In this document: piece after piece, positions 1 to 64,000 of the stretch
Position numbering within the stretch: position 1 is the stretch's first letter
Layout: each line of letters starts with the position of its first letter
DNA from: Pseudomonadota bacterium
GTDB lineage: Bacteria; Pseudomonadota; Gammaproteobacteria; QQUJ01
DNA: 64,000 nt
Direction of reading: 5' to 3'
NCBI GenBank assembly: GCA_008501635.1
Contig: QQUJ01000019.1
Coordinates: 124,001 to 188,000, forward strand
The notes under the pieces: model-generated
Database searches by the model: none
Told to the model about the DNA's origin: nothing
Seen by the model: only the letters and a program-made list of their open reading frames with translations
Made by a program: the position numbers and the translations under genes

Positions 1-2
1 CC

Positions 3-725
3 GAGACAAGCTATCAGTTGACCGCTGAGCTGGTTACACGTCATTGGCAGGAGGCGACTGTTGCCGCTTTGCTGGCATCGCCCTCGAATCCGACCGGCAC
101 CGTCATCGGTCAGGAGGAACTGCAGGCGATTCTGAACGTCGTCAGCGAACGCGATGGACGGTTGATCGTCGATGAAATTTACCATGGCCTGATCTATGAG
201 GGAGGAACCACCAGCGTGCTGGCGCTAACGGATCAGGCTTTCGTGGTCAATAGCTTCTCCAAGTACTTTGGCATGACCGGTTGGCGGATCGGTTGGCTGG
301 TCGCCCCGCTTGAATACGTACGCGAGATCGAAAAACTCGCACAGAACATTTTCATTTCCGCCTCGACTCCCGCGCAATATGCCGCGCTTGCGGCTTTCGA
401 TCCAGAAACCATTGCAATTCTGGAACAGCGCAAGGCTGCCTTTCGCGAACGCCGTGATTTTCTCCTGCCAGCATTGCGTGAACTTGGATTCGAGATTCCG
501 TTGATCCCGCCGGGGGCATTTTATATCTACGCTGATTGCAGCCGCTTTACCGATGACAGTTATCGATTCGCATTACAACTTCTCGAGGCGACGGGAGTGG
601 CGATCACACCTGGTGTCGATTTCGGACACTATCGGCCTGAACGGCATGTGCGCTTTGCCTACACCACTTCGCTCGCCCAGCTGCGCGAAGGTGTCGCCAG
701 GCTAAAGCGCCATCTCGCGGCATAA
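3..725 (+). CDS. PLP-dependent aminotransferase, class I/II (partial, 5' end missing)
   Basis: This is the C-terminal part (about 240 residues) of a fold-type I PLP aminotransferase; the frame is open to the window edge, so the true start lies outside. Family hallmarks are visible in order: SNPTGT near the visible beginning, DEIYHG with the aspartate that pairs with the pyridine nitrogen, SFSKYFGMTGWR carrying the Schiff-base lysine, and HVRFAYTTS with the arginine that binds the substrate carboxylate. It belongs to the aspartate/aromatic aminotransferase group. The amino-acid substrate cannot be read from the sequence. A small unknown gene follows after 6 nt on the same strand. Confidence 0.9.
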   Translation, partial: ETSYQLTAELVTRHWQEATVAALLASPSNPTGTVIGQEELQAILNVVSERDGRLIVDEIYHGLIYEGGTTSVLALTDQAFVVNSFSKYFGMTGWRIGWLVAPLEYVREIEKLAQNIFISASTPAQYAALAAFDPETIAILEQRKAAFRERRDFLLPALRELGFEIPLIPPGAFYIYADCSRFTDDSYRFALQLLEATGVAITPGVDFGHYRPERHVRFAYTTSLAQLREGVARLKRHLAA

Positions 726-731
726 GTCGCG

Positions 732-1100
732 ATGAAAACACCGCGCAAAACCAAACAGTGGGCTGCGGAGGCGTTCGATGCGTTGACGGTTGCGTGGCGG
801 CTCGCAGCCGCCGAGCAGAATGATCTGACGCTCGATGCGAAGCAGCACCTCTATAAGTTCGCGCCGCTTTTCTGTGCGCGCAATCGTGGTATCAGGGACA
901 AAGAACAGATGCGCAAGATCGCCCACTACTGTTTCGGTCGCCGCCTTGCAGCAATTCAGCAGGAGCCAGAGCGGGTTGATCGCTACGCCGTCAATTTCCT
1001 TATCGCCTACCTCGATGCGCATGTAGCGCTCGATTTACTCACTGCGCAGCGCGCTGCAGAGGTTGTACGTTACCTCGTAGACAATTATGAGATTGCCTAG
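732..1100 (+). CDS. hypothetical protein (122 aa)
   Basis: I do not recognise this protein. It is a soluble, mostly helical-looking 122-residue sequence with a basic N-terminus (MKTPRKTKQW), no signal peptide and no membrane segment. The middle is rich in Arg, Lys and Gln (RNRGIRDKEQMRKIAHYCFG) and the C-terminal third is amphipathic and leucine-rich. It starts 6 nt after the aminotransferase stop without an obvious Shine-Dalgarno, so translational coupling is likely. It ends 42 nt before the convergent cysZ stop. Gene status rests on tight operon-like spacing and protein-like composition; no function is proposed. Confidence 0.6.
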   Translation: MKTPRKTKQWAAEAFDALTVAWRLAAAEQNDLTLDAKQHLYKFAPLFCARNRGIRDKEQMRKIAHYCFGRRLAAIQQEPERVDRYAVNFLIAYLDAHVALDLLTAQRAAEVVRYLVDNYEIA

Positions 1101-1142
1101 GACGGTTTCCGAACGTGGTCCCTGTGGGAGCGATCTGACAGG

Positions 1143-1865
1143 TCAGCTCTTATTGTGAAAGTGATCGAGAAACATCAAAGTGGCACCCGCTACGGCTGCG
1201 GGCATAACAAAAAAGTTGAGTATCGGCACCATGCTGGCAAGCAGCACCGTCCCTCCGAATCCCAGCGCGAGCAGCGGGCGACGGCGTAATGCCTGTCGTT
1301 GCGATTTGAAGGATAGGCCGTGATTCTCAAAAGGATGCGAAGCATACTCCAGGCTCAGCACCCATGCACTGAACAGAATCCACAGCGCCGGGGCAACCAG
1401 ATTCAGTACCGGAATCAGGAACAGCAACAACAGGGGTAACGCGCGAATCAAAAAATAGACGATACGCTGTAACTCGGTCCCGATAGAGGCCACCACGTCT
1501 TTGAGTAAGCCTGGGCTGCCGGTCAACTCCATCGTGCCCAGTTCGTGACGTTCCACGGCTGCGGAGAGCGCGCTGTTAAACGGGGCACCTGCGAGATTGG
1601 CAACCAGGGTGAACCCATAGACCAGAACCAAAAGCACCGAGATGGCGATTAACGGCCATATCAGCCATTGCAGCCACTCATAGCCTTGCGGCAGAAAGCG
1701 CTCCATTAGTCCGTCGAAACCGTAGTAGACGGCAAGGATCAGCGCGCTAAAGAGCGTCATACTGATACCGACCGGGGTGATCGCATAGCGCCGCACGCCC
1801 GGCTGGCGTATGATCCGCATTCCACGTCCGAGGTAACCCATGCCCCGGAAGAAATCGAACACCAT
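1143..1865 (-). CDS. cysZ: CysZ/EI24-family inner-membrane protein (sulfate permease CysZ)
   Basis: A 240-residue membrane protein of the CysZ (EI24) family, which mediates sulfate uptake for cysteine synthesis in Gammaproteobacteria. It opens with the family's FDFFRGMGYLGRG amphipathic start. Hydrophobic segments lie at about residues 28-50, 68-92, 140-170 and 203-230, with the conserved NLAGAPFNS loop (about 89-97) between the second and third. Its length matches family members (about 240-250). The start lies 3 nt downstream of the queF stop, so the two genes are probably co-transcribed. No sulfur-assimilation genes lie nearby, so the substrate is inferred from family membership only. Confidence 0.85.
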   Translation of the reverse strand: MVFDFFRGMGYLGRGMRIIRQPGVRRYAITPVGISMTLFSALILAVYYGFDGLMERFLPQGYEWLQWLIWPLIAISVLLVLVYGFTLVANLAGAPFNSALSAAVERHELGTMELTGSPGLLKDVVASIGTELQRIVYFLIRALPLLLLFLIPVLNLVAPALWILFSAWVLSLEYASHPFENHGLSFKSQRQALRRRPLLALGFGGTVLLASMVPILNFFVMPAAVAGATLMFLDHFHNKS

Positions 1866-1868
1866 GGC

Positions 1869-2258
1869 TTAGGGGAGCGTCACGGCAGCAGCGGGTTGCC
1901 AGCCGCTGGCGCGGTGCTCGGCAACTACAGTCGTATAGATACCGCCCCGAACGTTGAACTCTGCGCTCAATCTCATGAAACGGGGGCTGCAGCTATTGAC
2001 CAGATCATCCAATACCCGATTGGTCACCGCCTCGTGGAAAGCCCCTTCATCGCGAAACGACCAGACATAGAGCTTCAGAGATTTGAGCTCCACGCAGAGC
2101 CGGTCGGGCACATACTCCAGCGTCAGCGTGGCAAAATCGGGCTGGCCCGTCTTGGGGCAGAGACATGTGAACTCCGGAATGCGGATGCGGATGGTATAAT
2201 CCCGCCCCACCTGAGGATTGGCGAATGTTTCCAGTGCCTTGCTGGGTTGTGTCGTCAT
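1869..2258 (-). CDS. queF: NADPH-dependent 7-cyano-7-deazaguanine reductase QueF (unimodular)
   Basis: QueF reduces the nitrile of preQ0 to the amine of preQ1 with NADPH in queuosine tRNA modification. This is the short unimodular type (129 aa), unlike the about 280-residue E. coli enzyme. The core motif [13 protein letters not shown] contains the nucleophilic cysteine (C34) and the conserved aspartate (D41), and [11 protein letters not shown] provides the substrate-binding His-Glu. The ATG at 2258 is preferred over an upstream GTG-type start because a well-formed promoter (-35 2290-2295, -10 2267-2272) overlaps the upstream extension. There is no Shine-Dalgarno before the ATG, so the mRNA may be leaderless. 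cysZ follows 3 nt downstream. Confidence 0.93.
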
Positions 2259-2266
2259 GCGGCGCA

Positions 2267-2295
2267 AAGATACCCGGCACACCCGCTAATGACAA
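2267..2295 (-). promoter_or_regulatory. putative queF promoter, -10 directly before the start codon
   Basis: On the minus strand, TTGTCA (2290-2295) and TATCTT (2267-2272) are separated by exactly 17 nt. Only 8 nt separate the -10 element from the queF ATG at 2258, which puts the expected transcript start at or within about 2 nt of the start codon. Confidence 0.5.
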
Positions 2296-2368
2296 GCTCC
2301 TGGGGAATTGGAAATCATTGGACCACGGCCAGCACCAAAATCTCCCGGAAGCTCAGGGAAGAGTCCGT

Positions 2369-2393
2369 TAAGTTTATTAAAACCATAAACTTA
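2369..2393. promoter_or_regulatory. perfect 9-bp dyad between queF and smc (operator candidate)
   Basis: TAAGTTTAT (2369-2377) and ATAAACTTA (2385-2393) form a perfect inverted repeat with a 7-nt spacer (taaaacc), in an AT-rich patch of the divergent queF/smc intergenic region. Size and symmetry suit binding of a dimeric regulator upstream of smc, but no regulator is identified. No T-run follows, so a terminator is unlikely. Confidence 0.45.
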
Positions 2394-2421
2394 GACGATA
2401 TTTCTCACGCTATTCCCCACA

Positions 2422-2451
2422 TTGTAACCGGGGAAGGTTTTTCGGTATTGT
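2422..2451 (+). promoter_or_regulatory. putative smc promoter, -10 directly before the start codon
   Basis: TTGTAA (2422-2427) and TATTGT (2446-2451) are separated by 18 nt. The smc ATG at 2460 is only 8 nt after the -10 element and no Shine-Dalgarno precedes it, so the transcript may be leaderless. Confidence 0.45.
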
Positions 2452-2459
2452 AGCCCGCT

Positions 2460-5400
2460 ATGCGCCTGAAGAAGATCAAACTCGCTGGGTTCAAATCGTT
2501 TGTCGATCCCACGACTATTCCGTTGCACAGCAACCTGACCGGCATCGTAGGTCCCAACGGTTGCGGCAAGTCCAATGTTATCGACGCCGTACGCTGGGTG
2601 ATGGGGGAAAGCTCCGCCAAGAACCTGCGTGGCGACTCCATGGCCGATGTCATCTTCAACGGCTCCAACTCCCGCAAACCGGTGGGACAAGCCTTTATCG
2701 AACTGGTCTTCGATAACAGCGACGGCTCCTTGGGCGGGCAGTATGCCAACTACGCCGAGATCTCGATCAAGCGCGTCGTGGCGCGTGATGGGCAGTCGAA
2801 CTATTTCCTCAACAGCGCACGTTGCCGACGCCGCGACATCACCGATGTATTTCTGGGAACCGGCCTGGGTCCACGTAGCTATTCGATTATTGAACAGGGG
2901 ATGATCTCACGGCTCATCGAGGCGAAACCGGAGGAGCTGCGAATCTATTTGGAGGAGGCGGCAGGAATTTCCAAGTACAAGGAGCGCCGTCGTGAAACCG
3001 AGACGCGCATGCGCCACACCCGTGAGAACCTCGAGCGTCTGCAGGATCTGCGCGACGAAGTGGCAAAACAGTTGCAGCACTTGCAACGCCAGGCCAAAAC
3101 GGCAGAGCGTTTTAAGGTGTTAAAGGAGGAGGAACGGCGTTTAAAGGCTGAGTACCTGGCGCTGCGCTGGCGCGGCTTGGATCACGAGGACAAGGCGCTG
3201 GAGCAAAAGATTCGCGAACTGGAGACACGTCGCGAAGCGGCGCTCGCCGAACAGCGCGGGTTGGAACGCCAACTCGAGGAAGGTCGCGCACAGCAGATCG
3301 AGACCAACGACGGCTTCAACGAGGTTCAGGGGCGCTATTACGGTGTGGGTGCGGAGATTGCGCGGGTCGAACAGGCGATTCAGCACGGTAAAGAGACCGA
3401 ACATCGTCAGCAACACGACCTGCAGCAGGTGGAGAAGGCCTGGCAGGAGGCCCAATCCCACATACACAATGATCAGCACCGCCTGGGCGAATTGACCGCT
3501 CAACTACGCGAACACGAACCCCAGTTGGGCAGTGCAGAGAAGCGAGCCGCCGAATCAGCAGCGCTGTTGGCGTCCGCCGAAGAGGGGATGCGCACCTGGC
3601 AGGCCGAGTGGGACGAATTCAACCGCCTTGCCGCCGAACCCGCCCAAACCGCCGAGGTCGAGCGTACACGTATCCAGCATCTGGACCAGCAATTGATGCG
3701 TTTGCGCGATGCGATCAAACGCAACGAACAAGAGCTTCAGAGTCTTTCCTGGGAGGGGTTGGAACGCGAGATCGGCGAACTCGAGACGCAAATGGCGGAG
3801 CACACGACTCAGGGCAGCGATCTGGAAGCCCAATTGGGTGGTCTTAGCGAACGCATCGGCGAATTGCGCGAGCACAACACGCGTTACGGGCAAGAGATCC
3901 ATCAGGCTCGTATCGAACTGCAGAATGCGCGGGGTCGCGACGCTTCGATCGAAGCACTGCAGCAGGCTGCGCTAGGTGAAGGCAAAGGTGTGATAGCCGG
4001 ATGGCTGGAACGACAGGGGCTCAAGGATGCACCACGACTTGCCAAGGAATTGCAGGTCGAAAATGGGTGGGAGCGCGCCGTCGAAACCGTTTTGGGGGCC
4101 AGCGTGGAAGCCGTCTGCGTCGAGGGTCTCGACGCCTATGCCGACGTATTGAGTAGCATTGCGGGCGGAACGCTCACGTTGCTGGAACGCAACAACAGCG
4201 GCGCCTCCAGCAGCATTGCTGATGCGACGCCGTTGGCCAGCAAGGTGAGCGCCGACTGGTCGCTGGGCGGTTTGTTGCAGGATATCTACGCAGCCGATGA
4301 TTTGAACGCGGCTTTGAGATTGCGCGAGCACCTCCCCGCCACCGGTTCAGTGGTGACGCGCGATGGTCTATGGGTTGGCCGCCATTGGCTGCGGGTGGTG
4401 CGCGAAAGCGATGCCAAAGCGGGTGTTCTCGAGCGCGAGAAAGAACGCCGCGAACTGAGCGTGCAGATCGATGTGCTCGAGCGCCGTGTTTCCGGACTGG
4501 AGCTCGAGTTGGAGAACACTCGCGAGGAACTGCGCGAAGAGGAACGACGGCGCGATGAGTTGCAGTCGCAGCTCAACCGGCTCAATAGCGCCAAAGCGGA
4601 TATCCAGGCTCAGGTGGCGGGGAAGCGCGGACGTCTCGAGCAAGCCAGGAACCGCAGCGAAAGACTCACGCGGGAGTTGCGCGAGGCGGAGGAACAGATC
4701 GATCGCGACGAGTCGCATGTGCGCGAGGCGCGGGGTTGTCTCGACGGAGCGGTCACGCGCATGGACGAATTCCAGCGCCGCCGCGAGACCCTGGTGGAAA
4801 AGCGACGCGAACATGAGACGCTACTCGAGCAGCGCCGCGCACTGGCCCGGAACGATCGCGATCAAGTCCATCAGGTGGCATTGCGCGTGGAGTCCACGCG
4901 TACCGGGCTTGCATCCACACAGCAAAGCCTGGAGCGCATGCGGGGACAGATCGCGCACCTCGCTACACGGCGTGAGGAACTGCAGGAAGGTTTGCGCCAG
5001 GCGGCGGCCCCCAGTCGCGCGCTGGCCACCGAGTTGGAGGCGCTGCTGAAACGGCGTATCGCCGTCGAGGAAGAGCTGGGCAGGGCGCGGCGCAAGGTCG
5101 AAGAGATCGATGAGCGCCTGCGTGGTCTGGAACAGGGCCGCAGCGCTGCCGAGCAGAAGGTGCAGGAGGTGCGCGAGGCATTGGATCGCCAGCGCATGGA
5201 GTGGCAGGGAGTCCACGTGCGTCGCCAGACCGTTGAAGAACAGATCATCGAGACAGGTTTCGCATTGCAGGCCTTGTTCGAGGAGATGCCCGAAAGCGCG
5301 ACCACCGACGAGTGGCACGAGAAGGTGGAGAATATTGCGCAGCGTATTCAGCGTCTCGGTCCGATCAACCTGGCGGCGATAGACGAGTTCAAGGAACAAA

Positions 5401-5969
5401 GTGAACGCATGGCCTATCTGGATTCGCAGTATGCGGATTTGACGGAATCACTGAACACCCTGGAGAACGCGATACGCAAGATCGACCGTGAGACCCGTAC
5501 GCGATTCAAGGAGACCTACGACAAGGTCAACAGTGGTCTAAAAGAGATGTTCCCAAGACTCTACGGCGGCGGACATGCCTATCTGGAAATGACCGGCAAC
5601 GATCTGTTGGACACTGGCATCACCGTCATGGCACGCCCTCCGGGTAAGCGCATCAGTACTATTCATCTCCTTTCGGGTGGGGAAAAGGCGTTGACCGCTG
5701 TGGCGCTGGTCTTTGCCATTTTTCAACTCAATCCCGCGCCGTTCTGCATGCTCGACGAGGTCGATGCGCCGCTCGACGAGGCCAACGTGGGACGCTTTTG
5801 TGACCTGGTGCGCGAGATGTCGGAACGGGTGCAGTTCATCTTCATCACGCACAACAAAACCACCATGGAGATGGCCAATCAACTCATCGGCGTAACGATG
5901 CACGAGCCCGGGGTGTCGCGGCTGGTAGCCGTGGATGTGGACGACGCCGTACAGATGGCGACCGGGTAA
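2460..5969 (+). CDS. smc: chromosome segregation protein SMC
   Basis: SMC is the ATPase of the bacterial condensin that organises and segregates the chromosome with ScpA and ScpB, both encoded near 19-20.6 kb. The 1169-residue length and layout are canonical: N-terminal head with Walker A GPNGCGKSN (31-39), long coiled coil, a globular hinge around residues 500-650, a second coiled coil rich in Glu, Arg, Gln and Leu, and a C-terminal head with signature LSGGEKA (1071-1077) and Walker B FCMLDEVDAPL starting at about 1093. The start MRLKKIKLAGFKSF is the standard SMC N-terminus and supports the ATG at 2460. zipA and ligA follow, as in Pseudomonas. Confidence 0.98.
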   Translation: MRLKKIKLAGFKSFVDPTTIPLHSNLTGIVGPNGCGKSNVIDAVRWVMGESSAKNLRGDSMADVIFNGSNSRKPVGQAFIELVFDNSDGSLGGQYANYAEISIKRVVARDGQSNYFLNSARCRRRDITDVFLGTGLGPRSYSIIEQGMISRLIEAKPEELRIYLEEAAGISKYKERRRETETRMRHTRENLERLQDLRDEVAKQLQHLQRQAKTAERFKVLKEEERRLKAEYLALRWRGLDHEDKALEQKIRELETRREAALAEQRGLERQLEEGRAQQIETNDGFNEVQGRYYGVGAEIARVEQAIQHGKETEHRQQHDLQQVEKAWQEAQSHIHNDQHRLGELTAQLREHEPQLGSAEKRAAESAALLASAEEGMRTWQAEWDEFNRLAAEPAQTAEVERTRIQHLDQQLMRLRDAIKRNEQELQSLSWEGLEREIGELETQMAEHTTQGSDLEAQLGGLSERIGELREHNTRYGQEIHQARIELQNARGRDASIEALQQAALGEGKGVIAGWLERQGLKDAPRLAKELQVENGWERAVETVLGASVEAVCVEGLDAYADVLSSIAGGTLTLLERNNSGASSSIADATPLASKVSADWSLGGLLQDIYAADDLNAALRLREHLPATGSVVTRDGLWVGRHWLRVVRESDAKAGVLEREKERRELSVQIDVLERRVSGLELELENTREELREEERRRDELQSQLNRLNSAKADIQAQVAGKRGRLEQARNRSERLTRELREAEEQIDRDESHVREARGCLDGAVTRMDEFQRRRETLVEKRREHETLLEQRRALARNDRDQVHQVALRVESTRTGLASTQQSLERMRGQIAHLATRREELQEGLRQAAAPSRALATELEALLKRRIAVEEELGRARRKVEEIDERLRGLEQGRSAAEQKVQEVREALDRQRMEWQGVHVRRQTVEEQIIETGFALQALFEEMPESATTDEWHEKVENIAQRIQRLGPINLAAIDEFKEQSERMAYLDSQYADLTESLNTLENAIRKIDRETRTRFKETYDKVNSGLKEMFPRLYGGGHAYLEMTGNDLLDTGITVMARPPGKRISTIHLLSGGEKALTAVALVFAIFQLNPAPFCMLDEVDAPLDEANVGRFCDLVREMSERVQFIFITHNKTTMEMANQLIGVTMHEPGVSRLVAVDVDDAVQMATG

Positions 5970-5996
5970 AAGAAGAACGAACGGCAAGGTGTAGAT

Positions 5997-9924
<3,928 letters not shown>

Positions 9925-9930
9925 CATCGC

Positions 9931-11247
9931 TTACGGAAGTGTGAGTTTGATCTCGATGCGCCGATTGCGCTGCCAGGCCTCCGGTGTGTTTTCCGCGCTC
10001 AGCGGACGGTGTTCGCCAAATCCGGCGGCTATGAGCCGTTCCGGAGCAATGCCCTGGCTGATCAGGAAGCGAACGATCGATAGGGCGCGCGCGCTGGAGA
10101 GCTCCCAATTGGACGGAAACTCCGCGGTATTGATGGAGCGGCGATCGGTGTGACCATCGATGCGCAGCACCCAGTCGATATCTTTCGGGATGCGCGCTGC
10201 CACTTCTTTCAGCGACTTCGCCAACACTTCGATCTGACGCTTACCCCCTTCACCGAGCTGCGCCTCTGCAGTCGCGAAAAGCACTTCCGACTGAAACACA
10301 AAGCGATCGCCGACGATACGGATATCCTTGCGATCTCCCAGCACCTCGCGCAGCCGGCCAAAAAACTCCGAGCGGTAGCGATTCAGCTCTTGAACCTTCT
10401 GTGCCAATGCCAGGTTGAGCCGTTGGCCGAGTGTTGCAATCTCGACCTGCTGATCCTTGACGCGTTTCTCCTCCAGCGCGAGTACGGCCGAGAGATTTGC
10501 AATCTGATCGCGCAATGCGGCGATCTGCTGATTGAGCAGTGCGATCTGCTGTTGGCGACTTTGGGAGAGTTGCTGCTCGCTGGCCAGTGCCCGGTCCTGA
10601 TCGGCAATCCGCGCCGCCAAATCAGCGATGCGGAGGTCGCGCTGTTCGAGTTCCGTCTGCGCGAGCAGTGTTCTTTCCTGCGCTTCGGCAAGGTCCGCCT
10701 CCAGTTGTCTGCGGCGGTCGCGCTCTGCGCCCAGCTCTAACGTGCGCGTCTCCAGCTGGCCAGCGACCGTCGCCACCTGGGCCTCGAGCTTCGTACGCAA
10801 CTCCCGCAGCGCCGCGATGTCCTGCTGCAGGCTGGCAATCTCGAGCAGCCTGAGGCGTAGCGTCTCCTCGTCCGCAGCAACGGTCTGGCGCGCCGCTTCG
10901 AGTTCACTTTCCAGCACCTGCGCACGCTGTGTGGTGAGCAATAACCGGCTACCCAGCTCATCCCGTTCGGCAAGCGTTGCCCGCAGACGTGCATCCAGTT
11001 CGGCGAGTTGCCGTTCCAGTCCGGAACTTTTCTCCTGTTCCAGCGACAGCGTGGCCGCCAATTCGTTGATGTTTTGCGTCAACCGTTCAAGGGCTGCCTC
11101 GCGCCCTGCCAATACGCCGGTGAGATAGAACTGTGCGATGACGAAGACGAGCAGCATGAAGATGAAGACCAGCAATACCGAAGCCAGGGCGTCGACGAAC
11201 CCGGGCCAGATATTGATGGTGCGTGAGCGACGGGCGATGGCGAACAT
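9931..11247 (-). CDS. OmpA/MotB-family peptidoglycan-binding protein with coiled coil
   Basis: This is the MotB-like partner of the upstream MotA/ExbB-like gene, from which it is separated by 7 nt. The 438-residue protein has one N-terminal membrane helix with the proton-path aspartate (WPGFVDALASVLLVFIF, about 14-30), a long coiled coil (about 50-300, rich in Glu, Gln, Arg and Leu), and a C-terminal OmpA domain (about 310-438) with the peptidoglycan-binding IDGHTDRRS and the terminal NRRIEIKLT. It probably couples proton flow to force or a signal across the envelope. The pair resembles ZorA/ZorB in layout, but no ZorC/ZorD-type genes are adjacent, so a Zorya defence assignment is not supported. 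Confidence 0.85.
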   Translation of the reverse strand: MFAIARRSRTINIWPGFVDALASVLLVFIFMLLVFVIAQFYLTGVLAGREAALERLTQNINELAATLSLEQEKSSGLERQLAELDARLRATLAERDELGSRLLLTTQRAQVLESELEAARQTVAADEETLRLRLLEIASLQQDIAALRELRTKLEAQVATVAGQLETRTLELGAERDRRRQLEADLAEAQERTLLAQTELEQRDLRIADLAARIADQDRALASEQQLSQSRQQQIALLNQQIAALRDQIANLSAVLALEEKRVKDQQVEIATLGQRLNLALAQKVQELNRYRSEFFGRLREVLGDRKDIRIVGDRFVFQSEVLFATAEAQLGEGGKRQIEVLAKSLKEVAARIPKDIDWVLRIDGHTDRRSINTAEFPSNWELSSARALSIVRFLISQGIAPERLIAAGFGEHRPLSAENTPEAWQRNRRIEIKLTLP

Positions 11248-11254
11248 CGCTCGT

Positions 11255-12376
11255 TCAGCCGCTATCGGAGCGCCCGCTCAGGGCGCGGGTCATCAGCCTC
11301 AACTCCTGACGCAACTCGTCGAGCAGTTCGCGCTGCGCTGTGGCGCTGGCCTGCATTACGCCGCGCAGCACGGTTTCCTGCTTGCGCAGGTGCTCGTGCA
11401 GCCCGTCCTGGCTATCGGCGCCCCGTTCTATGGATTCGGCCAGACGGCCGATCAGCGGTTGAAGATCCTGATGCTGACGTGCCAGACCCTTGGTGAGTTG
11501 TTGTTCAGCACGGATCTGATCGCTTACTTCCGAGAGACGGGTCGTGAGCTGCAGGAGTTGTTCGCGCATGCCGTAGCGGTCCTCCTCGCTGCGGCTGATG
11601 ACGCGCTCCAGCGCTTCGAGACTGTCGGCTGTCTTTTCCAGCAGCGCCTCGATGTAGGCGGGAGCCGAGGTCTCCCCGTCGGCGAAAGCGGGACTCGAGA
11701 GATGCGTCAGCTCGGCCAGCCAGTCCTCCACCTCTTTGAAGAACCGATTTTCGGCGTGTCCGGCCTGCAGGTCGAAAAAACCCAGCACCAGGGCGCCGCC
11801 CAAACCAAACAGCGACGAACTGAAGGCGGTACCCATGCCAGCCAGGGGCCCCTGCAGATTCTGCTTCAAACGCTCGAACACCTCACCGAGTTCGGCGCCC
11901 CCTACCTGCAGCCCCGCGATCACTTCCCCAGCGGAGGAGACCGTGTCGAGCAGCCCCCAGAAGGTGCCTAACAGGCCGAGGAAGATCAGCAGACCCACCA
12001 GGTAGCGCGAGACATCGCGATGCTCGTCAAGGCGCATGCGCAAGCCATCGAGCACCGAACGGGCGGCCATGGCCGAGAGGCGGGGAGCGCCCTCGCGATC
12101 GGCAAACATGCGCGTCAAGGGTGCCAGCATGAGGAGTTTGACCGGTTTGTCGCCCGCGGCGCCGCGGCGGCGATTCGCCAGCCAGGCCAACTCGGGATTC
12201 AGCGCGATAACCTGGCGGAAGTTCACCGCGATGCCGATCAGCAAGACACCGATGATCGTGCCGTTGAACACAGGATTGGCCAGGAACGCGTCTTTCAGCG
12301 CCGGGTAGAGCAAGGCGGTCACGCCCGCCACCAGCGCCAGGAAAACGGCCATCCAGACTACGATTCTCCCCCGCAT
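11255..12376 (-). CDS. MotA/TolQ/ExbB-family proton channel protein
   Basis: This is the channel subunit of a two-gene proton-channel system. The protein (373 aa from the ATG at 12376) has N-terminal membrane helices (about 4-25 and 36-55) and the MotA/ExbB core, with the conserved pair LLGTFWGLLDTVSS and GMGTAFSSSLFGLGGAL. A C-terminal cytoplasmic coiled coil runs from about residue 235. The ATG at 12376 is chosen because an AAAGAGA Shine-Dalgarno-like sequence precedes it at good spacing; an in-frame ATG at 12403 lacks one. The coiled-coil tail is longer than in TolQ/ExbB. Neighbours give no functional clue. Confidence 0.82.
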   Translation of the reverse strand: MRGRIVVWMAVFLALVAGVTALLYPALKDAFLANPVFNGTIIGVLLIGIAVNFRQVIALNPELAWLANRRRGAAGDKPVKLLMLAPLTRMFADREGAPRLSAMAARSVLDGLRMRLDEHRDVSRYLVGLLIFLGLLGTFWGLLDTVSSAGEVIAGLQVGGAELGEVFERLKQNLQGPLAGMGTAFSSSLFGLGGALVLGFFDLQAGHAENRFFKEVEDWLAELTHLSSPAFADGETSAPAYIEALLEKTADSLEALERVISRSEEDRYGMREQLLQLTTRLSEVSDQIRAEQQLTKGLARQHQDLQPLIGRLAESIERGADSQDGLHEHLRKQETVLRGVMQASATAQRELLDELRQELRLMTRALSGRSDSG

Positions 12377-12739
12377 AATCGGTATCTCTTTGTTGTTGTG
12401 CATGGTTGCAAGCATAGTGCAGGACTATGATGCCATTGCCTTGGCGCGAAAACGCTATCTCAATAGGGTGGACCGGGATCGCGCATTGTGATCGTCAGGA
12501 AAACGAACTGGGTTGCCATCCTGTGCCGGTATGGATAATCCCCCCCTACAGGTCAGGCGTCAAACGCCACTGTGGTCGGAGATGGGCGCGTCGCTACCGA
12601 TTGCAAGCGAATCGAAGCGACCGGGCAACTAGCTGAAACAACTTTAAATATAACTTGTAACTTATTGTAATTAAATTTAATTTAACGAAATATTTACTCT
12701 ATTTACCGGCCTCATCGCCGTATCTCAAGTACGAGTGTG
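12377..12739. other. gene-free interval with an AT-rich island
   Basis: No convincing gene lies here. The last third (about 12637-12705) is strikingly AT-rich for this genome and contains the palindrome TTAAATTTAA. It lies downstream of the parvulin gene and upstream of the MotA-like gene, both on the minus strand, so it may hold the promoter of the proton-channel pair; no clear -35/-10 pair was found. A 69-codon plus-strand frame at 12427-12636 has no start signals or protein-like composition. Confidence 0.5.
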
Positions 12740-13558
12740 CTATTGGGGTTGTTCGATCTTCGCCTGAGAACGCAGCTTGGCTACGAAGGCCTGCAGGCGC
12801 TGGTTGCGCACCAAGCCCTCGAGGCTGTCGCGTGACTCCGCGAACCCAGGGGGAGTTTGTTCGCGGGTTGCCGCCAGTTGGATCACATGCCAACCGTGGC
12901 TGCTCTTTACAGGTTCCTCTACCACAGCGCCTGATCTGGCACTCCCTATTGCCGACGAAAACTCGGCGGGCAGTTGATCCTTGCCGAACCAGCCGAGGTC
13001 ACCGCCACTCCGTCCTGTGGGATCCTGCGAATGGGTCCGTGCGAGTTCGTCGAACCGGGCGCCGCTCTTGAGTTGGGCGATGAGTTCGCGTGCCCTGGCT
13101 TCTTCGGCGACCTGGATATGGAAGACATGATACTGCGTGCCGTAGAGCCGTGATTTGATCAGTTCGTAAGCTTCATGCAGTTCGGTATCGGTGACCGGGT
13201 TATCGCGCAGATAACCCTGCATGAGGTTCTGCGCCAGAAGGTTCTTGCGTGTCAGATCGATCATCAGCTGCAGGTCGCCGTCGTTCTGAAGACCCTGTTT
13301 CTCCGCCTGCTGGGCCATGATTTCGAGCGCGACGAGATCGTTGATCAGATTCGGTGCCCGGCCCGCATCGTCGCCCTTCGCACTGCCATCGGCGAGGCGG
13401 CGTTGCGTATAAAAGGCGAGCATCTCCGCGGTCAAGGGCTTGCCATTGACCGTGGCCAGCACCCTCTCTTTGAGCGCTGGATCGGCCGCCCCGGCGCTAC
13501 CCGTCGCCACCAGCAGGGAGGCCATCAGGGCAAACAGCAAGGTCACTACTCTCCGCAT
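12740..13558 (-). CDS. periplasmic peptidylprolyl isomerase, parvulin type (PpiC/SurA-like)
   Basis: This 272-residue secreted foldase begins with a signal peptide (MRRVVTLLFALMASLLVATG, cleavage near SAGA-AD). A SurA-like N-terminal helical domain follows (ATVNGKPLTAEML onward), then a parvulin domain at about residues 130-230 with the family marks YHVFHIQV, SQDPTGRSGGDLGWFGKDQL and SSHGWHVIQL. Parvulins catalyse proline cis-trans isomerisation during outer-membrane protein folding. It is the last gene of a minus-strand run yciB-yciI-bolA-ppi, 19 nt after bolA, the arrangement seen in Pseudomonas. The ATG at 13558 is preferred over an in-frame TTG one codon upstream. Confidence 0.93.
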   Translation of the reverse strand: MRRVVTLLFALMASLLVATGSAGAADPALKERVLATVNGKPLTAEMLAFYTQRRLADGSAKGDDAGRAPNLINDLVALEIMAQQAEKQGLQNDGDLQLMIDLTRKNLLAQNLMQGYLRDNPVTDTELHEAYELIKSRLYGTQYHVFHIQVAEEARARELIAQLKSGARFDELARTHSQDPTGRSGGDLGWFGKDQLPAEFSSAIGSARSGAVVEEPVKSSHGWHVIQLAATREQTPPGFAESRDSLEGLVRNQRLQAFVAKLRSQAKIEQPQ

Positions 13559-13577
13559 CAATCCATCCTTGCAGCGT

Positions 13578-13844
13578 TCATTCGTCCGGCGAACCAGCCT
13601 GGATGCTCAGGGCATGGATGTCGGATTGCATCAATTCGCCCAGAGCCTGATAGATGGCACGATGGCGTTTGATCGGCGGCATGCCGGTGAAGGCGGAGGA
13701 GACGATGGTAATCGCAAAATGGCCGCGACCATCGCGTGCTCCCGCGTGCCCGGCATGCTTGTGGCTCTCGTCGACGATTTCCAGGTGCTCGGGGGAAAAG
13801 GACGCCGTTAGCCGCGCGCGTATCGAATCGACGCGGGCGCTCAT
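13578..13844 (-). CDS. bolA: BolA family protein
   Basis: An 88-residue BolA protein. BolA proteins partner with monothiol glutaredoxins in iron-sulfur metabolism and, in E. coli, affect morphology under stress. Family marks are an N-terminal helix ([13 protein letters not shown]), the conserved [10 protein letters not shown] carrying the invariant histidines, a lysine/arginine-rich [10 protein letters not shown] segment and the IHALSI strand near the C-terminus. The start overlaps the yciI stop by 4 nt, so translation is coupled. Confidence 0.94.
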
Positions 13845-14143
13845 TTGGGGAACACCCTGCGAAAGGGCTTTACCTGCACCACGCGATAGACGCCTGCTGC
13901 CACGTAAGGATCGGCATCGGCCCAGGACCGGGCCTGCTCCAGGCTGGCAAACTCCGCAACGATCAGGCTGCCGCTGAATCCGGCGTCTCCCGGATCTTCA
14001 CTGTCGATGGCTGGATGGGGCCCTGCCAGCACCATCCGTCCCTCGTCCTGCAGCTGCTGGAGGCGTTTGACATGATCGGGGCGGGCACCCGCGCGCCGCT
14101 CCGCTGAGTTGGGATTATCCTCTGCGATTATGGCGTAGAGCAT
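13841..14143 (-). CDS. yciI: YciI family protein
   Basis: A 100-residue YCII-related protein with the ferredoxin-like fold shared with dye-decolourising and muconolactone-type enzymes. Visible marks are the N-terminal [13 protein letters not shown], the family histidine-aspartate region ([24 protein letters not shown] kept to short segments: RPDHV and LAGPHPAID), and YVAAGVY near the C-terminus. Its biochemical role is unknown; YciI accompanies yciB in many Gammaproteobacteria. The ATG follows the yciB TGA immediately, and its stop overlaps bolA. Confidence 0.92.
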
Positions 14144-14695
14144 TCAGGACTCCTCGTTGGATTCGGGTTGTTCCGGCAGATAACGGGCGAGGTAGAAGGC
14201 CTGGGCGATCACAAAGGCGATGGTCAGCCCCATCATGCCGAACAGCTTGAAGTTTACCCAGGTATCCGTGTCAAACGAGTAGGCGACATAGAGGTTGACG
14301 ACCCCCATGATCACAAAAAAGACGATCCATATCAGATTGAGACGACCCCAGATGCCGTCCGGCAGGGAGAAGTTGGTCTCGAGCATGCGTTGCACCAGCG
14401 GTTTTTTACCGATGAACTGACTCCCCAGAAACGCCGCCCCAAAGAGCCAGTTGAGGATGGTCGGCTTCCACTTGATGAACGTTTCGTCGCGCAAGGCGAT
14501 GGTAAGTCCGCCAAAAACCACGATCAGCACCAAGGTGATGATGTGCATGCGTTCGAACCGGCGGTGCTTGGCCCAGAAGAGCCCGACCTGTACGAAGGTC
14601 GCGACGATCGCCACGCCGGTGGCAATAAAGATATCCCATGTCTTGAAGGCGATGAAAAACAGCAGGATGGGAAAGAAATCGAACAGGAACTTCAT
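14144..14695 (-). CDS. yciB: inner membrane-spanning protein YciB (septation protein A family)
   Basis: A 183-residue, five-helix inner-membrane protein of the YciB/IspZ family, linked to cell-envelope biogenesis and septation. It starts with the signature MKFLFDFFPILLFF and contains the conserved WKPTILNWLFG and FIGKKPLVQRML segments. Helices are at about residues 1-40, 50-70, 80-100, 118-140 and 150-170. The ATG at 14695 is preferred over a GTG three codons upstream because MKFLFDFFP is the standard N-terminus. It heads the yciB-yciI-bolA-ppi run and is divergent from the PHP phosphoesterase gene. Confidence 0.95.
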   Translation of the reverse strand: MKFLFDFFPILLFFIAFKTWDIFIATGVAIVATFVQVGLFWAKHRRFERMHIITLVLIVVFGGLTIALRDETFIKWKPTILNWLFGAAFLGSQFIGKKPLVQRMLETNFSLPDGIWGRLNLIWIVFFVIMGVVNLYVAYSFDTDTWVNFKLFGMMGLTIAFVIAQAFYLARYLPEQPESNEES

Positions 14696-14722
14696 GGTGG
14701 GCACACTGAGTAAACGGGACGC

Positions 14723-14765
14723 CTATTGTCGCATAAAACCCGCAGCGGATTGCCGCGTACAATAG
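14723..14765. promoter_or_regulatory. mirror-symmetric divergent promoter region (yciB / PHP gene)
   Basis: CTATTGT (14723-14729) and ACAATAG (14759-14765) are perfect inverted copies 29 nt apart. Each arm reads as a -10-like element for one divergent gene: TACAAT (14758-14763, plus strand) ends 6 nt before the PHP-gene ATG at 14770, and GACAAT (14725-14730, minus strand) lies 29 nt before the yciB ATG. No good -35 was found for the plus-strand element. Confidence 0.4.
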
Positions 14766-14769
14766 ACTC

Positions 14770-15645
14770 ATGCCACACGATAGCGATTTTCATCTTCATT
14801 CGACGGCCTCCGACGGGACGCTCTCGCCGACGCAACTCGTCGATTACGCCCAATCCCACGGGGTGTCCCGCCTGGCGCTGACCGATCACGACACAACGGC
14901 CGGTCTGGCGGAGGCCTCACAGGCTGCGGCAGCCCGCGGAATCGCTTTTGTGCCGGGCGTCGAGATCTCCACCACGTGGGAAGGGGTCAACGTCCACGTG
15001 GTGGGCCTGGGTGTCGATCCCGGCAGCGCAATGTTGCAGGACGGGCTAGCGCTCCTCAGTCAACGTCGCGCCAAACGGGCTGTGGAGATCGCCCGGCGCT
15101 TGGAAAAGCGGCGCATCGTGGGCGCTCTTGCAGGTGCCGGCGCCCTGGCCGGACCGGCGGCGGTCACCCGCACCCATTTCGCCCGCTGGCTGGTCGCCGC
15201 AGGGCACGCCGTGGATGCCGCCTCGGCGCACAAGCGGTTTTTGGCTCGTGGCAAAGCGGGCCATGTCCCCAGTGACTGGGTGGATATCGCCACTGCTATC
15301 GCCTGGATCAGGACGGCGGGCGGGGCGGCGGTACTGGCCCATCCTCTGCGCTACCCGATACACAATCGCAGGCTACGCTATCTGGTAGCGGAGTTCGCGG
15401 CGGCCGGAGGTGAGGCGATGGAGGTGGTCTCGGGAAGTCAGGCGCTGGATCGTACCGGTTTACTGGTGGAACTGGCTCGACAGCACGATCTCTGCGCCTC
15501 GGGTGGGTCGGATTTCCACAGCCCGGAGCAGACCTGGTTGGCGCCGGGGCGTTTTGCACCGATCCCTGCGGAGTGCCGGCCGATTGGTGACATCCTGGCC
15601 AGCGCGTTCGACGCCACCACTCTCAAAGCCGTTTCAAGCGGGTAG
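14770..15645 (+). CDS. PHP-domain phosphoesterase (TrpH/YciV, RNase AM-type)
   Basis: A 291-residue PHP-fold metallophosphoesterase. The metal-binding motifs are in family order: DFHLHSTASDG (residues 6-16), LTDHDT (38-43), GVEIST (about 61-66), LAHPLRYP (about 190-197) and GSDFHSPE (about 242-249). E. coli YciV (TrpH, RNase AM) is reported to act as a 5'-3' exonuclease maturing the 5' ends of 5S and other rRNAs; the same role is inferred. The neighbourhood (yciO, site-2 protease, trpS, scpAB, rluB downstream) matches Pseudomonas. No Shine-Dalgarno precedes the ATG and a TACAAT element ends 6 nt upstream, so the mRNA may be leaderless. Confidence 0.92.
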   Translation: MPHDSDFHLHSTASDGTLSPTQLVDYAQSHGVSRLALTDHDTTAGLAEASQAAAARGIAFVPGVEISTTWEGVNVHVVGLGVDPGSAMLQDGLALLSQRRAKRAVEIARRLEKRRIVGALAGAGALAGPAAVTRTHFARWLVAAGHAVDAASAHKRFLARGKAGHVPSDWVDIATAIAWIRTAGGAAVLAHPLRYPIHNRRLRYLVAEFAAAGGEAMEVVSGSQALDRTGLLVELARQHDLCASGGSDFHSPEQTWLAPGRFAPIPAECRPIGDILASAFDATTLKAVSSG

Positions 15646-15729
15646 TGACCCCGCGCCCCGGCCCATGCCTGCCACATCTTCGCTGCGAATCCAACCGTCA
15701 ACCGCGCCGGCTTCGCGGCGAAGATCCTG

Positions 15730-16350
15730 TTGTTGGCAATGCTGCTCGCCGGCGTCTACTTCCTGGGCGATGACCTGACACACCAGGTCCGCGATTGGCT
15801 CGCGCCGCTCAAGGGCCGGCATGCGTTCTTCCTGCTCCTGGCGATGGTGCTCTACGTGCTCTTCATGGCCCTGCCGTTCGTACCGGGCATCGAAGTGGGG
15901 TTGGTCGTGATGCTGGTGGGCGGGCTGGAAGGGATCGCGCCGGTCTACACTGCAACGCTGCTGGCGTTGTCGCTGAGTTACGGTCTGGGACGCCTGATGC
16001 CGGTACCGGTGCTGGGCGGTGTTCTCGCCTGGTTGGGATCGCGTCGCGCCGAGGCGCTGGTCCATGAGATGGAGGAGATGACGCCGTCCCAGCGCATGGT
16101 CTACCTCACCCGCCAGATCCCCAGCCGCTGGCTGCCGTTCTTTCTCCGTCATCGCTACCTTGCGCTGGCGATCGCACTCAATAGGCCAGGCAACGCGCTG
16201 ATTGGCGGGGGCGGGGGAATCGGGGTGGTGACGGGAATGAGCGGACTCTTTCCCTTTCCCCGCTACCTGGCGTTGATCGCCGTGGCTGTTTCGCCGGTGC
16301 CGCTGATGTTGATCGCCAATACAAACTTAAGCTCAACGCTACCGGGATAA
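15730..16350 (+). CDS. hypothetical multi-pass membrane protein
   Basis: A roughly 206-residue membrane protein that I cannot place in a characterised family. Hydrophobic stretches lie at about 1-14, 35-65, 73-85, 144-165 and 175-200. A conserved-looking MALPFVPGIEVGLV sits in the second segment, and a glycine run LIGGGGGIGVV at about residue 157 suggests a re-entrant loop reminiscent of TVP38/DedA-type proteins. The start is uncertain: TTG 15730 is the first conventional start after the PHP-gene stop, ATG 15739 is an alternative, and the frame is open back to 15649. Another frame carries an ATG at 15665 (MPATSSLRIQ), so an N-terminal frameshift is possible. Confidence 0.7.
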   Translation: MLAMLLAGVYFLGDDLTHQVRDWLAPLKGRHAFFLLLAMVLYVLFMALPFVPGIEVGLVVMLVGGLEGIAPVYTATLLALSLSYGLGRLMPVPVLGGVLAWLGSRRAEALVHEMEEMTPSQRMVYLTRQIPSRWLPFFLRHRYLALAIALNRPGNALIGGGGGIGVVTGMSGLFPFPRYLALIAVAVSPVPLMLIANTNLSSTLPG

Positions 16351-16355
16351 CTCTC

Positions 16356-16361
16356 TATAAT
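16356..16361 (+). promoter_or_regulatory. consensus -10 element upstream of yciO
   Basis: A perfect TATAAT ends 33 nt before the yciO ATG at 16395. It lies at the end of the intergenic stretch after the membrane-protein stop. A -35 element is not obvious at 16-18 nt. Confidence 0.4.
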
Positions 16362-16394
16362 GGCGCCCTTTGCAACAATGGATATCCCGGGTCC

Positions 16395-17018
16395 ATGTCC
16401 CAGTTTTTCCAGATCCACCCCGATAACCCACAGGTCCGGTTGGTCCGCCGTGCCGGCGAGATCTTGCGCGATGGGGGGTTGATCATCTATCCGACGGACT
16501 CGAGCTACGCGCTGGGGTGCTGCATCGGCAACAAGGAGGCGCAGGAGCGCATCCGCGCAATTCGCCGCGTGGACGAGAGTCATAACTTCACACTGGTGTG
16601 CCGTGATCTGACCGATATCTCCACCTACGCCAAGGTGGACAATGTCGCCTACCGCCTGCTGAAAAGCCTTACGCCGGGCCCCTATACCTTTCTGCTGATG
16701 GCGACACGCGAAGTGCCGCGACGTCTGCAAAACCCCAAACGCAGGACCATCGGCCTGCGCGTTCCCGATAACCTCATCTCCCAGGCGCTGCTGGCGGAGT
16801 TGGGTGAACCGCTGATGAGTTCGACCCTGCAATTGCCCGGCGGGGAGATGCCGCTGACCGAGCCTCACGAGATGCGCGATATTCTTGGGCACGCGGTGGA
16901 TCTGGTCATCGATGGCGGCCACTGCGGTTTCGAGCCCACCACCGTACTCGATCTCACCGGGCCTGTCCCGGAAGTGGTCCGCGCGGGGAAGGGCGATGTT
17001 TCTCTCTTTCAAACCTGA
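16395..17018 (+). CDS. yciO: Sua5/YciO/YrdC-type protein (L-threonylcarbamoyladenylate synthase family)
   Basis: A 207-residue member of the Sua5/YciO/YrdC family, whose TsaC/Sua5 members make L-threonylcarbamoyladenylate for the t6A tRNA modification; YciO is a paralogue of less certain role. Family marks are the N-terminal VRRAGEILRDGGLIIYPTDS, the KxR-type nucleotide site around FTLVCRDLTDIS, PGPYTFLL (about 94-101), RRTIGLRVPDN (about 119-129) and TVLDLTG near the C-terminus. The order PHP gene - yciO is the usual E. coli/Pseudomonas pairing and favours the YciO branch over essential TsaC. Confidence 0.9.
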   Translation: MSQFFQIHPDNPQVRLVRRAGEILRDGGLIIYPTDSSYALGCCIGNKEAQERIRAIRRVDESHNFTLVCRDLTDISTYAKVDNVAYRLLKSLTPGPYTFLLMATREVPRRLQNPKRRTIGLRVPDNLISQALLAELGEPLMSSTLQLPGGEMPLTEPHEMRDILGHAVDLVIDGGHCGFEPTTVLDLTGPVPEVVRAGKGDVSLFQT

Positions 17019-17048
17019 TGTGTGGCGGCGCAGGGCAGCGCGACCCGG

Positions 17049-17054
17049 TATAAT
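17049..17054 (+). promoter_or_regulatory. consensus -10 element 6 nt before the M50 protease start
   Basis: A perfect TATAAT (17049-17054) is followed by cccccg and the ATG at 17061. No Shine-Dalgarno is present. The expected transcript start coincides with the start codon, as for a leaderless mRNA. No -35 element was found at normal spacing. Confidence 0.42.
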
Positions 17055-17060
17055 CCCCCG

Positions 17061-17714
17061 ATGCTAGAACTCAATATGCTGCAACGCATTGCTGTATGGG
17101 CGATCCCTATCCTGTTTGCCATCACGGTGCACGAAGTGGCTCATGGCTGGGTGGCGAAACGGCTGGGAGATCCCACTGCCATGATGATGGGGCGCCTCAC
17201 CCTCAATCCGATCAAACATATCGATCCTGTTGGGACGCTGCTGATTCCCGGTTTCCTGCTTTTGATAGGCGGGTTCGTCTTCGGTTGGGCGAAACCGGTC
17301 CCGGTGACCTGGGAGAATCTGCGTCACCCCAAGCGCGATATGGCGCTCGTTGCCGTTGCCGGTCCCCTCGCCAACCTGCTCATGGCGCTGATATGGGCGG
17401 TGGTGATGAAATTTGGTATCGCCACTGCCGGCACGCTCGATTGGATCGCGGTACCCCTGATCTACATGGGCGGTGCGGGTATCACGATCAATATCGTACT
17501 GATGGTGCTGAATCTGCTGCCGTTGCCGCCTCTGGACGGTGGCCGCGTGGTTGCGGGGCTGCTGCCCGGACCATTGGCGTGGCGTTTCAGTCGTATCGAG
17601 CCCTACGGTTTCATTATTCTGATCGCATTGCTGGCGACGGGTCTGTTGGGGCGTATCCTGGGCAAACCGGTCGCGCTGCTGCAAAGCGCCCTGTTCAATC
17701 TGGTCGGCCTGTAG
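17061..17714 (+). CDS. site-2 protease family protein (M50 membrane metalloprotease)
   Basis: A 217-residue minimal site-2 protease without a PDZ domain. The zinc motif HEVAHG (about residues 22-27, within FAITVHEVAHGWVAKRLGD) and the second metal-ligand region NLLPLPPLDGGR (about 153-164) are intact, and the rest is membrane helix. Such compact M50 proteins sit next to trpS and scpA in many proteobacteria; their substrates are unknown. The ATG at 17061 is chosen because MLELNMLQRIA matches the family start and an upstream extension (from 17022) overlaps the promoter. Confidence 0.9.
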   Translation: MLELNMLQRIAVWAIPILFAITVHEVAHGWVAKRLGDPTAMMMGRLTLNPIKHIDPVGTLLIPGFLLLIGGFVFGWAKPVPVTWENLRHPKRDMALVAVAGPLANLLMALIWAVVMKFGIATAGTLDWIAVPLIYMGGAGITINIVLMVLNLLPLPPLDGGRVVAGLLPGPLAWRFSRIEPYGFIILIALLATGLLGRILGKPVALLQSALFNLVGL

Positions 17715-17756
17715 ATTACCAATAACGCATCAACAAACGACGTTAAGAGGAGTCAA

Positions 17757-18974
17757 GTGGATATCATCCCCACTCAATACCAGCGCGTACTCTCGGGTAT
17801 GCGCCCCACCGGCAAACTGCACCTGGGTCACTACCATGGCGTGCTGAAGAACTGGCTCCGGCTTCAGCACGAGTACGAGTGTTTTTTCTTCGTCGCCGAC
17901 TGGCATGCCCTGACCACGCACTACGAAGAGCCGGAGATCCTCGCCAACAACGTGTGGGACATGGTGATCGACTGGCTGGCCGCAGGCATCGACCCCAACT
18001 CCGCAAGACTCTTTATCCAGTCCCGCATCATGGAGCATGCCGAACTGGATGTGCTGCTGGCCATGGTCACGCCACTGGGGTGGCTGGAGCGTGTTCCAAG
18101 CTACAAGGATCAGCAGGACAAACTCAAGGAGCGCGATCTCGCCACCTACGGTTTTCTGGGCTATCCGCTGCTGCAATCGGCCGATATTCTTATCTACCGC
18201 GCCGGCATGGTACCGGTGGGCGAGGATCAGGTGGCCCATGTTGAGTTGACGCGTGAAGTGGCGCGGCGCTTCAACCACATCTACGGTCGCGAGCAGGGTT
18301 TCGAGGAGAAAGCCGAGGCAGCCGCCAAGAAAATGGGGAAAAAGAACGCCAAACTCTACGCCGACCTGCGCAAACGCTATCAGGAACAGGGTGATCAGGA
18401 GGCTCTGGAGGTGGCCCGCGCACTGCTGGAGAGCCAGCAGAATATCAGCATCTCCGACTATGAGCGTCTGCAGGGTTACCTCGAGGGTGGCGGCAAGATC
18501 ATCCTCCCCGAACCGCAGGCACTGCTGACTCCGGCCTCCAAGATGCCGGGACTCGATGGGCAGAAGATGTCCAAGAGCTACAACAACACCATCAGCCTGC
18601 GCGAAGCGCCGGACGTGGTGGAGCAGAAATTGCGCACCATGCCCACCGACCCGGCACGTGTGCGCCGTGACGACCCCGGCAATCCCGATCTCTGTCCGGT
18701 GTGGCAGTTGCATCTGGTCTATTCGGACGATGAGCGCAAGCAATGGGTGCGCGAGGGGTGCACCAGCGCTGGCATCGGATGCCTCGACTGCAAGGCACAC
18801 GTCATCGATGCCATCCAGGAGGAACTGCATCCCATCCGCGAACGAGCACGCGAATTCGAAGAGCAACCGTCGCTGGTGCGCAATATCATCGCCGAGGGGT
18901 GTGAAGAGGCGCGGGATGTCGCCCGCGAAACCATGGAGGAGGTACGCAAGGCGATGGGCCTGAACTACCGCTAG
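17757..18974 (+). CDS. trpS: tryptophanyl-tRNA synthetase with iron-sulfur-type cysteine motif
   Basis: TrpS charges tRNA(Trp). The class Ic Rossmann core carries the HIGH-like PTGKLHLGHYHG (residues 17-28) and GQKMSKSYNN (about 264-273). At 405 aa it is longer than the common about 335-residue form, because of a Lys-rich insertion (about 180-240, including KKMGKKNAKLYADLRKRYQE). The C-terminal region has C313, C335, C342 and C345, a C-x21-C-x6-C-x2-C arrangement almost identical to the C-x22-C-x6-C-x2-C motif that binds a [4Fe-4S] cluster in Thermotoga maritima TrpRS. The GTG start at 17757 is fixed by the Shine-Dalgarno aagaggag 4-5 nt upstream. scpA follows after 31 nt. Confidence 0.95.
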   Translation: MDIIPTQYQRVLSGMRPTGKLHLGHYHGVLKNWLRLQHEYECFFFVADWHALTTHYEEPEILANNVWDMVIDWLAAGIDPNSARLFIQSRIMEHAELDVLLAMVTPLGWLERVPSYKDQQDKLKERDLATYGFLGYPLLQSADILIYRAGMVPVGEDQVAHVELTREVARRFNHIYGREQGFEEKAEAAAKKMGKKNAKLYADLRKRYQEQGDQEALEVARALLESQQNISISDYERLQGYLEGGGKIILPEPQALLTPASKMPGLDGQKMSKSYNNTISLREAPDVVEQKLRTMPTDPARVRRDDPGNPDLCPVWQLHLVYSDDERKQWVREGCTSAGIGCLDCKAHVIDAIQEELHPIRERAREFEEQPSLVRNIIAEGCEEARDVARETMEEVRKAMGLNYR

Positions 18975-19008
18975 ATATCGGCCTATTCACCAAGCGCACG
19001 GGATCGTG

Positions 19009-19860
19009 ATGAACGAAGAGGAACTGCAGGAAACCCAGACGCCGCAGCAGGCTGAGATGCCCATCGCGCTCGTGCTGGGCGAGCGGGTCACCGAGTTGCC
19101 GCGGGATCTCTACATTCCTCCCGACGCGCTGCGCGTGTTCCTGGAGGCCTTTGAGGGGCCGCTCGATCTGCTGCTCTACATGATCAGGCGGCAGAACCTC
19201 GACATCCTCAACATACCCATCGCCGAAATCACGCGTCAGTACATGGAGTACATCGACCTGATGCAGGAGATGAAACTCGAACTGGCGGGGGAGTATCTGG
19301 TGATGGCGGCCATGCTGGCCGAGATCAAATCGCGCATGCTGTTGCCGCGCCCCCCCGGCGATGGCGAGGAAGAGGAAGATCCGCGTGCCGAGTTGATTCG
19401 CCGGCTGCAGGAGTACGAGCGCTACAAGCAGGCTGGGGAGGACATCGATGCCCTGCCGCAGGTAGGACGCGATATCTATGTAGGCAGCGCCGACGTGGTG
19501 GAGAGGCGCGTGAACCAGACCCTGCCCGATGTCACGCTCAAAGAGGTGCTGATCGCGCTGAAAGATGTCCTGCAGCGGGCGGACATGTTCAGCCATCATC
19601 ATATTCAACGCGACACCCTGTCGGTGCGCGAACGTATGTCCAATTTGCTCGCCACACTCACCACCGATAACTTCACGGAATTCTCCCGGTTGTTCAAGCC
19701 CGAAGAGGGCAGATTGGGTGTTGTGGTGACCTTTCTGGCGATCCTGGAGCTGATCAAAGGCGCGATGATCGAGCTGATCCAGACCGAAGCCTACGGGCCG
19801 ATTCACGTCAAGGTGCGCAGTTCATCCCACGCGCATGAAACCGAAGAAGCAGCGTCCTGA
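19009..19860 (+). CDS. scpA: segregation and condensation protein ScpA
   Basis: ScpA is the kleisin that bridges the SMC heads (smc at 2.5 kb) in the bacterial condensin. The 283-residue protein has the N-terminal kleisin domain FEGPLDLLLYMIRRQNLDI (about 43-61), the middle AAMLAEIKSRMLLPRP, and a C-terminal winged helix (VVVTFLAILELIKGAMIEL, about 240-258). The first 35 residues form a Glu/Gln-rich extension. Start choice is ambiguous between GTG 19006 and ATG 19009; neither has a good Shine-Dalgarno. scpB follows 13 nt downstream. Confidence 0.95.
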   Translation: MNEEELQETQTPQQAEMPIALVLGERVTELPRDLYIPPDALRVFLEAFEGPLDLLLYMIRRQNLDILNIPIAEITRQYMEYIDLMQEMKLELAGEYLVMAAMLAEIKSRMLLPRPPGDGEEEEDPRAELIRRLQEYERYKQAGEDIDALPQVGRDIYVGSADVVERRVNQTLPDVTLKEVLIALKDVLQRADMFSHHHIQRDTLSVRERMSNLLATLTTDNFTEFSRLFKPEEGRLGVVVTFLAILELIKGAMIELIQTEAYGPIHVKVRSSSHAHETEEAAS

Positions 19861-19873
19861 ACGGTAGCGACTC

Positions 19874-20569
19874 ATGGATTCACAAACTCTCAAGAACATC
19901 ATCGAAGCGGCCCTGCTTGCGGCGGGTGAACCGCTGAATGTCGAAACGTTGATCAATCTCTTCCCCGAACATGAGCAGCCACCACGCGAAGAGGTTCGCG
20001 CCGCGCTGAAAGTATTGTCGGAGGAATATGAAGGGCGAGGAATCGAGATCAAGGAAACCGGCAGCGGCTTCAGGGTCCAGACACGCAGCGAATTGAGCGA
20101 GTGGGTATCCCGGTTATGGGAGGAGCGTCCCCCCCGGTATTCGCGCGCGCTGCTGGAGACTCTGGCACTGATTGCTTACCGCCAGCCCATCACGCGTGGC
20201 GAAATAGAAGAGGTGCGCGGCGTCAGTGTCAGTACCAATATCATGAAAACTCTGCTGGAGAGAGAGTGGGTGCGTGTTCTTGGCCATCGCGATGTTCCCG
20301 GAAAACCTGCGATGTACGGCACCACCCGCAAGTTCCTCGACTACTTCAATCTCAAGAATCTCAACGAACTGCCCACGCTCGCCGAAATCCGCGATATCGA
20401 TAGCATCAACGCCGAACTTCTGTTCGAAGAGCCCAAGGGATCAGATGCCGAACTGGGTGATTTGAACGCTACGCTCAGCGACGAGTTCGGGGGTGACGAT
20501 GAACTTGCCGACGAGGAGGAAGCCGTGGGCCCGCCCGTACACCTGACCGATCGGGACCTGCCTGTTTGA
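19874..20569 (+). CDS. scpB: segregation and condensation protein ScpB
   Basis: ScpB is the winged-helix (kite) subunit that binds ScpA in the SMC complex. The 231-residue protein shows the family's N-terminal LKNIIEAALLAAGEPL (about 5-20), the GIEIKETGSGFRVQTRSEL segment, the conserved LLETLALIAYRQPITRGEIE (about 93-112) and YGTTRKFLDYFNL (about 146-158). The last 50 residues are an acidic, probably disordered tail (GGDDELADEEEA). It lies 13 nt after scpA and 50 nt before rluB, the standard order. Confidence 0.96.
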   Translation: MDSQTLKNIIEAALLAAGEPLNVETLINLFPEHEQPPREEVRAALKVLSEEYEGRGIEIKETGSGFRVQTRSELSEWVSRLWEERPPRYSRALLETLALIAYRQPITRGEIEEVRGVSVSTNIMKTLLEREWVRVLGHRDVPGKPAMYGTTRKFLDYFNLKNLNELPTLAEIRDIDSINAELLFEEPKGSDAELGDLNATLSDEFGGDDELADEEEAVGPPVHLTDRDLPV

Positions 20570-20585
20570 TTGCCGAACACGCCCG

Positions 20586-20613
20586 TTGGACAAAATTGCC
20601 TGGCTGATATCGT
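20586..20613 (+). promoter_or_regulatory. putative rluB promoter
   Basis: TTGGAC (20586-20591) and TATCGT (20608-20613) are 16 nt apart. The -10 ends 6 nt before a GTG at 20620 and 27 nt before the in-frame ATG at 20641, so it bears on start choice for rluB. Confidence 0.35.
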
Positions 20614-20619
20614 GCGCCG

Positions 20620-21537
20620 GTGAAAGTGCCTTCGATACCCATGCTCTCCGATACCGAAAAACTCCATAAGGTTCTGGCTCGCGCCGGGCTTGGATCTCGT
20701 CGCGAGATAGAGGGATGGATCCGTGAGGGTAAGATCACCGTCAACGGGCGAACCGCCACATTGGGTGACCGCGTAACGGGCGCTGAGCGCATCGAAGTGG
20801 ACGGGCGCCGGATCGCTGCGAAGAGAATCGAGGATGTCCCGACCCGCGTGATTGCCTACCACAAACCGGAAGGCGAGTTGGTAACGCGCGACGATCCCCA
20901 ACAACGCGAGACGGTTTTTGCACATCTGCCACGCTTGCAGAAAGGACGCTGGATAGCCATAGGCCGGCTTGATCTCAATACCTCGGGGTTGTTGCTCTTT
21001 ACCACCGACGGCGAGTTGGCCAATGCCATGATGCATCCCTCGCGTAGTGTGGAGCGCGAATACGCTGTGCGCGTTCACGGCAGAGTGTCCGAGCAGGCGT
21101 TGATCAATATGACACGCGGCGTGCAACTCGAAGACGGGCCGGCGCGTTTCGAGGAGATTACCGACGCGGGCGGCAGCGGCTCAAATCACTGGTACTACGC
21201 GCTCCTCGTGGAAGGCCGCAAGCGGGAAGTTCGTAGACTGTGGGAGAGCCAGGGGATGCAGGTAAGCCGCTTGATCCGGGTGCGTTTTGGCCCCTATCAA
21301 CTACCGTCCAATCTGCGTAAGGGGCAATGGCGCGACCTCACGCCGGGAGAGATCAATCAGCTGCGCGAGACTGCCGGACTTGCGGCGCTGAAACCCCGCG
21401 TTCTTGCGCCAGAAGGTCCTGTCAATCCGAAAAATACCAACCCAGCCGTGAGATCCCGAACGGCCGCGCGCAAACCGGCACTGCGGAACGGACGCCCAAC
21501 TGCGCGCAAGGGCCCCTGGAAGGGTCGCGACAAGTGA
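20620..21537 (+). CDS. rluB: 23S rRNA pseudouridine synthase RluB (RsuA/RluB family)
   Basis: RluB makes pseudouridine at position 2605 of 23S rRNA. The protein has an N-terminal S4 RNA-binding domain (EKLHKVLARAGLGSRREIEG), then the RsuA-type catalytic domain with IGRLDLNTSGLLLFTTDG carrying the catalytic aspartate, VEREYAVRVHG, and the conserved GRKREVRRLWESQG. The basic Arg/Pro/Ala-rich C-terminal tail (about 265-305) is typical of RluB. The start may be GTG 20620 or ATG 20641 (MLSDTEKLHKVLA); the latter agrees better with family N-termini. The stop overlaps the next start by 4 nt. Confidence 0.93.
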   Translation: MKVPSIPMLSDTEKLHKVLARAGLGSRREIEGWIREGKITVNGRTATLGDRVTGAERIEVDGRRIAAKRIEDVPTRVIAYHKPEGELVTRDDPQQRETVFAHLPRLQKGRWIAIGRLDLNTSGLLLFTTDGELANAMMHPSRSVEREYAVRVHGRVSEQALINMTRGVQLEDGPARFEEITDAGGSGSNHWYYALLVEGRKREVRRLWESQGMQVSRLIRVRFGPYQLPSNLRKGQWRDLTPGEINQLRETAGLAALKPRVLAPEGPVNPKNTNPAVRSRTAARKPALRNGRPTARKGPWKGRDK

Positions 21538-22199
21538 GTAAAGCGGCGCGCGATCGCTCGCCGTTTCATCAAGTCTACAGAGTGCTGAATACCGAATACG
21601 GGCCTCAGCACTGGTGGCCGGGCGACACGCCTTTCGAAATCATGATAGGAGCCATCCTCACGCAGAACACAGCGTGGGTCAACGTTGAGCGTGCCATCGG
21701 CAATCTGAAACGTGCCGGACCGTTGTCACCGCAGGCCATTGTCAACATCCCGCAAGCCGATCTCGCAGAATTGCTGCGACCGTCGGGCTATTTCAACGTC
21801 AAGGCGCAACGCCTGTTGAATTTTTGCGGCTGGATGTTGGAGCAGGGGGGAAAGCGTGTCTTACGTCGTTGGACGACTGAAACTCTGCGTGACAGATTGC
21901 TAGCCATCAAAGGAATCGGCCCGGAGACCGCCGACGATATCCTTCTCTACGCATTTGACCGCCCCGTCTTTGTGATCGACGCTTATACACGACGTGTCTT
22001 CTCACGATTGGGTTTGGTGGACGCCAAAGCCCGTTACGACCAGCTAAGCCAAACCTTTGCACGGGCCCTGGGCGATGATGCGCGAATCTTCAATCAGTAT
22101 CACGCATTGATCGTGCGCCACGCCAAGCAGGTTTGTCGTACCAAACCCAGATGCTCGACTTGTGTGCTGAACCCGGTCTGTCCTCTATCAGGGAGTTGA
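21534..22199 (+). CDS. EndoIII-like HhH-GPD DNA glycosylase with Fe-S cluster motif
   Basis: A 221-residue HhH-GPD base-excision glycosylase. The N-terminus has PFEIMIGAILTQNTAW, the hairpin is IKGIGPETADDILLY, and the catalytic aspartate lies in FVIDAYTRRVF. A C-terminal cysteine cluster C-x5-C-x2-C-x5-C (CRTKPRC-STC-VLNPVC) implies a [4Fe-4S] cluster. The EndoIII lyase lysine of the hairpin is replaced by Glu (GPETAD), so a monofunctional glycosylase, perhaps for alkylated bases as in MagIII-type enzymes, is more likely than a bifunctional Nth. The GTG at 21534 overlaps the rluB stop (GTGA) and is preceded by GGAAGGG; a longer upstream frame would lie inside rluB and is rejected. Confidence 0.88.
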   Translation: MSKAARDRSPFHQVYRVLNTEYGPQHWWPGDTPFEIMIGAILTQNTAWVNVERAIGNLKRAGPLSPQAIVNIPQADLAELLRPSGYFNVKAQRLLNFCGWMLEQGGKRVLRRWTTETLRDRLLAIKGIGPETADDILLYAFDRPVFVIDAYTRRVFSRLGLVDAKARYDQLSQTFARALGDDARIFNQYHALIVRHAKQVCRTKPRCSTCVLNPVCPLSGS

Positions 22200-22261
22200 T
22201 GCGCGGGACCGATGAATCCCGATCCGCACATTGCGGGTAGTGGTGGTCAGGCAGATCCGGC

Positions 22262-22735
22262 CTAGCGCAACAGGTTCAGCAGATCGGCGCGCAACTCGTC
22301 GACACGCTGTGCGCCATCGGGGCTGTCGGAGATGGTGCCGTACCAGCGATCGATCAATGCCTTGAGCTCCTCGGCCGATTTGGCGGCGTCGACGTCCTTT
22401 ATCAGCCCGGCACTTCTAACCGGATGGGAAAATGCCTGCAGCGAGTTCATCATCAGTTCCCTGGCGTGTTGGAGTACATCGGGGCCGGTTTCGACCTCAC
22501 GCGCCGCCACCTTGAGCACGGCTTTGACCCCGTTGATGGATGTGACAATGCTCCGGACGGCATCCTGGTCGATGGCGTCGGCGCTTTCGATCTCCATCGC
22601 CAACAGCTTACCCCCGTTAGGAGCGTCTTTAATGACGTGCTTGACTGTTTTCAGGCCGTGTTTCTTGAGCTCGTTGAGGACTTTTAGCTGTATCCCCGAA
22701 ACGTCATCCAACTGTAAGAAGATTTGCGTGATCAC
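22262..22735 (-). CDS. hypothetical protein with ACT-like N-terminus (157 aa)
   Basis: I do not recognise a named family. The first about 75 residues alternate strand-helix-strand (QIFLQLDDVSGIQLKVLNEL, then LLAMEIESADAIDQ and GVKAVLKVAAREVE), which suggests a ferredoxin-like/ACT-type fold. The C-terminal half is helical and contains SAEELKALIDRWY and ends RVDELRADLLNLLR. There is no signal peptide or membrane segment. The start is GTG, with GGAG about 13 nt upstream and a perfect TTGACA -35 further up. It is a stand-alone gene convergent with the glycosylase gene. Confidence 0.7.
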   Translation of the reverse strand: MITQIFLQLDDVSGIQLKVLNELKKHGLKTVKHVIKDAPNGGKLLAMEIESADAIDQDAVRSIVTSINGVKAVLKVAAREVETGPDVLQHARELMMNSLQAFSHPVRSAGLIKDVDAAKSAEELKALIDRWYGTISDSPDGAQRVDELRADLLNLLR

Positions 22736-22805
22736 AGCGGTTCACCACTCCATTCATGACCCGCTCCCCGAATTACTTGTGCGCTTATTCTAATATTATC
22801 CGTAG

Positions 22806-22835
22806 GTTGTAGTCCTTTTCTAATGTGATTGTCAA
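22806..22835 (-). promoter_or_regulatory. putative promoter of the ACT-like hypothetical gene
   Basis: On the minus strand a perfect TTGACA (22830-22835) is followed after 18 nt by TACAAC (22806-22811). The surrounding 60 nt are AT-rich relative to the genome. It lies about 70 nt upstream of the GTG start at 22735. Confidence 0.42.
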
Positions 22836-22996
22836 TAAGATCTGTCATCCCTGCCAGGGCGTTCGCAGCGAATAAAAACCGTCTTTTTCCGGTGGTGGCA
22901 TCCCTTTTTCGAGATTCTTCCGTTGGTTACGGACGGGTTGGGCGGCAAAACCGACGGCCAATTCGTCTCAGAAAACCTGCACGGTCTTTGGATCGA

Positions 22997-23626
22997 CTAG
23001 GTCAGTAGGCCACTGGCGGCGATGCCGTCAAAGAGGAATTGAACGGCGAGGGCTGACAGCAGGACGCCGAAGATGCGGCTCACGACATGCATGCCGGTGA
23101 CTCCGAGTACCCGCTGCAACTGTGCCGCGCCCATGAGCGCCAAGAAGCTGATGAGCATGGCCAGAAAAAGCATGGCAATCACAACGGTTTGACGGGCGAA
23201 ATCGCCCTCCGCGTTGGCCATCAAGAGAATAATGGCGCCCATGGCGCCGGGACCCGCGAGCAGCGGGGTGGCGAGTGGAAAGACCGAAATGTCTTGCTTG
23301 GTAGTAGCCTCTTGGGCTTCGTCAGCCGTTGTGGATACACCACCTGAGCTGCGTGCGAAGACCATATCGATGCCAATGAGCAGCAGCAGGATGCCACCCG
23401 CCGTCCGCAGTGCCGCCAGTGAGATTCCCAGATGAGCAAGCAAAGTTCCTCCCGTTAACGCGAAGAGCAACAGGATCCCGCTCGCGATGGCAACCGCGCG
23501 CAACGCCATGGATCGTCGCATTTGCGGCGTATGATGGGCTGTCAAAGCGGCGAACATGGCAGCCACATCGATGGGTCCAATAGTGGCGAACAGCGTGGTG
23601 AAAGCTAAGATGGCGGTTTCGAGCAC
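22997..23626 (-). CDS. MarC/NAAT family membrane protein
   Basis: A 209-residue, six-helix inner-membrane protein of the MarC (UPF0056) family. The N-terminal LFATIGPIDVAAMFAALT (about 12-29), GGILLLLIGIDMVFA (about 77-91) and PLATPLLAGPGAMGAIILL (about 115-133) are the characteristic repeats, with the PLA.P..AGPG motif especially clear. Function is unknown; the link to multiple antibiotic resistance suggested by the name was not upheld for E. coli MarC. The start is GTG; a TATAAT element (minus strand, 23657-23662) lies 30 nt upstream. Confidence 0.92.
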   Translation of the reverse strand: MLETAILAFTTLFATIGPIDVAAMFAALTAHHTPQMRRSMALRAVAIASGILLLFALTGGTLLAHLGISLAALRTAGGILLLLIGIDMVFARSSGGVSTTADEAQEATTKQDISVFPLATPLLAGPGAMGAIILLMANAEGDFARQTVVIAMLFLAMLISFLALMGAAQLQRVLGVTGMHVVSRIFGVLLSALAVQFLFDGIAASGLLT

Positions 23627-23656
23627 TTCCGGGGATGCCGTTCAGGTAAAGCGCAC

Positions 23657-23662
23657 ATTATA
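23657..23662 (-). promoter_or_regulatory. consensus -10 element upstream of the MarC-family gene
   Basis: Read on the minus strand this is TATAAT, 30 nt before the GTG start at 23626. The neighbouring interval (23663-23809) also holds a 7-bp hairpin, TCACCAT (23730-23736) / ATGGTGA (23745-23751), and no gene. Confidence 0.4.
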
Positions 23663-23809
23663 GAAGAGCGGCCGCACTTCGCATCATGGTCCGAACTGGA
23701 TTCGGCACAGGATTGAGTGCCCCTGCGAATCACCATGGGAATCAATGGTGAATGGATCTCAACCGCTACTGCACAGTGCACCGGGAGGATGAGACACAAC
23801 TCACCGGTA

Positions 23810-24721
23810 TCAGTCGGCGACAGCTACACGGTTACGACCTTCAGCCTTGGCGCGGTAGAGTGCGGAATCGGCGCGTTCAAACAGCTGATCACCAAGCTCC
23901 CGCGGATTGAGGGTGGCTACTCCCAACGACAACGTCACATTTACCTGCTCATCGCCGTGCATAACCGGGGTCCCCTCGAGTGTTTCACGAACACGCTCCG
24001 CGAGCAGATAGGCACCATCCAGATCGGTGTTGGGCAATATCAGCACGAACTCTTCTCCGCCGAAACGGAAAACACGGTCCGAAGTTCGCATGCACTCGGA
24101 AACGCGCTCGGCCAGTACCCGCAGTACCTGATCTCCGAAAGCGTGACCATAGGTGTCGTTGATCGATTTGAAGCGATCCATATCCAGCACTACCATCGAA
24201 AGCGGGGAGTTGTGACGATGCGCCAATTGAACATGGCGCTCCAGCTCACTATCCAGCGAGACACGATTCTGCAGCCCGGTTAACGGATCCAGGCGGGCGC
24301 ACTGCACCATACGCTGATACTGCAACGCATTACGCAGCGGGTAGAGCAGGCTGCACAGCAGGTGCTCCAGCGAGGCCAGCTCATCCGGGGAGAAGCGGCG
24401 GCGACGGCCGAAAATGATCTCCCCAAGGAATTCATTTTCGATGGTCAGCTTATAGCTGCAGGTGTTGGTCGCAAGTTGATCGACCTGAAGCAGCAGCTTC
24501 ATCGGTTCGTGCCGGTAACGCAACCCTGAAAACTGCAGAGTGGTCCGCACCTCGCGGGCAAAGACCTCGATCAACTTTTGCGGGTCGAGTGTCGTCTGCA
24601 GCGCACTAGTGATCTCCAGAGCACGGGTCAGCGCGGGTGACGGGACTGTGGAGGCGATACGTTGGCCGCCAGCGGTGCCGGTGTTGGCTGAAAAGTTGTT
24701 GTTGCTCAACTCTAGTGACAT
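23810..24721 (-). CDS. diguanylate cyclase (GGDEF domain), soluble
   Basis: A 303-residue c-di-GMP synthase. The C-terminal GGDEF domain (about 135-300) begins ARLDPLTGLQNRVSLD and contains the catalytic GGEEF in VFRFGGEEFVLIL. RTSD precedes it by the five residues expected of the inhibitory I-site (RxxD), so product inhibition is likely. The N-terminal about 130 residues lack membrane helices and look like a GAF/PAS-type sensor (SALQTTLDPQKLIEVFARE onward). The ATG at 24721 (MSLELSNNNFS) is chosen over a GTG 33 nt upstream because GCGGAA lies at ribosome-binding distance. A 14-bp palindrome lies 74 nt upstream. Confidence 0.93.
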   Translation of the reverse strand: MSLELSNNNFSANTGTAGGQRIASTVPSPALTRALEITSALQTTLDPQKLIEVFAREVRTTLQFSGLRYRHEPMKLLLQVDQLATNTCSYKLTIENEFLGEIIFGRRRRFSPDELASLEHLLCSLLYPLRNALQYQRMVQCARLDPLTGLQNRVSLDSELERHVQLAHRHNSPLSMVVLDMDRFKSINDTYGHAFGDQVLRVLAERVSECMRTSDRVFRFGGEEFVLILPNTDLDGAYLLAERVRETLEGTPVMHGDEQVNVTLSLGVATLNPRELGDQLFERADSALYRAKAEGRNRVAVAD

Positions 24722-24794
24722 GGGATTGTTCCGCTTTTGTGTACTACCTTGCACAGAATGCGAGAACCATGCCAGTTCGATGAGAAGGTAGAAA

Positions 24795-24808
24795 TGTTAT
24801 TAATAACA
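24795..24808. promoter_or_regulatory. 14-bp perfect palindrome upstream of the diguanylate cyclase gene
   Basis: TGTTATTAATAACA is a perfect palindrome in the AT-rich intergenic region, 74 nt upstream of the cyclase start at 24721. It could be an operator, or simply part of an AT-rich promoter. Confidence 0.3.
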
Positions 24809-24897
24809 ATGGAATACGAGTTAATAGTGAATAATTGCTTGAGGCAAAGACGGTAAACCGTCGCCAATGAGAGGGATTGGAATTGCCGTTCCGCCAA

Positions 24898-25659
24898 TTA
24901 ATCGACAGCCGGGCTCCACACCCAGGATTGACCCGTCACACCCCGACTGTCGGGTCCCAATAGATACAGCAAGCCCGGTACGGCTGAATCCGGTGCGGGA
25001 TTGGCCGCATAGTTCTCGGCGGGATATCCGCGGCGCCGCAACGCAGTATTGAGAATACCGGGATCGAAACTGTTGCTGCGCAGGATGCCGCTGTTCTCGG
25101 TTTCATCGGCCAGGACCTGCATCAAACCCTCCAGTCCAAACTTGCTGACCGCGTAGGCCCCCGAATAGGCCTTGGCCTTGCGGCCCACGGCGTCACCGAT
25201 AAACACCACCGAAGCGTCGGCGGATTTGCGCAACAACGGCAGACAGGCATGGGTGAGCAGGAAGGGTGCGTGGAGGTTGACCTGAAGCACCTTGTACCAA
25301 GTCTCGATATTGGAGGCGTCCAGTGGACTGGGGGTGCCGAGCTCTGCCGCATTGTGCACCAGGCCGTCGAGTCGACCGAATTCGGATTCGAGCGTAGCGG
25401 CCAGATCTGCGTAATCCTTGGGCGCTGCGCCCTCCAAATTCATGGGATAAATGGCCGGATCCGGACCGCCTGCTGCGCAGATTTCGTCGTATATCTTCTC
25501 CAGCTTGCGTATGGTGCGTCCCAGCAGAATCAAAGTGGCGCCATGGCGGGCGCACGCCTTGGCCGTTGCGCGGCCCAAGCCGTCGGCCGCCCCGGTGATG
25601 AGAATGACGCGATCCTTGAGCAAGTCCGCAGCAGGTCGGTAGTGGGGATCACAACGCAT
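24898..25659 (-). CDS. yciK: YciK-family short-chain dehydrogenase/reductase
   Basis: A 253-residue SDR of the YciK group. The Rossmann motif ILITGAADGLGRATAKA (about 21-37), VHNAAELGTP in the NAG position, and the YAVSK catalytic Tyr-Lys with the following FGLEGLMQVLADE are present. At the usual catalytic serine, 13 residues before the tyrosine, the sequence reads FIGDAVGR, so aspartate replaces serine. The substrate is unknown. In Pseudomonas yciK lies next to gph and ubiG; here rmuC and a small gene have been inserted. The ATG at 25659 has AAGGA at suitable spacing, and TACAAT (minus strand, 25697-25702) lies upstream. Confidence 0.9.
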   Translation of the reverse strand: MRCDPHYRPAADLLKDRVILITGAADGLGRATAKACARHGATLILLGRTIRKLEKIYDEICAAGGPDPAIYPMNLEGAAPKDYADLAATLESEFGRLDGLVHNAAELGTPSPLDASNIETWYKVLQVNLHAPFLLTHACLPLLRKSADASVVFIGDAVGRKAKAYSGAYAVSKFGLEGLMQVLADETENSGILRSNSFDPGILNTALRRRGYPAENYAANPAPDSAVPGLLYLLGPDSRGVTGQSWVWSPAVD

Positions 25660-25784
25660 GGGTATTCCTTGTTTCGAGCGGCAGGGGAAAGCGCGCATTG
25701 TAGCCTAGCCCGACCGCGTGAACGAATGACCTGTCGTCAACCCTCTGCCCGCACGATCTCGATGGTTACGGCGGGCGCGGAACA

Positions 25785-25812
25785 CTGAAAGCCGGGTCAA
25801 ATACGCTACACT
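25785..25812 (+). promoter_or_regulatory. putative promoter of the small membrane-protein gene
   Basis: CTGAAA (25785-25790) and TACACT (25807-25812) are 16 nt apart, upstream of the small gene at 25877. The resulting leader carries a perfect 7-bp hairpin, TGCGCCA (25828-25834) / TGGCGCA (25841-25847), with a 6-nt loop. Confidence 0.42.
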
Positions 25813-25876
25813 GGGCCCCTGCGGGTCTGCGCCAGCCTATTGGCGCAACAATGGGTGGAACGGAGGAGGGGAAACA

Positions 25877-26074
25877 ATGAAAGCCATTAAGTACACCGTG
25901 TTGGGCCTGGTAATCGGTATGCTTGTCGGCATCGGACTGGGTATCAACATTGGCAAGGAACGACCACTGCTCAGCAATCCTTTTGCAGAGGATCCCATGA
26001 CTGAGAAAGCAAAAGCGGCCGCCAACAAGGCCAAAGAGATCTACGAAGAAACCAAACGTATTATCAAGGAGTAG
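25877..26074 (+). CDS. small single-pass membrane protein (65 aa)
   Basis: A 65-residue protein with one N-terminal glycine-zipper-like membrane helix (YTVLGLVIGMLVGIGLGI, about 6-23) and a charged amphipathic C-terminal helix (KAKAAANKAKEIYEETKRII). It is reminiscent of YtxH-type small membrane proteins but no family can be assigned. The start is very well supported: GGAGGAGGGG lies at ribosome-binding distance and a plausible promoter precedes it. It converges on rmuC with 11 nt between stops. Confidence 0.75.
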   Translation: MKAIKYTVLGLVIGMLVGIGLGINIGKERPLLSNPFAEDPMTEKAKAAANKAKEIYEETKRIIKE

Positions 26075-26085
26075 CCAGCCGCCGC

Positions 26086-27333
26086 CTAATCACCCTCGAT
26101 CGTTCGCACCCCTTGCTCCATCGGCTCCAGAGACTCGATCTCTTTCTTACCGCTGCTGATGCCCATCTCGGTAAAACGCCGCGCACCGGGCAGTACGGAC
26201 CGTTCCAGTGATCCGACAGCCTTGTTGTAGGCATCGACACTGCCGCCCAGGCTACGACCGACTCTGGCAAGGTGTTCGGTGAAGGTGGCAAGGCGCTTAT
26301 ACAGTTCTTCACCGGTTTCGCGAATGCGCTCCGCATTTTCGGCCAGTGCCAGTTGTCGCCATCCGTAAGCCACGGCGCGCAACAGGGCGATGAAACTGGT
26401 GGGTGTGGCCAGTATCACCTTCTGGCGCAGTGCATCCTCGAGCAGGGCGGGGTCAAACTCCAGGGCCGCACTTAGAAACTGTTCGCCGGGAATGAACAGG
26501 ACTACAAAATCCGGCGCGTTTTTGAATTGATCCCAGTAGGCTTTGGTGGCCAGTTCGCGCACCCGCTCGCGCACCTTGCGCGCATGGCGCTCCAGTGCGC
26601 GGCGCCGATCGACGTCTTCGACTGCTTCAACAGCCGAAAGATAGGCATCCAGGGGCGTCTTTACGTCAACCACGATCTCGCGCTTATCGGGCATGCGGAT
26701 AATCATGTCGGGCCGGGAGGCGCCTTCGCCGCTGCCTTGCGTCTCCTGTTCGAAGAAGTCGCAGTGCTCGACCATACCGGCCAATTCAACCAGGCGACGC
26801 AGCGTCAGCTCACCCCATTGGCCTCGCACTTCGGGACGCCGCAGCGCTTGCACCAGTTTGCGGGTTTCGGCCTCCAATTGCTGTTGGGTCTGAGTCATTC
26901 CCTGTAAAAAGTTTGTCAGCGAGCCGTGCGCCTCTTTGCGTTCTTTCTCCATAAGACGGATCTGCTGCTCGGTCTTTTCCAGGGTTTCGCGAATAGGACG
27001 TACCAGCCCTTCGATGGCTTTTTCCTTTTCGGACAGGTCGGCCTGGGCCTGGACCTGGTATTGACGCAGATTCTCATGTGCCAGTTTGAGAAACTGCTCG
27101 TTGTTGGCACGCAGCGCCTGTGCCGACAGGGCGCTGAAGCTGTCGCTCAACTGCTGGCGAGCGAGTTCCAGAGTTTGCAGTCGCTCATCGGATTTCTCCT
27201 GCTCGAACGTCAAACGCGTTTCCAGCTCCGAATTGCGGCGGCGCAACTGTCGCGCCTCCAGTTGGGCGATGAGAAAACCCGCGAGAAATCCTACGGCAAC
27301 TGCGATAAGGGCAATGGTTTCAGTCTCAGACAT
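26086..27333 (-). CDS. rmuC: DNA recombination protein RmuC
   Basis: A 415-residue RmuC family protein. RmuC limits DNA inversions at short inverted repeats and has a PD-(D/E)xK-like nuclease fold. Layout: N-terminal membrane anchor (TIALIAVAVGFLAGFLIAQ, about 6-24), coiled coil (about 28-150), and the RmuC domain from about 165 with QWGELTLRRLVELAGM, VVDVKTPLDAYL and ILATPTSFIALLRAVAYGWR. Its start lies 8 nt inside the gph coding end, suggesting coupled translation within the ubiG-gph-rmuC run. Confidence 0.94.
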   Translation of the reverse strand: MSETETIALIAVAVGFLAGFLIAQLEARQLRRRNSELETRLTFEQEKSDERLQTLELARQQLSDSFSALSAQALRANNEQFLKLAHENLRQYQVQAQADLSEKEKAIEGLVRPIRETLEKTEQQIRLMEKERKEAHGSLTNFLQGMTQTQQQLEAETRKLVQALRRPEVRGQWGELTLRRLVELAGMVEHCDFFEQETQGSGEGASRPDMIIRMPDKREIVVDVKTPLDAYLSAVEAVEDVDRRRALERHARKVRERVRELATKAYWDQFKNAPDFVVLFIPGEQFLSAALEFDPALLEDALRQKVILATPTSFIALLRAVAYGWRQLALAENAERIRETGEELYKRLATFTEHLARVGRSLGGSVDAYNKAVGSLERSVLPGARRFTEMGISSGKKEIESLEPMEQGVRTIEGD

Positions 27334-28054
27334 CGATTCCCAGCCAGCTGAGCACCCCGAGCGGGGAGTCGATCATTCCGGAGGCGCCCCAGGTTTCAGG
27401 GTGGTCGTCGTCATGAAGATAGCCGAACAGGGCTATCAGGGTAATCATCCCGGCACGATTACCGGCGATGATATCGCGCTCGGCATCACCCACATAGATA
27501 CACTCAGCGGTACTGCAGGCAAGCAGTTCGCAGGCATGGTGCAGCGGGTCGGGGTCCGGCTTGGGTCGAGCGGCGGTATCACCGCTGACCACGCAGGCTG
27601 CGCGATTGCTCAGTTCAAGCAGATTGAGGAGCGGATCGGTGAGCCAGGCCGGCTTGTTGGTGACCACACCCCAGCGTAGCCCGGCGTTTTCCAAGCCCCG
27701 CAGCAGCGCTTCAGTCCCGGGAAACAGGCGCGTGTCGTTCAACAGGTTCTCTTTGTAGATGTCGAGAAAGCGCTGGCGAATTTCCGCAAAGCGGTCGTGT
27801 TTGGCGCCGAACCCGAGCGCGTGACGAATCAGCCCGAGACTGCCGTGGGAGGTGAAAGGTCGCAACTCCTCCAGCGGCCGCGGCGGATGGCCGAGCTCGC
27901 GCAGCACCTGGTTGAGCGCATACCCCATATCCGGAGCGGTATCGACCAGGGTGCCGTCAAGATCAAACAGTACCGTTGTGATCGGCTGCTGTGCCGGATC
28001 AACGTCTTTCACAGGCATCCCGGCTGCCGGGTCAGTGGAGGGTTTCTCACTCAT
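27326..28054 (-). CDS. gph: phosphoglycolate phosphatase (HAD family)
   Basis: A 242-residue HAD-superfamily phosphatase that removes phosphoglycolate arising from DNA repair or oxygenase side reactions. Motif I is VLFDLDGTLVDTAPDMG (about 29-45), the motif II/III region includes VVTNKPAWLT, and motif IV is CIYVGDAERDIIAGNRAGM. The first about 25 residues form a Pro/Asp-rich extension not typical of the family. The ATG at 28054 overlaps the end of ubiG by 8 nt. The ubiG-gph pairing is standard in Pseudomonas and relatives. Confidence 0.92.
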   Translation of the reverse strand: MSEKPSTDPAAGMPVKDVDPAQQPITTVLFDLDGTLVDTAPDMGYALNQVLRELGHPPRPLEELRPFTSHGSLGLIRHALGFGAKHDRFAEIRQRFLDIYKENLLNDTRLFPGTEALLRGLENAGLRWGVVTNKPAWLTDPLLNLLELSNRAACVVSGDTAARPKPDPDPLHHACELLACSTAECIYVGDAERDIIAGNRAGMITLIALFGYLHDDDHPETWGASGMIDSPLGVLSWLGIDV

Positions 28055-28757
28055 CAACGCACTGACACGCCACGATGTAGTTGATATCGGGTTTTCCTCC
28101 CAACTCGAATCCTGCGATCAGGGGATTGAAACGTATCCCCGCAATCGCTCTGGTTTCGAGTCCGGCGCGACGCGCCCAGGCATCCAACTCGGCCGGGCGG
28201 ATGAAGCGATCGTAGTGATGAGTGCCCGGTGGCAGCATGCGGCACAGATACTCGGCCCCTACGATGGCAAACAGATACGCCTTGGGATTGCGATTCAGTG
28301 TCGAAAAGAAAACCCAACCCCCAGGCCGTACCAGATCACGGCAGGCCTGTACCAGCGATCCCGGGTCAGGGACGTGTTCGAGCAGCTCCATACAGGTCAC
28401 GATATCGAACGCGCCAGGGTGATCTGCCGCGAACTCCTCCGCAGCACTCAGTTGGTAATCGATTGCCAAACCATGCTCTTCGGCGTGATAGCGCGCGGCG
28501 GCGAGCCCCCCTTCGGCCATGTCGATACCGGTCACCACTGCACCGGATTTTGCCATCCCCTCTGCAAGGATACCGCCGCCGCAGCCGATATCGGCGACCT
28601 TTCTCCCTGCCAGCGGGGTATTGTGCCCGATAAACGCGAGGCGAGCGGGGTTCATGGCGTGCAGGGGACGAAACTCACCGTCGGGATCCCACCAGCGCGC
28701 CGCCAGGGCATCGAACTTGCGCAGCTCTTCAGGATCGAGGTTGTGGGCGGTCTTCAT
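28047..28757 (-). CDS. ubiG: ubiquinone biosynthesis O-methyltransferase UbiG
   Basis: UbiG carries out both O-methylations of ubiquinone synthesis with S-adenosylmethionine. The 236-residue protein has the family's N-terminal FDALAARWWDPDGEFRPLH, the SAM-binding motif KVADIGCGGGILAEGMA (about 53-69), and EVPD-equivalent EHVPDPGSLV near residue 125. It ends with a family-typical GGKPDINYIVACQ. Ubiquinone synthesis is consistent with aerobic or nitrate respiration. It overlaps gph and starts 29 nt after the MTA deaminase stop. Confidence 0.95.
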   Translation of the reverse strand: MKTAHNLDPEELRKFDALAARWWDPDGEFRPLHAMNPARLAFIGHNTPLAGRKVADIGCGGGILAEGMAKSGAVVTGIDMAEGGLAAARYHAEEHGLAIDYQLSAAEEFAADHPGAFDIVTCMELLEHVPDPGSLVQACRDLVRPGGWVFFSTLNRNPKAYLFAIVGAEYLCRMLPPGTHHYDRFIRPAELDAWARRAGLETRAIAGIRFNPLIAGFELGGKPDINYIVACQCVDE

Positions 28758-28786
28758 CGGTATCAGGAATGGGGCAGGTGAATGAT

Positions 28787-30103
28787 TCAGTCGCCACGGA
28801 TACGATCGGCCCAGTGGCGGCTTTGCGCCAGTATGGCCTCTTCATCCAAGGTGGTGAGCTGACGCTCTTTGAGGACATGCCGTCCGGCAACCCAGACATC
28901 TGTCACGCAGTTGCGATTGGCTGCATAGATCAGTTGAGAGATCGGATTGTAAAGCGGTTGGGTCTCGACCGCATCGAGCCTCACCGCGGTCAGATCCGCC
29001 GACTTCCCGCATTCCAGCGAACCGGTCTCCAGGTCGATTCCGAGTGCCTTTGCGGCGTTGAGGGTTGCCATACGCAGTGCGGTGGCGGCCGGCAACGCAC
29101 TGGCATCGTTGGCGACCGCTTTGGCGAGCAACGCCGCGCTACGCATCTCACCGAGCATGTCCAGATCGTCATTGCTGGCGACCCCGTCGGTGCCCAACGC
29201 CACGTTGACCCCCGCGTCGACAAGGCGTTGGACCGGGCAAAAACCGCTGGCCAATTTGAGGTTGGATTCAGGGCAGTGAATGATATGGGCGTTGGCATTG
29301 CTCAGCAGGTCGATCTCGTCGTCCTGCAACTGGGTCATGTGTACGCCGAGCAGCGCAGGGGAGACCAGCCCCAGACGCTGCAGTCGGGCCAGCGGGCGTA
29401 CGCCGTGCTCCTGGACACTGCGCTCCACCTCATCGCGCGTCTCATGGATGTGCATATGGATCGGGATCTCCAGTTCGTCGGCCAGAACGCGGACCCGTTC
29501 CAGCGGTTCGTTGGAGACCGTGTACGGGGCATGCGGAGCAAAGGCCGTGCGCACCAGCGGATCGTTGCGGTACTCATCGTGGAGTTCAAGCCCCTTGTCC
29601 AGGTACTCGTCGATACCACCTGCGTAAGCTGAGGGGAAATCGATCAGTATCAAGCCCACCGTAGCCCGAATACCGGCACTGGCAGCAACTCGAGCGGTGA
29701 TCTCGGGAAAGAAATACATGTCGTTGAAGCAGGTGGTACCTCCGCGCAGCATCTCCGCTACCGCGTGCTGGGTTCCCGCGTGGACAAACTCTGCGTTTAC
29801 CCAACACTGCTCGGCCGGCCAAATATGCTGGCTCAGCCACTCCATTAGCGGCAGATCATCAGCGTAACCGCGCAGCAGTGTCATTGCGGCATGCGTATGC
29901 GCATTGATCAGGCCCGGGATCAGTGCGTGATCCGGCAGTTCGATCACGCTCATCGGCCGATATCGGTCGTCGATCTCTTTGCGTGGGGCTATGGCAACGA
30001 TACGGCCTCGCGTCACCGCCATCGAATAGCCTTCCCAAACCACGCCGTGGGGTTCGACGGGAATGATCCAGCGGGGATTGATCTGTGTGTCGACGGATTC
30101 CAT
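28787..30103 (-). CDS. mtaD: 5'-methylthioadenosine / S-adenosylhomocysteine deaminase (TRZ/ATZ family)
   Basis: A 438-residue amidohydrolase of the MTA/SAH deaminase group. Metal ligands are seen in PGLINAHTHAAMTLLRG (His-x-His), HIHETRDE and LGTDGVASNDDLDM. In Pseudomonas aeruginosa the orthologue next to ubiG and mtnA deaminates methylthioadenosine to methylthioinosine; the divergent mtnA here supports the same role in methylthio salvage. The ATG at 30103 (MESVDTQINPRW) is chosen: the frame continues upstream, but that extension is not family-like. A TATCTT element lies upstream at suitable spacing. It could also act on S-adenosylhomocysteine or guanine-type substrates. Confidence 0.85.
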   Translation of the reverse strand: MESVDTQINPRWIIPVEPHGVVWEGYSMAVTRGRIVAIAPRKEIDDRYRPMSVIELPDHALIPGLINAHTHAAMTLLRGYADDLPLMEWLSQHIWPAEQCWVNAEFVHAGTQHAVAEMLRGGTTCFNDMYFFPEITARVAASAGIRATVGLILIDFPSAYAGGIDEYLDKGLELHDEYRNDPLVRTAFAPHAPYTVSNEPLERVRVLADELEIPIHMHIHETRDEVERSVQEHGVRPLARLQRLGLVSPALLGVHMTQLQDDEIDLLSNANAHIIHCPESNLKLASGFCPVQRLVDAGVNVALGTDGVASNDDLDMLGEMRSAALLAKAVANDASALPAATALRMATLNAAKALGIDLETGSLECGKSADLTAVRLDAVETQPLYNPISQLIYAANRNCVTDVWVAGRHVLKERQLTTLDEEAILAQSRHWADRIRGD

Positions 30104-30410
30104 TGTGGGCTCAAAGACATCGGAAGCTGAGAAGATACATGGTGGTCGATTCGGCCCGCAACCGCACGACGTTTGCAGGGAGGCGATAAACAGACGCTGC
30201 ACTGACCCGGTTTCGATCGTTGGTCACGATTCCCGCCCTGACGGCTTCCAGATCGGCGCGCCGTTGGCCACAGCCAGGTTGCGTTCCCCAACCCTGATCC
30301 GGTGGTGCCATCGCCAGGCCGCAACCCGCACAAATTCGGCATCATCCAGAAAAACGCCTTCGGCAGGCCGGGCTTGAGTAGCCTCGGGGCTGCGGGTATC
30401 GTTGCCCGCC
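30104..30410. other. divergent intergenic region between the MTA deaminase gene and mtnA
   Basis: No gene is evident in these 307 nt. The right end carries the mtnA promoter described separately, and the left end a TATCTT element on the minus strand shortly before the deaminase start. The middle shows no repeat or RNA fold that I can support. Confidence 0.5.
30374..30402 (+). promoter_or_regulatory. putative mtnA promoter, -10 directly before the start codon
   Basis: TTGAGT (30374-30379) and TATCGT (30397-30402) are separated by exactly 17 nt. The mtnA ATG at 30411 follows 8 nt later with no Shine-Dalgarno, so the transcript is expected to be leaderless or nearly so. Confidence 0.47.
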
Positions 30411-31469
30411 ATGAACAGCGACCTTCACGATTCGATTCGCGCCATACAATGGAACGGCAATACGCTGCGTCTGCTTGATCAGCGCGTACTTCCCCAGGAT
30501 GAGGTTTATCTGGAGCTGCGCACCGCAGCGGAGACCGCGCGGGCGATCACCGATATGGTGGTGCGCGGTGCTCCGGCTATCGGCATCACGGCCGCGTACG
30601 GGGTGGTGCTGGCGATTCAGGACCGATTCGCGACGCATGGCCGGGAGTGGGGCGCCGCGATCGAAGGTGATCTGGCATTGCTGGCGGCCTCACGCCCTAC
30701 GGCTGTCAACCTGTTCTGGGCGCTGAATCGGATGCGTGCCGCTATTGCCGAACAGGCGTCGGTGGAGGAAATCGAGGCGTTGGCGCGGCGTATCCACGAA
30801 GAGGACATTGCCGCCAACCGCCTGATGGGGGAACTCGGAGCCGGGTTGATCGCTGCACCGAGCGGGGTGTTGACGCACTGTAACACCGGCTCTTTGGCGA
30901 CCGGTGGATTCGGCACGGCGCTGGGAGTGATCCGTACCGCCTTTACCGCAGGAAAGATCAGTAGTGTGTATGCAGACGAGACCCGACCGTGGTTGCAGGG
31001 CGCGCGGCTCACCGCCTGGGAATTGGTGCGCGACGGAATCCCCGTACGCCTGCTGGCCGACGGTGCGGCTGCCGCCCTGCTGCGCACCGGCGATGTGCAG
31101 TGGGTTATCGTGGGAGCTGATCGCATCGCGGCCAATGGAGATGTGGCCAACAAGATAGGTACCTACGCCACCGCGATTGCCGCGCGCCATCACGGCGTAC
31201 GTTTTATGGTGGTTGCACCAAGTTCCACCGTGGACATGAACACCCCCGATGGCAGTCGCATCCCGATCGAAATGCGCGATGAGAACGAGCTGCTGATGGC
31301 GGGTGGTCAACGCGTGGCTGCTGCGGGTGCAGGCGCCTGGAACCCCGTTTTCGACGTTACCCCGGCCAGCCTGATCGATGCCATCGTTACCGAGCGCGGA
31401 GTGGTGGAGCGCCCGGATACCCTGCGCATGGAAGCGATGATGGGTTCGATTGCCTCAGACGAGCCCTGA
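30411..31469 (+). CDS. mtnA: S-methyl-5-thioribose-1-phosphate isomerase
   Basis: MtnA converts methylthioribose-1-phosphate to methylthioribulose-1-phosphate in methionine salvage. The 352-residue protein has the family's substrate-loop [15 protein letters not shown] (about 46-60), the catalytic cysteine C157 in [13 protein letters not shown], the catalytic aspartate D237 in [17 protein letters not shown], and the C-terminal [14 protein letters not shown]. It is related to eIF2B but these residues mark it as an isomerase. The ATG at 30411 is chosen over a TTG 9 nt upstream that would overlap the -10 element. gyrA follows 211 nt later. Confidence 0.95.
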
Positions 31470-31540
31470 GGCGGCTGACGAAAACCTTCGAAACCCGGCC
31501 TACTTTCCAAAACCTCTTTTGAACTTGCTTTTTGAACGCT

Positions 31541-31563
31541 GAGAGCGACGGAGAAGCGCTCTC
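31541..31563 (+). other. 7-bp hairpin in the mtnA-gyrA interval
   Basis: GAGAGCG (31541-31547) and CGCTCTC (31557-31563) can pair around a 9-nt loop. Only a short mixed TTTT appears 6 nt later, so this is at best a weak terminator for mtnA. Confidence 0.25.
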
Positions 31564-31600
31564 GCAGATGTTTTCCAGGCTGCGCTGGTCAACGGCCCTA

Positions 31601-31609
31601 TGGTATCAT
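31601..31609 (+). promoter_or_regulatory. extended -10 promoter for gyrA
   Basis: TGGTATCAT supplies an extended -10 (TG at 31601-31602, TATCAT at 31604-31609). The expected start near 31616 gives a leader of about 65 nt that includes a GC hairpin (GCGCC-ggcat-GGCGC, 31627-31641). The AGGA before the ATG at 31681 is the ribosome-binding site. Confidence 0.42.
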
Positions 31610-31680
31610 GCGCGGTCATTATCCCAGCGCCGGCATGGCGCCCTGCACGGTCCCCGATCTGCTCAGGAAATAAGAACTAA

Positions 31681-34245
<2,565 letters not shown>

Positions 34246-34316
34246 TGCGTTCGGTGTCGCTGCGCGAGCAGAAATCGATTTTCACGCTTACATCCACTAA
34301 ATGAGAGAGGTATGTG

Positions 34317-35399
34317 ATGTCACGGGTATTCAATTTCAGCGCGGGTCCCGCAATGCTGCCGGTCGAAGTCCTGGAGCAGGCTCGCGAAGAGATGCTGGAC
34401 TGGAATGGCTCCGGTATGTCGGTGATGGAGATGAGCCACCGCGGCAAGGAGTTTGTCTCCATAGCCGAGCGTGCCGAAGCGGATCTGCGCGAGTTGCTGG
34501 CGATCCCCGCCAATTACAAGGTGCTGTTCCTGCAGGGTGGTGCGACCAGCCAGTTCGCGATGGTGCCCATGAATCTGCTGCGGGGTAAGAACGCTGCCGA
34601 CTACATCAATACCGGCGCATGGTCGAAGAAGGCCATCAAGGAAGCGGGTACCTACTGCAAGGTAAACGTGGCGGCCAGCAGCGAGGCAACGAATTTCACC
34701 ACAGCGCCGGCGCAGGAGGAGCTCAAACTGGATCCGAATGCGGCCTATGTTCATTACACACCGAATGAGACGATCGGTGGTGTGGAGTTTCCCTATGTGC
34801 CGGAAACCGGAGCCGTGCCATTGGTGGCGGACTTCTCATCCACCCTTCTCTCGCGTCCCATCGATGTCTCGCGCTATGGCGTCATCTATGCCGGCGCACA
34901 AAAAAATATCGGCCCCGCCGGATTGACGGTGGTGATCGTGCGTGACGATTTGATGGGTGAAATCCTGCCCGGCACGCCATCGATCTTCGACTATAAAAAT
35001 CATGCCGATAACGATTCCATGTCCAATACCCCGCCCACCTACGCCTGGTACCTCGCCGGCCTGGTCTTTCAATGGATCAAGCGCACCGGCGGTCTGGCGG
35101 CGATGGGTGAACGCAATCGTCTCAAGGCGGAGCGCCTCTATAGCGCCATCGACGCGTCGGGCTTCTACGCCAATCCGGTCGAACCCGCGTGCCGTTCGTG
35201 GATGAACGTACCCTTCACCCTGGCCAATGCCGACCTGGACGCCGATTTTCTTGCTCAAGCCAAGGCTCAGGGTCTGGTGACGCTCAAAGGTCATCGCTCG
35301 GTCGGTGGCATGCGTGCCAGTATCTACAACGCGATGCCCGAGGCGGGCGTCGGCAAGCTGATCGAATTCATGGGCGAGTTCGAGCGCGCCCATGCCTGA
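34317..35399 (+). CDS. serC: phosphoserine aminotransferase
   Basis: SerC is a PLP enzyme of serine (and pyridoxine) synthesis. The 360-residue protein starts [20 protein letters not shown] and carries the family's [22 protein letters not shown] (about 70-84), [18 protein letters not shown], and the Schiff-base lysine in [13 protein letters not shown] (about 192-204). The ATG at 34317 with AGAGAGG at ribosome-binding distance is preferred over the adjacent GTG. It follows gyrA by 71 nt and opens the serC-serA-pheA-hisC-tyrA-aroA run. Confidence 0.97.
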
Positions 35400-35464
35400 A
35401 CGCAACACCAGGGCTGCCAGCGGGTGGGTGGTAGAACAAAAGGTCACAGAAAGGTTTAAATAAG

Positions 35465-36631
35465 ATGTATAAAATACTGACTTTAAATAATATTTCCATC
35501 GCCGGACTGGAGCGTTTGCCGCGTGAATCCTATGAGGTTGCCTCTGAAATTCTGCATCCCGACGCGATCCTGCTGCGCTCGTTCAAGATGCACGATATGG
35601 AGATTCCGGGGACGGTAAAAGCCGTTGGCCGTGCCGGTGCCGGTGTCAACAACATCCCGGTCGACAAGATGAGCGGCAAAGGTATTCCCGTTTTCAATGC
35701 CCCTGGGGCCAACGCCAACGCGGTAAAGGAACTGGTGATTGCCGGAATGCTGCTCGGGTGCCGAAATATTGCGCAGGCCTGGCATTTCGCGCGCGAGTTG
35801 GAGGGGGATGATGCCGCCATCGGTAAAGCCACCGAAGCGGGCAAGAAGAATTTCGTCGGGTTCGAGCTGCCGGGGCGCGCCCTGGGCGTGATCGGGCTCG
35901 GCGCCATCGGTGTCAAGGTCGCCAATGCCGCACTTTCGCTGGGGATGAACGTCATTGGCTACGATCCGGACATCACCGTACAGCGTGCCTGGCAACTCTC
36001 GTCACAGGTGCAGCAGGCGACCAGCGTCGACGATCTGCTCGCGCGCTGTGACTTTGTTACCTTCCATGTGCCCCTCATGGATGCCACTCGAGGCATGATC
36101 AACGCCGATCGCCTGCGTCTGATGAAAAAGGGCGTCGTGCTGCTCAATTTCTCGCGTGACGGCATCCTTGACGATCAAGCGGTGGTGAACGCCATCGATG
36201 AAGGCAAAGTCTACAGTTATGTCTGTGACTTTCCGTCGAACCTGCTGAAAAAGCACCCGCGCGTCATAACGCTGCCGCATTTGGGTGCTTCGACCGTCGA
36301 AGCGGAGGATAACTGCGCCATCATGGTGGCCAATCAGGTTCGCGACTATCTGGAGAACGGCAATATCACCAATTCCGTCAACTTCCCCGAAGTGGTCATG
36401 CCAAAGGCCCAGGGCGGTTATCGTCTGACCGTAGTCAATGCCAACGTACCGAATATGCTGGGACAGATCTCCACCGACCTGGCGAAAGCCGGCCTCAACA
36501 TCATCGATATGCTCAATAGGTCACGCGGCGATCTGGCCTACACCGTGGTCGATGTGGAAAGTGCGATCCCTGCCACAACGGTGGCCGAAATCGGTGCCAT
36601 CAAAGGGGTGCTCGGCGTACGTACCCTCTGA
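35465..36631 (+). CDS. serA: D-3-phosphoglycerate dehydrogenase (SerA-type with ACT domain)
   Basis: A 388-residue NAD-dependent 2-hydroxyacid dehydrogenase supplying 3-phosphohydroxypyruvate to SerC next door. The Rossmann motif is ALGVIGLGAIGVKVANAAL (about 139-157), followed by FSRDGILDD containing the substrate/cofactor arginine region, and the catalytic histidine in ITLPHLGASTVEAEDN. A C-terminal ACT domain (about 318-388, YRLTVVNANVPNMLGQIST) probably senses serine. It is shorter than the roughly 530-residue SerA of many bacteria and resembles the E. coli-length type (410 aa). The Shine-Dalgarno is AAAGGT. Confidence 0.92.
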   Translation: MYKILTLNNISIAGLERLPRESYEVASEILHPDAILLRSFKMHDMEIPGTVKAVGRAGAGVNNIPVDKMSGKGIPVFNAPGANANAVKELVIAGMLLGCRNIAQAWHFARELEGDDAAIGKATEAGKKNFVGFELPGRALGVIGLGAIGVKVANAALSLGMNVIGYDPDITVQRAWQLSSQVQQATSVDDLLARCDFVTFHVPLMDATRGMINADRLRLMKKGVVLLNFSRDGILDDQAVVNAIDEGKVYSYVCDFPSNLLKKHPRVITLPHLGASTVEAEDNCAIMVANQVRDYLENGNITNSVNFPEVVMPKAQGGYRLTVVNANVPNMLGQISTDLAKAGLNIIDMLNRSRGDLAYTVVDVESAIPATTVAEIGAIKGVLGVRTL

Positions 36632-36657
36632 GGCCAGTCCGCAGCGAACGCGCCATC

Positions 36658-37749
36658 ATGAGTGATACCGAACAGCGATTAGCCAGGATCCGTCAGGAGA
36701 TCGACGCGCTGGACGAACAGATCCAGGCGTTGATATCCAAACGTGCCGAATGCGCGGCCGAAGTGGGGCGGGTCAAGCGCTCGGAGGGGGCGGAGCCCGC
36801 CTTTTACTATCGACCCGAGCGTGAAGCCAAGGTGCTGCGTGGTGTCGTTGAACGCAATCAGGGGCCGCTCAGCAGCGAGGAGATGGCGCGACTGTTCCGC
36901 GAGATCATGTCGGCCTGCCTGGCTCTGGAAAAACCGATGAACATCGCGTTTCTAGGCCCCGAAGGAACCTTCACTCAGGCCGCCGCACACAAGCACTTTG
37001 GCAAGTCGATCAACACCACCCCGCTGGCGGCTATCGACGAGGTGTTTCGTGAGGTGGAATCGGGTGCGGCGCACTACGGTGTGGTGCCGGTGGAGAACTC
37101 CACCGAAGGGGTGATCAACCATACGCTGGACACCTTCGTGCTTTCCCCGCTCAAGATCTGTGGCGAGGTGGAACTGCGTATCCACCATCACCTGCTCGGT
37201 AATGAGCAGGATCTCAAGGCGATCAAACGTGTTTATTCACACCAGCAATCGCTGGCCCAGTGCCGCGAGTGGCTGGACCTCAATTTTCCGCACGTCGAAC
37301 GCGAACCCGTAAGCAGCAATGCGGAAGCCGCACGTCGCGCTGCCGCAGAGGCGGGGACCGCGGCTATCGCCGGCATCATGACAGCGGAGATCTACGGGCT
37401 GAAAATACTGGTTTCCAATATTGAGGACGAACCGGAGAACACTACGCGGTTCCTGATCGTTGGGCGCAATCCGGTGCCGGTCAGCGGGAACGACAAGACG
37501 ACGCTGCTTCTCTCGACCTCCAACAAACCCGGTGCGCTCTACCGGCTGCTCAATCCCCTCAATACCCACGGCATCAGCATGTCGCGCATTGAATCGCGTC
37601 CGTCGCGGCGCGGTACCTGGGACTATGTTTTCTTTATCGATATCGAAGGTCACGCCGAGGAGCACAATGTGAAAGCGGCTCTGACGGAACTTGAGGAGGG
37701 CGCCTCCCTGTTCAAGGTACTGGGTTCATACCCCAAAGCAGTACTCTGA
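36658..37749 (+). CDS. pheA: bifunctional chorismate mutase / prephenate dehydratase (P-protein)
   Basis: PheA converts chorismate to prephenate and on to phenylpyruvate. The 363 residues divide into an AroQ-type chorismate mutase (about 1-90, RIRQEIDALDEQIQALISKR), a prephenate dehydratase domain (about 95-275, IAFLGPEGTFTQAAAHKHFG, GVVPVENSTEGVINHTLD, and the TTRF segment ENTTRFLIVG), and a C-terminal ACT domain (about 282-360) with GALYRLLNPL and the ESRPSRRGTWDY phenylalanine-binding motif. Feedback inhibition by phenylalanine is expected. It sits 26 nt after the serA-type gene. Confidence 0.97.
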   Translation: MSDTEQRLARIRQEIDALDEQIQALISKRAECAAEVGRVKRSEGAEPAFYYRPEREAKVLRGVVERNQGPLSSEEMARLFREIMSACLALEKPMNIAFLGPEGTFTQAAAHKHFGKSINTTPLAAIDEVFREVESGAAHYGVVPVENSTEGVINHTLDTFVLSPLKICGEVELRIHHHLLGNEQDLKAIKRVYSHQQSLAQCREWLDLNFPHVEREPVSSNAEAARRAAAEAGTAAIAGIMTAEIYGLKILVSNIEDEPENTTRFLIVGRNPVPVSGNDKTTLLLSTSNKPGALYRLLNPLNTHGISMSRIESRPSRRGTWDYVFFIDIEGHAEEHNVKAALTELEEGASLFKVLGSYPKAVL

Positions 37750-37793
37750 GACAACCACAACTCGAACGTTGCCACGACACTCAGGAGCGGACC

Positions 37794-38924
37794 ATGACAG
37801 TTTCCTTTATTGATCTCGCCGCCGAAGGCGTAAAGGGTTTGCGGCCGTACCAACCGGGCAAACCGATAACCGAACTGGAACGCGAGTACGGCATCAAGAA
37901 TGCCGTCAAACTTGCCTCCAACGAGAATCCGATGGGCGCCAGTCCGCTGGCCATCGAAGCCGCTGGCAATGCGCTTAAAGAGGTAGAGTTCTATCCCGAT
38001 GGCGGCGGCTTCGAACTGCGCGCGGCGCTGAGCCGCTGGCATGACATCGATCCGGTACAAATCACCCTGGGCAATGGTTCCAACGATGTCCTCGATTTGA
38101 TCGGTCGGGTCTTTCTGACACCGGATCGCGAGTCGATTTACTCGGCACATGCTTTTGTCGTCTATCACCTGACCACGCTGGCGTGCGGCGCCACCGGTCG
38201 GGTGGCCGCGGCGCACGATGGTTCACGGGGCCCGGCCTTCGGGCACGATCTCGAGGCAATGCGTGCGCTGATCAACGACAAAACGGCGGTGATCTACATC
38301 GCCAATCCCAACAATCCGACCGGCACCTGGCTGAAACGCGATGAGCTGGAGGCCTTTATCAGTGCAGTGCCTCCAAGAGTTGTGGTGGTGATCGACGAGG
38401 CGTACATCGAGTATGTCGACGAGCCCGAATTTCCTGACAGCGCCCAGTGGCTGAAAAAATACCCCAATCTGGTGGTATGCCGTACCTTCTCCAAGGCCTA
38501 TGGTCTCGCCGGTCTGCGCGTTGGGTACGCGCTTTCCGGTCCTGAGGTGGCCGATCTGCTCAATCGGGTGCGGCAACCCTTCAATGTCAACGCGCCCGCC
38601 ATGGCCGCGGCCTGTGCGGCGCTGGGTGACCAGGAGCACATCAAGCGTGCCGTCGACGAGAATCGCCGCGGAATGGCGGTGCTGGCCGCCGCGTTTGCGG
38701 AACTCGGTTTGAACCACATCCCGTCGGTGGGTAACTTCGTCAGCGTCGATTTCGGTCGTCCGGCCGGACCCATCTACGAGGGCTTGCTGCGCGAAGGTGT
38801 CATCGTCCGTCCGGTCGCCAACTACGGAATGCCCAATCATCTGCGCATTACGGTTGGCAGTGGCGAACAGAATGTGCGCGTGGTCAACGCACTGCGCAAG
38901 GTACTGGCCGGCCAAACGGAATGA
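37794..38924 (+). CDS. hisC: histidinol-phosphate aminotransferase family (HisC/HisC2)
   Basis: A 376-residue class I/II PLP aminotransferase of the HisC group. It has KLASNENPMGASP (about 40-52), YIANPNNPTGTWL with the conserved NPTGT, VVIDEAYIEYVD, and the Schiff-base lysine in VVCRTFSKAYGLAGLRVGY. Located between pheA and tyrA it may also serve as the aromatic transaminase for phenylalanine and tyrosine, as proposed for HisC2 in Pseudomonas; this is inference. Its stop overlaps the tyrA start (ATGA). Confidence 0.92.
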   Translation: MTVSFIDLAAEGVKGLRPYQPGKPITELEREYGIKNAVKLASNENPMGASPLAIEAAGNALKEVEFYPDGGGFELRAALSRWHDIDPVQITLGNGSNDVLDLIGRVFLTPDRESIYSAHAFVVYHLTTLACGATGRVAAAHDGSRGPAFGHDLEAMRALINDKTAVIYIANPNNPTGTWLKRDELEAFISAVPPRVVVVIDEAYIEYVDEPEFPDSAQWLKKYPNLVVCRTFSKAYGLAGLRVGYALSGPEVADLLNRVRQPFNVNAPAMAAACAALGDQEHIKRAVDENRRGMAVLAAAFAELGLNHIPSVGNFVSVDFGRPAGPIYEGLLREGVIVRPVANYGMPNHLRITVGSGEQNVRVVNALRKVLAGQTE

Positions 38925-39799
38925 TTGAGCGCCTCTGCATCATCGGCGTCGGACTGATCGGCGGCTCGCTGGCAGCCGCGTTGCGCGCAGCCGGTGCGGT
39001 CGGTCATGTGACGGGCTGCAATCGCAACCCGGCCTCGCTGGAGAAGGCGCGGGCGCTGGGCATTATCGATTGCGGCGAAACCGATCCGGCGCGCGCCGTC
39101 GCCGAGGCCGACGTCGTTCTGGTGGCGGTGCCCATGATGGCCATGGAGGGAGTGTTTCAGCGCATTGCTCCGGTGCTTGCACCCGAGACCATTCTGACCG
39201 ACGCTGGCAGTACCAAAGGACATGTGGTCGCTGTCGCAAAATCCGCTTTCGGTTTCGTTCCACCCAGACTGGTGCCGGGACATCCCATTGCAGGTACCGA
39301 AAAGAGCGGCGTCGAGGCCGCATTTCCGGAGCTCTATCGTGGCTGTCGCGTCATACTCACACCCGTCGCCGAAACCGCGCCCGAGGCAACCGCACGCATC
39401 CGCTGGATGTGGGAGCAGGCCGGTGCGCAGGTCGAGGAGATGGATATAGAACATCACGACGAGGTGTTGGCTGCCACCAGCCATCTCCCCCACATGCTGG
39501 CCTATTCTCTGGTCGATGCCCTGGCGCGCATGGAAGAGCACAAGGAGATCTTCCGCTTCGCCGCAGGGGGGTTTCGCGATTTCACGCGTATTGCCTCCAG
39601 CGATCCACAGATGTGGCACGATATCTGTCTTACCAACCGTGTGCAGCTGCTCAGGATGCTTGATCGGTTCGGTGCGAATCTGCAGCATCTGTATACCGCT
39701 ATCGAGGCGGGAGACAGTGCGAGTGTGATGGCGATCTTCAAGCGTGCCAAGAACGCTCGTGACCGCTACTGCCAAAACGCCTCCGGAAGCCCCGAGTAG
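38921..39799 (+). CDS. tyrA: prephenate dehydrogenase
   Basis: A 292-residue NAD(P)-dependent dehydrogenase making 4-hydroxyphenylpyruvate. The nucleotide-binding motif is CIIGVGLIGGSLAAALRAAG (kept by the MIERL start), and the catalytic histidine region is PGHPIAGTEKSGVEAA (about 124-139). SHLPHMLAYSLV, GGFRDFTRIASSDPQMW and HDEVLAATSH complete the family pattern. Unlike Pseudomonas, where tyrA and aroA are fused, they are separate genes here, 11 nt apart. There is no chorismate mutase or ACT domain. Confidence 0.95.
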   Translation: MIERLCIIGVGLIGGSLAAALRAAGAVGHVTGCNRNPASLEKARALGIIDCGETDPARAVAEADVVLVAVPMMAMEGVFQRIAPVLAPETILTDAGSTKGHVVAVAKSAFGFVPPRLVPGHPIAGTEKSGVEAAFPELYRGCRVILTPVAETAPEATARIRWMWEQAGAQVEEMDIEHHDEVLAATSHLPHMLAYSLVDALARMEEHKEIFRFAAGGFRDFTRIASSDPQMWHDICLTNRVQLLRMLDRFGANLQHLYTAIEAGDSASVMAIFKRAKNARDRYCQNASGSPE

Positions 39800-39810
39800 G
39801 CTCAGCGACC

Positions 39811-41127
39811 ATGTCCGATCCGTCGACGACATTCCACGTACAGCCTGGCGGCCGATTGAGCGGCAGCCTGCGTGTGGCGGGCGATAAATCGGTTTCCCAC
39901 CGTTCCATCATATTCGGCGCCCTGGCCGATGGTGTCACCGAGATCGAAGGTTTTCTCGAAGGCGAAGACAGCCTCGCAACGCTACGTGCCTTTCGCGCCA
40001 TGGGGGTCAATATTGACGGCCCGGAAGCGGGCAGGGTGCGAATTCAGGGGGTCGGTATCGATGGTCTGAGGCGTCCGGTTGGAGCGCTCGATCTGGGTAA
40101 TTCGGGCACCTCCATGCGATTGCTGGCGGGCCTTCTGGCGGGACAGTCCTTCGATACGGTACTCACCGGCGACGCCTCGCTCTCGTCGCGACCCATGCAA
40201 CGCGTCACGGTGCCGCTTACCGCCATGGGCGCAGCGATCGATACAACCACCCCGGGGACCGCACCTCTGCATATCCATGGGGGTCAGCCGCTGCATGGCA
40301 CTCACTATGCCATGCCCATGGCGAGTGCCCAGGTCAAATCCGCACTCTTGCTGGCCGGACTCTATGCCAAGGGTCGCACCTGCGTTACCGAACCGGCGGC
40401 TACCCGGGATCACACGGAGCGGATGCTGGCCGGCTTTGGCTATCCGGTGGAACGCAACGGAATGACCGTCTGCCTCGAGGGCGGAGGACGCCTCACGGCC
40501 ACACCTGTCCGTATACCGGCCGATATCTCCTCCGCAGCCTTTTTTCTGGTAGGTGCCGCCATTGCCGGCGGATCGAATCTGCTGCTGGAACAGGTAGGTA
40601 TCAATCCCACTCGTACCGGGGTTATCGACATCCTGCGTCTCATGGGAGCGCAGATCGAGGTTTCGAACGAACGCGAGATGGGGGGCGAACCGGTCGCTGA
40701 TCTGCGAGTACGTAGTACGGGGTTACGTGGCGTCGAGATCCCCGAGCATTTGGTTCCCCTCGCCATCGACGAATTCCCCGCGCTGTTCATCGCTGCCGCC
40801 TGCGCCGAGGGAAAAACCGTACTGCGGGGCGCAGAAGAGCTGCGCGTCAAGGAGAGTGACCGCATCCAGGTTATGGCCGATGGGCTCCAACTACTGGGCA
40901 TCGAAGCCCGACCGACACGCGATGGGATCATCATAACGGGCGGCAAGCTGCAGGGTGGTCGCGTTCACAGTCATGGAGATCACCGCATCGCCATGGCATT
41001 CGCAATGGCCGCACTGCGTTCCCAGGCACCCGTCGTGATCACCGACTGCGCCAACGTTGCCACGTCGTTTCCCGATTTCGTCCGTCTTGCCACCACCGCG
41101 GGCCTGGCACTGGAAACGCTCGGTTAG
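39811..41127 (+). CDS. aroA: 3-phosphoshikimate 1-carboxyvinyltransferase (EPSP synthase)
   Basis: EPSP synthase catalyses the sixth step of the shikimate pathway. The 438-residue protein has the shikimate-binding LRVAGDKSVSHRSIIFGALA, the PEP/glyphosate loop LGNSGTSMRLLAGLLAGQ, SSRPMQRV, and the C-terminal LRVKESDRIQVMADGLQ and HGDHRIAMAFAMA. The loop reads L-G-N-S-G-T-S-M-R with a serine where many class I enzymes have alanine (LGNAGTAMR), which is the class II-type pattern. In related genomes cmk and rpsA follow; here the order breaks after aroA. Confidence 0.97.
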   Translation: MSDPSTTFHVQPGGRLSGSLRVAGDKSVSHRSIIFGALADGVTEIEGFLEGEDSLATLRAFRAMGVNIDGPEAGRVRIQGVGIDGLRRPVGALDLGNSGTSMRLLAGLLAGQSFDTVLTGDASLSSRPMQRVTVPLTAMGAAIDTTTPGTAPLHIHGGQPLHGTHYAMPMASAQVKSALLLAGLYAKGRTCVTEPAATRDHTERMLAGFGYPVERNGMTVCLEGGGRLTATPVRIPADISSAAFFLVGAAIAGGSNLLLEQVGINPTRTGVIDILRLMGAQIEVSNEREMGGEPVADLRVRSTGLRGVEIPEHLVPLAIDEFPALFIAAACAEGKTVLRGAEELRVKESDRIQVMADGLQLLGIEARPTRDGIIITGGKLQGGRVHSHGDHRIAMAFAMAALRSQAPVVITDCANVATSFPDFVRLATTAGLALETLG

Positions 41128-41171
41128 ACCCGCTTTCACCCCCTGCCGCGGTTGCTCCCCGGCCGTTTGGC

Positions 41172-41202
41172 TATACTCTTGATGCCGGCCCGGAAACGGG
41201 CC
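41172..41202 (+). promoter_or_regulatory. TATACT element and GNRA-loop hairpin upstream of ybaK
   Basis: TATACT (41172-41177) could serve as a -10 for ybaK. It is followed by a perfect hairpin GGCCCG-gaaa-CGGGCC (41187-41202) with a GNRA-type tetraloop and then TTTC. The hairpin may instead be the aroA terminator; the T-run is too short to decide. Confidence 0.35.
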
Positions 41203-41222
41203 TTTCGCTGTGGAGGTGCATC

Positions 41223-41693
41223 ATGGCCATAGCAATCACTCTTGAAAATTTCCTCGACTCCCAAGGTGTCGCCTACGAAACCGTGCATCATGCCCGCACC
41301 GGCTCCAGTATGGATACCGCGCATGCGGCCCATGTACCGGGCGACATAGTTGCCAAGGCCGTGCTGCTGGAGGACGAACTGGGGTATGTGGTGGCGGTAA
41401 TTCCAGCCACCCACAAATTGGAGCTGGGCATGCTCTATAACCAGACCCAGCGCAATCTCGCCCTCGCCAGTGAGCGCGAGGTGGGCGAGATCTTCAAGGA
41501 CTGCGCCCTGGGTGCCGTTCCAGCGCTTGGTCCCGCCTACGGCCTGGAGACGGTTTGTGAGGAGAGTCTGATGGAGGCCGGCCACATCTACCTGGAGGCC
41601 GGCGATCATGAGCAGTTGATTCACTTGAGCGGGCCACAGTTCCGCCGGTTAATGAGCGCCACGCAACGCGCCCACTTCAGTTATCACGTCTAG
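41223..41693 (+). CDS. YbaK/EbsC-family aminoacyl-tRNA deacylase
   Basis: A 156-residue YbaK/ProX-fold protein; members hydrolyse mischarged aminoacyl-tRNAs in trans. Family marks are the N-terminal LENFLDSQGVAYETVHHA, the conserved lysine in DIVAKAVLLEDELGYVVAV (about 39-57), an AVPALGPAYGLETV loop (about 98-111) in the GSISPFG/G-x-P position, and DHEQLIHLSG near the C-terminus. It could be a YbaK, ProX-like or related editing factor; the substrate cannot be told. A good Shine-Dalgarno (TGGAGGTG) precedes the ATG. Confidence 0.88.
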   Translation: MAIAITLENFLDSQGVAYETVHHARTGSSMDTAHAAHVPGDIVAKAVLLEDELGYVVAVIPATHKLELGMLYNQTQRNLALASEREVGEIFKDCALGAVPALGPAYGLETVCEESLMEAGHIYLEAGDHEQLIHLSGPQFRRLMSATQRAHFSYHV

Positions 41694-41715
41694 CGCCGTC
41701 AACCTAACCAGGGGA

Positions 41716-41740
41716 GGCGACAGCCAGGTCGTCGCCTTTC
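41716..41740 (+). terminator. putative terminator after the ybaK-like gene
   Basis: GGCGAC (41716-41721) and GTCGCC (41731-41736) form a 6-bp GC stem with a 9-nt loop followed by TTTC. It lies 23 nt after the ybaK-like stop. The short T-run makes it a weak candidate. Confidence 0.35.
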
Positions 41741-41843
41741 GGGCGGCCAATCAGGGAAGTGCGAACCGGTTCGCGTTCCCCGAACGCCCTCCCGGGCAAG
41801 GTATCTGCAAGGCTGATTCATTACGGCAACCCATCCCATCTAT

Positions 41844-42662
41844 ATGAGCGAGACAGCTACATCGCAGACCAGTCCAGCCACCTCGCTCAAGCAGCTCGAA
41901 GCGCTTGGGGAATGGGGCATATTGGCCGCCCGGCGCACCGCGGATCTTTTTTACCTGCTGGCCAACGCCATTGCCGGGATCTTTACCTTCCGGCGCGGTG
42001 CCTGGTTTTATCTGCGCCAGCTGACTCTGCAGCAGATCTATTTCACGGCGGTGCAAAGCGTTTTGATGGTCGCTTTCGTTGGTGCTGCACTGGGTATCCT
42101 GACGATGTTGCCACTGTACGCGTTTCGTGTCAGTGAACTCGATCTGCTCGCGCGGGTAATGAATGTGGTTCTGTTTCATCAGGTGACGCCACTGGTCATC
42201 GCGCTGGTGGTGATCGGGCGCTCGGGCACGGCGATCACGGCCGAACTGGGCGAGCTGCAGGTCAATCAGACCATCGAGACGTTGATTACCCAGGGTATCG
42301 AGCCCCATCAGTTTCTCGTTTTGCCGCGTCTGTTCGGTATCACGTTATCGTTGCTGCTGCTCACTTTCTGGGCGAACGCAGCAGCTGTCATCGGGGCCGG
42401 CGTATTCTCAATGATTTATCATGAGATTCCCTTTGCCGTGTTCGCGCTGACAACCGTGGAAGGGTTGCGCTCGATCGATCTGTTGGCGGGACTCAGCCTG
42501 GTCATCCTGTTCGGCATCATCATCACTTTGGTGCACGCCAGTTTTGGCTTTCACGCCCGCTCCTCGTTGGATATCCCGCGGCGGTTGCCACAGTCCTTTG
42601 TGATCTCATCCGCTTTGTGCGTGCTGATGACGGTACTGGTATCGGCAGTACTCTATGCGTGA
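41844..42662 (+). CDS. MlaE-family ABC transporter permease
   Basis: A 272-residue permease of the MlaE (DUF140) family, which moves lipids between outer and inner membranes together with an ATPase and an MCE protein. After a short N-terminal extension, about five to six membrane helices follow. They include VQSVLMVAFVGAALGILTM, the conserved GRSGTAITAELGELQVNQ (about 131-148) with the family E-L-G motif, and LVLPRLFGITLSLLLLTFW. The next gene overlaps by 8 nt, so this is an operon of permease, ATPase, MCE protein and lipoprotein. It is a divergent copy and may not be the canonical Mla system; no mlaC or mlaB is present. Confidence 0.88.
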   Translation: MSETATSQTSPATSLKQLEALGEWGILAARRTADLFYLLANAIAGIFTFRRGAWFYLRQLTLQQIYFTAVQSVLMVAFVGAALGILTMLPLYAFRVSELDLLARVMNVVLFHQVTPLVIALVVIGRSGTAITAELGELQVNQTIETLITQGIEPHQFLVLPRLFGITLSLLLLTFWANAAAVIGAGVFSMIYHEIPFAVFALTTVEGLRSIDLLAGLSLVILFGIIITLVHASFGFHARSSLDIPRRLPQSFVISSALCVLMTVLVSAVLYA

Positions 42663-43374
42663 GCCCATCTGTCACCTCGATCGAGTACGCCTGCCGGTCG
42701 CCGGCAGCTCACCGGTCATCGATTGGCAGGTGCGCCGCGGGGATGTTTGGCTCATCGATGGCAGCGTAGGATCGGGAAAGAGCACTTTGATCAAGTTACT
42801 CGCCGGTCTGATAAGGCCGGCCGCCGGTAGAGTGTCGATTTTCGGATCCGATCTTCATCGTCTTGCACAACGCAAACTGTTGCACCTGAGAGAAAAGATC
42901 GGCGTGATTTTCGAACGTGACGGTCTGATCGCCTCCTGGACGGTGGGAGAGAATCTGCTACTTCCTCTGCGTTATCGCGGTACGATCGACGACCCGGGGT
43001 TGCTTGCCCAGCGCATCGAGACCGAGTTGACGGCAATGGGGGAAGCCAGGACGCTTCTTTCTCAGCGCGTGTCGCATCTGACCGGTCGGCAGCGACGGCG
43101 GATAGCCTTGCTGCGTATCCTGTTGCTGCAACCGGAGTTGGTGTTGATGGATGAGTTGCCCCTCTACCTGAATGCCGAAGATTCCGATACCGAGGCCGTT
43201 CTGGCGCGCTTGACCGAATCAGGCCGCACGCTGATTGCCTGCGCACCCTCATCCTGGGCGCGCCATTTTCCGTTTCACCCGCCGCGTATCGCTCAGCTCG
43301 AAATTGATCGTTTCTGCATCGCTGCCGACCGACTTCGTGCCGGCGAAGTTGCAAACCAGGTTGCCGTGCAATGA
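42655..43374 (+). CDS. divergent Mla-type ABC transporter ATPase
   Basis: A 239-residue ABC ATPase partnered with the MlaE-like permease. Walker A is normal (GSVGSGKST, about 39-47) and Walker B is LVLMDELPLYL (about 161-171). Other motifs depart from consensus: the Q-loop position reads IFERDG with Glu for Gln, the signature reads LTGRQRRR in place of LSGGQ, the D-loop is LNAED, and the switch region reads LIACAPSS with no histidine. These changes suggest slow or regulatory ATP hydrolysis, or function as the degenerate half of a pair. It overlaps its neighbours by 8 nt (permease) and 4 nt (MCE gene). Confidence 0.85.
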   Translation: MREPICHLDRVRLPVAGSSPVIDWQVRRGDVWLIDGSVGSGKSTLIKLLAGLIRPAAGRVSIFGSDLHRLAQRKLLHLREKIGVIFERDGLIASWTVGENLLLPLRYRGTIDDPGLLAQRIETELTAMGEARTLLSQRVSHLTGRQRRRIALLRILLLQPELVLMDELPLYLNAEDSDTEAVLARLTESGRTLIACAPSSWARHFPFHPPRIAQLEIDRFCIAADRLRAGEVANQVAVQ

Positions 43375-44384
43375 CCGAAACCAGTACCCAGGTCAATCAG
43401 AAACGTCTGGTGGGATTGCTGATCCTTGCGACGGTTATGGCATTGTTCTATCTGATCTATCTATTGCGCGAACAGGCGATTCCTTTTGCGAACCGCTACG
43501 TGGTGCATTCAATTGTCAGTCGCGCCGACACCATCCGCGTGGGAACACCGGTAACGCTCGCGGGAATCTCCGTCGGCAGCGTCAATGCCCTCGAGATCAC
43601 TCCCGACAACCAGATTCGGGTGGTGATGTCCATCGAAGACAAGTATTTCAGTAAAATCCGTGAGGATTCGCGCGCCACATTGATCAATCCCACCTTCGGA
43701 AATCCGTACATCGATATCGCGATCGGCACTTCCGAAAAGACCGCCGTTGCCGAAGGGGGAGAACTTGCGCTCACCCAGACCAGCGGTCTTCCGGATCTTA
43801 TGGCGACACTGCCGCAACGTCTGGAACAGTTTGACAAGATACTCGCCAATCATGTGAGCCTCTCGGCCCGCTTGCTCGATCCGCAGGGCGACCTGCAGGA
43901 AGGATTGGCGGGTTTCAACGAAAGCCTGACCCAATTTTCGCAACTCGCTCGTTCGCTTTCGCGCACCGAGGACGAATTTCATCGCAGCCTGGCCAACCTG
44001 GAGCAGATCACCAGCAACAGCGCCGAGGTGGTTAAAAGGGTGGTGGCTACCCAGGGTGAGTTGAACCGGATTCTGGGCAGTGTCGCTGTGACCCTGGAAC
44101 GGCTGGAAACGAGCACTGCTCAGTTTCCGGAGCACGCCATCGATTTCGCGCAGATTCTCCGCGACCTGAAAGAGGTTTCCAGCCAGTTGCGCACAGCCAC
44201 GCCGCAACTGACCGACGTGGTCCAGGAGGGGCGCAATGTGCTCTACGAGGCCGATCGCACGCTTCGCGCTTCGCAGAAAAACTTTCTGATCGCACCCAAT
44301 CTTCCTAAAACCAGCGGTGAATTGCTGATCCGCCCCCTGCGGGACCCCGGGCTGGGTGCCGATGCCACGGGAACGCGACGCTGA
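43371..44384 (+). CDS. MCE/MlaD-domain lipid-binding protein
   Basis: A 337-residue MCE-family protein anchored by an N-terminal helix (LLILATVMALFYLIYLLREQ, about 16-35). It is followed by one MlaD/MCE domain (about 40-120, with VRVGTPVTLAGISVGSVNAL and FGNPYIDIAIG), then a long helical region (about 140-310) predicted to form a coiled coil or tunnel. It is expected to bind lipid in the periplasm and deliver it to the MlaE-like permease. Its start overlaps the ATPase stop (ATGA) and its stop overlaps the lipoprotein start (TGATG). Confidence 0.88.
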   Translation: MTETSTQVNQKRLVGLLILATVMALFYLIYLLREQAIPFANRYVVHSIVSRADTIRVGTPVTLAGISVGSVNALEITPDNQIRVVMSIEDKYFSKIREDSRATLINPTFGNPYIDIAIGTSEKTAVAEGGELALTQTSGLPDLMATLPQRLEQFDKILANHVSLSARLLDPQGDLQEGLAGFNESLTQFSQLARSLSRTEDEFHRSLANLEQITSNSAEVVKRVVATQGELNRILGSVAVTLERLETSTAQFPEHAIDFAQILRDLKEVSSQLRTATPQLTDVVQEGRNVLYEADRTLRASQKNFLIAPNLPKTSGELLIRPLRDPGLGADATGTRR

Positions 44385-45211
44385 TGGGGTGGCGGCTATC
44401 CGTTCTCGGTCTGACGTTCAGTCTGTTAGGCGGCTGTGCTTCGGAACCCACACTCTCTACCCTGATCGAACAGCGACAGGTGGTTGAGCAGCGGGCGCTC
44501 GGGCGCTTCGAAAGCGGTGACCTCGTCAACGCGGCGCAGAATTTTCGCCAGGCGGCGCAGTTGGCCGAACTGGCCGACAATCGGGTCGCACTTGTGACCA
44601 ATCTTGTGAATCTGGGAGCCGTCGAACACCAGTTGGGTAACCACGACGCTGGCTTGTTGGCCTACGAACGGGCTTTACGCCTGGCGGCAATGGAACAGCG
44701 CGCAGATATGGAGTTGCGGGCCATTGCCGGCCTTGCGGAAATCAACTATGGGCAGGGCAATCGTGATGTTGCCAAAGAGCTCTATCAACAGTTGATCGAT
44801 CACCCCGCGGCGCGCGGTGACAGTGAGCTGCAGATCATGGCCCTGAACGGCCTGGCGCTGTGCCTGCTGGACGGCAACGACACGGATGCCGCCGCGCGTT
44901 ATCTGGCCCGCGCCGAGGCGCTGGGAGAAACCCCCGCCACGCTACTCAACCGCGCCACGCTGGAGCTGCGTCGTGGCGAATTGGCCGGCGCCGAAAAGGC
45001 TGCACGCCGCGCGCTCGAACTCGATCGGGCCAGCGGTTATGTTCCTGGGATTGCCAGCGATCTGGAAGTGCTGGGGGAGTTGAGTCGGCTGAGCGGCGAA
45101 GAAGAAGAGGCACACCTCTATTTCACGCAGTCGCTTTCGCTCTACGAGCAACTGGGATCGCCCACGGCCATCCTCCGCCTGCGTCAGCGCAGGGATGCCC
45201 TGTCCCGATAA
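44384..45211 (+). CDS. TPR-repeat lipoprotein of the Mla-like operon
   Basis: A 275-residue predicted lipoprotein: the signal peptide MGWRLSVLGLTFSLLGGC ends in a lipobox (LGGC, cysteine 18). The mature part is a series of tetratricopeptide-like helical pairs (ALVTNLVNLGAVEHQLGN, AIAGLAEINYGQGN, ALNGLALCLLDGND, AAHLYFTQ-like repeats). A role as a periplasmic or outer-membrane scaffold for the adjacent MCE transporter is inferred from its translational coupling (1-nt overlap). It ends only 7 nt from the convergent aldolase stop. Confidence 0.8.
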   Translation: MGWRLSVLGLTFSLLGGCASEPTLSTLIEQRQVVEQRALGRFESGDLVNAAQNFRQAAQLAELADNRVALVTNLVNLGAVEHQLGNHDAGLLAYERALRLAAMEQRADMELRAIAGLAEINYGQGNRDVAKELYQQLIDHPAARGDSELQIMALNGLALCLLDGNDTDAAARYLARAEALGETPATLLNRATLELRRGELAGAEKAARRALELDRASGYVPGIASDLEVLGELSRLSGEEEEAHLYFTQSLSLYEQLGSPTAILRLRQRRDALSR

Positions 45212-45218
45212 ACCGACC

Positions 45219-45866
45219 TCACGGATGTTGATACCCGGTGCGGAACCGTTCCAGCACCAACTCCATTTCGGCGTCCGCCAGTATTTCGGGTTCGCCCAGT
45301 TGTAGCGTGCGCCAGTAGACATCGGCCAGATGTTCCACTTCCATTGCGATAGCGAACGCCTCACACAGCGTTGTCCCCAAAGTGATAAGTCCATGGTGAG
45401 CCATCAGGCATGCCTTACGACCTGTCAATGCCTGCTGCGCAAGATCAGACAGCTCCTGCGTCCCAAACGTGGCGTAGCCGGAGCAGCGGATGTCGTTGCC
45501 CCCGGCAATGGCAACCATGTAGTGAAAGGCGGGTATCGAACGTTTCATACAGGCCAGGGTCGTGACCGCGCGACCGTGGGTATGGAGAACAGCGTTGATC
45601 TCGGTACGCCCTGCCAGGATATCGCGATGGAAACGCCATTCGCTGGAGGGCCGGGCACCGGGGCTGCCTTGCCACTCGCCGTCGAAATCCATGGCGACGA
45701 TATCGTCTGCGGTGAGCGCGTCGTAGGCGATGGCGGCGGGTGTGATCAGAAACCCTTCGCCCTGGCGCACGCTGCCGTTGCCTGATTTACCCTGATTGAT
45801 GCCCTGCGCGTTCATGGCGCGCATGGTTGCGATTAACTCCTGACGCAGTTCCCGGGTTTTTTTCAT
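45219..45866 (-). CDS. class II aldolase/adducin-family protein (fuculose-phosphate aldolase type)
   Basis: A 215-residue zinc-dependent class II aldolase. It has the N-terminal GINQGKSGNGSVRQGEGFLITP (shown in part: GKSGNGSV, FLITP), the acidic SSEWRFHRDILAGR carrying a catalytic glutamate, the metal-binding AVLHTHGRAVTTLA, and a C-terminal LMAHHGLITLG with further His ligands. It matches L-fuculose-phosphate aldolase length and motif order; the sugar substrate is not determinable. The ATG at 45866 (MKKTREL) follows GGGGATGAAAG. It is divergent from the PepSY gene. Confidence 0.88.
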   Translation of the reverse strand: MKKTRELRQELIATMRAMNAQGINQGKSGNGSVRQGEGFLITPAAIAYDALTADDIVAMDFDGEWQGSPGARPSSEWRFHRDILAGRTEINAVLHTHGRAVTTLACMKRSIPAFHYMVAIAGGNDIRCSGYATFGTQELSDLAQQALTGRKACLMAHHGLITLGTTLCEAFAIAMEVEHLADVYWRTLQLGEPEILADAEMELVLERFRTGYQHP

Positions 45867-46020
45867 ATCACTTTCATCCCCGCCCAACGAGTACCCATCA
45901 TCCGTTACCACCCTGCAGGGTATTCATACCGTCACCCGCCGCGACTGTCCAGTGACACGGCTTTGACCCCTGCATCATAGAGTGACCTGCAACCCGGTAG
46001 GCCGGCCCGGAGTGTTCGGT

Positions 46021-46075
46021 ATTCAGTCTCGTTTCAGCATTTTTTCAGTGTGGTTTCAGTGCCGCCCAGTACTCT
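46021..46075 (+). promoter_or_regulatory. four 11-bp-spaced TTCAG direct repeats plus -10 (response-regulator box)
   Basis: ATTCAG (46021) and TTTCAG (46032, 46043, 46054) start exactly 11 bp apart, so all lie on one face of the helix. A -10-like TACTCT starts at 46070, 16 nt after the start of the last repeat. Such direct-repeat arrays are the usual binding sites of OmpR/PhoB-family regulators; the likely regulator is the one encoded at 48551-49219. The array precedes the PepSY gene. Confidence 0.6.
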
Positions 46076-46128
46076 GCCCACCGTGGTCAACGAGATCACA
46101 CTACCCACTCAACCGCAGGAGAGATGCC

Positions 46129-46470
46129 ATGAATACCAAATCACTTGTTTTGATTGCCGGGCTGATGACAGCTACCGCCACCACCGTTGCCTGGGCCGCG
46201 AAGGATGCCGACAACATTGCCAACCGACTGATGGGACGCAGCGACAGTGCGCTGGTGCAGAGCGTGGAGGGCAAGCAGATCGTGCCTCTGGAAAGTGTCG
46301 TCGCCAGGGTGCGCAACGATCAACCCGGGACGATAGTCGAAGTCGAACTGGAACGCGATGACGGCAGGCTGCGCTACGAGATCGAGGTCGTCGATGCCGG
46401 GGGCAGGGTTCACAAACTGGTCTACGACGCGATCACCATCGAGCCGCTGGTACGCGGTGAAAAGCGCTGA
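46129..46470 (+). CDS. secreted PepSY-domain protein (113 aa)
   Basis: A 113-residue exported protein: a signal peptide (MNTKSLVLIAGLMTATATTV, cleavage near AWA-AK) precedes a single PepSY domain (about 50-113; QIVPLESVVARVR, then IVEVELERDDGRLRYEIEV and HKLVYDAITIEPL). PepSY proteins often act in metal or redox sensing, and secreted ones accompany two-component systems. A second PepSY gene lies at 48250. The ATG at 46129 has GCAGGAGAG at ribosome-binding distance; a longer upstream frame would run through the promoter array and is rejected. Confidence 0.88.
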   Translation: MNTKSLVLIAGLMTATATTVAWAAKDADNIANRLMGRSDSALVQSVEGKQIVPLESVVARVRNDQPGTIVEVELERDDGRLRYEIEVVDAGGRVHKLVYDAITIEPLVRGEKR

Positions 46471-46522
46471 CCTGGAAGGGTTTGAGTGATCGATGGCGGC
46501 CGGGCCGGCGTGGCTCGGCCGC

Positions 46523-46555
46523 TTTCAGTCTGGTTTCAGCCAAGCGCCTTATTGT
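46523..46555 (+). promoter_or_regulatory. paired 11-bp-spaced TTTCAG repeats plus -10 before the cytochrome genes
   Basis: TTTCAG occurs at 46523 and 46534 (11 bp apart), and a -10-like TATTGT begins at 46550, again 16 nt after the start of the last repeat. Geometry is identical to the array before the PepSY gene, which supports common control of both transcripts. Confidence 0.58.
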
Positions 46556-46589
46556 AGACACAAGGCAGTCAGTTCAGGGGTAACTTGCT

Positions 46590-47159
46590 ATGTCCAATGA
46601 CAACATCAAGGTGTGGGATCCGATGGTGCGGCTGTTCCACTGGTCGCTGGTGATGTCATTCACGGTCTCTTACATCAGCGAGGATGATCTGCTCGATCTG
46701 CACGTACTGAGCGGCTACCTCATCGGGGGATTGCTGCTGTTTCGGCTGGTGTGGGGAATGATCGGTCCCCACCACGCCCGTTTCAGCAGTTTTGTGCATC
46801 GCCCGCGCGTCGTCGGGGAGTATCTCAAGGACATTCTTGCCTTCCAGCCCAGGCGGTATCTCGGCCACAACCCGGCCGGAGGCTGGATGGTGGTGATGTT
46901 AATGATCAGCCTGGCGCTGGCGACGGTGACAGGATTGGTGACTTACGGCGCGGAAGAGATGGCCGGTCCCTTGGCAGGCGCCATGGCCGGATCGGGCCGT
47001 ATCGTTGGCGATGCCTTCGAGGAGATGCACGAGTTCTTCGCGAACTTCACCCTGTTGCTGGTCATCGTACACGTGGCGGGCGTGATCCTGGCGAGCCTGC
47101 AACATCGCGAAAATCTGGTGCGCGCGATGTTCGACGGCCGTAAGCGTGTCATGGAATAG
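46590..47159 (+). CDS. cytochrome b561-type membrane protein
   Basis: A 189-residue, four-helix b-type cytochrome of the Ni/Fe-hydrogenase/b561 family. Heme-ligand histidines are visible in VRLFHWSLV (about 13-21), LDLHVLSGYLIGG (about 36-48), EEMHEFFANF and LLVIVHVAGVIL (about 166-177). It probably passes quinol electrons to the periplasmic cytochromes c encoded next, an arrangement also known from the Rhodobacter sphaeroides SHP gene cluster. The SD-like GGGGTAA lies before the ATG. The promoter has the 11-bp repeat box. Confidence 0.9.
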   Translation: MSNDNIKVWDPMVRLFHWSLVMSFTVSYISEDDLLDLHVLSGYLIGGLLLFRLVWGMIGPHHARFSSFVHRPRVVGEYLKDILAFQPRRYLGHNPAGGWMVVMLMISLALATVTGLVTYGAEEMAGPLAGAMAGSGRIVGDAFEEMHEFFANFTLLLVIVHVAGVILASLQHRENLVRAMFDGRKRVME

Positions 47160-47197
47160 GCCGCCTGTCCCGGCCAACGAAATGGAGGGATGAATGT

Positions 47198-47602
47198 ATG
47201 CGCGATGCCTGTCGAAACTGGATCTTGATCGGTGTCGTGATGCTGGTTCCCGTTGCGACGCTGGCGGACACCACGGATCAGGCACTGGCTGACTATCGCG
47301 CTCAGGGCGCGGGCACTTTTGACGGTGACGCGGGCCGCCGTCTCTGGAATACCGAGCAGAGCACCGCCGATCGCACCACGCGAAGCTGTGTCAGTTGTCA
47401 CGGTGCCGATCCCACCCGGCCCGGACGTCACGTGCGCACCGATGAAACCATCAAGCCCATGGCGCCATCAATCAATCCTAAACGCCTCACTGAGCGGCGT
47501 GAGATCGAGAAATGGTTTCTGCGTAACTGTAAATGGACTTTCGGTCGCGAGTGCTCCGCGCAGGAAAAGGGCGACATCCTGAGCTACCTGCGCCGGCAAT
47601 GA
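47198..47602 (+). CDS. SHP-like monoheme cytochrome c (DUF1924 family)
   Basis: A 134-residue exported monoheme cytochrome c. After the signal peptide (to about LA-DTT at 23-24) come CVSCHG (about 64-69) and a C-terminal helix with FLRNCKWTFGRECSAQEKGD. The Asn-Cys and second Cys there match the sphaeroides heme protein (SHP) pattern, in which an asparagine is a labile heme ligand and a disulfide is present. SHP proteins bind O2 or NO and accept electrons from a diheme cytochrome c, which is the next gene. The Shine-Dalgarno is GGAGGG, 8 nt from the ATG. Confidence 0.85.
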   Translation: MRDACRNWILIGVVMLVPVATLADTTDQALADYRAQGAGTFDGDAGRRLWNTEQSTADRTTRSCVSCHGADPTRPGRHVRTDETIKPMAPSINPKRLTERREIEKWFLRNCKWTFGRECSAQEKGDILSYLRRQ

Positions 47603-47678
47603 GGGTGCGGTCATCGGGTTGCGCGAAACCACTGCCCGCTGGCACGTCCGGCGATCGATCACCGTTGAGGTAAAGGGT

Positions 47679-48245
47679 ATGAAGCGTAAACTTTGGATTA
47701 TTCTGGGGATGTTCGGACTCATCGCGACCAGCACCTGGGTGTTCGGTGACGACGGGGAGGGACACACAACGTGGCTGACGCGACTGTGGCGTGAGGCACG
47801 TCTTGACGTCGCACCGGCGAATGACGTCCTTTATCGGGCAGAGTGCGGCAGTTGCCATTTCGCCTATCAACCGGGCCTGCTGCCGGTCCGTTCATGGGAG
47901 GAGATCATGAAGCGACTCGATGATCACTTTGGAGAAAGTGCAGAACTTGACGTTCGGAGCTCGGCCGAGATCACGCGTTACCTGACGGCCAATGCGGCGG
48001 ACCGTGTAGACTACAAGCGTTCGAAGCGGTTCGCCGCTGCGGCCGCCACCGCCGAACCCACCCTACGCATTACCGCTACGCGTTATTTTTTGCACAAGCA
48101 CGACGAGATTCCGCAATGGGTACTTGAGCAGGGGGAGCGGCCATTGAAATTGTTCCAATGCGATATCTGCCATACCGAAGCCGACAAAGGTTCGTACGAC
48201 GAACATCAGGTACACATTCCCGGTCTCGGCCGGTGGGAGGACTGA
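47679..48245 (+). CDS. diheme cytochrome c (DHC-like)
   Basis: A 188-residue exported diheme cytochrome c. The signal peptide (MKRKLWIILGMFGLIATSTW) is followed by CGSCHFAY (about 57-64) and CDICHTEA near residue 166, the two heme sites. Conserved features between them include PVRSWEEIMKRLDDHFGE and YFLHKHDEIP. It is the probable electron donor to the SHP-like protein upstream. The start at 47679 has GAGGTAAAGG at ribosome-binding distance and is preferred over an ATG-equivalent 60 nt upstream. The downstream PepSY gene starts 4 nt after the stop. Confidence 0.9.
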   Translation: MKRKLWIILGMFGLIATSTWVFGDDGEGHTTWLTRLWREARLDVAPANDVLYRAECGSCHFAYQPGLLPVRSWEEIMKRLDDHFGESAELDVRSSAEITRYLTANAADRVDYKRSKRFAAAAATAEPTLRITATRYFLHKHDEIPQWVLEQGERPLKLFQCDICHTEADKGSYDEHQVHIPGLGRWED

Positions 48246-48249
48246 GATC

Positions 48250-48546
48250 ATGAATCGCCCGCTAATCGCCCTCATGCTGTTCGCAGCCGGCACCGGATCC
48301 GTGGTAGCCGATGATGATCATGAACGCGTGCGACGCCTGTTGGAACAGGGCCGCATCGTACCCTTCGAGCAGATCCTCGAACAGGTCCGCAGCCGCCACG
48401 CCGGACGCCTGCTGGAGGTGGAACTGGAGGAGAAGGATCAGCGCCTGATCTATGAGATCGAGATCGTCGATCCCGAAGGCGTGGTATGGGAACTGAAGTA
48501 CGATGCCGTCAGCGGTATGCTGATCAAAGAAGAAAAGGACGACTGA
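48250..48546 (+). CDS. secreted PepSY-domain protein (98 aa)
   Basis: A 98-residue exported protein paralogous to the one at 46129: a signal peptide ([19 protein letters not shown], cleavage near VA-DD) and one PepSY domain ([15 protein letters not shown], then [19 protein letters not shown] and [10 protein letters not shown]). It lies 4 nt after the diheme cytochrome gene and 4 nt before the response-regulator gene, so it belongs to the cytochrome-regulator operon. It may act as the periplasmic accessory of the sensor kinase; this is inference. Confidence 0.88.
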
Positions 48547-48550
48547 TCCC

Positions 48551-49219
48551 ATGCGCCTGCTGCTGGCGGAAGACGATGTGGAACTGGTTGCCCGCCTGAA
48601 ACCGGAGCTGGAGCGTGCCGGATTTGCCGTCGATGTGGCCGACAATGGCATCGATGCCGAATTCCTTGGCGATGAGGAGTCTTTCGACGGCGTGATTCTG
48701 GACCTCGGCCTGCCGCAGCGCCCCGGACTCGAGGTGCTGCGCCACTGGCGCGAGCGAGGCAACGATCTGCCGGTGGTCGTGCTGACCGCACGGGACGCCT
48801 GGCACGAGCGGGTCGACGGCCTCAAGGCCGGTGCCGACGACTATCTTGGCAAGCCGTTTCATAACGAAGAGTTGCTGGCGCGTCTCCAGGCGGTACTGCG
48901 CCGCCGTCACGGACGCGCCGAACCGCTATTGGCAGTCGCAGGGCTGACGCTCGACGAGGAACGCCAGGCCGCGGTCATCGGCGACGCCGAGCCTGTGGCA
49001 CTGACCGGCATCGAGTTTCGACTGCTGCGTTACTTCATGCTGCATCCCGGCAGGGTGCTGTCAAAGACACGTCTCACCGAACATGTCTACGAGGGTGATA
49101 CCGAACCCGACAGCAATGTCGTCGAGGTCTACGTGAAACGCCTGCGCCAGAAGCTCGGGAACGAGATCATCGAAACGCGCCGCGGACAGGGTTACCTCTT
49201 TCACGGCGAGGCCACTTGA
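48551..49219 (+). CDS. OmpR-family response regulator
   Basis: A 222-residue response regulator. The receiver (1-120) has the acidic pair in LLLAEDDVE, the phosphoacceptor D51 in [12 protein letters not shown], the switch Thr in [10 protein letters not shown] and the Lys in DDYLGKPF. The C-terminal winged helix (about 128-222) has [20 protein letters not shown] and [13 protein letters not shown]. It resembles the QseB/PmrA branch. The partner kinase gene overlaps by 1 nt. The 11-bp TTTCAG arrays upstream of the two cytochrome-cluster transcripts are its likely targets. Confidence 0.95.
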
Positions 49220-50610
49220 TGTCGCTGCGCAAGCAGCTTCAGGCGGGCCTCGGTCTGGCCATGGCGGTCATCATTCTGGTGCTCGCTGTGCTGGCCAGCG
49301 AAGCGGTGCGCTATGTCGGTGAGGATCTGGTCGCATCGCGACTTCGCCACGACGCCGAGAGCCTCCTGGCCGCACTGCAAGCCAATACGGAAAGCGCTCT
49401 CGAGGTGGATGCATCGCGCCTCGGTGCGATCTACGAACGTCCCTATGCCGGGCACTATTACGTTGTTGCGCTGCTGGATGCCACATCGCAGCTGAGATCG
49501 CGTTCTCTCTGGGACCACCCGCTAGCCATCCCGCCACTGCCGCCGGGCGAATCGCATCGCTGGCATGCGGCCGGTCCCGATGGTCAACAGCTGCTGGTGT
49601 GGGCAGGCGGGTATCGTAAACAAGGCAGTAATCTTACGATTGCCGTTGCCGAAGAGTTGAGCGCGCTGCACGCACACCTGATCGTGCTGCGTTGGTCGCT
49701 CCTCGGCATCGGCCTTGCGGTGTTGATCGCGGTGCTGGGGTTGCAACGGATGATACTGCGGCGCGGTTTCGCGCCGCTGCAACGCACCGCCGGCGATGTC
49801 GAGCGCCTGGCCAACGGCGATATCGGCCAACTCAGCGAAAACGTACCCGACGAAGTCCGGCCGCTGGTGAAGGAAGTCAACCGGCTGCTGATACTGCTGG
49901 ATCGGCGCCTGCAGCGTTCGCGCAATGCCGCTGGCAATCTGGCGCATGCGCTGAAGGCACAACTTGCTCTGTTGGGCCAACTGGCCCGTACCGAAGAACT
50001 TCGTGCCCACCCGCAGATCTCCGCAGAGTTGGACAGTCGCGTCGGACAGATCAATCAGGTCATCGAAAAGGAACTCAAACGTGCGCGATTGGCGGGGCGG
50101 GCGGGCACTGCCAAGGCATTCCGGCCGTACGATGATCTTCCCCCGCTGATCGAGGTCCTGACACGCATCTATGCGGAACGTGCCCCGGATATCGAAGTCG
50201 ATTGCCCGGCGGAACTCACCCTGCCGCTCGATCGTGATGATGCGCTCGAATTGATCGGCAACCTGCTCGACAATGCCTGCAAATGGGCGCGCCATCGCGT
50301 GCGTCTCACCGTGCAGTCGCCGTCCTCTGGATGCCTGGTCGTCGAAGACGACGGACCCGGCTGCACGCCCGAGCAGATTGAGCAGTTGACCCGACGCGGC
50401 ACACGCATTGACGAGGAGGTGGCGGGACATGGATTGGGGCTGGCTATCGCCCAGGAGATCGCGGAGCTCTACGTAGCCAGATTGAAGCTCGACCGATCAC
50501 CGGCGCTGGGAGGAATGCGGGTTTCCTTCTGTTTTTCCAGCGGATCTGCTGCGCCAAATGACGAGCAGCGGATGTCGCGATCCATCCCCAATGCGCCATC
50601 CGCCAGGTGA
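49219..50610 (+). CDS. sensor histidine kinase (PhoQ/QseC-like)
   Basis: A 463-residue membrane histidine kinase. Order: N-terminal helix (about 9-30), periplasmic domain (about 31-150), second helix (about 154-176), HAMP (to about 230), dimerisation region NLAHALKAQLALLGQLA (about 237-253) with the phosphoacceptor His, and a catalytic ATPase domain with N-box LLDNACKWAR, G1 DDGPG and G2 GHGLGLAIA. Where most kinases have HALKTP the sequence reads HALKAQ, so the conserved proline after the phosphoacceptor His is absent. Its ATG overlaps the regulator stop (TGATG). The likely ligand is periplasmic, possibly redox- or metal-related. Confidence 0.93.
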   Translation: MSLRKQLQAGLGLAMAVIILVLAVLASEAVRYVGEDLVASRLRHDAESLLAALQANTESALEVDASRLGAIYERPYAGHYYVVALLDATSQLRSRSLWDHPLAIPPLPPGESHRWHAAGPDGQQLLVWAGGYRKQGSNLTIAVAEELSALHAHLIVLRWSLLGIGLAVLIAVLGLQRMILRRGFAPLQRTAGDVERLANGDIGQLSENVPDEVRPLVKEVNRLLILLDRRLQRSRNAAGNLAHALKAQLALLGQLARTEELRAHPQISAELDSRVGQINQVIEKELKRARLAGRAGTAKAFRPYDDLPPLIEVLTRIYAERAPDIEVDCPAELTLPLDRDDALELIGNLLDNACKWARHRVRLTVQSPSSGCLVVEDDGPGCTPEQIEQLTRRGTRIDEEVAGHGLGLAIAQEIAELYVARLKLDRSPALGGMRVSFCFSSGSAAPNDEQRMSRSIPNAPSAR

Positions 50611-50708
50611 CAGCCTCGCGGGTAAGAACAGGCCTTGCGCTGCTCTATACAGATACCGAGATCGCTCTCGCAAGTATCTCGAACCGGGGCAAGAAGGGGG
50701 ATCCTGCG

Positions 50709-51031
50709 ATGAAAACCCCAGCATCTTTCTGATCGCACTTCAGGGTGCGAGCACCCCATGGTGCAGCGATGTGGTGGCGCAGGCGGAGATAACGGAACGC
50801 GGGCCGCTCCCATTCGGAGGCTATGATCTTGATGGTGATCGCTATGTCACGCAAATGGAGTACACCGAGATGCGCAATAAACGCATCGAGAATAAGGCCC
50901 GGCAGGGTTATCCGTTGCGCGGGCGGCACTTCGACGCCGGCCGCCCGCGCGCGCAGCTGAATATCGAAGACCTGTTCGCGCTTGAAGAGTTCTATATCGC
51001 GTCGGCGCACCGGCACGATCAGGCGACCTAA
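50709..51031 (+). CDS. EF-hand-domain protein with suspected frameshift in the signal peptide
   Basis: The reliable frame from about 50729 encodes LIALQGASTPWCSDVVAQ-EITERGPLPFGGYDLDGDRYVTQMEY; the calcium-loop DLDGDRYVTQME is a canonical EF-hand (Asp-x-Asp-x-Asp spacing is partly kept, Glu at position 12). The only well-supported start is ATG 50709, with AAGAAGGGGG 8 nt upstream, but its frame (MKTPASF, then stop at 50730) does not match. Re-reading one base near 50729 joins the two into a plausible exported protein, so a 1-nt deletion or sequencing error is likely. A second EF-hand-like region (FDAGRPRAQLNIEDLFALEEF) is degenerate. Upstream in-frame ATG 50558 lies inside the kinase gene and gives unprotein-like sequence. 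Confidence 0.6.
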
Positions 51032-51033
51032 AG

Positions 51034-51061
51034 TTGGCAATTCCCGCCGCCTTGATACAAT
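51034..51061 (+). promoter_or_regulatory. putative nudF promoter
   Basis: TTGGCA (51034-51039) and TACAAT (51056-51061) are 16 nt apart. The nudF start at 51095 gives a leader of about 27 nt. Confidence 0.5.
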
Positions 51062-51094
51062 CAAACCCACTTTTCTACAGATCAGGGCGAAGCC

Positions 51095-51691
51095 GTGAAG
51101 ATGCGGGTGGAGATACTCGAGAGGAAGCTGTGCCACGACGGGTTCTTTCAGCTCGAACGCTTTACCTTGCGTCACGAGCTCTTTGCCGGGGGCATGAGCC
51201 CATCCCTGCATCGTGAGCTGTTTCGCCGTGATCATGCTGTCGCGGCGCTGCTTTATGACCCGCAACTCGATAGCGTGGTCCTCATCGAGCAATTCCGCAT
51301 TGGCGCCTTGGAACGAGACGCCGGCGCATGGATGCTGGAAACCATTGCCGGCATTGTCGAGGTGGATGAAACCTTCGAAGACGTGGTACGCCGTGAAGCG
51401 GTGGAGGAGGCCGGTTGTACTGCGGGTGAGCTGATCCGGCTCTACGACTTCTATCCCGCGCCCGGCGGAAGTTCGGAACGTATCACCCTCTATCTGGCAC
51501 GTACCGACGCGTCTGGCGCCGGCGGCATCCATGGCTTGGACCACGAAGGCGAGGACATCAAGGTACACGTCTTGACGCTCGAGGAGGCGTTGACAGCCAT
51601 TCAGAGCGGCCAGGTTGATTCCTCCTACACGATCATGGCCCTACAATGGCTGGCCATGAATCAAGACTCCATTCAGCAACGCTGGCGCTAG
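51095..51691 (+). CDS. nudF: ADP-ribose pyrophosphatase (Nudix hydrolase)
   Basis: NudF hydrolyses ADP-ribose to AMP and ribose-5-phosphate. The 198-residue protein carries a complete Nudix box at about residues 90-112: GIVEVDE, then REAVEEAG with the metal-binding glutamates. YDFYPAPGGSSERITLYLAR (about 125-144) is the family-specific substrate loop. The start is GTG, supported by the promoter and spacing to the upstream EF-hand gene. The MaoC-like gene follows 3 nt later. Confidence 0.93.
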   Translation: MKMRVEILERKLCHDGFFQLERFTLRHELFAGGMSPSLHRELFRRDHAVAALLYDPQLDSVVLIEQFRIGALERDAGAWMLETIAGIVEVDETFEDVVRREAVEEAGCTAGELIRLYDFYPAPGGSSERITLYLARTDASGAGGIHGLDHEGEDIKVHVLTLEEALTAIQSGQVDSSYTIMALQWLAMNQDSIQQRWR

Positions 51692-51694
51692 ATC

Positions 51695-52180
51695 ATGACG
51701 AAGAACTATTTTGCCGTACCCATCGAAGCCCGGTTTTTCGAAGATTACAGCGCTGGCGCGATCCATGAGTTTGGATCGACCGAGGTCTCCGAGGCCGAGA
51801 TCATCGAGTTTGCGAACAAGTACGATCCTCAGTTCATACACACGGACCCCGAAGCCGCTCGTGAGGGCATGTATGGAGGGTTGATCGCCAGTGGCTGGTT
51901 GACCGGCAGTCTCATGATGCGTATGTACGCCGATCACTACCTGTCGAAGGTCGCCAGTCTGGGGTCGCCGGGTGTCGACGAATTGCGCTGGATCAAGCCG
52001 GTTCGTCCGGGAGATGTCCTGTCCGTGCGGGTCACCATCGAGGAGACCAAACAGTCCCAATCCAAACCGGACCGGGGAATCGTGCGTTCATTCATTGAGG
52101 TCATCAACCAGAAGGATGAAACGGTGATGAGTATGCGAGCGGTCAATTTTTTATTGTGCCGAAATGCGCAACAGATTTAA
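51695..52180 (+). CDS. MaoC-like hotdog-fold dehydratase
   Basis: A 161-residue single-hotdog MaoC-like protein, the family of R-specific enoyl-CoA hydratases. The hydratase dyad is visible in YDPQFIHTDPEAA (Asp and His about five residues apart), followed by YGGLIASGWLTGSLMM and LRWIKPVRPGDVLSVRV. Enoyl-CoA or related acyl thioester hydration is inferred; the substrate is unknown. It lies 3 nt after nudF, so the two are probably co-transcribed. Confidence 0.9.
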   Translation: MTKNYFAVPIEARFFEDYSAGAIHEFGSTEVSEAEIIEFANKYDPQFIHTDPEAAREGMYGGLIASGWLTGSLMMRMYADHYLSKVASLGSPGVDELRWIKPVRPGDVLSVRVTIEETKQSQSKPDRGIVRSFIEVINQKDETVMSMRAVNFLLCRNAQQI

Positions 52181-52239
52181 TCAGAGGTTCCTAAAGCTAC
52201 ACTTTCGATTGACGGGAATAGATACAAGGAGTGAAAACA

Positions 52240-52830
52240 ATGGCGCACGTCGAACCCCTGCACCGAGAGGCCCTGCCGCAGTTTGCCGAGCTGTTTGAGC
52301 GCTATGATCGTATTCGCGGCTTCCTCCCCAACTCGATACTGACCATGGGGCGGCGGCCCAAGATTGCTGAAGCCTTTATGAAGCTCAATCAAGCGGTGCT
52401 TTACGAAGGTTCAGTTCCTGAAACGCTCAAGATGCTGATCAGCCTTATCACCTCGCAGGCAGCTGGTTGTCGCTACTGCCAGGCTCACATGGCCAACCTC
52501 TCCAGTGTCTATCAAAACTCCGACGAGAAGATCCGGGCGGTTTGGGAATTTGAAACCAGCCCGCTTTTCAGCGACGCCGAGCGTGTTGCGCTGCGCCTTG
52601 CCTATCATGCCGCATTGATCCCCAATGAGGTGACGGCGGAAGACTTTGCGGATCTGAGGAAATACTTTACGGATGATGAGATCGTTGAAATCGTGGCTGC
52701 GATCGCTCTGTTTGGTTATCTCAATCGCTGGAATGACACCATGTCCACCGAACTTGAGGCGTTTCCCGCCAAAGTTGCCGAAAGGACCATTGGCGCGGTG
52801 GGTTGGGAAGCGGGTAAACACGGCGCTTAG
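52240..52830 (+). CDS. carboxymuconolactone decarboxylase-family (AhpD-like) protein
   Basis: A 196-residue all-helical CMD/AhpD-fold protein. The redox CxxC motif with downstream His is in AAGCRYCQAHMANL (about 79-92), preceded by ETLKMLISLITSQ. These proteins act as alkylhydroperoxidases or decarboxylases. The ATG at 52240 is chosen because AAGGAG lies 8 nt upstream; the GTG three codons earlier follows the AAGGAG directly and cannot use it. No peroxiredoxin gene is adjacent. Confidence 0.9.
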   Translation: MAHVEPLHREALPQFAELFERYDRIRGFLPNSILTMGRRPKIAEAFMKLNQAVLYEGSVPETLKMLISLITSQAAGCRYCQAHMANLSSVYQNSDEKIRAVWEFETSPLFSDAERVALRLAYHAALIPNEVTAEDFADLRKYFTDDEIVEIVAAIALFGYLNRWNDTMSTELEAFPAKVAERTIGAVGWEAGKHGA

Positions 52831-52856
52831 CGAACTGGAATCACCTGCCTCGTGAC

Positions 52857-53741
52857 GTGGCGCGTAAAATGATCTGGGATACACTTCCCACCGCATTGGT
52901 CATTTACGCGTTCGTCTTTTCCGCCGCCTACGTGGCATTCAGTTCAGCGCGTCTTGAAAAGCGCACCAAGCGCGCCATCCACAGCGTTATCGCCCCTGAA
53001 CGAAGCGCTCCAGTACATTACATCTCCTTCGACCAGTTCTCGTCGCTCCCTCCACCGGTGGCTCGATATCTGCGGCTGGCCCTGAATCCGGGCAGCCGCG
53101 CACCGCAAAGAGTACGCCTATCGCAGGATGGGGAGATGCGGCTGATGTATGGTTACAAATCATGGAAATGGTTCAGTGCGCGGGGGTATTTTCGAGTCGG
53201 AAGTCCCGCCTATGTATGGGATGCCCGCGTCGATATGATGCCGATTGCCGATGCGCGCGTAGTCGATAACTACCTTCATGGCCGTGCCGCACTGCGCGTC
53301 AAACTGATGTCATCGCTACCGCTGTTCGAGGATGAAGGCCGACCCGAGTTGGCCCAGTCCGCATTGGTCCGCTATCTGGCTGAGGCTGTCTGGTGTCCGA
53401 CGATTTTGTTACCCTGTGCCAGGCTTGAATGGCAGGCCATAGATGACGATAGCGCGCGTGCCACGCTCACCGATTCCGGTTTGAGTGTCTCTTTGGTGTT
53501 TCATTTCAATGCCCGCAACGAGGTGGAACGGGTCGTCGCTGATGAGAGGTTTCGAGAACTGGATGGACGATTTGTCCCAACCCGCTGGACGGCTTACTAC
53601 AAAGGCTACGCAGATTGTGGCGATATGCACATCCCATTGCAGTTTGCCGCACAGTGGAATCTGTCCGATGAGGATTTCACCTATTGGCGTGGTCGTCTGC
53701 GCTCCATCGAGTACGATCCCCAACCCACGGTCTGGGAATAG
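52857..53741 (+). CDS. hypothetical protein of a DUF6544/DUF6920-like family
   Basis: A 294-residue protein with one N-terminal hydrophobic segment (TLPTALVIYAFVFSAAYVAF, about 9-28), probably a membrane anchor. It is followed by a lipoprotein-lipase/outer-membrane-carrier-like beta-rich region. The conserved-looking PPPVARYLRLAL, the aromatic GYKSWKWFSARGYF, and FVPTRWTAYYKGYADCGDM with WRGRLRSIEYDP match the DUF6544 pattern as I recall it; the family name is therefore tentative. Function is unknown. The start is GTG 52857 (an ATG follows at 52869). It converges on deaD. Confidence 0.7.
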   Translation: MARKMIWDTLPTALVIYAFVFSAAYVAFSSARLEKRTKRAIHSVIAPERSAPVHYISFDQFSSLPPPVARYLRLALNPGSRAPQRVRLSQDGEMRLMYGYKSWKWFSARGYFRVGSPAYVWDARVDMMPIADARVVDNYLHGRAALRVKLMSSLPLFEDEGRPELAQSALVRYLAEAVWCPTILLPCARLEWQAIDDDSARATLTDSGLSVSLVFHFNARNEVERVVADERFRELDGRFVPTRWTAYYKGYADCGDMHIPLQFAAQWNLSDEDFTYWRGRLRSIEYDPQPTVWE

Positions 53742-53760
53742 CCCGATCGCCCGATGGAAA

Positions 53761-55620
53761 TCAGGTGCGCTCCCGAGGTTTACGCTTTTCGGACCGCGCC
53801 GGCGCGGAATCCTTCCTGGCAACACGGTCAGGCTGTTTCACCCCTTTACGATGCGGCTTTTTCGGGCTCGGTCTCGCGGTTGGTTTACCGCCCGACCCGG
53901 GGCGCGACGGTCGACTCTGAGGCATAGCGGATTCTCCCTCCACGCTGAGGCGCATGGGATGTTGCCGCAGGCGGACTTTCTGCAGATGTTTGAACACCTC
54001 ACGGGGCATCCCATCGGGTAATTCCACGGTGCTGTAGTCATCCGCCAAACGGATCGCGCCAATGTGTTCTCCGTCGAGTCCCGCCTCATTGGCGATAGCG
54101 CCGAACACATCCTTGGCGCTGATTCCTTGATTGAGTCCTACTTCGATGCGGTAGCGCACCCAGGCGATATCTTCGTTGGTGGATTCACGCTTCGATCTGT
54201 CGCGCTTCTCGCGCGGTTTCGGCGGGGGGGTGGAAGAGCTTGTTTTGTGGTCGGATCTGGAAGCTGGACGCGAGAATGTTTCGCGTGCGCGCTTGGGTTT
54301 TGCATCCTGTAGCTGCAAGGGACGGTCGCGCTGCGCCATCAGCGCCAGTGCCGACGCGATGCGTTCGACACTGGTCTCCTGCTCGCGTTGCAGTTCGGCG
54401 ATCACACCGTCAAAAAAACCAAGATCCTCAGAAGAGAGTATCTCCTGCACCTGCTGCTTGAAACGCGCAACGCGTTTGCTGGTAACCACTTCGCTGGTGG
54501 GGAGGTGCAGCGGTTTGAGTTTGCTTCGCGTAGCCTGTTCGATTGTGCGTAACATGCGCATTTCACGCGGTGCGACAAACAGGATTGCACGGCCTGTGCG
54601 GCCTGCGCGTCCGGTGCGACCGATGCGATGCACATAGGCTTCGACATCGTAGGGAATGTCGTAGTTTATGACGTGAGTGATGCGTCCGACATCCAATCCA
54701 CGCGCGGCCACGTCCGTTGCCACGACAACATCCAATCGCCCGCTTTTCAGCTGATCGACCGTACGCTCACGCATCGACTGGGTGATATCCCCATTGAGCG
54801 CGGCACAGGCATAACCCCGGGCCTCGAGTTTCTCGGCGAGTTCAACCGTTGCGGTTTTGGTGCGCACGAATATGAGCGTGGCATCGACCTCTTCGACTTC
54901 CAGAATGCGCGTCAGCGCATCGAGTTTGTGCAGACCGCCCACCTGCCAGTAAAACTGCTCGGTCGCCTCGACGGTAGTGGTCTTGGACTGGATGCGCACC
55001 TCTGCGGCATCGCGCAGATAGCGCTGCGCAACCTTGTGAATCACCGGCGGCATCGTGGCCGAGAAGAGCGCGATCTGGCGCTCACCGGGAGTGTGTTGCA
55101 GAATCCACTCCACATCCTCGATGAAGCCCATGCGCAGCATTTCATCAGCCTCATCGAGCACCAAAGCCTGCAGATTCTCGAGTTGCAGCGTCTTGCGGCG
55201 CAGGTGGTCCATGACGCGGCCCGGTGTGCCGACCACTACGTGGGCACCGCGACGCAACTGGCGCAACTGCGTATCCATACCTTGTCCGCCGTAAATGGGC
55301 AGGACGTGAAAACCCGGCAGGTGACGTGCATACGTCTGGAAGGCCTCCGCGACCTGGATGGCAAGCTCGCGCGTCGGTGTCAACACCAGGACCTGCGGAC
55401 TACGTACCTTTAGATTGATACGGCTCAGCAACGGCAGGGCAAACGCCGCTGTCTTGCCGGTCCCGGTCTGTGCCTGGCCAAGCAGATCCCGACCCTCCAG
55501 GAGCGGCGGAATGCTGGCTGCCTGAATAGGCGAGGGGGTTTCATAACCGATCTCACCCAGCACTTTCAGCAGGGGGGCCGGAAGCGCCAGCTGATCGAAG
55601 CCGGCAAATACGGAGGACAT
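53761..55620 (-). CDS. deaD: DEAD-box ATP-dependent RNA helicase DeaD/CsdA
   Basis: DeaD helps ribosome assembly and RNA remodelling, especially in the cold. The 619-residue protein has the Q motif (FDQLALPAPLLKVLGEIGYE onward), Walker A AQTGTGKTAAF (about 48-58), VLDEADEML, SAT in ALFSATMPP, and the C-terminal HRIGRTGRAGR. A DbpA-type RNA-binding domain (about 495-560; YRIEVGLNQGISAKDVFGAI) and an Arg/Lys/Pro-rich tail follow. The length and tail match CsdA. A palindromic repeat shared with 56830 lies about 70 nt upstream of the start, and the leader is about 190 nt long. Confidence 0.95.
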   Translation of the reverse strand: MSSVFAGFDQLALPAPLLKVLGEIGYETPSPIQAASIPPLLEGRDLLGQAQTGTGKTAAFALPLLSRINLKVRSPQVLVLTPTRELAIQVAEAFQTYARHLPGFHVLPIYGGQGMDTQLRQLRRGAHVVVGTPGRVMDHLRRKTLQLENLQALVLDEADEMLRMGFIEDVEWILQHTPGERQIALFSATMPPVIHKVAQRYLRDAAEVRIQSKTTTVEATEQFYWQVGGLHKLDALTRILEVEEVDATLIFVRTKTATVELAEKLEARGYACAALNGDITQSMRERTVDQLKSGRLDVVVATDVAARGLDVGRITHVINYDIPYDVEAYVHRIGRTGRAGRTGRAILFVAPREMRMLRTIEQATRSKLKPLHLPTSEVVTSKRVARFKQQVQEILSSEDLGFFDGVIAELQREQETSVERIASALALMAQRDRPLQLQDAKPKRARETFSRPASRSDHKTSSSTPPPKPREKRDRSKRESTNEDIAWVRYRIEVGLNQGISAKDVFGAIANEAGLDGEHIGAIRLADDYSTVELPDGMPREVFKHLQKVRLRQHPMRLSVEGESAMPQSRPSRPGSGGKPTARPSPKKPHRKGVKQPDRVARKDSAPARSEKRKPRERT

Positions 55621-55688
55621 GACGGTAACCTTGAGTGTGTGACCATCGCCCTGGTCAGGCGCGATGCATCCGGTGATTCGATATTCGT

Positions 55689-55704
55689 GGCGTTATGATA
55701 CGCC
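55689..55704. repeat. palindromic repeat unit 1 (upstream of deaD)
   Basis: GGCGT-TATGAT-ACGCC is a perfect 5-bp inverted repeat around TATGAT. A 14-nt block (TATGATACGCCAAA, 55694-55707) recurs at 56835-56848. On the minus strand it contains TATCAT, a possible -10 for deaD. Confidence 0.4.
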
Positions 55705-55812
55705 AAACCCTGGTGAGATGCCGATAAGTTACATCAGCGCAGATTTTCAGATGAGCGATGATCCACCCATCGGCGAGTCCGCGGATCCCCCAACTCGCCG
55801 GTGAGATTTACC

Positions 55813-56535
55813 TCATGCGGCGGAGGCGAGCTTCTTGCTATTGGGAGCGGCCTCTGATTGCTCGATGCTCTCAAGCAGCTCGGTGTCGAGTTCGGGCAGC
55901 GACTCCAGATTCTGTTCGCTGCCGAGTTGATGCAGCGCACGGTACTGATCGGCCAACTTGGAGCTGTTCTCCAACAAACCGGCAATGCGCCTCTCCAACT
56001 CCTGCTTTTGTTTCTGCATCGTTCGTAACTCGGCTTCGACGTTCCTGCGTGCGGCAGACTCCTCGTTCTTCTCCTTCTTAAGCGCTTTGAGCTTTTTGAC
56101 GACATTTTCCGGGGTATCGGCGAGAGCGATATTGATCGCCTTCAGAGCCTTCTCCTTGTCGGCGATCAAGGCTTTGAGTTTCTTCTGTTCTTTGGTATTG
56201 GCTTCGCGTTCCACGGCTATTTGCTGCTCGAAATTTTTCAAAGCTTCAAACGTTGCATTTCTGCCGGATTCTGATTCCGCAAGCGCCTTGCGCACATCGG
56301 CGAGGGTTTTCTCAATCTCCTCGACAGCCGCTTTCGCTTGTTCCTGTGCAGCGGATACCTTGGCATCCGCCGCCTGAGCGCGCTGAATACTGGCCTCCAG
56401 AGCGACTTTAAGCTCCTCCATCGTGCACTCCGGCGCCAACCCCAATGCTTCGGTGGCGGCACCCATCAACATCTGCTTCTTGATGGCGAGATCTTTCCAA
56501 ACTTTCAGCTGCAACTCTAACTTCGCTTGATCCAT
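55813..56535 (-). CDS. hypothetical coiled-coil protein (240 aa)
   Basis: I do not recognise a family. The 240-residue protein is almost entirely alpha-helical and Glu/Lys/Ala/Gln-rich from about residue 15 to 200 (ASIQRAQAADAKVSAAQE, KTLADVRKALAESES, ELRTMQKQKQELERR), so a long coiled coil is expected. It has no signal peptide or membrane segment. The ATG at 56535 has AGGAGA at ribosome-binding distance. It may be a structural or scaffolding protein; neighbours give no clue. Confidence 0.72.
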   Translation of the reverse strand: MDQAKLELQLKVWKDLAIKKQMLMGAATEALGLAPECTMEELKVALEASIQRAQAADAKVSAAQEQAKAAVEEIEKTLADVRKALAESESGRNATFEALKNFEQQIAVEREANTKEQKKLKALIADKEKALKAINIALADTPENVVKKLKALKKEKNEESAARRNVEAELRTMQKQKQELERRIAGLLENSSKLADQYRALHQLGSEQNLESLPELDTELLESIEQSEAAPNSKKLASAA

Positions 56536-56571
56536 CGGGTTCTCCTGCGCATTTCTCTCTAAATTAGGCAT

Positions 56572-56915
56572 ATCGAATTCGTTCGCAACCCTTGCCGATT
56601 ATGCGTCTCGCGGTGACCTTCACTGGTTGGTTAGCGGCGCTCGATCCTTTGCGCCTCGGCGAAACACTGGCTACGCGGCGAGGGTACGAATGTCGTTTCA
56701 ACACTCAGCACTCGGGGTGGGCGGACGCTTGGCGCCGACCGGTCGCGAATCCCAATTGCGGAAGAGACAACAGTTACCCCCGCGCACGTCCATCACCTTC
56801 CAGGCGATGCAACCGGCGGGCTGGTAAGGGGCGCTATGATACGCCAAAGTCAACTGAATTTCTTGAGAATCTGCTAAAAAAGTGGTGTGCGGACCTGCGC
56901 ATCGTGGATACCGGC
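56572..56915. other. gene-free interval upstream of the coiled-coil gene
   Basis: These 344 nt hold no gene I can support. They contain the second copy of the 14-nt repeat (see 56830) and weak minus-strand promoter-like sequences (TTGCGA, TAATTT near 56560-56590) before the coiled-coil gene. A plus-strand frame at 56592-57245 lies mostly antisense to the secretin-like gene and is not coding. Confidence 0.45.
56830..56845. repeat. palindromic repeat unit 2
   Basis: GGCGC-TATGAT-ACGCC is the near-palindromic second copy of the 55689 unit, sharing a 14-nt identical block (56835-56848). Confidence 0.4.
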
Positions 56916-57749
56916 TCAGGGAAGCTGTTCCACCTTGACCAGGATCCGTCGTTTGTCTTCGAGATGCTCGGTCGAACGATGGATGACTCCACTTTGGCGC
57001 TGGATCCCGGCATTCACCACACCACCCAACTCGATCCACTCTCCCAGTGTGCCCGATACCGTGGTGCTGATCCCCTGAACCTCGATACGCCCTCCACCGG
57101 AGCGCGAAAGCTGGTCCCGCTGGGCACCAATTTCCAACATCACGCGTTCGCCGCTGATCCTTGGCAAGACCGAAAAACCCCTTTCAACCTGGCGGTATTC
57201 AATGGAATCGGTATTTTGAACTCCGCCCGGGATGATCGTGCTTGAGCGACTGCCTACCGGGATCGACTGGCCCAGGTAGATCGTTGCAGCGCGGCCTTCC
57301 AACACCCGTACTCTCTGTATCTCATCACCGCGAGTCCGTGATCGCGAACGGCGGACACGCAATTCAGCCGTATCGGACCCGGTCCCTTCACCCACCGCGA
57401 GACGCCCCCGTCCGCCGAGTCCTATGGAGGCGTTCAGGCGCGACTCATCGTCGGCCAGATCAGCGGCTTCACCCTGCAACACCGTGATCTGTAACTGGCG
57501 CGGGGATCTGTCGAGCGTTGCCAGCAAGGCCTTGATTTCAGACAAATTAGCCGGTGTGGTCCGGATGAACAGTTGTCCGCGCTGACCGGTCAGTGTACCG
57601 CCCGGGGCCAAAAAGGGCTGCACCAGCGGCAACACTTCCTCGGCAGGGCGATGCCTGAGATCGATGATTTCCAGTGATTGAGCCAGGCCCACCCTTACCG
57701 GCATCAGCAACAGCAGTCCGATCACTAAGTGGCAGAGATAGCGCACCAT
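56916..57749 (-). CDS. short secretin-like (type II/III secretion system) protein
   Basis: A 277-residue exported protein with the N-terminal signal HLVIGLLLLMPVRVGLAQ. Residues about 25-95 match a secretin N1/NolW-type domain (IDLRHRPAEEVLPLVQPFL, LSEIKALLATLDRSPRQL). The rest resembles the beginning of a secretin core (RVRVLEGRAATIYLGQSIPV, VLPRISGERVMLEIGAQ, TTVSGTLGEWIELGG). It is far shorter than pore-forming secretins (about 600 aa or more), and no pilus or secretion genes are nearby. The role is unknown. It lies 4 nt downstream of the 57754 gene, so the two are co-transcribed. Confidence 0.78.
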   Translation of the reverse strand: MVRYLCHLVIGLLLLMPVRVGLAQSLEIIDLRHRPAEEVLPLVQPFLAPGGTLTGQRGQLFIRTTPANLSEIKALLATLDRSPRQLQITVLQGEAADLADDESRLNASIGLGGRGRLAVGEGTGSDTAELRVRRSRSRTRGDEIQRVRVLEGRAATIYLGQSIPVGSRSSTIIPGGVQNTDSIEYRQVERGFSVLPRISGERVMLEIGAQRDQLSRSGGGRIEVQGISTTVSGTLGEWIELGGVVNAGIQRQSGVIHRSTEHLEDKRRILVKVEQLP

Positions 57750-57753
57750 GACC

Positions 57754-58263
57754 TCAGATATGCAGCCGCTGCAGCCCGGGATCGCGACCGCTTATTTCCC
57801 AGACCTTGGTGAAGAATCGCACCAGTTCCCGCGCCTCCAGTGGATCGTAGAAACTGGCCTTCCCCTCGAACCGATCGGCGAGGCCACGTTGCAGGAATCC
57901 ATTTTCGTCAGCCACCAGAAACGCCTGATTGTAGTCGCGAAACTCCGGGTGCACGGCACGCATATGGATGTAACTGTTGAGGTGCCGGGCAAGTTCGATC
58001 AAACGATGCCCGCTCTTGATTGCATGATCGGTACTCTGCACCAGGATGCGGATATCGGTGAATCGCCCGCGGATAGCGAGTTGCCGCACCGCTTCCAGGA
58101 AGGGCGCGGTATCGTAGAGACGGGCATCGAGATCGCGGGAGAATACATGCAGCGTACGCTTGGCCTGTTCAACCAAGGCCAGCGACACCGCCGCACACTC
58201 TTCCAGCGTTTCGATGGCAAGGGTCTCGGCGGTTTCACCCAGGATATAGCGTTCCAGTTCCAT
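57754..58263 (-). CDS. hypothetical protein (169 aa), DUF7931-like
   Basis: A 169-residue soluble protein. It has CAAVSLALVEQAKRTLHVFS (about 24-43), DARLYDTAPFLEAVRQLAIRGR, IRILVQSTDHAIKSGHRLIELA with a histidine pair, and RFEGKASFYDPLEARELVRFF. The layout recalls the phospholipase-D-like fold reported for DUF7931 proteins, but a complete HKD motif is absent. Function is unknown. It lies between purB and the secretin-like gene on the minus strand. Confidence 0.7.
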   Translation of the reverse strand: MELERYILGETAETLAIETLEECAAVSLALVEQAKRTLHVFSRDLDARLYDTAPFLEAVRQLAIRGRFTDIRILVQSTDHAIKSGHRLIELARHLNSYIHMRAVHPEFRDYNQAFLVADENGFLQRGLADRFEGKASFYDPLEARELVRFFTKVWEISGRDPGLQRLHI

Positions 58264-58340
58264 GGCGGCAGTGGCACCTCGCGCAGCAAACAGTCCCGTT
58301 TAGAGAATAACCCCCATAGTAGGCGCGGCCTTCACCTGAC

Positions 58341-59759
<1,419 letters not shown>

Positions 59760-59815
59760 TCATACTACACGCCGCGGAGGCGCCATGCCTGCCGTGAATG
59801 GCCGATATAAATGCT

Positions 59816-59824
59816 TGGTATAAT
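59816..59824 (+). promoter_or_regulatory. extended -10 promoter of acnB
   Basis: TGGTATAAT carries a perfect TATAAT (59819-59824) with the extended TG. No strong -35 is present. The leader to the GTG at 59924 is about 90 nt and AT-rich at its start. Confidence 0.5.
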
Positions 59825-59923
59825 TTCTTTTTACCCTTGGTTAACTTACAATTATCGCAATCTGCGGGAAGCGATCGATCTCTTCCCCGGCCTTTGAAAC
59901 CGTCTGAGAAGAGGATAAGGATC

Positions 59924-62509
59924 GTGCTTGAAGCCTATCGTAATCACGTCGCAGAACGCGCCGCTGAGGGCATCGTCCCGCTGCCGCTCAATGCCCAGCA
60001 GGTCGCCGATCTGGTTGAACTGCTGAAAAGCCCGCCCGCCGGCGAAGAGGCGTTTCTGGTCGATCTGTTGGTCAATCGTGTCCCTCCGGGGGTTGATGAT
60101 GCGGCGCGCGTCAAAGCCGCCTTTCTGGCGGATGTGGTGAAGGGCCGGGCGCAGTCTCCTCTCATCGACAAGGCAAAAGCCGTGGAGCTGTTGGGTACCA
60201 TGCTGGGCGGCTACAACATCGCCCCGCTGATCGATTGCCTGGACGACGCTGGTTTGTCGTCCATTGCCGTCAAGGCGCTGTCTCACACCCTGCTGATGTT
60301 CGATGCCTTTCATGATGTGGCCGAAAAAGCCACGGCGGGTAACGTCCACGCCCGGCAGGTACTGGAGAGTTGGGCCGATGGCGAATGGTTTACCAGTAAA
60401 CCTGTGCTCGCCGACAAGATCACCGTCACCGTCTTCAAGGTGTCCGGAGAAACCAACACGGACGACCTTTCCCCGGCACCGGATGCCTGGAGCCGCCCCG
60501 ACATCCCCTTGCACGCCAAAGCGATGCTGAAGATGGCGCGCGACGGTATCACTCCCGATGAGCCTGGTGCCGTGGGTCCGATCAGTACGATCGAGGAGCT
60601 GAAGAAGAAGGGTTTTCCGCTGGCCTATGTCGGCGATGTGGTAGGTACCGGCTCGTCACGCAAATCCGCTACCAACTCCGTGCTGTGGTACATGGGCGAT
60701 GACATTCCGTACGTACCCAACAAGCGTGCCGGCGGCTACTGTTTCGGCGGCAAGATTGCTCCGATCTTCTTCAACACCATGGAGGACGCCGGTGCCCTGC
60801 CCATCGAAATGGACGTGGATAAGATGGCGATGGGCGATGTCATCGATGTCTATCCTTACGAAGGCAAGGTATGCAGGCATGGCACCGACGAGGTGATTTC
60901 AACCTTTGAGCTCAAGACCCAGGTACTGCTCGACGAGGTGCGCGCCGGCGGCCGTATCCCGCTGATCATTGGCCGCGGTCTGACCGAGAAGGCTCGCCAG
61001 GCATTGGGCAGAGAGCCCTCCGAACTGTTCCGCAAGCCGATCGATCCGACCGATACCGGAAAAGGCTACACCCTGGCGCAGAAAATGGTGGGTCAGGCCT
61101 GCGGTGTCTCCGGTGTCCGGCCCGGAACCTACTGTGAACCTAAGATGGCCACGGTAGGTTCCCAGGACACCACCGGTCCCATGACCCGGGACGAGCTGAA
61201 AGATCTGGCCTGTCTCGGCTTCTCAGCCGATCTGGTGATGCAGTCTTTCTGTCATACAGCCGCCTATCCCAAGCCGGTGGATATCAACACGCACCACACC
61301 CTGCCGGACTTCATCATGACCCGTGGTGGCGTCTCACTGCGCCCTGGCGACGGGATCATCCACTCCTGGCTGAATCGCATGCTCTTGCCCGACACTGTGG
61401 GTACCGGTGGGGATTCGCATACCCGCTTCCCGATCGGCATCAGCTTCCCGGCGGGTTCCGGTCTGGTGGCCTTCGCTGCCGCGACCGGCGTGATGCCGCT
61501 GGATATGCCCGAATCGGTACTGGTGCGCTTCAAGGGCGCTATGCAGCCCGGGGTTACGCTACGCGATCTGGTGCACGCCATCCCCTACTATGCCATCAAA
61601 GAGGGGCTGCTGACCGTAGCCAAGCAAGGCAAGAAAAACATCTTCTCCGGCCGCATTCTGGAGATCGAAGGGCTGCCGCAACTCACCGTCGAACAGGCCT
61701 TCGAACTCTCCGACGCCTCCGCCGAACGTTCCGCAGCGGGCTGCACTATCAGGCTCGACAAAGAGCCTATCACCGAGTACCTGCGCTCCAACATCACCAT
61801 GCTGAAATGGATGATCGCCGGAGGTTACGGCGACGAGCGCACCATCCGTCGCCGTATCAAGGCGATGGAGGAGTGGATTGCCAACCCCGAACTGCTGGAG
61901 CCCGATGCGGACGCCGAGTACGCTGCCGTGATCGAGATCGATATGAACGAGATCAAGGAACCGGTGCTCTGCGCACCCAACGATCCCGACGATGCGCGTC
62001 TGTTGTCGGACGTGGCAGGCACCAAAATCGACGAGGTGTTCATCGGCTCGTGCATGACCAACATCGGTCATTTCCGCGCCGCCGGCAAATTGCTGGAAAA
62101 GGCCGAGGGTATACCCACCCGCCTGTGGCTGGCGCCACCCACCCGCATGGATGAAGCGCAACTGCGCGAGGAAGGCTACTACTTCACCTACGCCAAGGCG
62201 GGCGCGCGCACCGAGATGCCCGGTTGCTCGTTGTGCATGGGCAACCAGGCGCGCATCGCCGCCAATTCCACTGCCGTCTCCACCTCGACGCGCAATTTTC
62301 CCAACCGCCTGGGCACGGGTGCCAACGTCTACCTGGCGTCGGCGGAACTGGCGTCGGTGGCGGCCATTCTGGGCAAGTTGCCGACTCCGGACGAGTACCT
62401 GGCATACGCCAGGAACATCGACACCATGGCACCTGAGATCTACCGTTACCTCAACTTCGATAAGATCGCTGAGTATCAGGAAATTGCCGATAAAGTGGCG
62501 GCTGCGTAA
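59924..62509 (+). CDS. acnB: aconitate hydratase B
   Basis: AcnB is the citric-acid-cycle aconitase with a [4Fe-4S] cluster, and in E. coli also an mRNA-binding regulator. The 861-residue protein starts [20 protein letters not shown], the AcnB-specific N-terminus. It carries the HEAT-like domain (about 1-160), the swivel domain (about 165-380), and the catalytic domains with [13 protein letters not shown]710 in [10 protein letters not shown], and C768/C771 in GCSLCMGN as cluster ligands. The GTG at 59924 has AAGAGGATAAGG at ribosome-binding distance and is preferred over an upstream frame from 59798. A strong terminator follows. Confidence 0.98.
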
Positions 62510-62532
62510 CGCAGCAACCCTAACCATGAGAA

Positions 62533-62560
62533 AGCCCCGCAGAGCAGGCGGGGCTTTTTT
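62533..62560 (+). terminator. rho-independent terminator after acnB
   Basis: AGCCCCGC (62533-62540) and GCGGGGCT (62548-62555) form an 8-bp GC-rich stem with a 7-nt loop, followed by TTTTTT. It lies 24 nt after the acnB stop. Confidence 0.92.
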
Positions 62561-62587
62561 CGGATGCGCAGTCGGCCGCGGATGAGG

Positions 62588-62610
62588 TTATCCACAATTC
62601 CTGTGGATAA
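62588..62610. promoter_or_regulatory. perfect inverted pair of consensus DnaA boxes
   Basis: TTATCCACA (62588-62596) and TGTGGATAA (62602-62610) are both exact matches to the strongest E. coli DnaA box, in inverted orientation and separated by 5 nt. They lie between the acnB terminator and the nagZ promoter. They could bind DnaA (regulation, titration, or a DARS-like site), or act as a simple hairpin. Confidence 0.6.
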
Positions 62611-62696
62611 GGTTGTGCATGAATCAATCGGGATAAACCTACCGGGCGGTGCGCGCCGGATTGCGCAAATAATACCCAAGCGCCCGATAGGGAATG

Positions 62697-62725
62697 TTGG
62701 CGTTGAACGCCGGCATCCGCATAAT
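62697..62725 (+). promoter_or_regulatory. putative nagZ promoter
   Basis: TTGGCG (62697-62702) and CATAAT (62720-62725) are 17 nt apart. The expected transcript start gives a leader of about 29 nt to the nagZ ATG at 62761. Confidence 0.5.
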
Positions 62726-62760
62726 GGCCCACCTGTCCCTGAAAAATACCAGTCACCACA

Positions 62761-63810
62761 ATGAGCCTCGGTCCCCTCATGATCGATCTGCAGTGCACCG
62801 TCCTGCAGGCTGAGGAACGCGATATGCTGCGCCACCCACTGGTGGGGGGCATCATTCTTTTTACGCGCAACTACGAGAACACCGATCAGCTTCGAGCGCT
62901 TATCGATGCGGTCCATGCGGTTCGTGAACCGCGTCTGCTGATCGCCGTGGATCAGGAGGGCGGGCGTGTCCAACGGTTTCGCTCAGGTTTCACGCGCCTG
63001 CCGCCGGTAGCCGAATTAGGGCGTATCGCCAACAAGGACCCCGCGCGCGCGCTGAGCCTGGCCGAAACCACCGGTTGGTTGATGGCCGCGGAACTGCGGG
63101 CCGTGGGCGTCGATCTGAGCTTTGCCCCGGTTCTCGATCTTGATCATCGGCGCAGCTCGGTAATCGGTGATCGCGCCTTCCATCGCAATCCCGAGGTTCT
63201 CACCGAACTGGCCCACGCCTACATGCTGGGCATGCGGCATGCGGGCATGGCCGCGGTGGGCAAACATTTTCCTGGACATGGCGGGGTTGCGGCGGACTCC
63301 CACCTCGAACTGCCGGAGGATAAGCGCTCCCTGGCCGATCTGCGTGCCGAGGACCTGCTGCCCTTCGAGCGCATGATCCACTACGGACTGCCTGCGGTAA
63401 TGGCCGCGCATGTGGTTTATCCCGCGGTTGCTCCGCTTCCGGCAGGGTTCTCCTACAATTGGTTACACACCCTGCTACGCCGGGAACTGGGCTTTCAGGG
63501 CGCCGTGTTCAGCGATGATCTCAGTATGGCGGGGGCACGAGTCGCCGGTGCGACTCCTACCCAGCGGGCACACGTTTCGCTCGAGGCGGGTTGCGACATG
63601 GTACTGATCTGCAACGACCGGCCCGCAGTCATCGAGGTACTGGAGAATCTGGATTACGCGCCCAATCCAGCCAGTCAATTGCGTCTTACCCGACTGCACG
63701 GTCGTCACCAGCGCAATTTGCAGGAACTGCAAAACAGCCCCCAGTGGCGCAAGGCGGTGGAGATGGTGCGCAGCTACGACGCCGATCCGATGCTCGATCT
63801 CGACTTGTAG
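62761..63810 (+). CDS. nagZ: beta-N-acetylhexosaminidase NagZ
   Basis: NagZ removes GlcNAc from anhydromuropeptides in cytoplasmic cell-wall recycling. The 349-residue GH3 protein has the VDQEGGRVQRF substrate motif (about 61-71), the KHFPGHGGVAADSHLELP loop with the catalytic histidine (about 166-183), and the nucleophilic aspartate in VFSDDLSMAGA (about 247-257). There is no signal peptide, as expected. No clear Shine-Dalgarno precedes the ATG. In many relatives nagZ lies near hpt; here a membrane-protein gene follows. Confidence 0.97.
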   Translation: MSLGPLMIDLQCTVLQAEERDMLRHPLVGGIILFTRNYENTDQLRALIDAVHAVREPRLLIAVDQEGGRVQRFRSGFTRLPPVAELGRIANKDPARALSLAETTGWLMAAELRAVGVDLSFAPVLDLDHRRSSVIGDRAFHRNPEVLTELAHAYMLGMRHAGMAAVGKHFPGHGGVAADSHLELPEDKRSLADLRAEDLLPFERMIHYGLPAVMAAHVVYPAVAPLPAGFSYNWLHTLLRRELGFQGAVFSDDLSMAGARVAGATPTQRAHVSLEAGCDMVLICNDRPAVIEVLENLDYAPNPASQLRLTRLHGRHQRNLQELQNSPQWRKAVEMVRSYDADPMLDLDL

Positions 63811-63889
63811 TAGAACGCCGCTTTTGACAACGGTACACCACTTTTTAAACTAGTGAGCTGACAGACCAGCCCAGGCCACAGGAACCGGT

Positions 63890-64000
63890 ATGGATTTCGA
63901 ACAGTTACTGCAGCAGATCGGCAACCCCAACACCACTGCGGGTTGGATAGCGCAGGTGTTCGTCGTTGTTTTCTCCGTCATGTTGGCGAATTTCGTTCTG
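63890..64000 (+). CDS. membrane protein, 5' part only (possible mechanosensitive channel)
   Basis: An open frame starts at ATG 63890 and runs off the window, giving 37 residues. MDFEQLLQQIGNPNTTAG precedes a hydrophobic helix (WIAQVFVVVFSVMLANFVL). The start resembles MscS-type mechanosensitive channel N-termini as I recall them, but the fragment is too short to be sure. CAGGA lies upstream as a weak ribosome-binding site. Confidence 0.5.
   Translation, partial: MDFEQLLQQIGNPNTTAGWIAQVFVVVFSVMLANFVL

Follow-up and report, generated by a model that had tools for sequence, protein, structure and literature searches.

Two direct-repeat boxes, which precede the first PepSY gene and the cytochrome b561 gene of the DNA stretch analysed here (the window, 64,000 nucleotides in full), very probably serve as operators for a BqsR/CarR-type response regulator, the product of the gene at 48551, and this regulator would act on them by the mechanism proposed below. 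In its sequence, the box represents a variant, with TTCAG, of the BqsR/PmrA box. SHP operons, this family of regulators and operators of this type are already known. The searchable literature, outside which most subscription papers lie, yielded no mention of the TTTCAG operator, of the fixed geometry of its promoter, of the regulon or of the covariation with the recognition helix.

The boxes and the gene cluster

The features discussed are collected in Table 1. All eight positions that the sequence-only reading had assigned to the repeats and to the -10-like hexamers proved correct to the base on re-reading, and the step of 16 nt that it had claimed from the start of the last repeat to the start of the hexamer holds at both boxes, which corresponds to a gap of 10 nt. 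Box 1 contains the exact regulon motif in its last two half-sites together with the -10. A promoter scan detected no sigma-70-type promoter with a -35 over either box.

Table 1. Features of the two boxes, the downstream gene cluster and the distant third box; positions refer to the window unless a locus is named.
Feature	Position	Strand	Remarks
Box 1, four head-to-tail half-sites	46021..46059	+	ATTCAG at 46021; TTTCAG at 46032, 46043 and 46054; N5 between each; 11-bp pitch
-10-like hexamer TACTCT (box 1)	46070..46075	+	10 nt past last half-site
PepSY1, small secreted PepSY protein (Orf1 of Meyer 2010; DbfQ-like)	46129..46470	+	Pfam PF03413, E 6.8e-9
Hairpin between PepSY1 and box 2	46495..46523	+	12 bp, G+C-rich, very stable, abutting box 2; z = -2.0
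Box 2, TTTCAG-N5-TTTCAG	46523..46539	+	half-sites at 46523 and 46534; sequence read
-10-like hexamer TATTGT (box 2)	46550..46555	+	10 nt past box 2
Cytochrome b561-type membrane diheme cytochrome (CytB of SHP operons)	46590..47159	+	PF01292, E 1.6e-21
SHP (sphaeroides heme protein, DUF1924)	47198..47602	+	PF09086, E 8.7e-37
Diheme cytochrome c (DHC)	47679..48245	+	PF09626, E 1.9e-33
PepSY2, second small PepSY protein	48250..48546	+	PF03413, E 7.1e-11; directly 5' of regulator
OmpR-family response regulator, BqsR/CarR orthologue	48551..49219	+	predicted binder of boxes 1 and 2
SK1-type sensor histidine kinase	49219..50610	+	GHYY and RSRSLWD motifs
Third box, TTTCAGTTTCATTTCAG-N10-TACTCT, with the genes it precedes	L130 (G000:C17:86000-98000), ~5102-7836	minus	

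On the basis of its gene context and of what is known of the family, we take the product of the DUF1924 gene (PF09086) to be SHP, a cytochrome that binds oxygen and whose function has awaited explanation for decades. The ATG of the kinase gene overlaps the stop codon of the regulator gene (at 49219), and a scan of the stretch from box 2 to the regulator gene found neither a terminator-like site nor another sigma-70-like promoter. With box 2 at the head of the regulator's own operon, this arrangement fits the autoregulation that had been suggested earlier.

The hairpin that abuts box 2 is without a clear T run, and the terminator scan gave no terminator score there. It could nevertheless mark the end of the PepSY1 transcript, and its location between PepSY1 and box 2 would fit a separate transcription of PepSY1. 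On the minus strand, a class II aldolase (fuculose-phosphate aldolase-like) gene at 45219-45911 is transcribed divergently to PepSY1. It begins about 110 bp from box 1 and therefore has the intergenic region in common with PepSY1.

The gene content is that of a described type of operon. The accessible text of Meyer et al. 2010 (PMC2909971) lists CytB, SHP, DHC, Orf1, an RR and an SK1 kinase with RSRSLWD as the SK1-type SHP operon and proposes that SHP operons are regulated by SK1/RR; no operator is found in that text. The window holds CytB, SHP and DHC, Orf1 (= PepSY), an RR and an RSRSLWD kinase, and departs from the operon as described there by a second PepSY gene, located with its own box 5' of the operon. 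Shewanella oneidensis is likewise reported to possess an operon of this kind.

Conservation of the box and co-occurrence with the regulator gene

The comparison was based on 73 loci collected by the regulator protein (47 of them from close relatives), 40 collected by regulator matches and 2 included for carrying boxes; after removal of near-duplicates, 71 non-redundant regulator loci were available. An unbiased scan of these loci for hexamers repeated at any pitch from 7 to 22 placed TTTCAG at the top, repeated at 11 bp in 18 loci, while at any other pitch in this range its repeat was seen in at most 2 loci. The position of the -10 is equally constrained: when all pairs with at most 1 mismatch were picked irrespective of a -10 (49 boxes), TANNNT followed at offset +10 in 39 and at any other offset in no more than 2. 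Taking the best box per locus, a score of 1 or better was reached in the sense orientation in 36 of the 71 loci, in antisense in 2 and by the reversed motif in none. The boxes of the regulator loci are mostly positioned 50-90 bp 5' of the b561 start, and the alignment of 70 boxes yields the consensus tTTTCAGyTTsrTTTCAGcTT-N7-TANNNT. The sequence-only reading had made its proposal depend on conservation in orthologous loci; there, in relatives from across the phylum, the repeats, the 11-bp pitch and the 10-nt gap are indeed kept before b561/PepSY operons.

In about one third of the regulator loci, the retrieved stretch shows no recognisable box; most Granulosicoccus-type loci without b561/SHP/PepSY are among them. 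The Granulosicoccus-type orthologue loci L036, L037, L041-L043, L045, L047, L049 and L053 contain no b561, SHP or PepSY gene and no recognisable box; the helix of Granulosicoccus-type regulator orthologues is YRR where read.

The association with the regulator gene was evaluated in 369 genomes of the class with the pattern TTTCAG-N5-TTTCA-N11-TANNNT. It is present in 34 of the 83 genomes with a regulator orthologue vs 12 of the 286 genomes without (Fisher p = 1e-15), and for 30 boxes the distance to the regulator gene is no more than 6 kb. Since the reversed pattern gives 10 chance matches in the same 369 genomes, the 12 boxes of the orthologue-less genomes are at chance level. The conservation of the boxes and their genome-wide co-occurrence with the regulator gene support the regulator at 48551 as the candidate binder that had been put forward for them.

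The regulator and its recognition helix

The best match of P. aeruginosa CarR in the genome is the regulator at 48551 (62% identity, 270 bits vs 212 for the next), and CarR is in turn among the best PDB matches for both halves of this regulator. Being the best match in both directions, the regulator is, by this comparison, a BqsR/CarR orthologue. Its best NCBIfam model is PmrA, with a score below the cut-off (186 bits vs 330). Vibrio CarR was considered as a model and dropped, as its published motifs differ (GACA-N6-TACA, PMC10433830; RstA-like box, PMC9178039).

BqsR is an activator with the operator TTAAG-N6-TTAAG, the most downstream pentamer of which overlaps the -35; a BqsR promoter with four pentamers, the outer two adding strength, is also known (PMC4682146). 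The window shares with this system the orthologous regulator, the paired pentamers, the 11-bp pitch, the last half-site at the -35 position and, in box 1, the four-unit layout. PepSY genes 5' of the regulator are a further likeness: PA2658/PA2659 are placed before bqsRS in the accessible text of PMC12714742, and PepSY1/PepSY2 occupy this place in the window. On the other hand, the half-sites of the window read TTCAG-N6-TTCAG, with C and not A as pentamer base 3, and the targets are SHP/DHC/b561 and a multiheme-cytochrome operon. The PmrA box, CTTAAG-N5-NTTAAT (PMC3973317), likewise consists of head-to-tail hexamers at an 11-bp pitch, recognised by a winged-helix regulator of the same subfamily; however, its half-sites differ from TTTCAG at base 4, the window regulator falls below the PmrA cut-off and the cluster is without lipid A genes.

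The helix positions that likely read the bases in PmrA are His193, His195 and Asn196 (PMC3973317). At the equivalent positions, the window regulator has Y-K-R in place of the H-N-H of P. aeruginosa CarR/BqsR. Across loci, the middle residue and half-site base 4 vary together, Lys/Arg being found with TTTCAG and Asn with at least one TTTAAG; orthologues with helix Asn often bear one or two TTAAG half-sites. The rule that Asn or Ser gives TTAAG, fixed beforehand, was borne out in two further sets, with p = 0.024 and p = 0.042; the grouping of Ser with Asn was wrong, Ser behaving like Lys/Arg. When Asn alone is set against the rest in a pooled, post hoc contrast, which kinship inflates, A is present in 22 of 28 vs 6 of 71 cases (p = 1.5e-11). 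After correction for kinship on a concatenated tree (the RR-only tree being too poorly resolved), about 5 informative contrasts remain, and essentially all of them point the way predicted; the p values of 0.06-0.13 are borderline and not significant. The covariation between the helix residue and base 4 is thus suggestive. The chances seem to us evenly balanced that there is a branch of the BqsR family in which the operator has passed from TTAAG to TTCAG as Asn gave way to Lys/Arg at the PmrA His195 position, and which commands a quinol-to-SHP redox pathway together with genes of metal efflux (CzcCBA) and repair (MsrA). If this were true, the function of SHP would be linked to metal or redox stress. 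For changes of DNA specificity in the OmpR family, a test case is also at hand in the TTCAG/TTAAG variation that occurs naturally with one helix residue.

Direct repeats at an 11-bp pitch that replace the -35 are common to PhoB, PmrA and BqsR, and the genome encodes two paralogues, with 50% and 49% identity to BqsR, that could cross-bind the boxes; it is nonetheless unlikely that these are bound by another regulator of the OmpR/PhoB family, be it PhoB or a PmrA/QseB-type paralogue. The half-site of the Pho box is TGTCAT vs TTTCAG, and the family scores do not make the window regulator a PhoB. Moreover, the boxes track the gene of the 48551-type regulator across the 369 genomes and sit in its own operon, and half-site base 4 varies with the helix residue of this same regulator. 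The orthologue-less genomes are not only at chance level; their boxes are also mostly off consensus, with the final G in 2 of 12, and the most consensus-like of these genomes, G191 (L213), carries, less than 2 kb from its box, a BqsR-like gene that has diverged (45% identity to BqsR).

Predicted activation and the wider regulon

We propose that a periplasmic signal, possibly a metal cation such as Fe2+ or a redox or envelope stress, activates the adjacent SK1-type kinase, which would then phosphorylate the regulator. The kinase region that is the candidate for an Fe2+ response reads RLRHDAESLLAAL, not a clear ExxE. Dimers of the phosphorylated regulator would bind the TTTCAG half-sites head-to-tail, one helical turn (11 bp) apart; as 10 nt separate the end of the downstream half-site from the -10, the regulator would occupy the place of a would-be -35 and recruit RNA polymerase (class II activation). 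Box 1 would switch on PepSY1, its two upstream half-sites probably adding strength, and box 2 would switch on the b561-SHP-DHC-PepSY2-regulator-kinase operon, resulting in positive autoregulation; a distant reductase/multiheme-cytochrome operon (see below) would be switched on as well. Finally, the PepSY proteins would probably bind and damp the kinase sensor, like DbfQ on DbfS, and thereby provide negative feedback. According to the accessible text of PMC12714742, the PepSY protein of the DbfQRS system of Vibrio cholerae binds the kinase sensor and favours the phosphatase state, and the dbfQRS promoter reports positive autoregulation. The window resembles this system in its content of genes for a PepSY protein, an RR and a kinase and in the predicted autoregulation of their promoter; it differs in its cytochromes, a word absent from that text, which does not give an operator either.

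Activation, and not repression, is what we infer from the position of the boxes. An operator near the -10 is also where repressors bind, and a regulator seated there might block RNA polymerase; yet the boxes have no recognisable -35 and keep a fixed 10-nt gap to the -10, as with a polymerase-contacting activator, BqsR activates its targets (PMC4682146) and positive autoregulation is described for the dbfQRS promoter in the accessible text of PMC12714742, so that repression through the boxes appears highly improbable. That the repeats are due to chance or composition and have no regulatory role can practically be dismissed: pairs with at most 2 mismatches are not rare in the window (7 seen vs 3.2 expected, with 6 of 100 shuffles equally good, which is not remarkable), but all comparative tests speak against it, and the conserved pitch and +10 spacing in practice refute it.

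The exact boxes are rare in the genome of origin. Its 3.93 Mb contain 4 occurrences of the exact pair TTTCAG-N5-TTTCAG, 3 of these within a 0.5-kb stretch here, and none of the reversed pair. A genome-wide search for the repeat pair with a -10 at 10 nt, suggested earlier as a check, returned three exact sites of TTTCAG-N5-TTTCAG-N10-TANNNT, two being boxes 1 and 2 and the third G000:C17:93799(-). The third site precedes the gene of an NAD/FAD/2Fe-2S reductase with an N-terminal hydrophobic segment (membrane-anchored), followed by those of a small membrane protein and a c3-type multiheme cytochrome. Because this site played no part in defining the motif, the correct spacing that it shows in front of a redox operon constitutes independent support, and the reductase/multiheme-cytochrome operon likely belongs to the same regulon. 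Four further genome sites with 2 mismatches are not claimed, the reversed control also giving 4.

In genomes that encode the regulator elsewhere, the box still stands before b561-DHC fusions (L206, L207), SHP + DHC (L205) or b561 (L200, L208). In such genomes it is also found before CusA/CzcA-type heavy-metal RND efflux operons (L203, L204), as it is in L213 of G191, and in L201 (4175-5730) it precedes the genes of methionine sulfoxide reductase A (MsrA) and a PPK2 polyphosphate kinase. The regulon of PepSY, b561, SHP and DHC genes envisaged by the sequence-only reading is thus supported for the cluster and is to be refined, as the predicted regulon extends beyond the window and this type of cluster had already been described. 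A predictable operator of the SHP regulator would allow the genes that respond together to be listed in silico in any genome with the system; those already brought in encode CusA/CzcA-type metal efflux, methionine sulfoxide reductase and the multiheme-cytochrome reductase operon.

Lastly, a small ORF 3' of the kinase gene (50558-51031), with no Pfam match, contains the EF-hand-like stretch DLDGDRYVTQMEY and possibly encodes a calcium-binding secreted protein.
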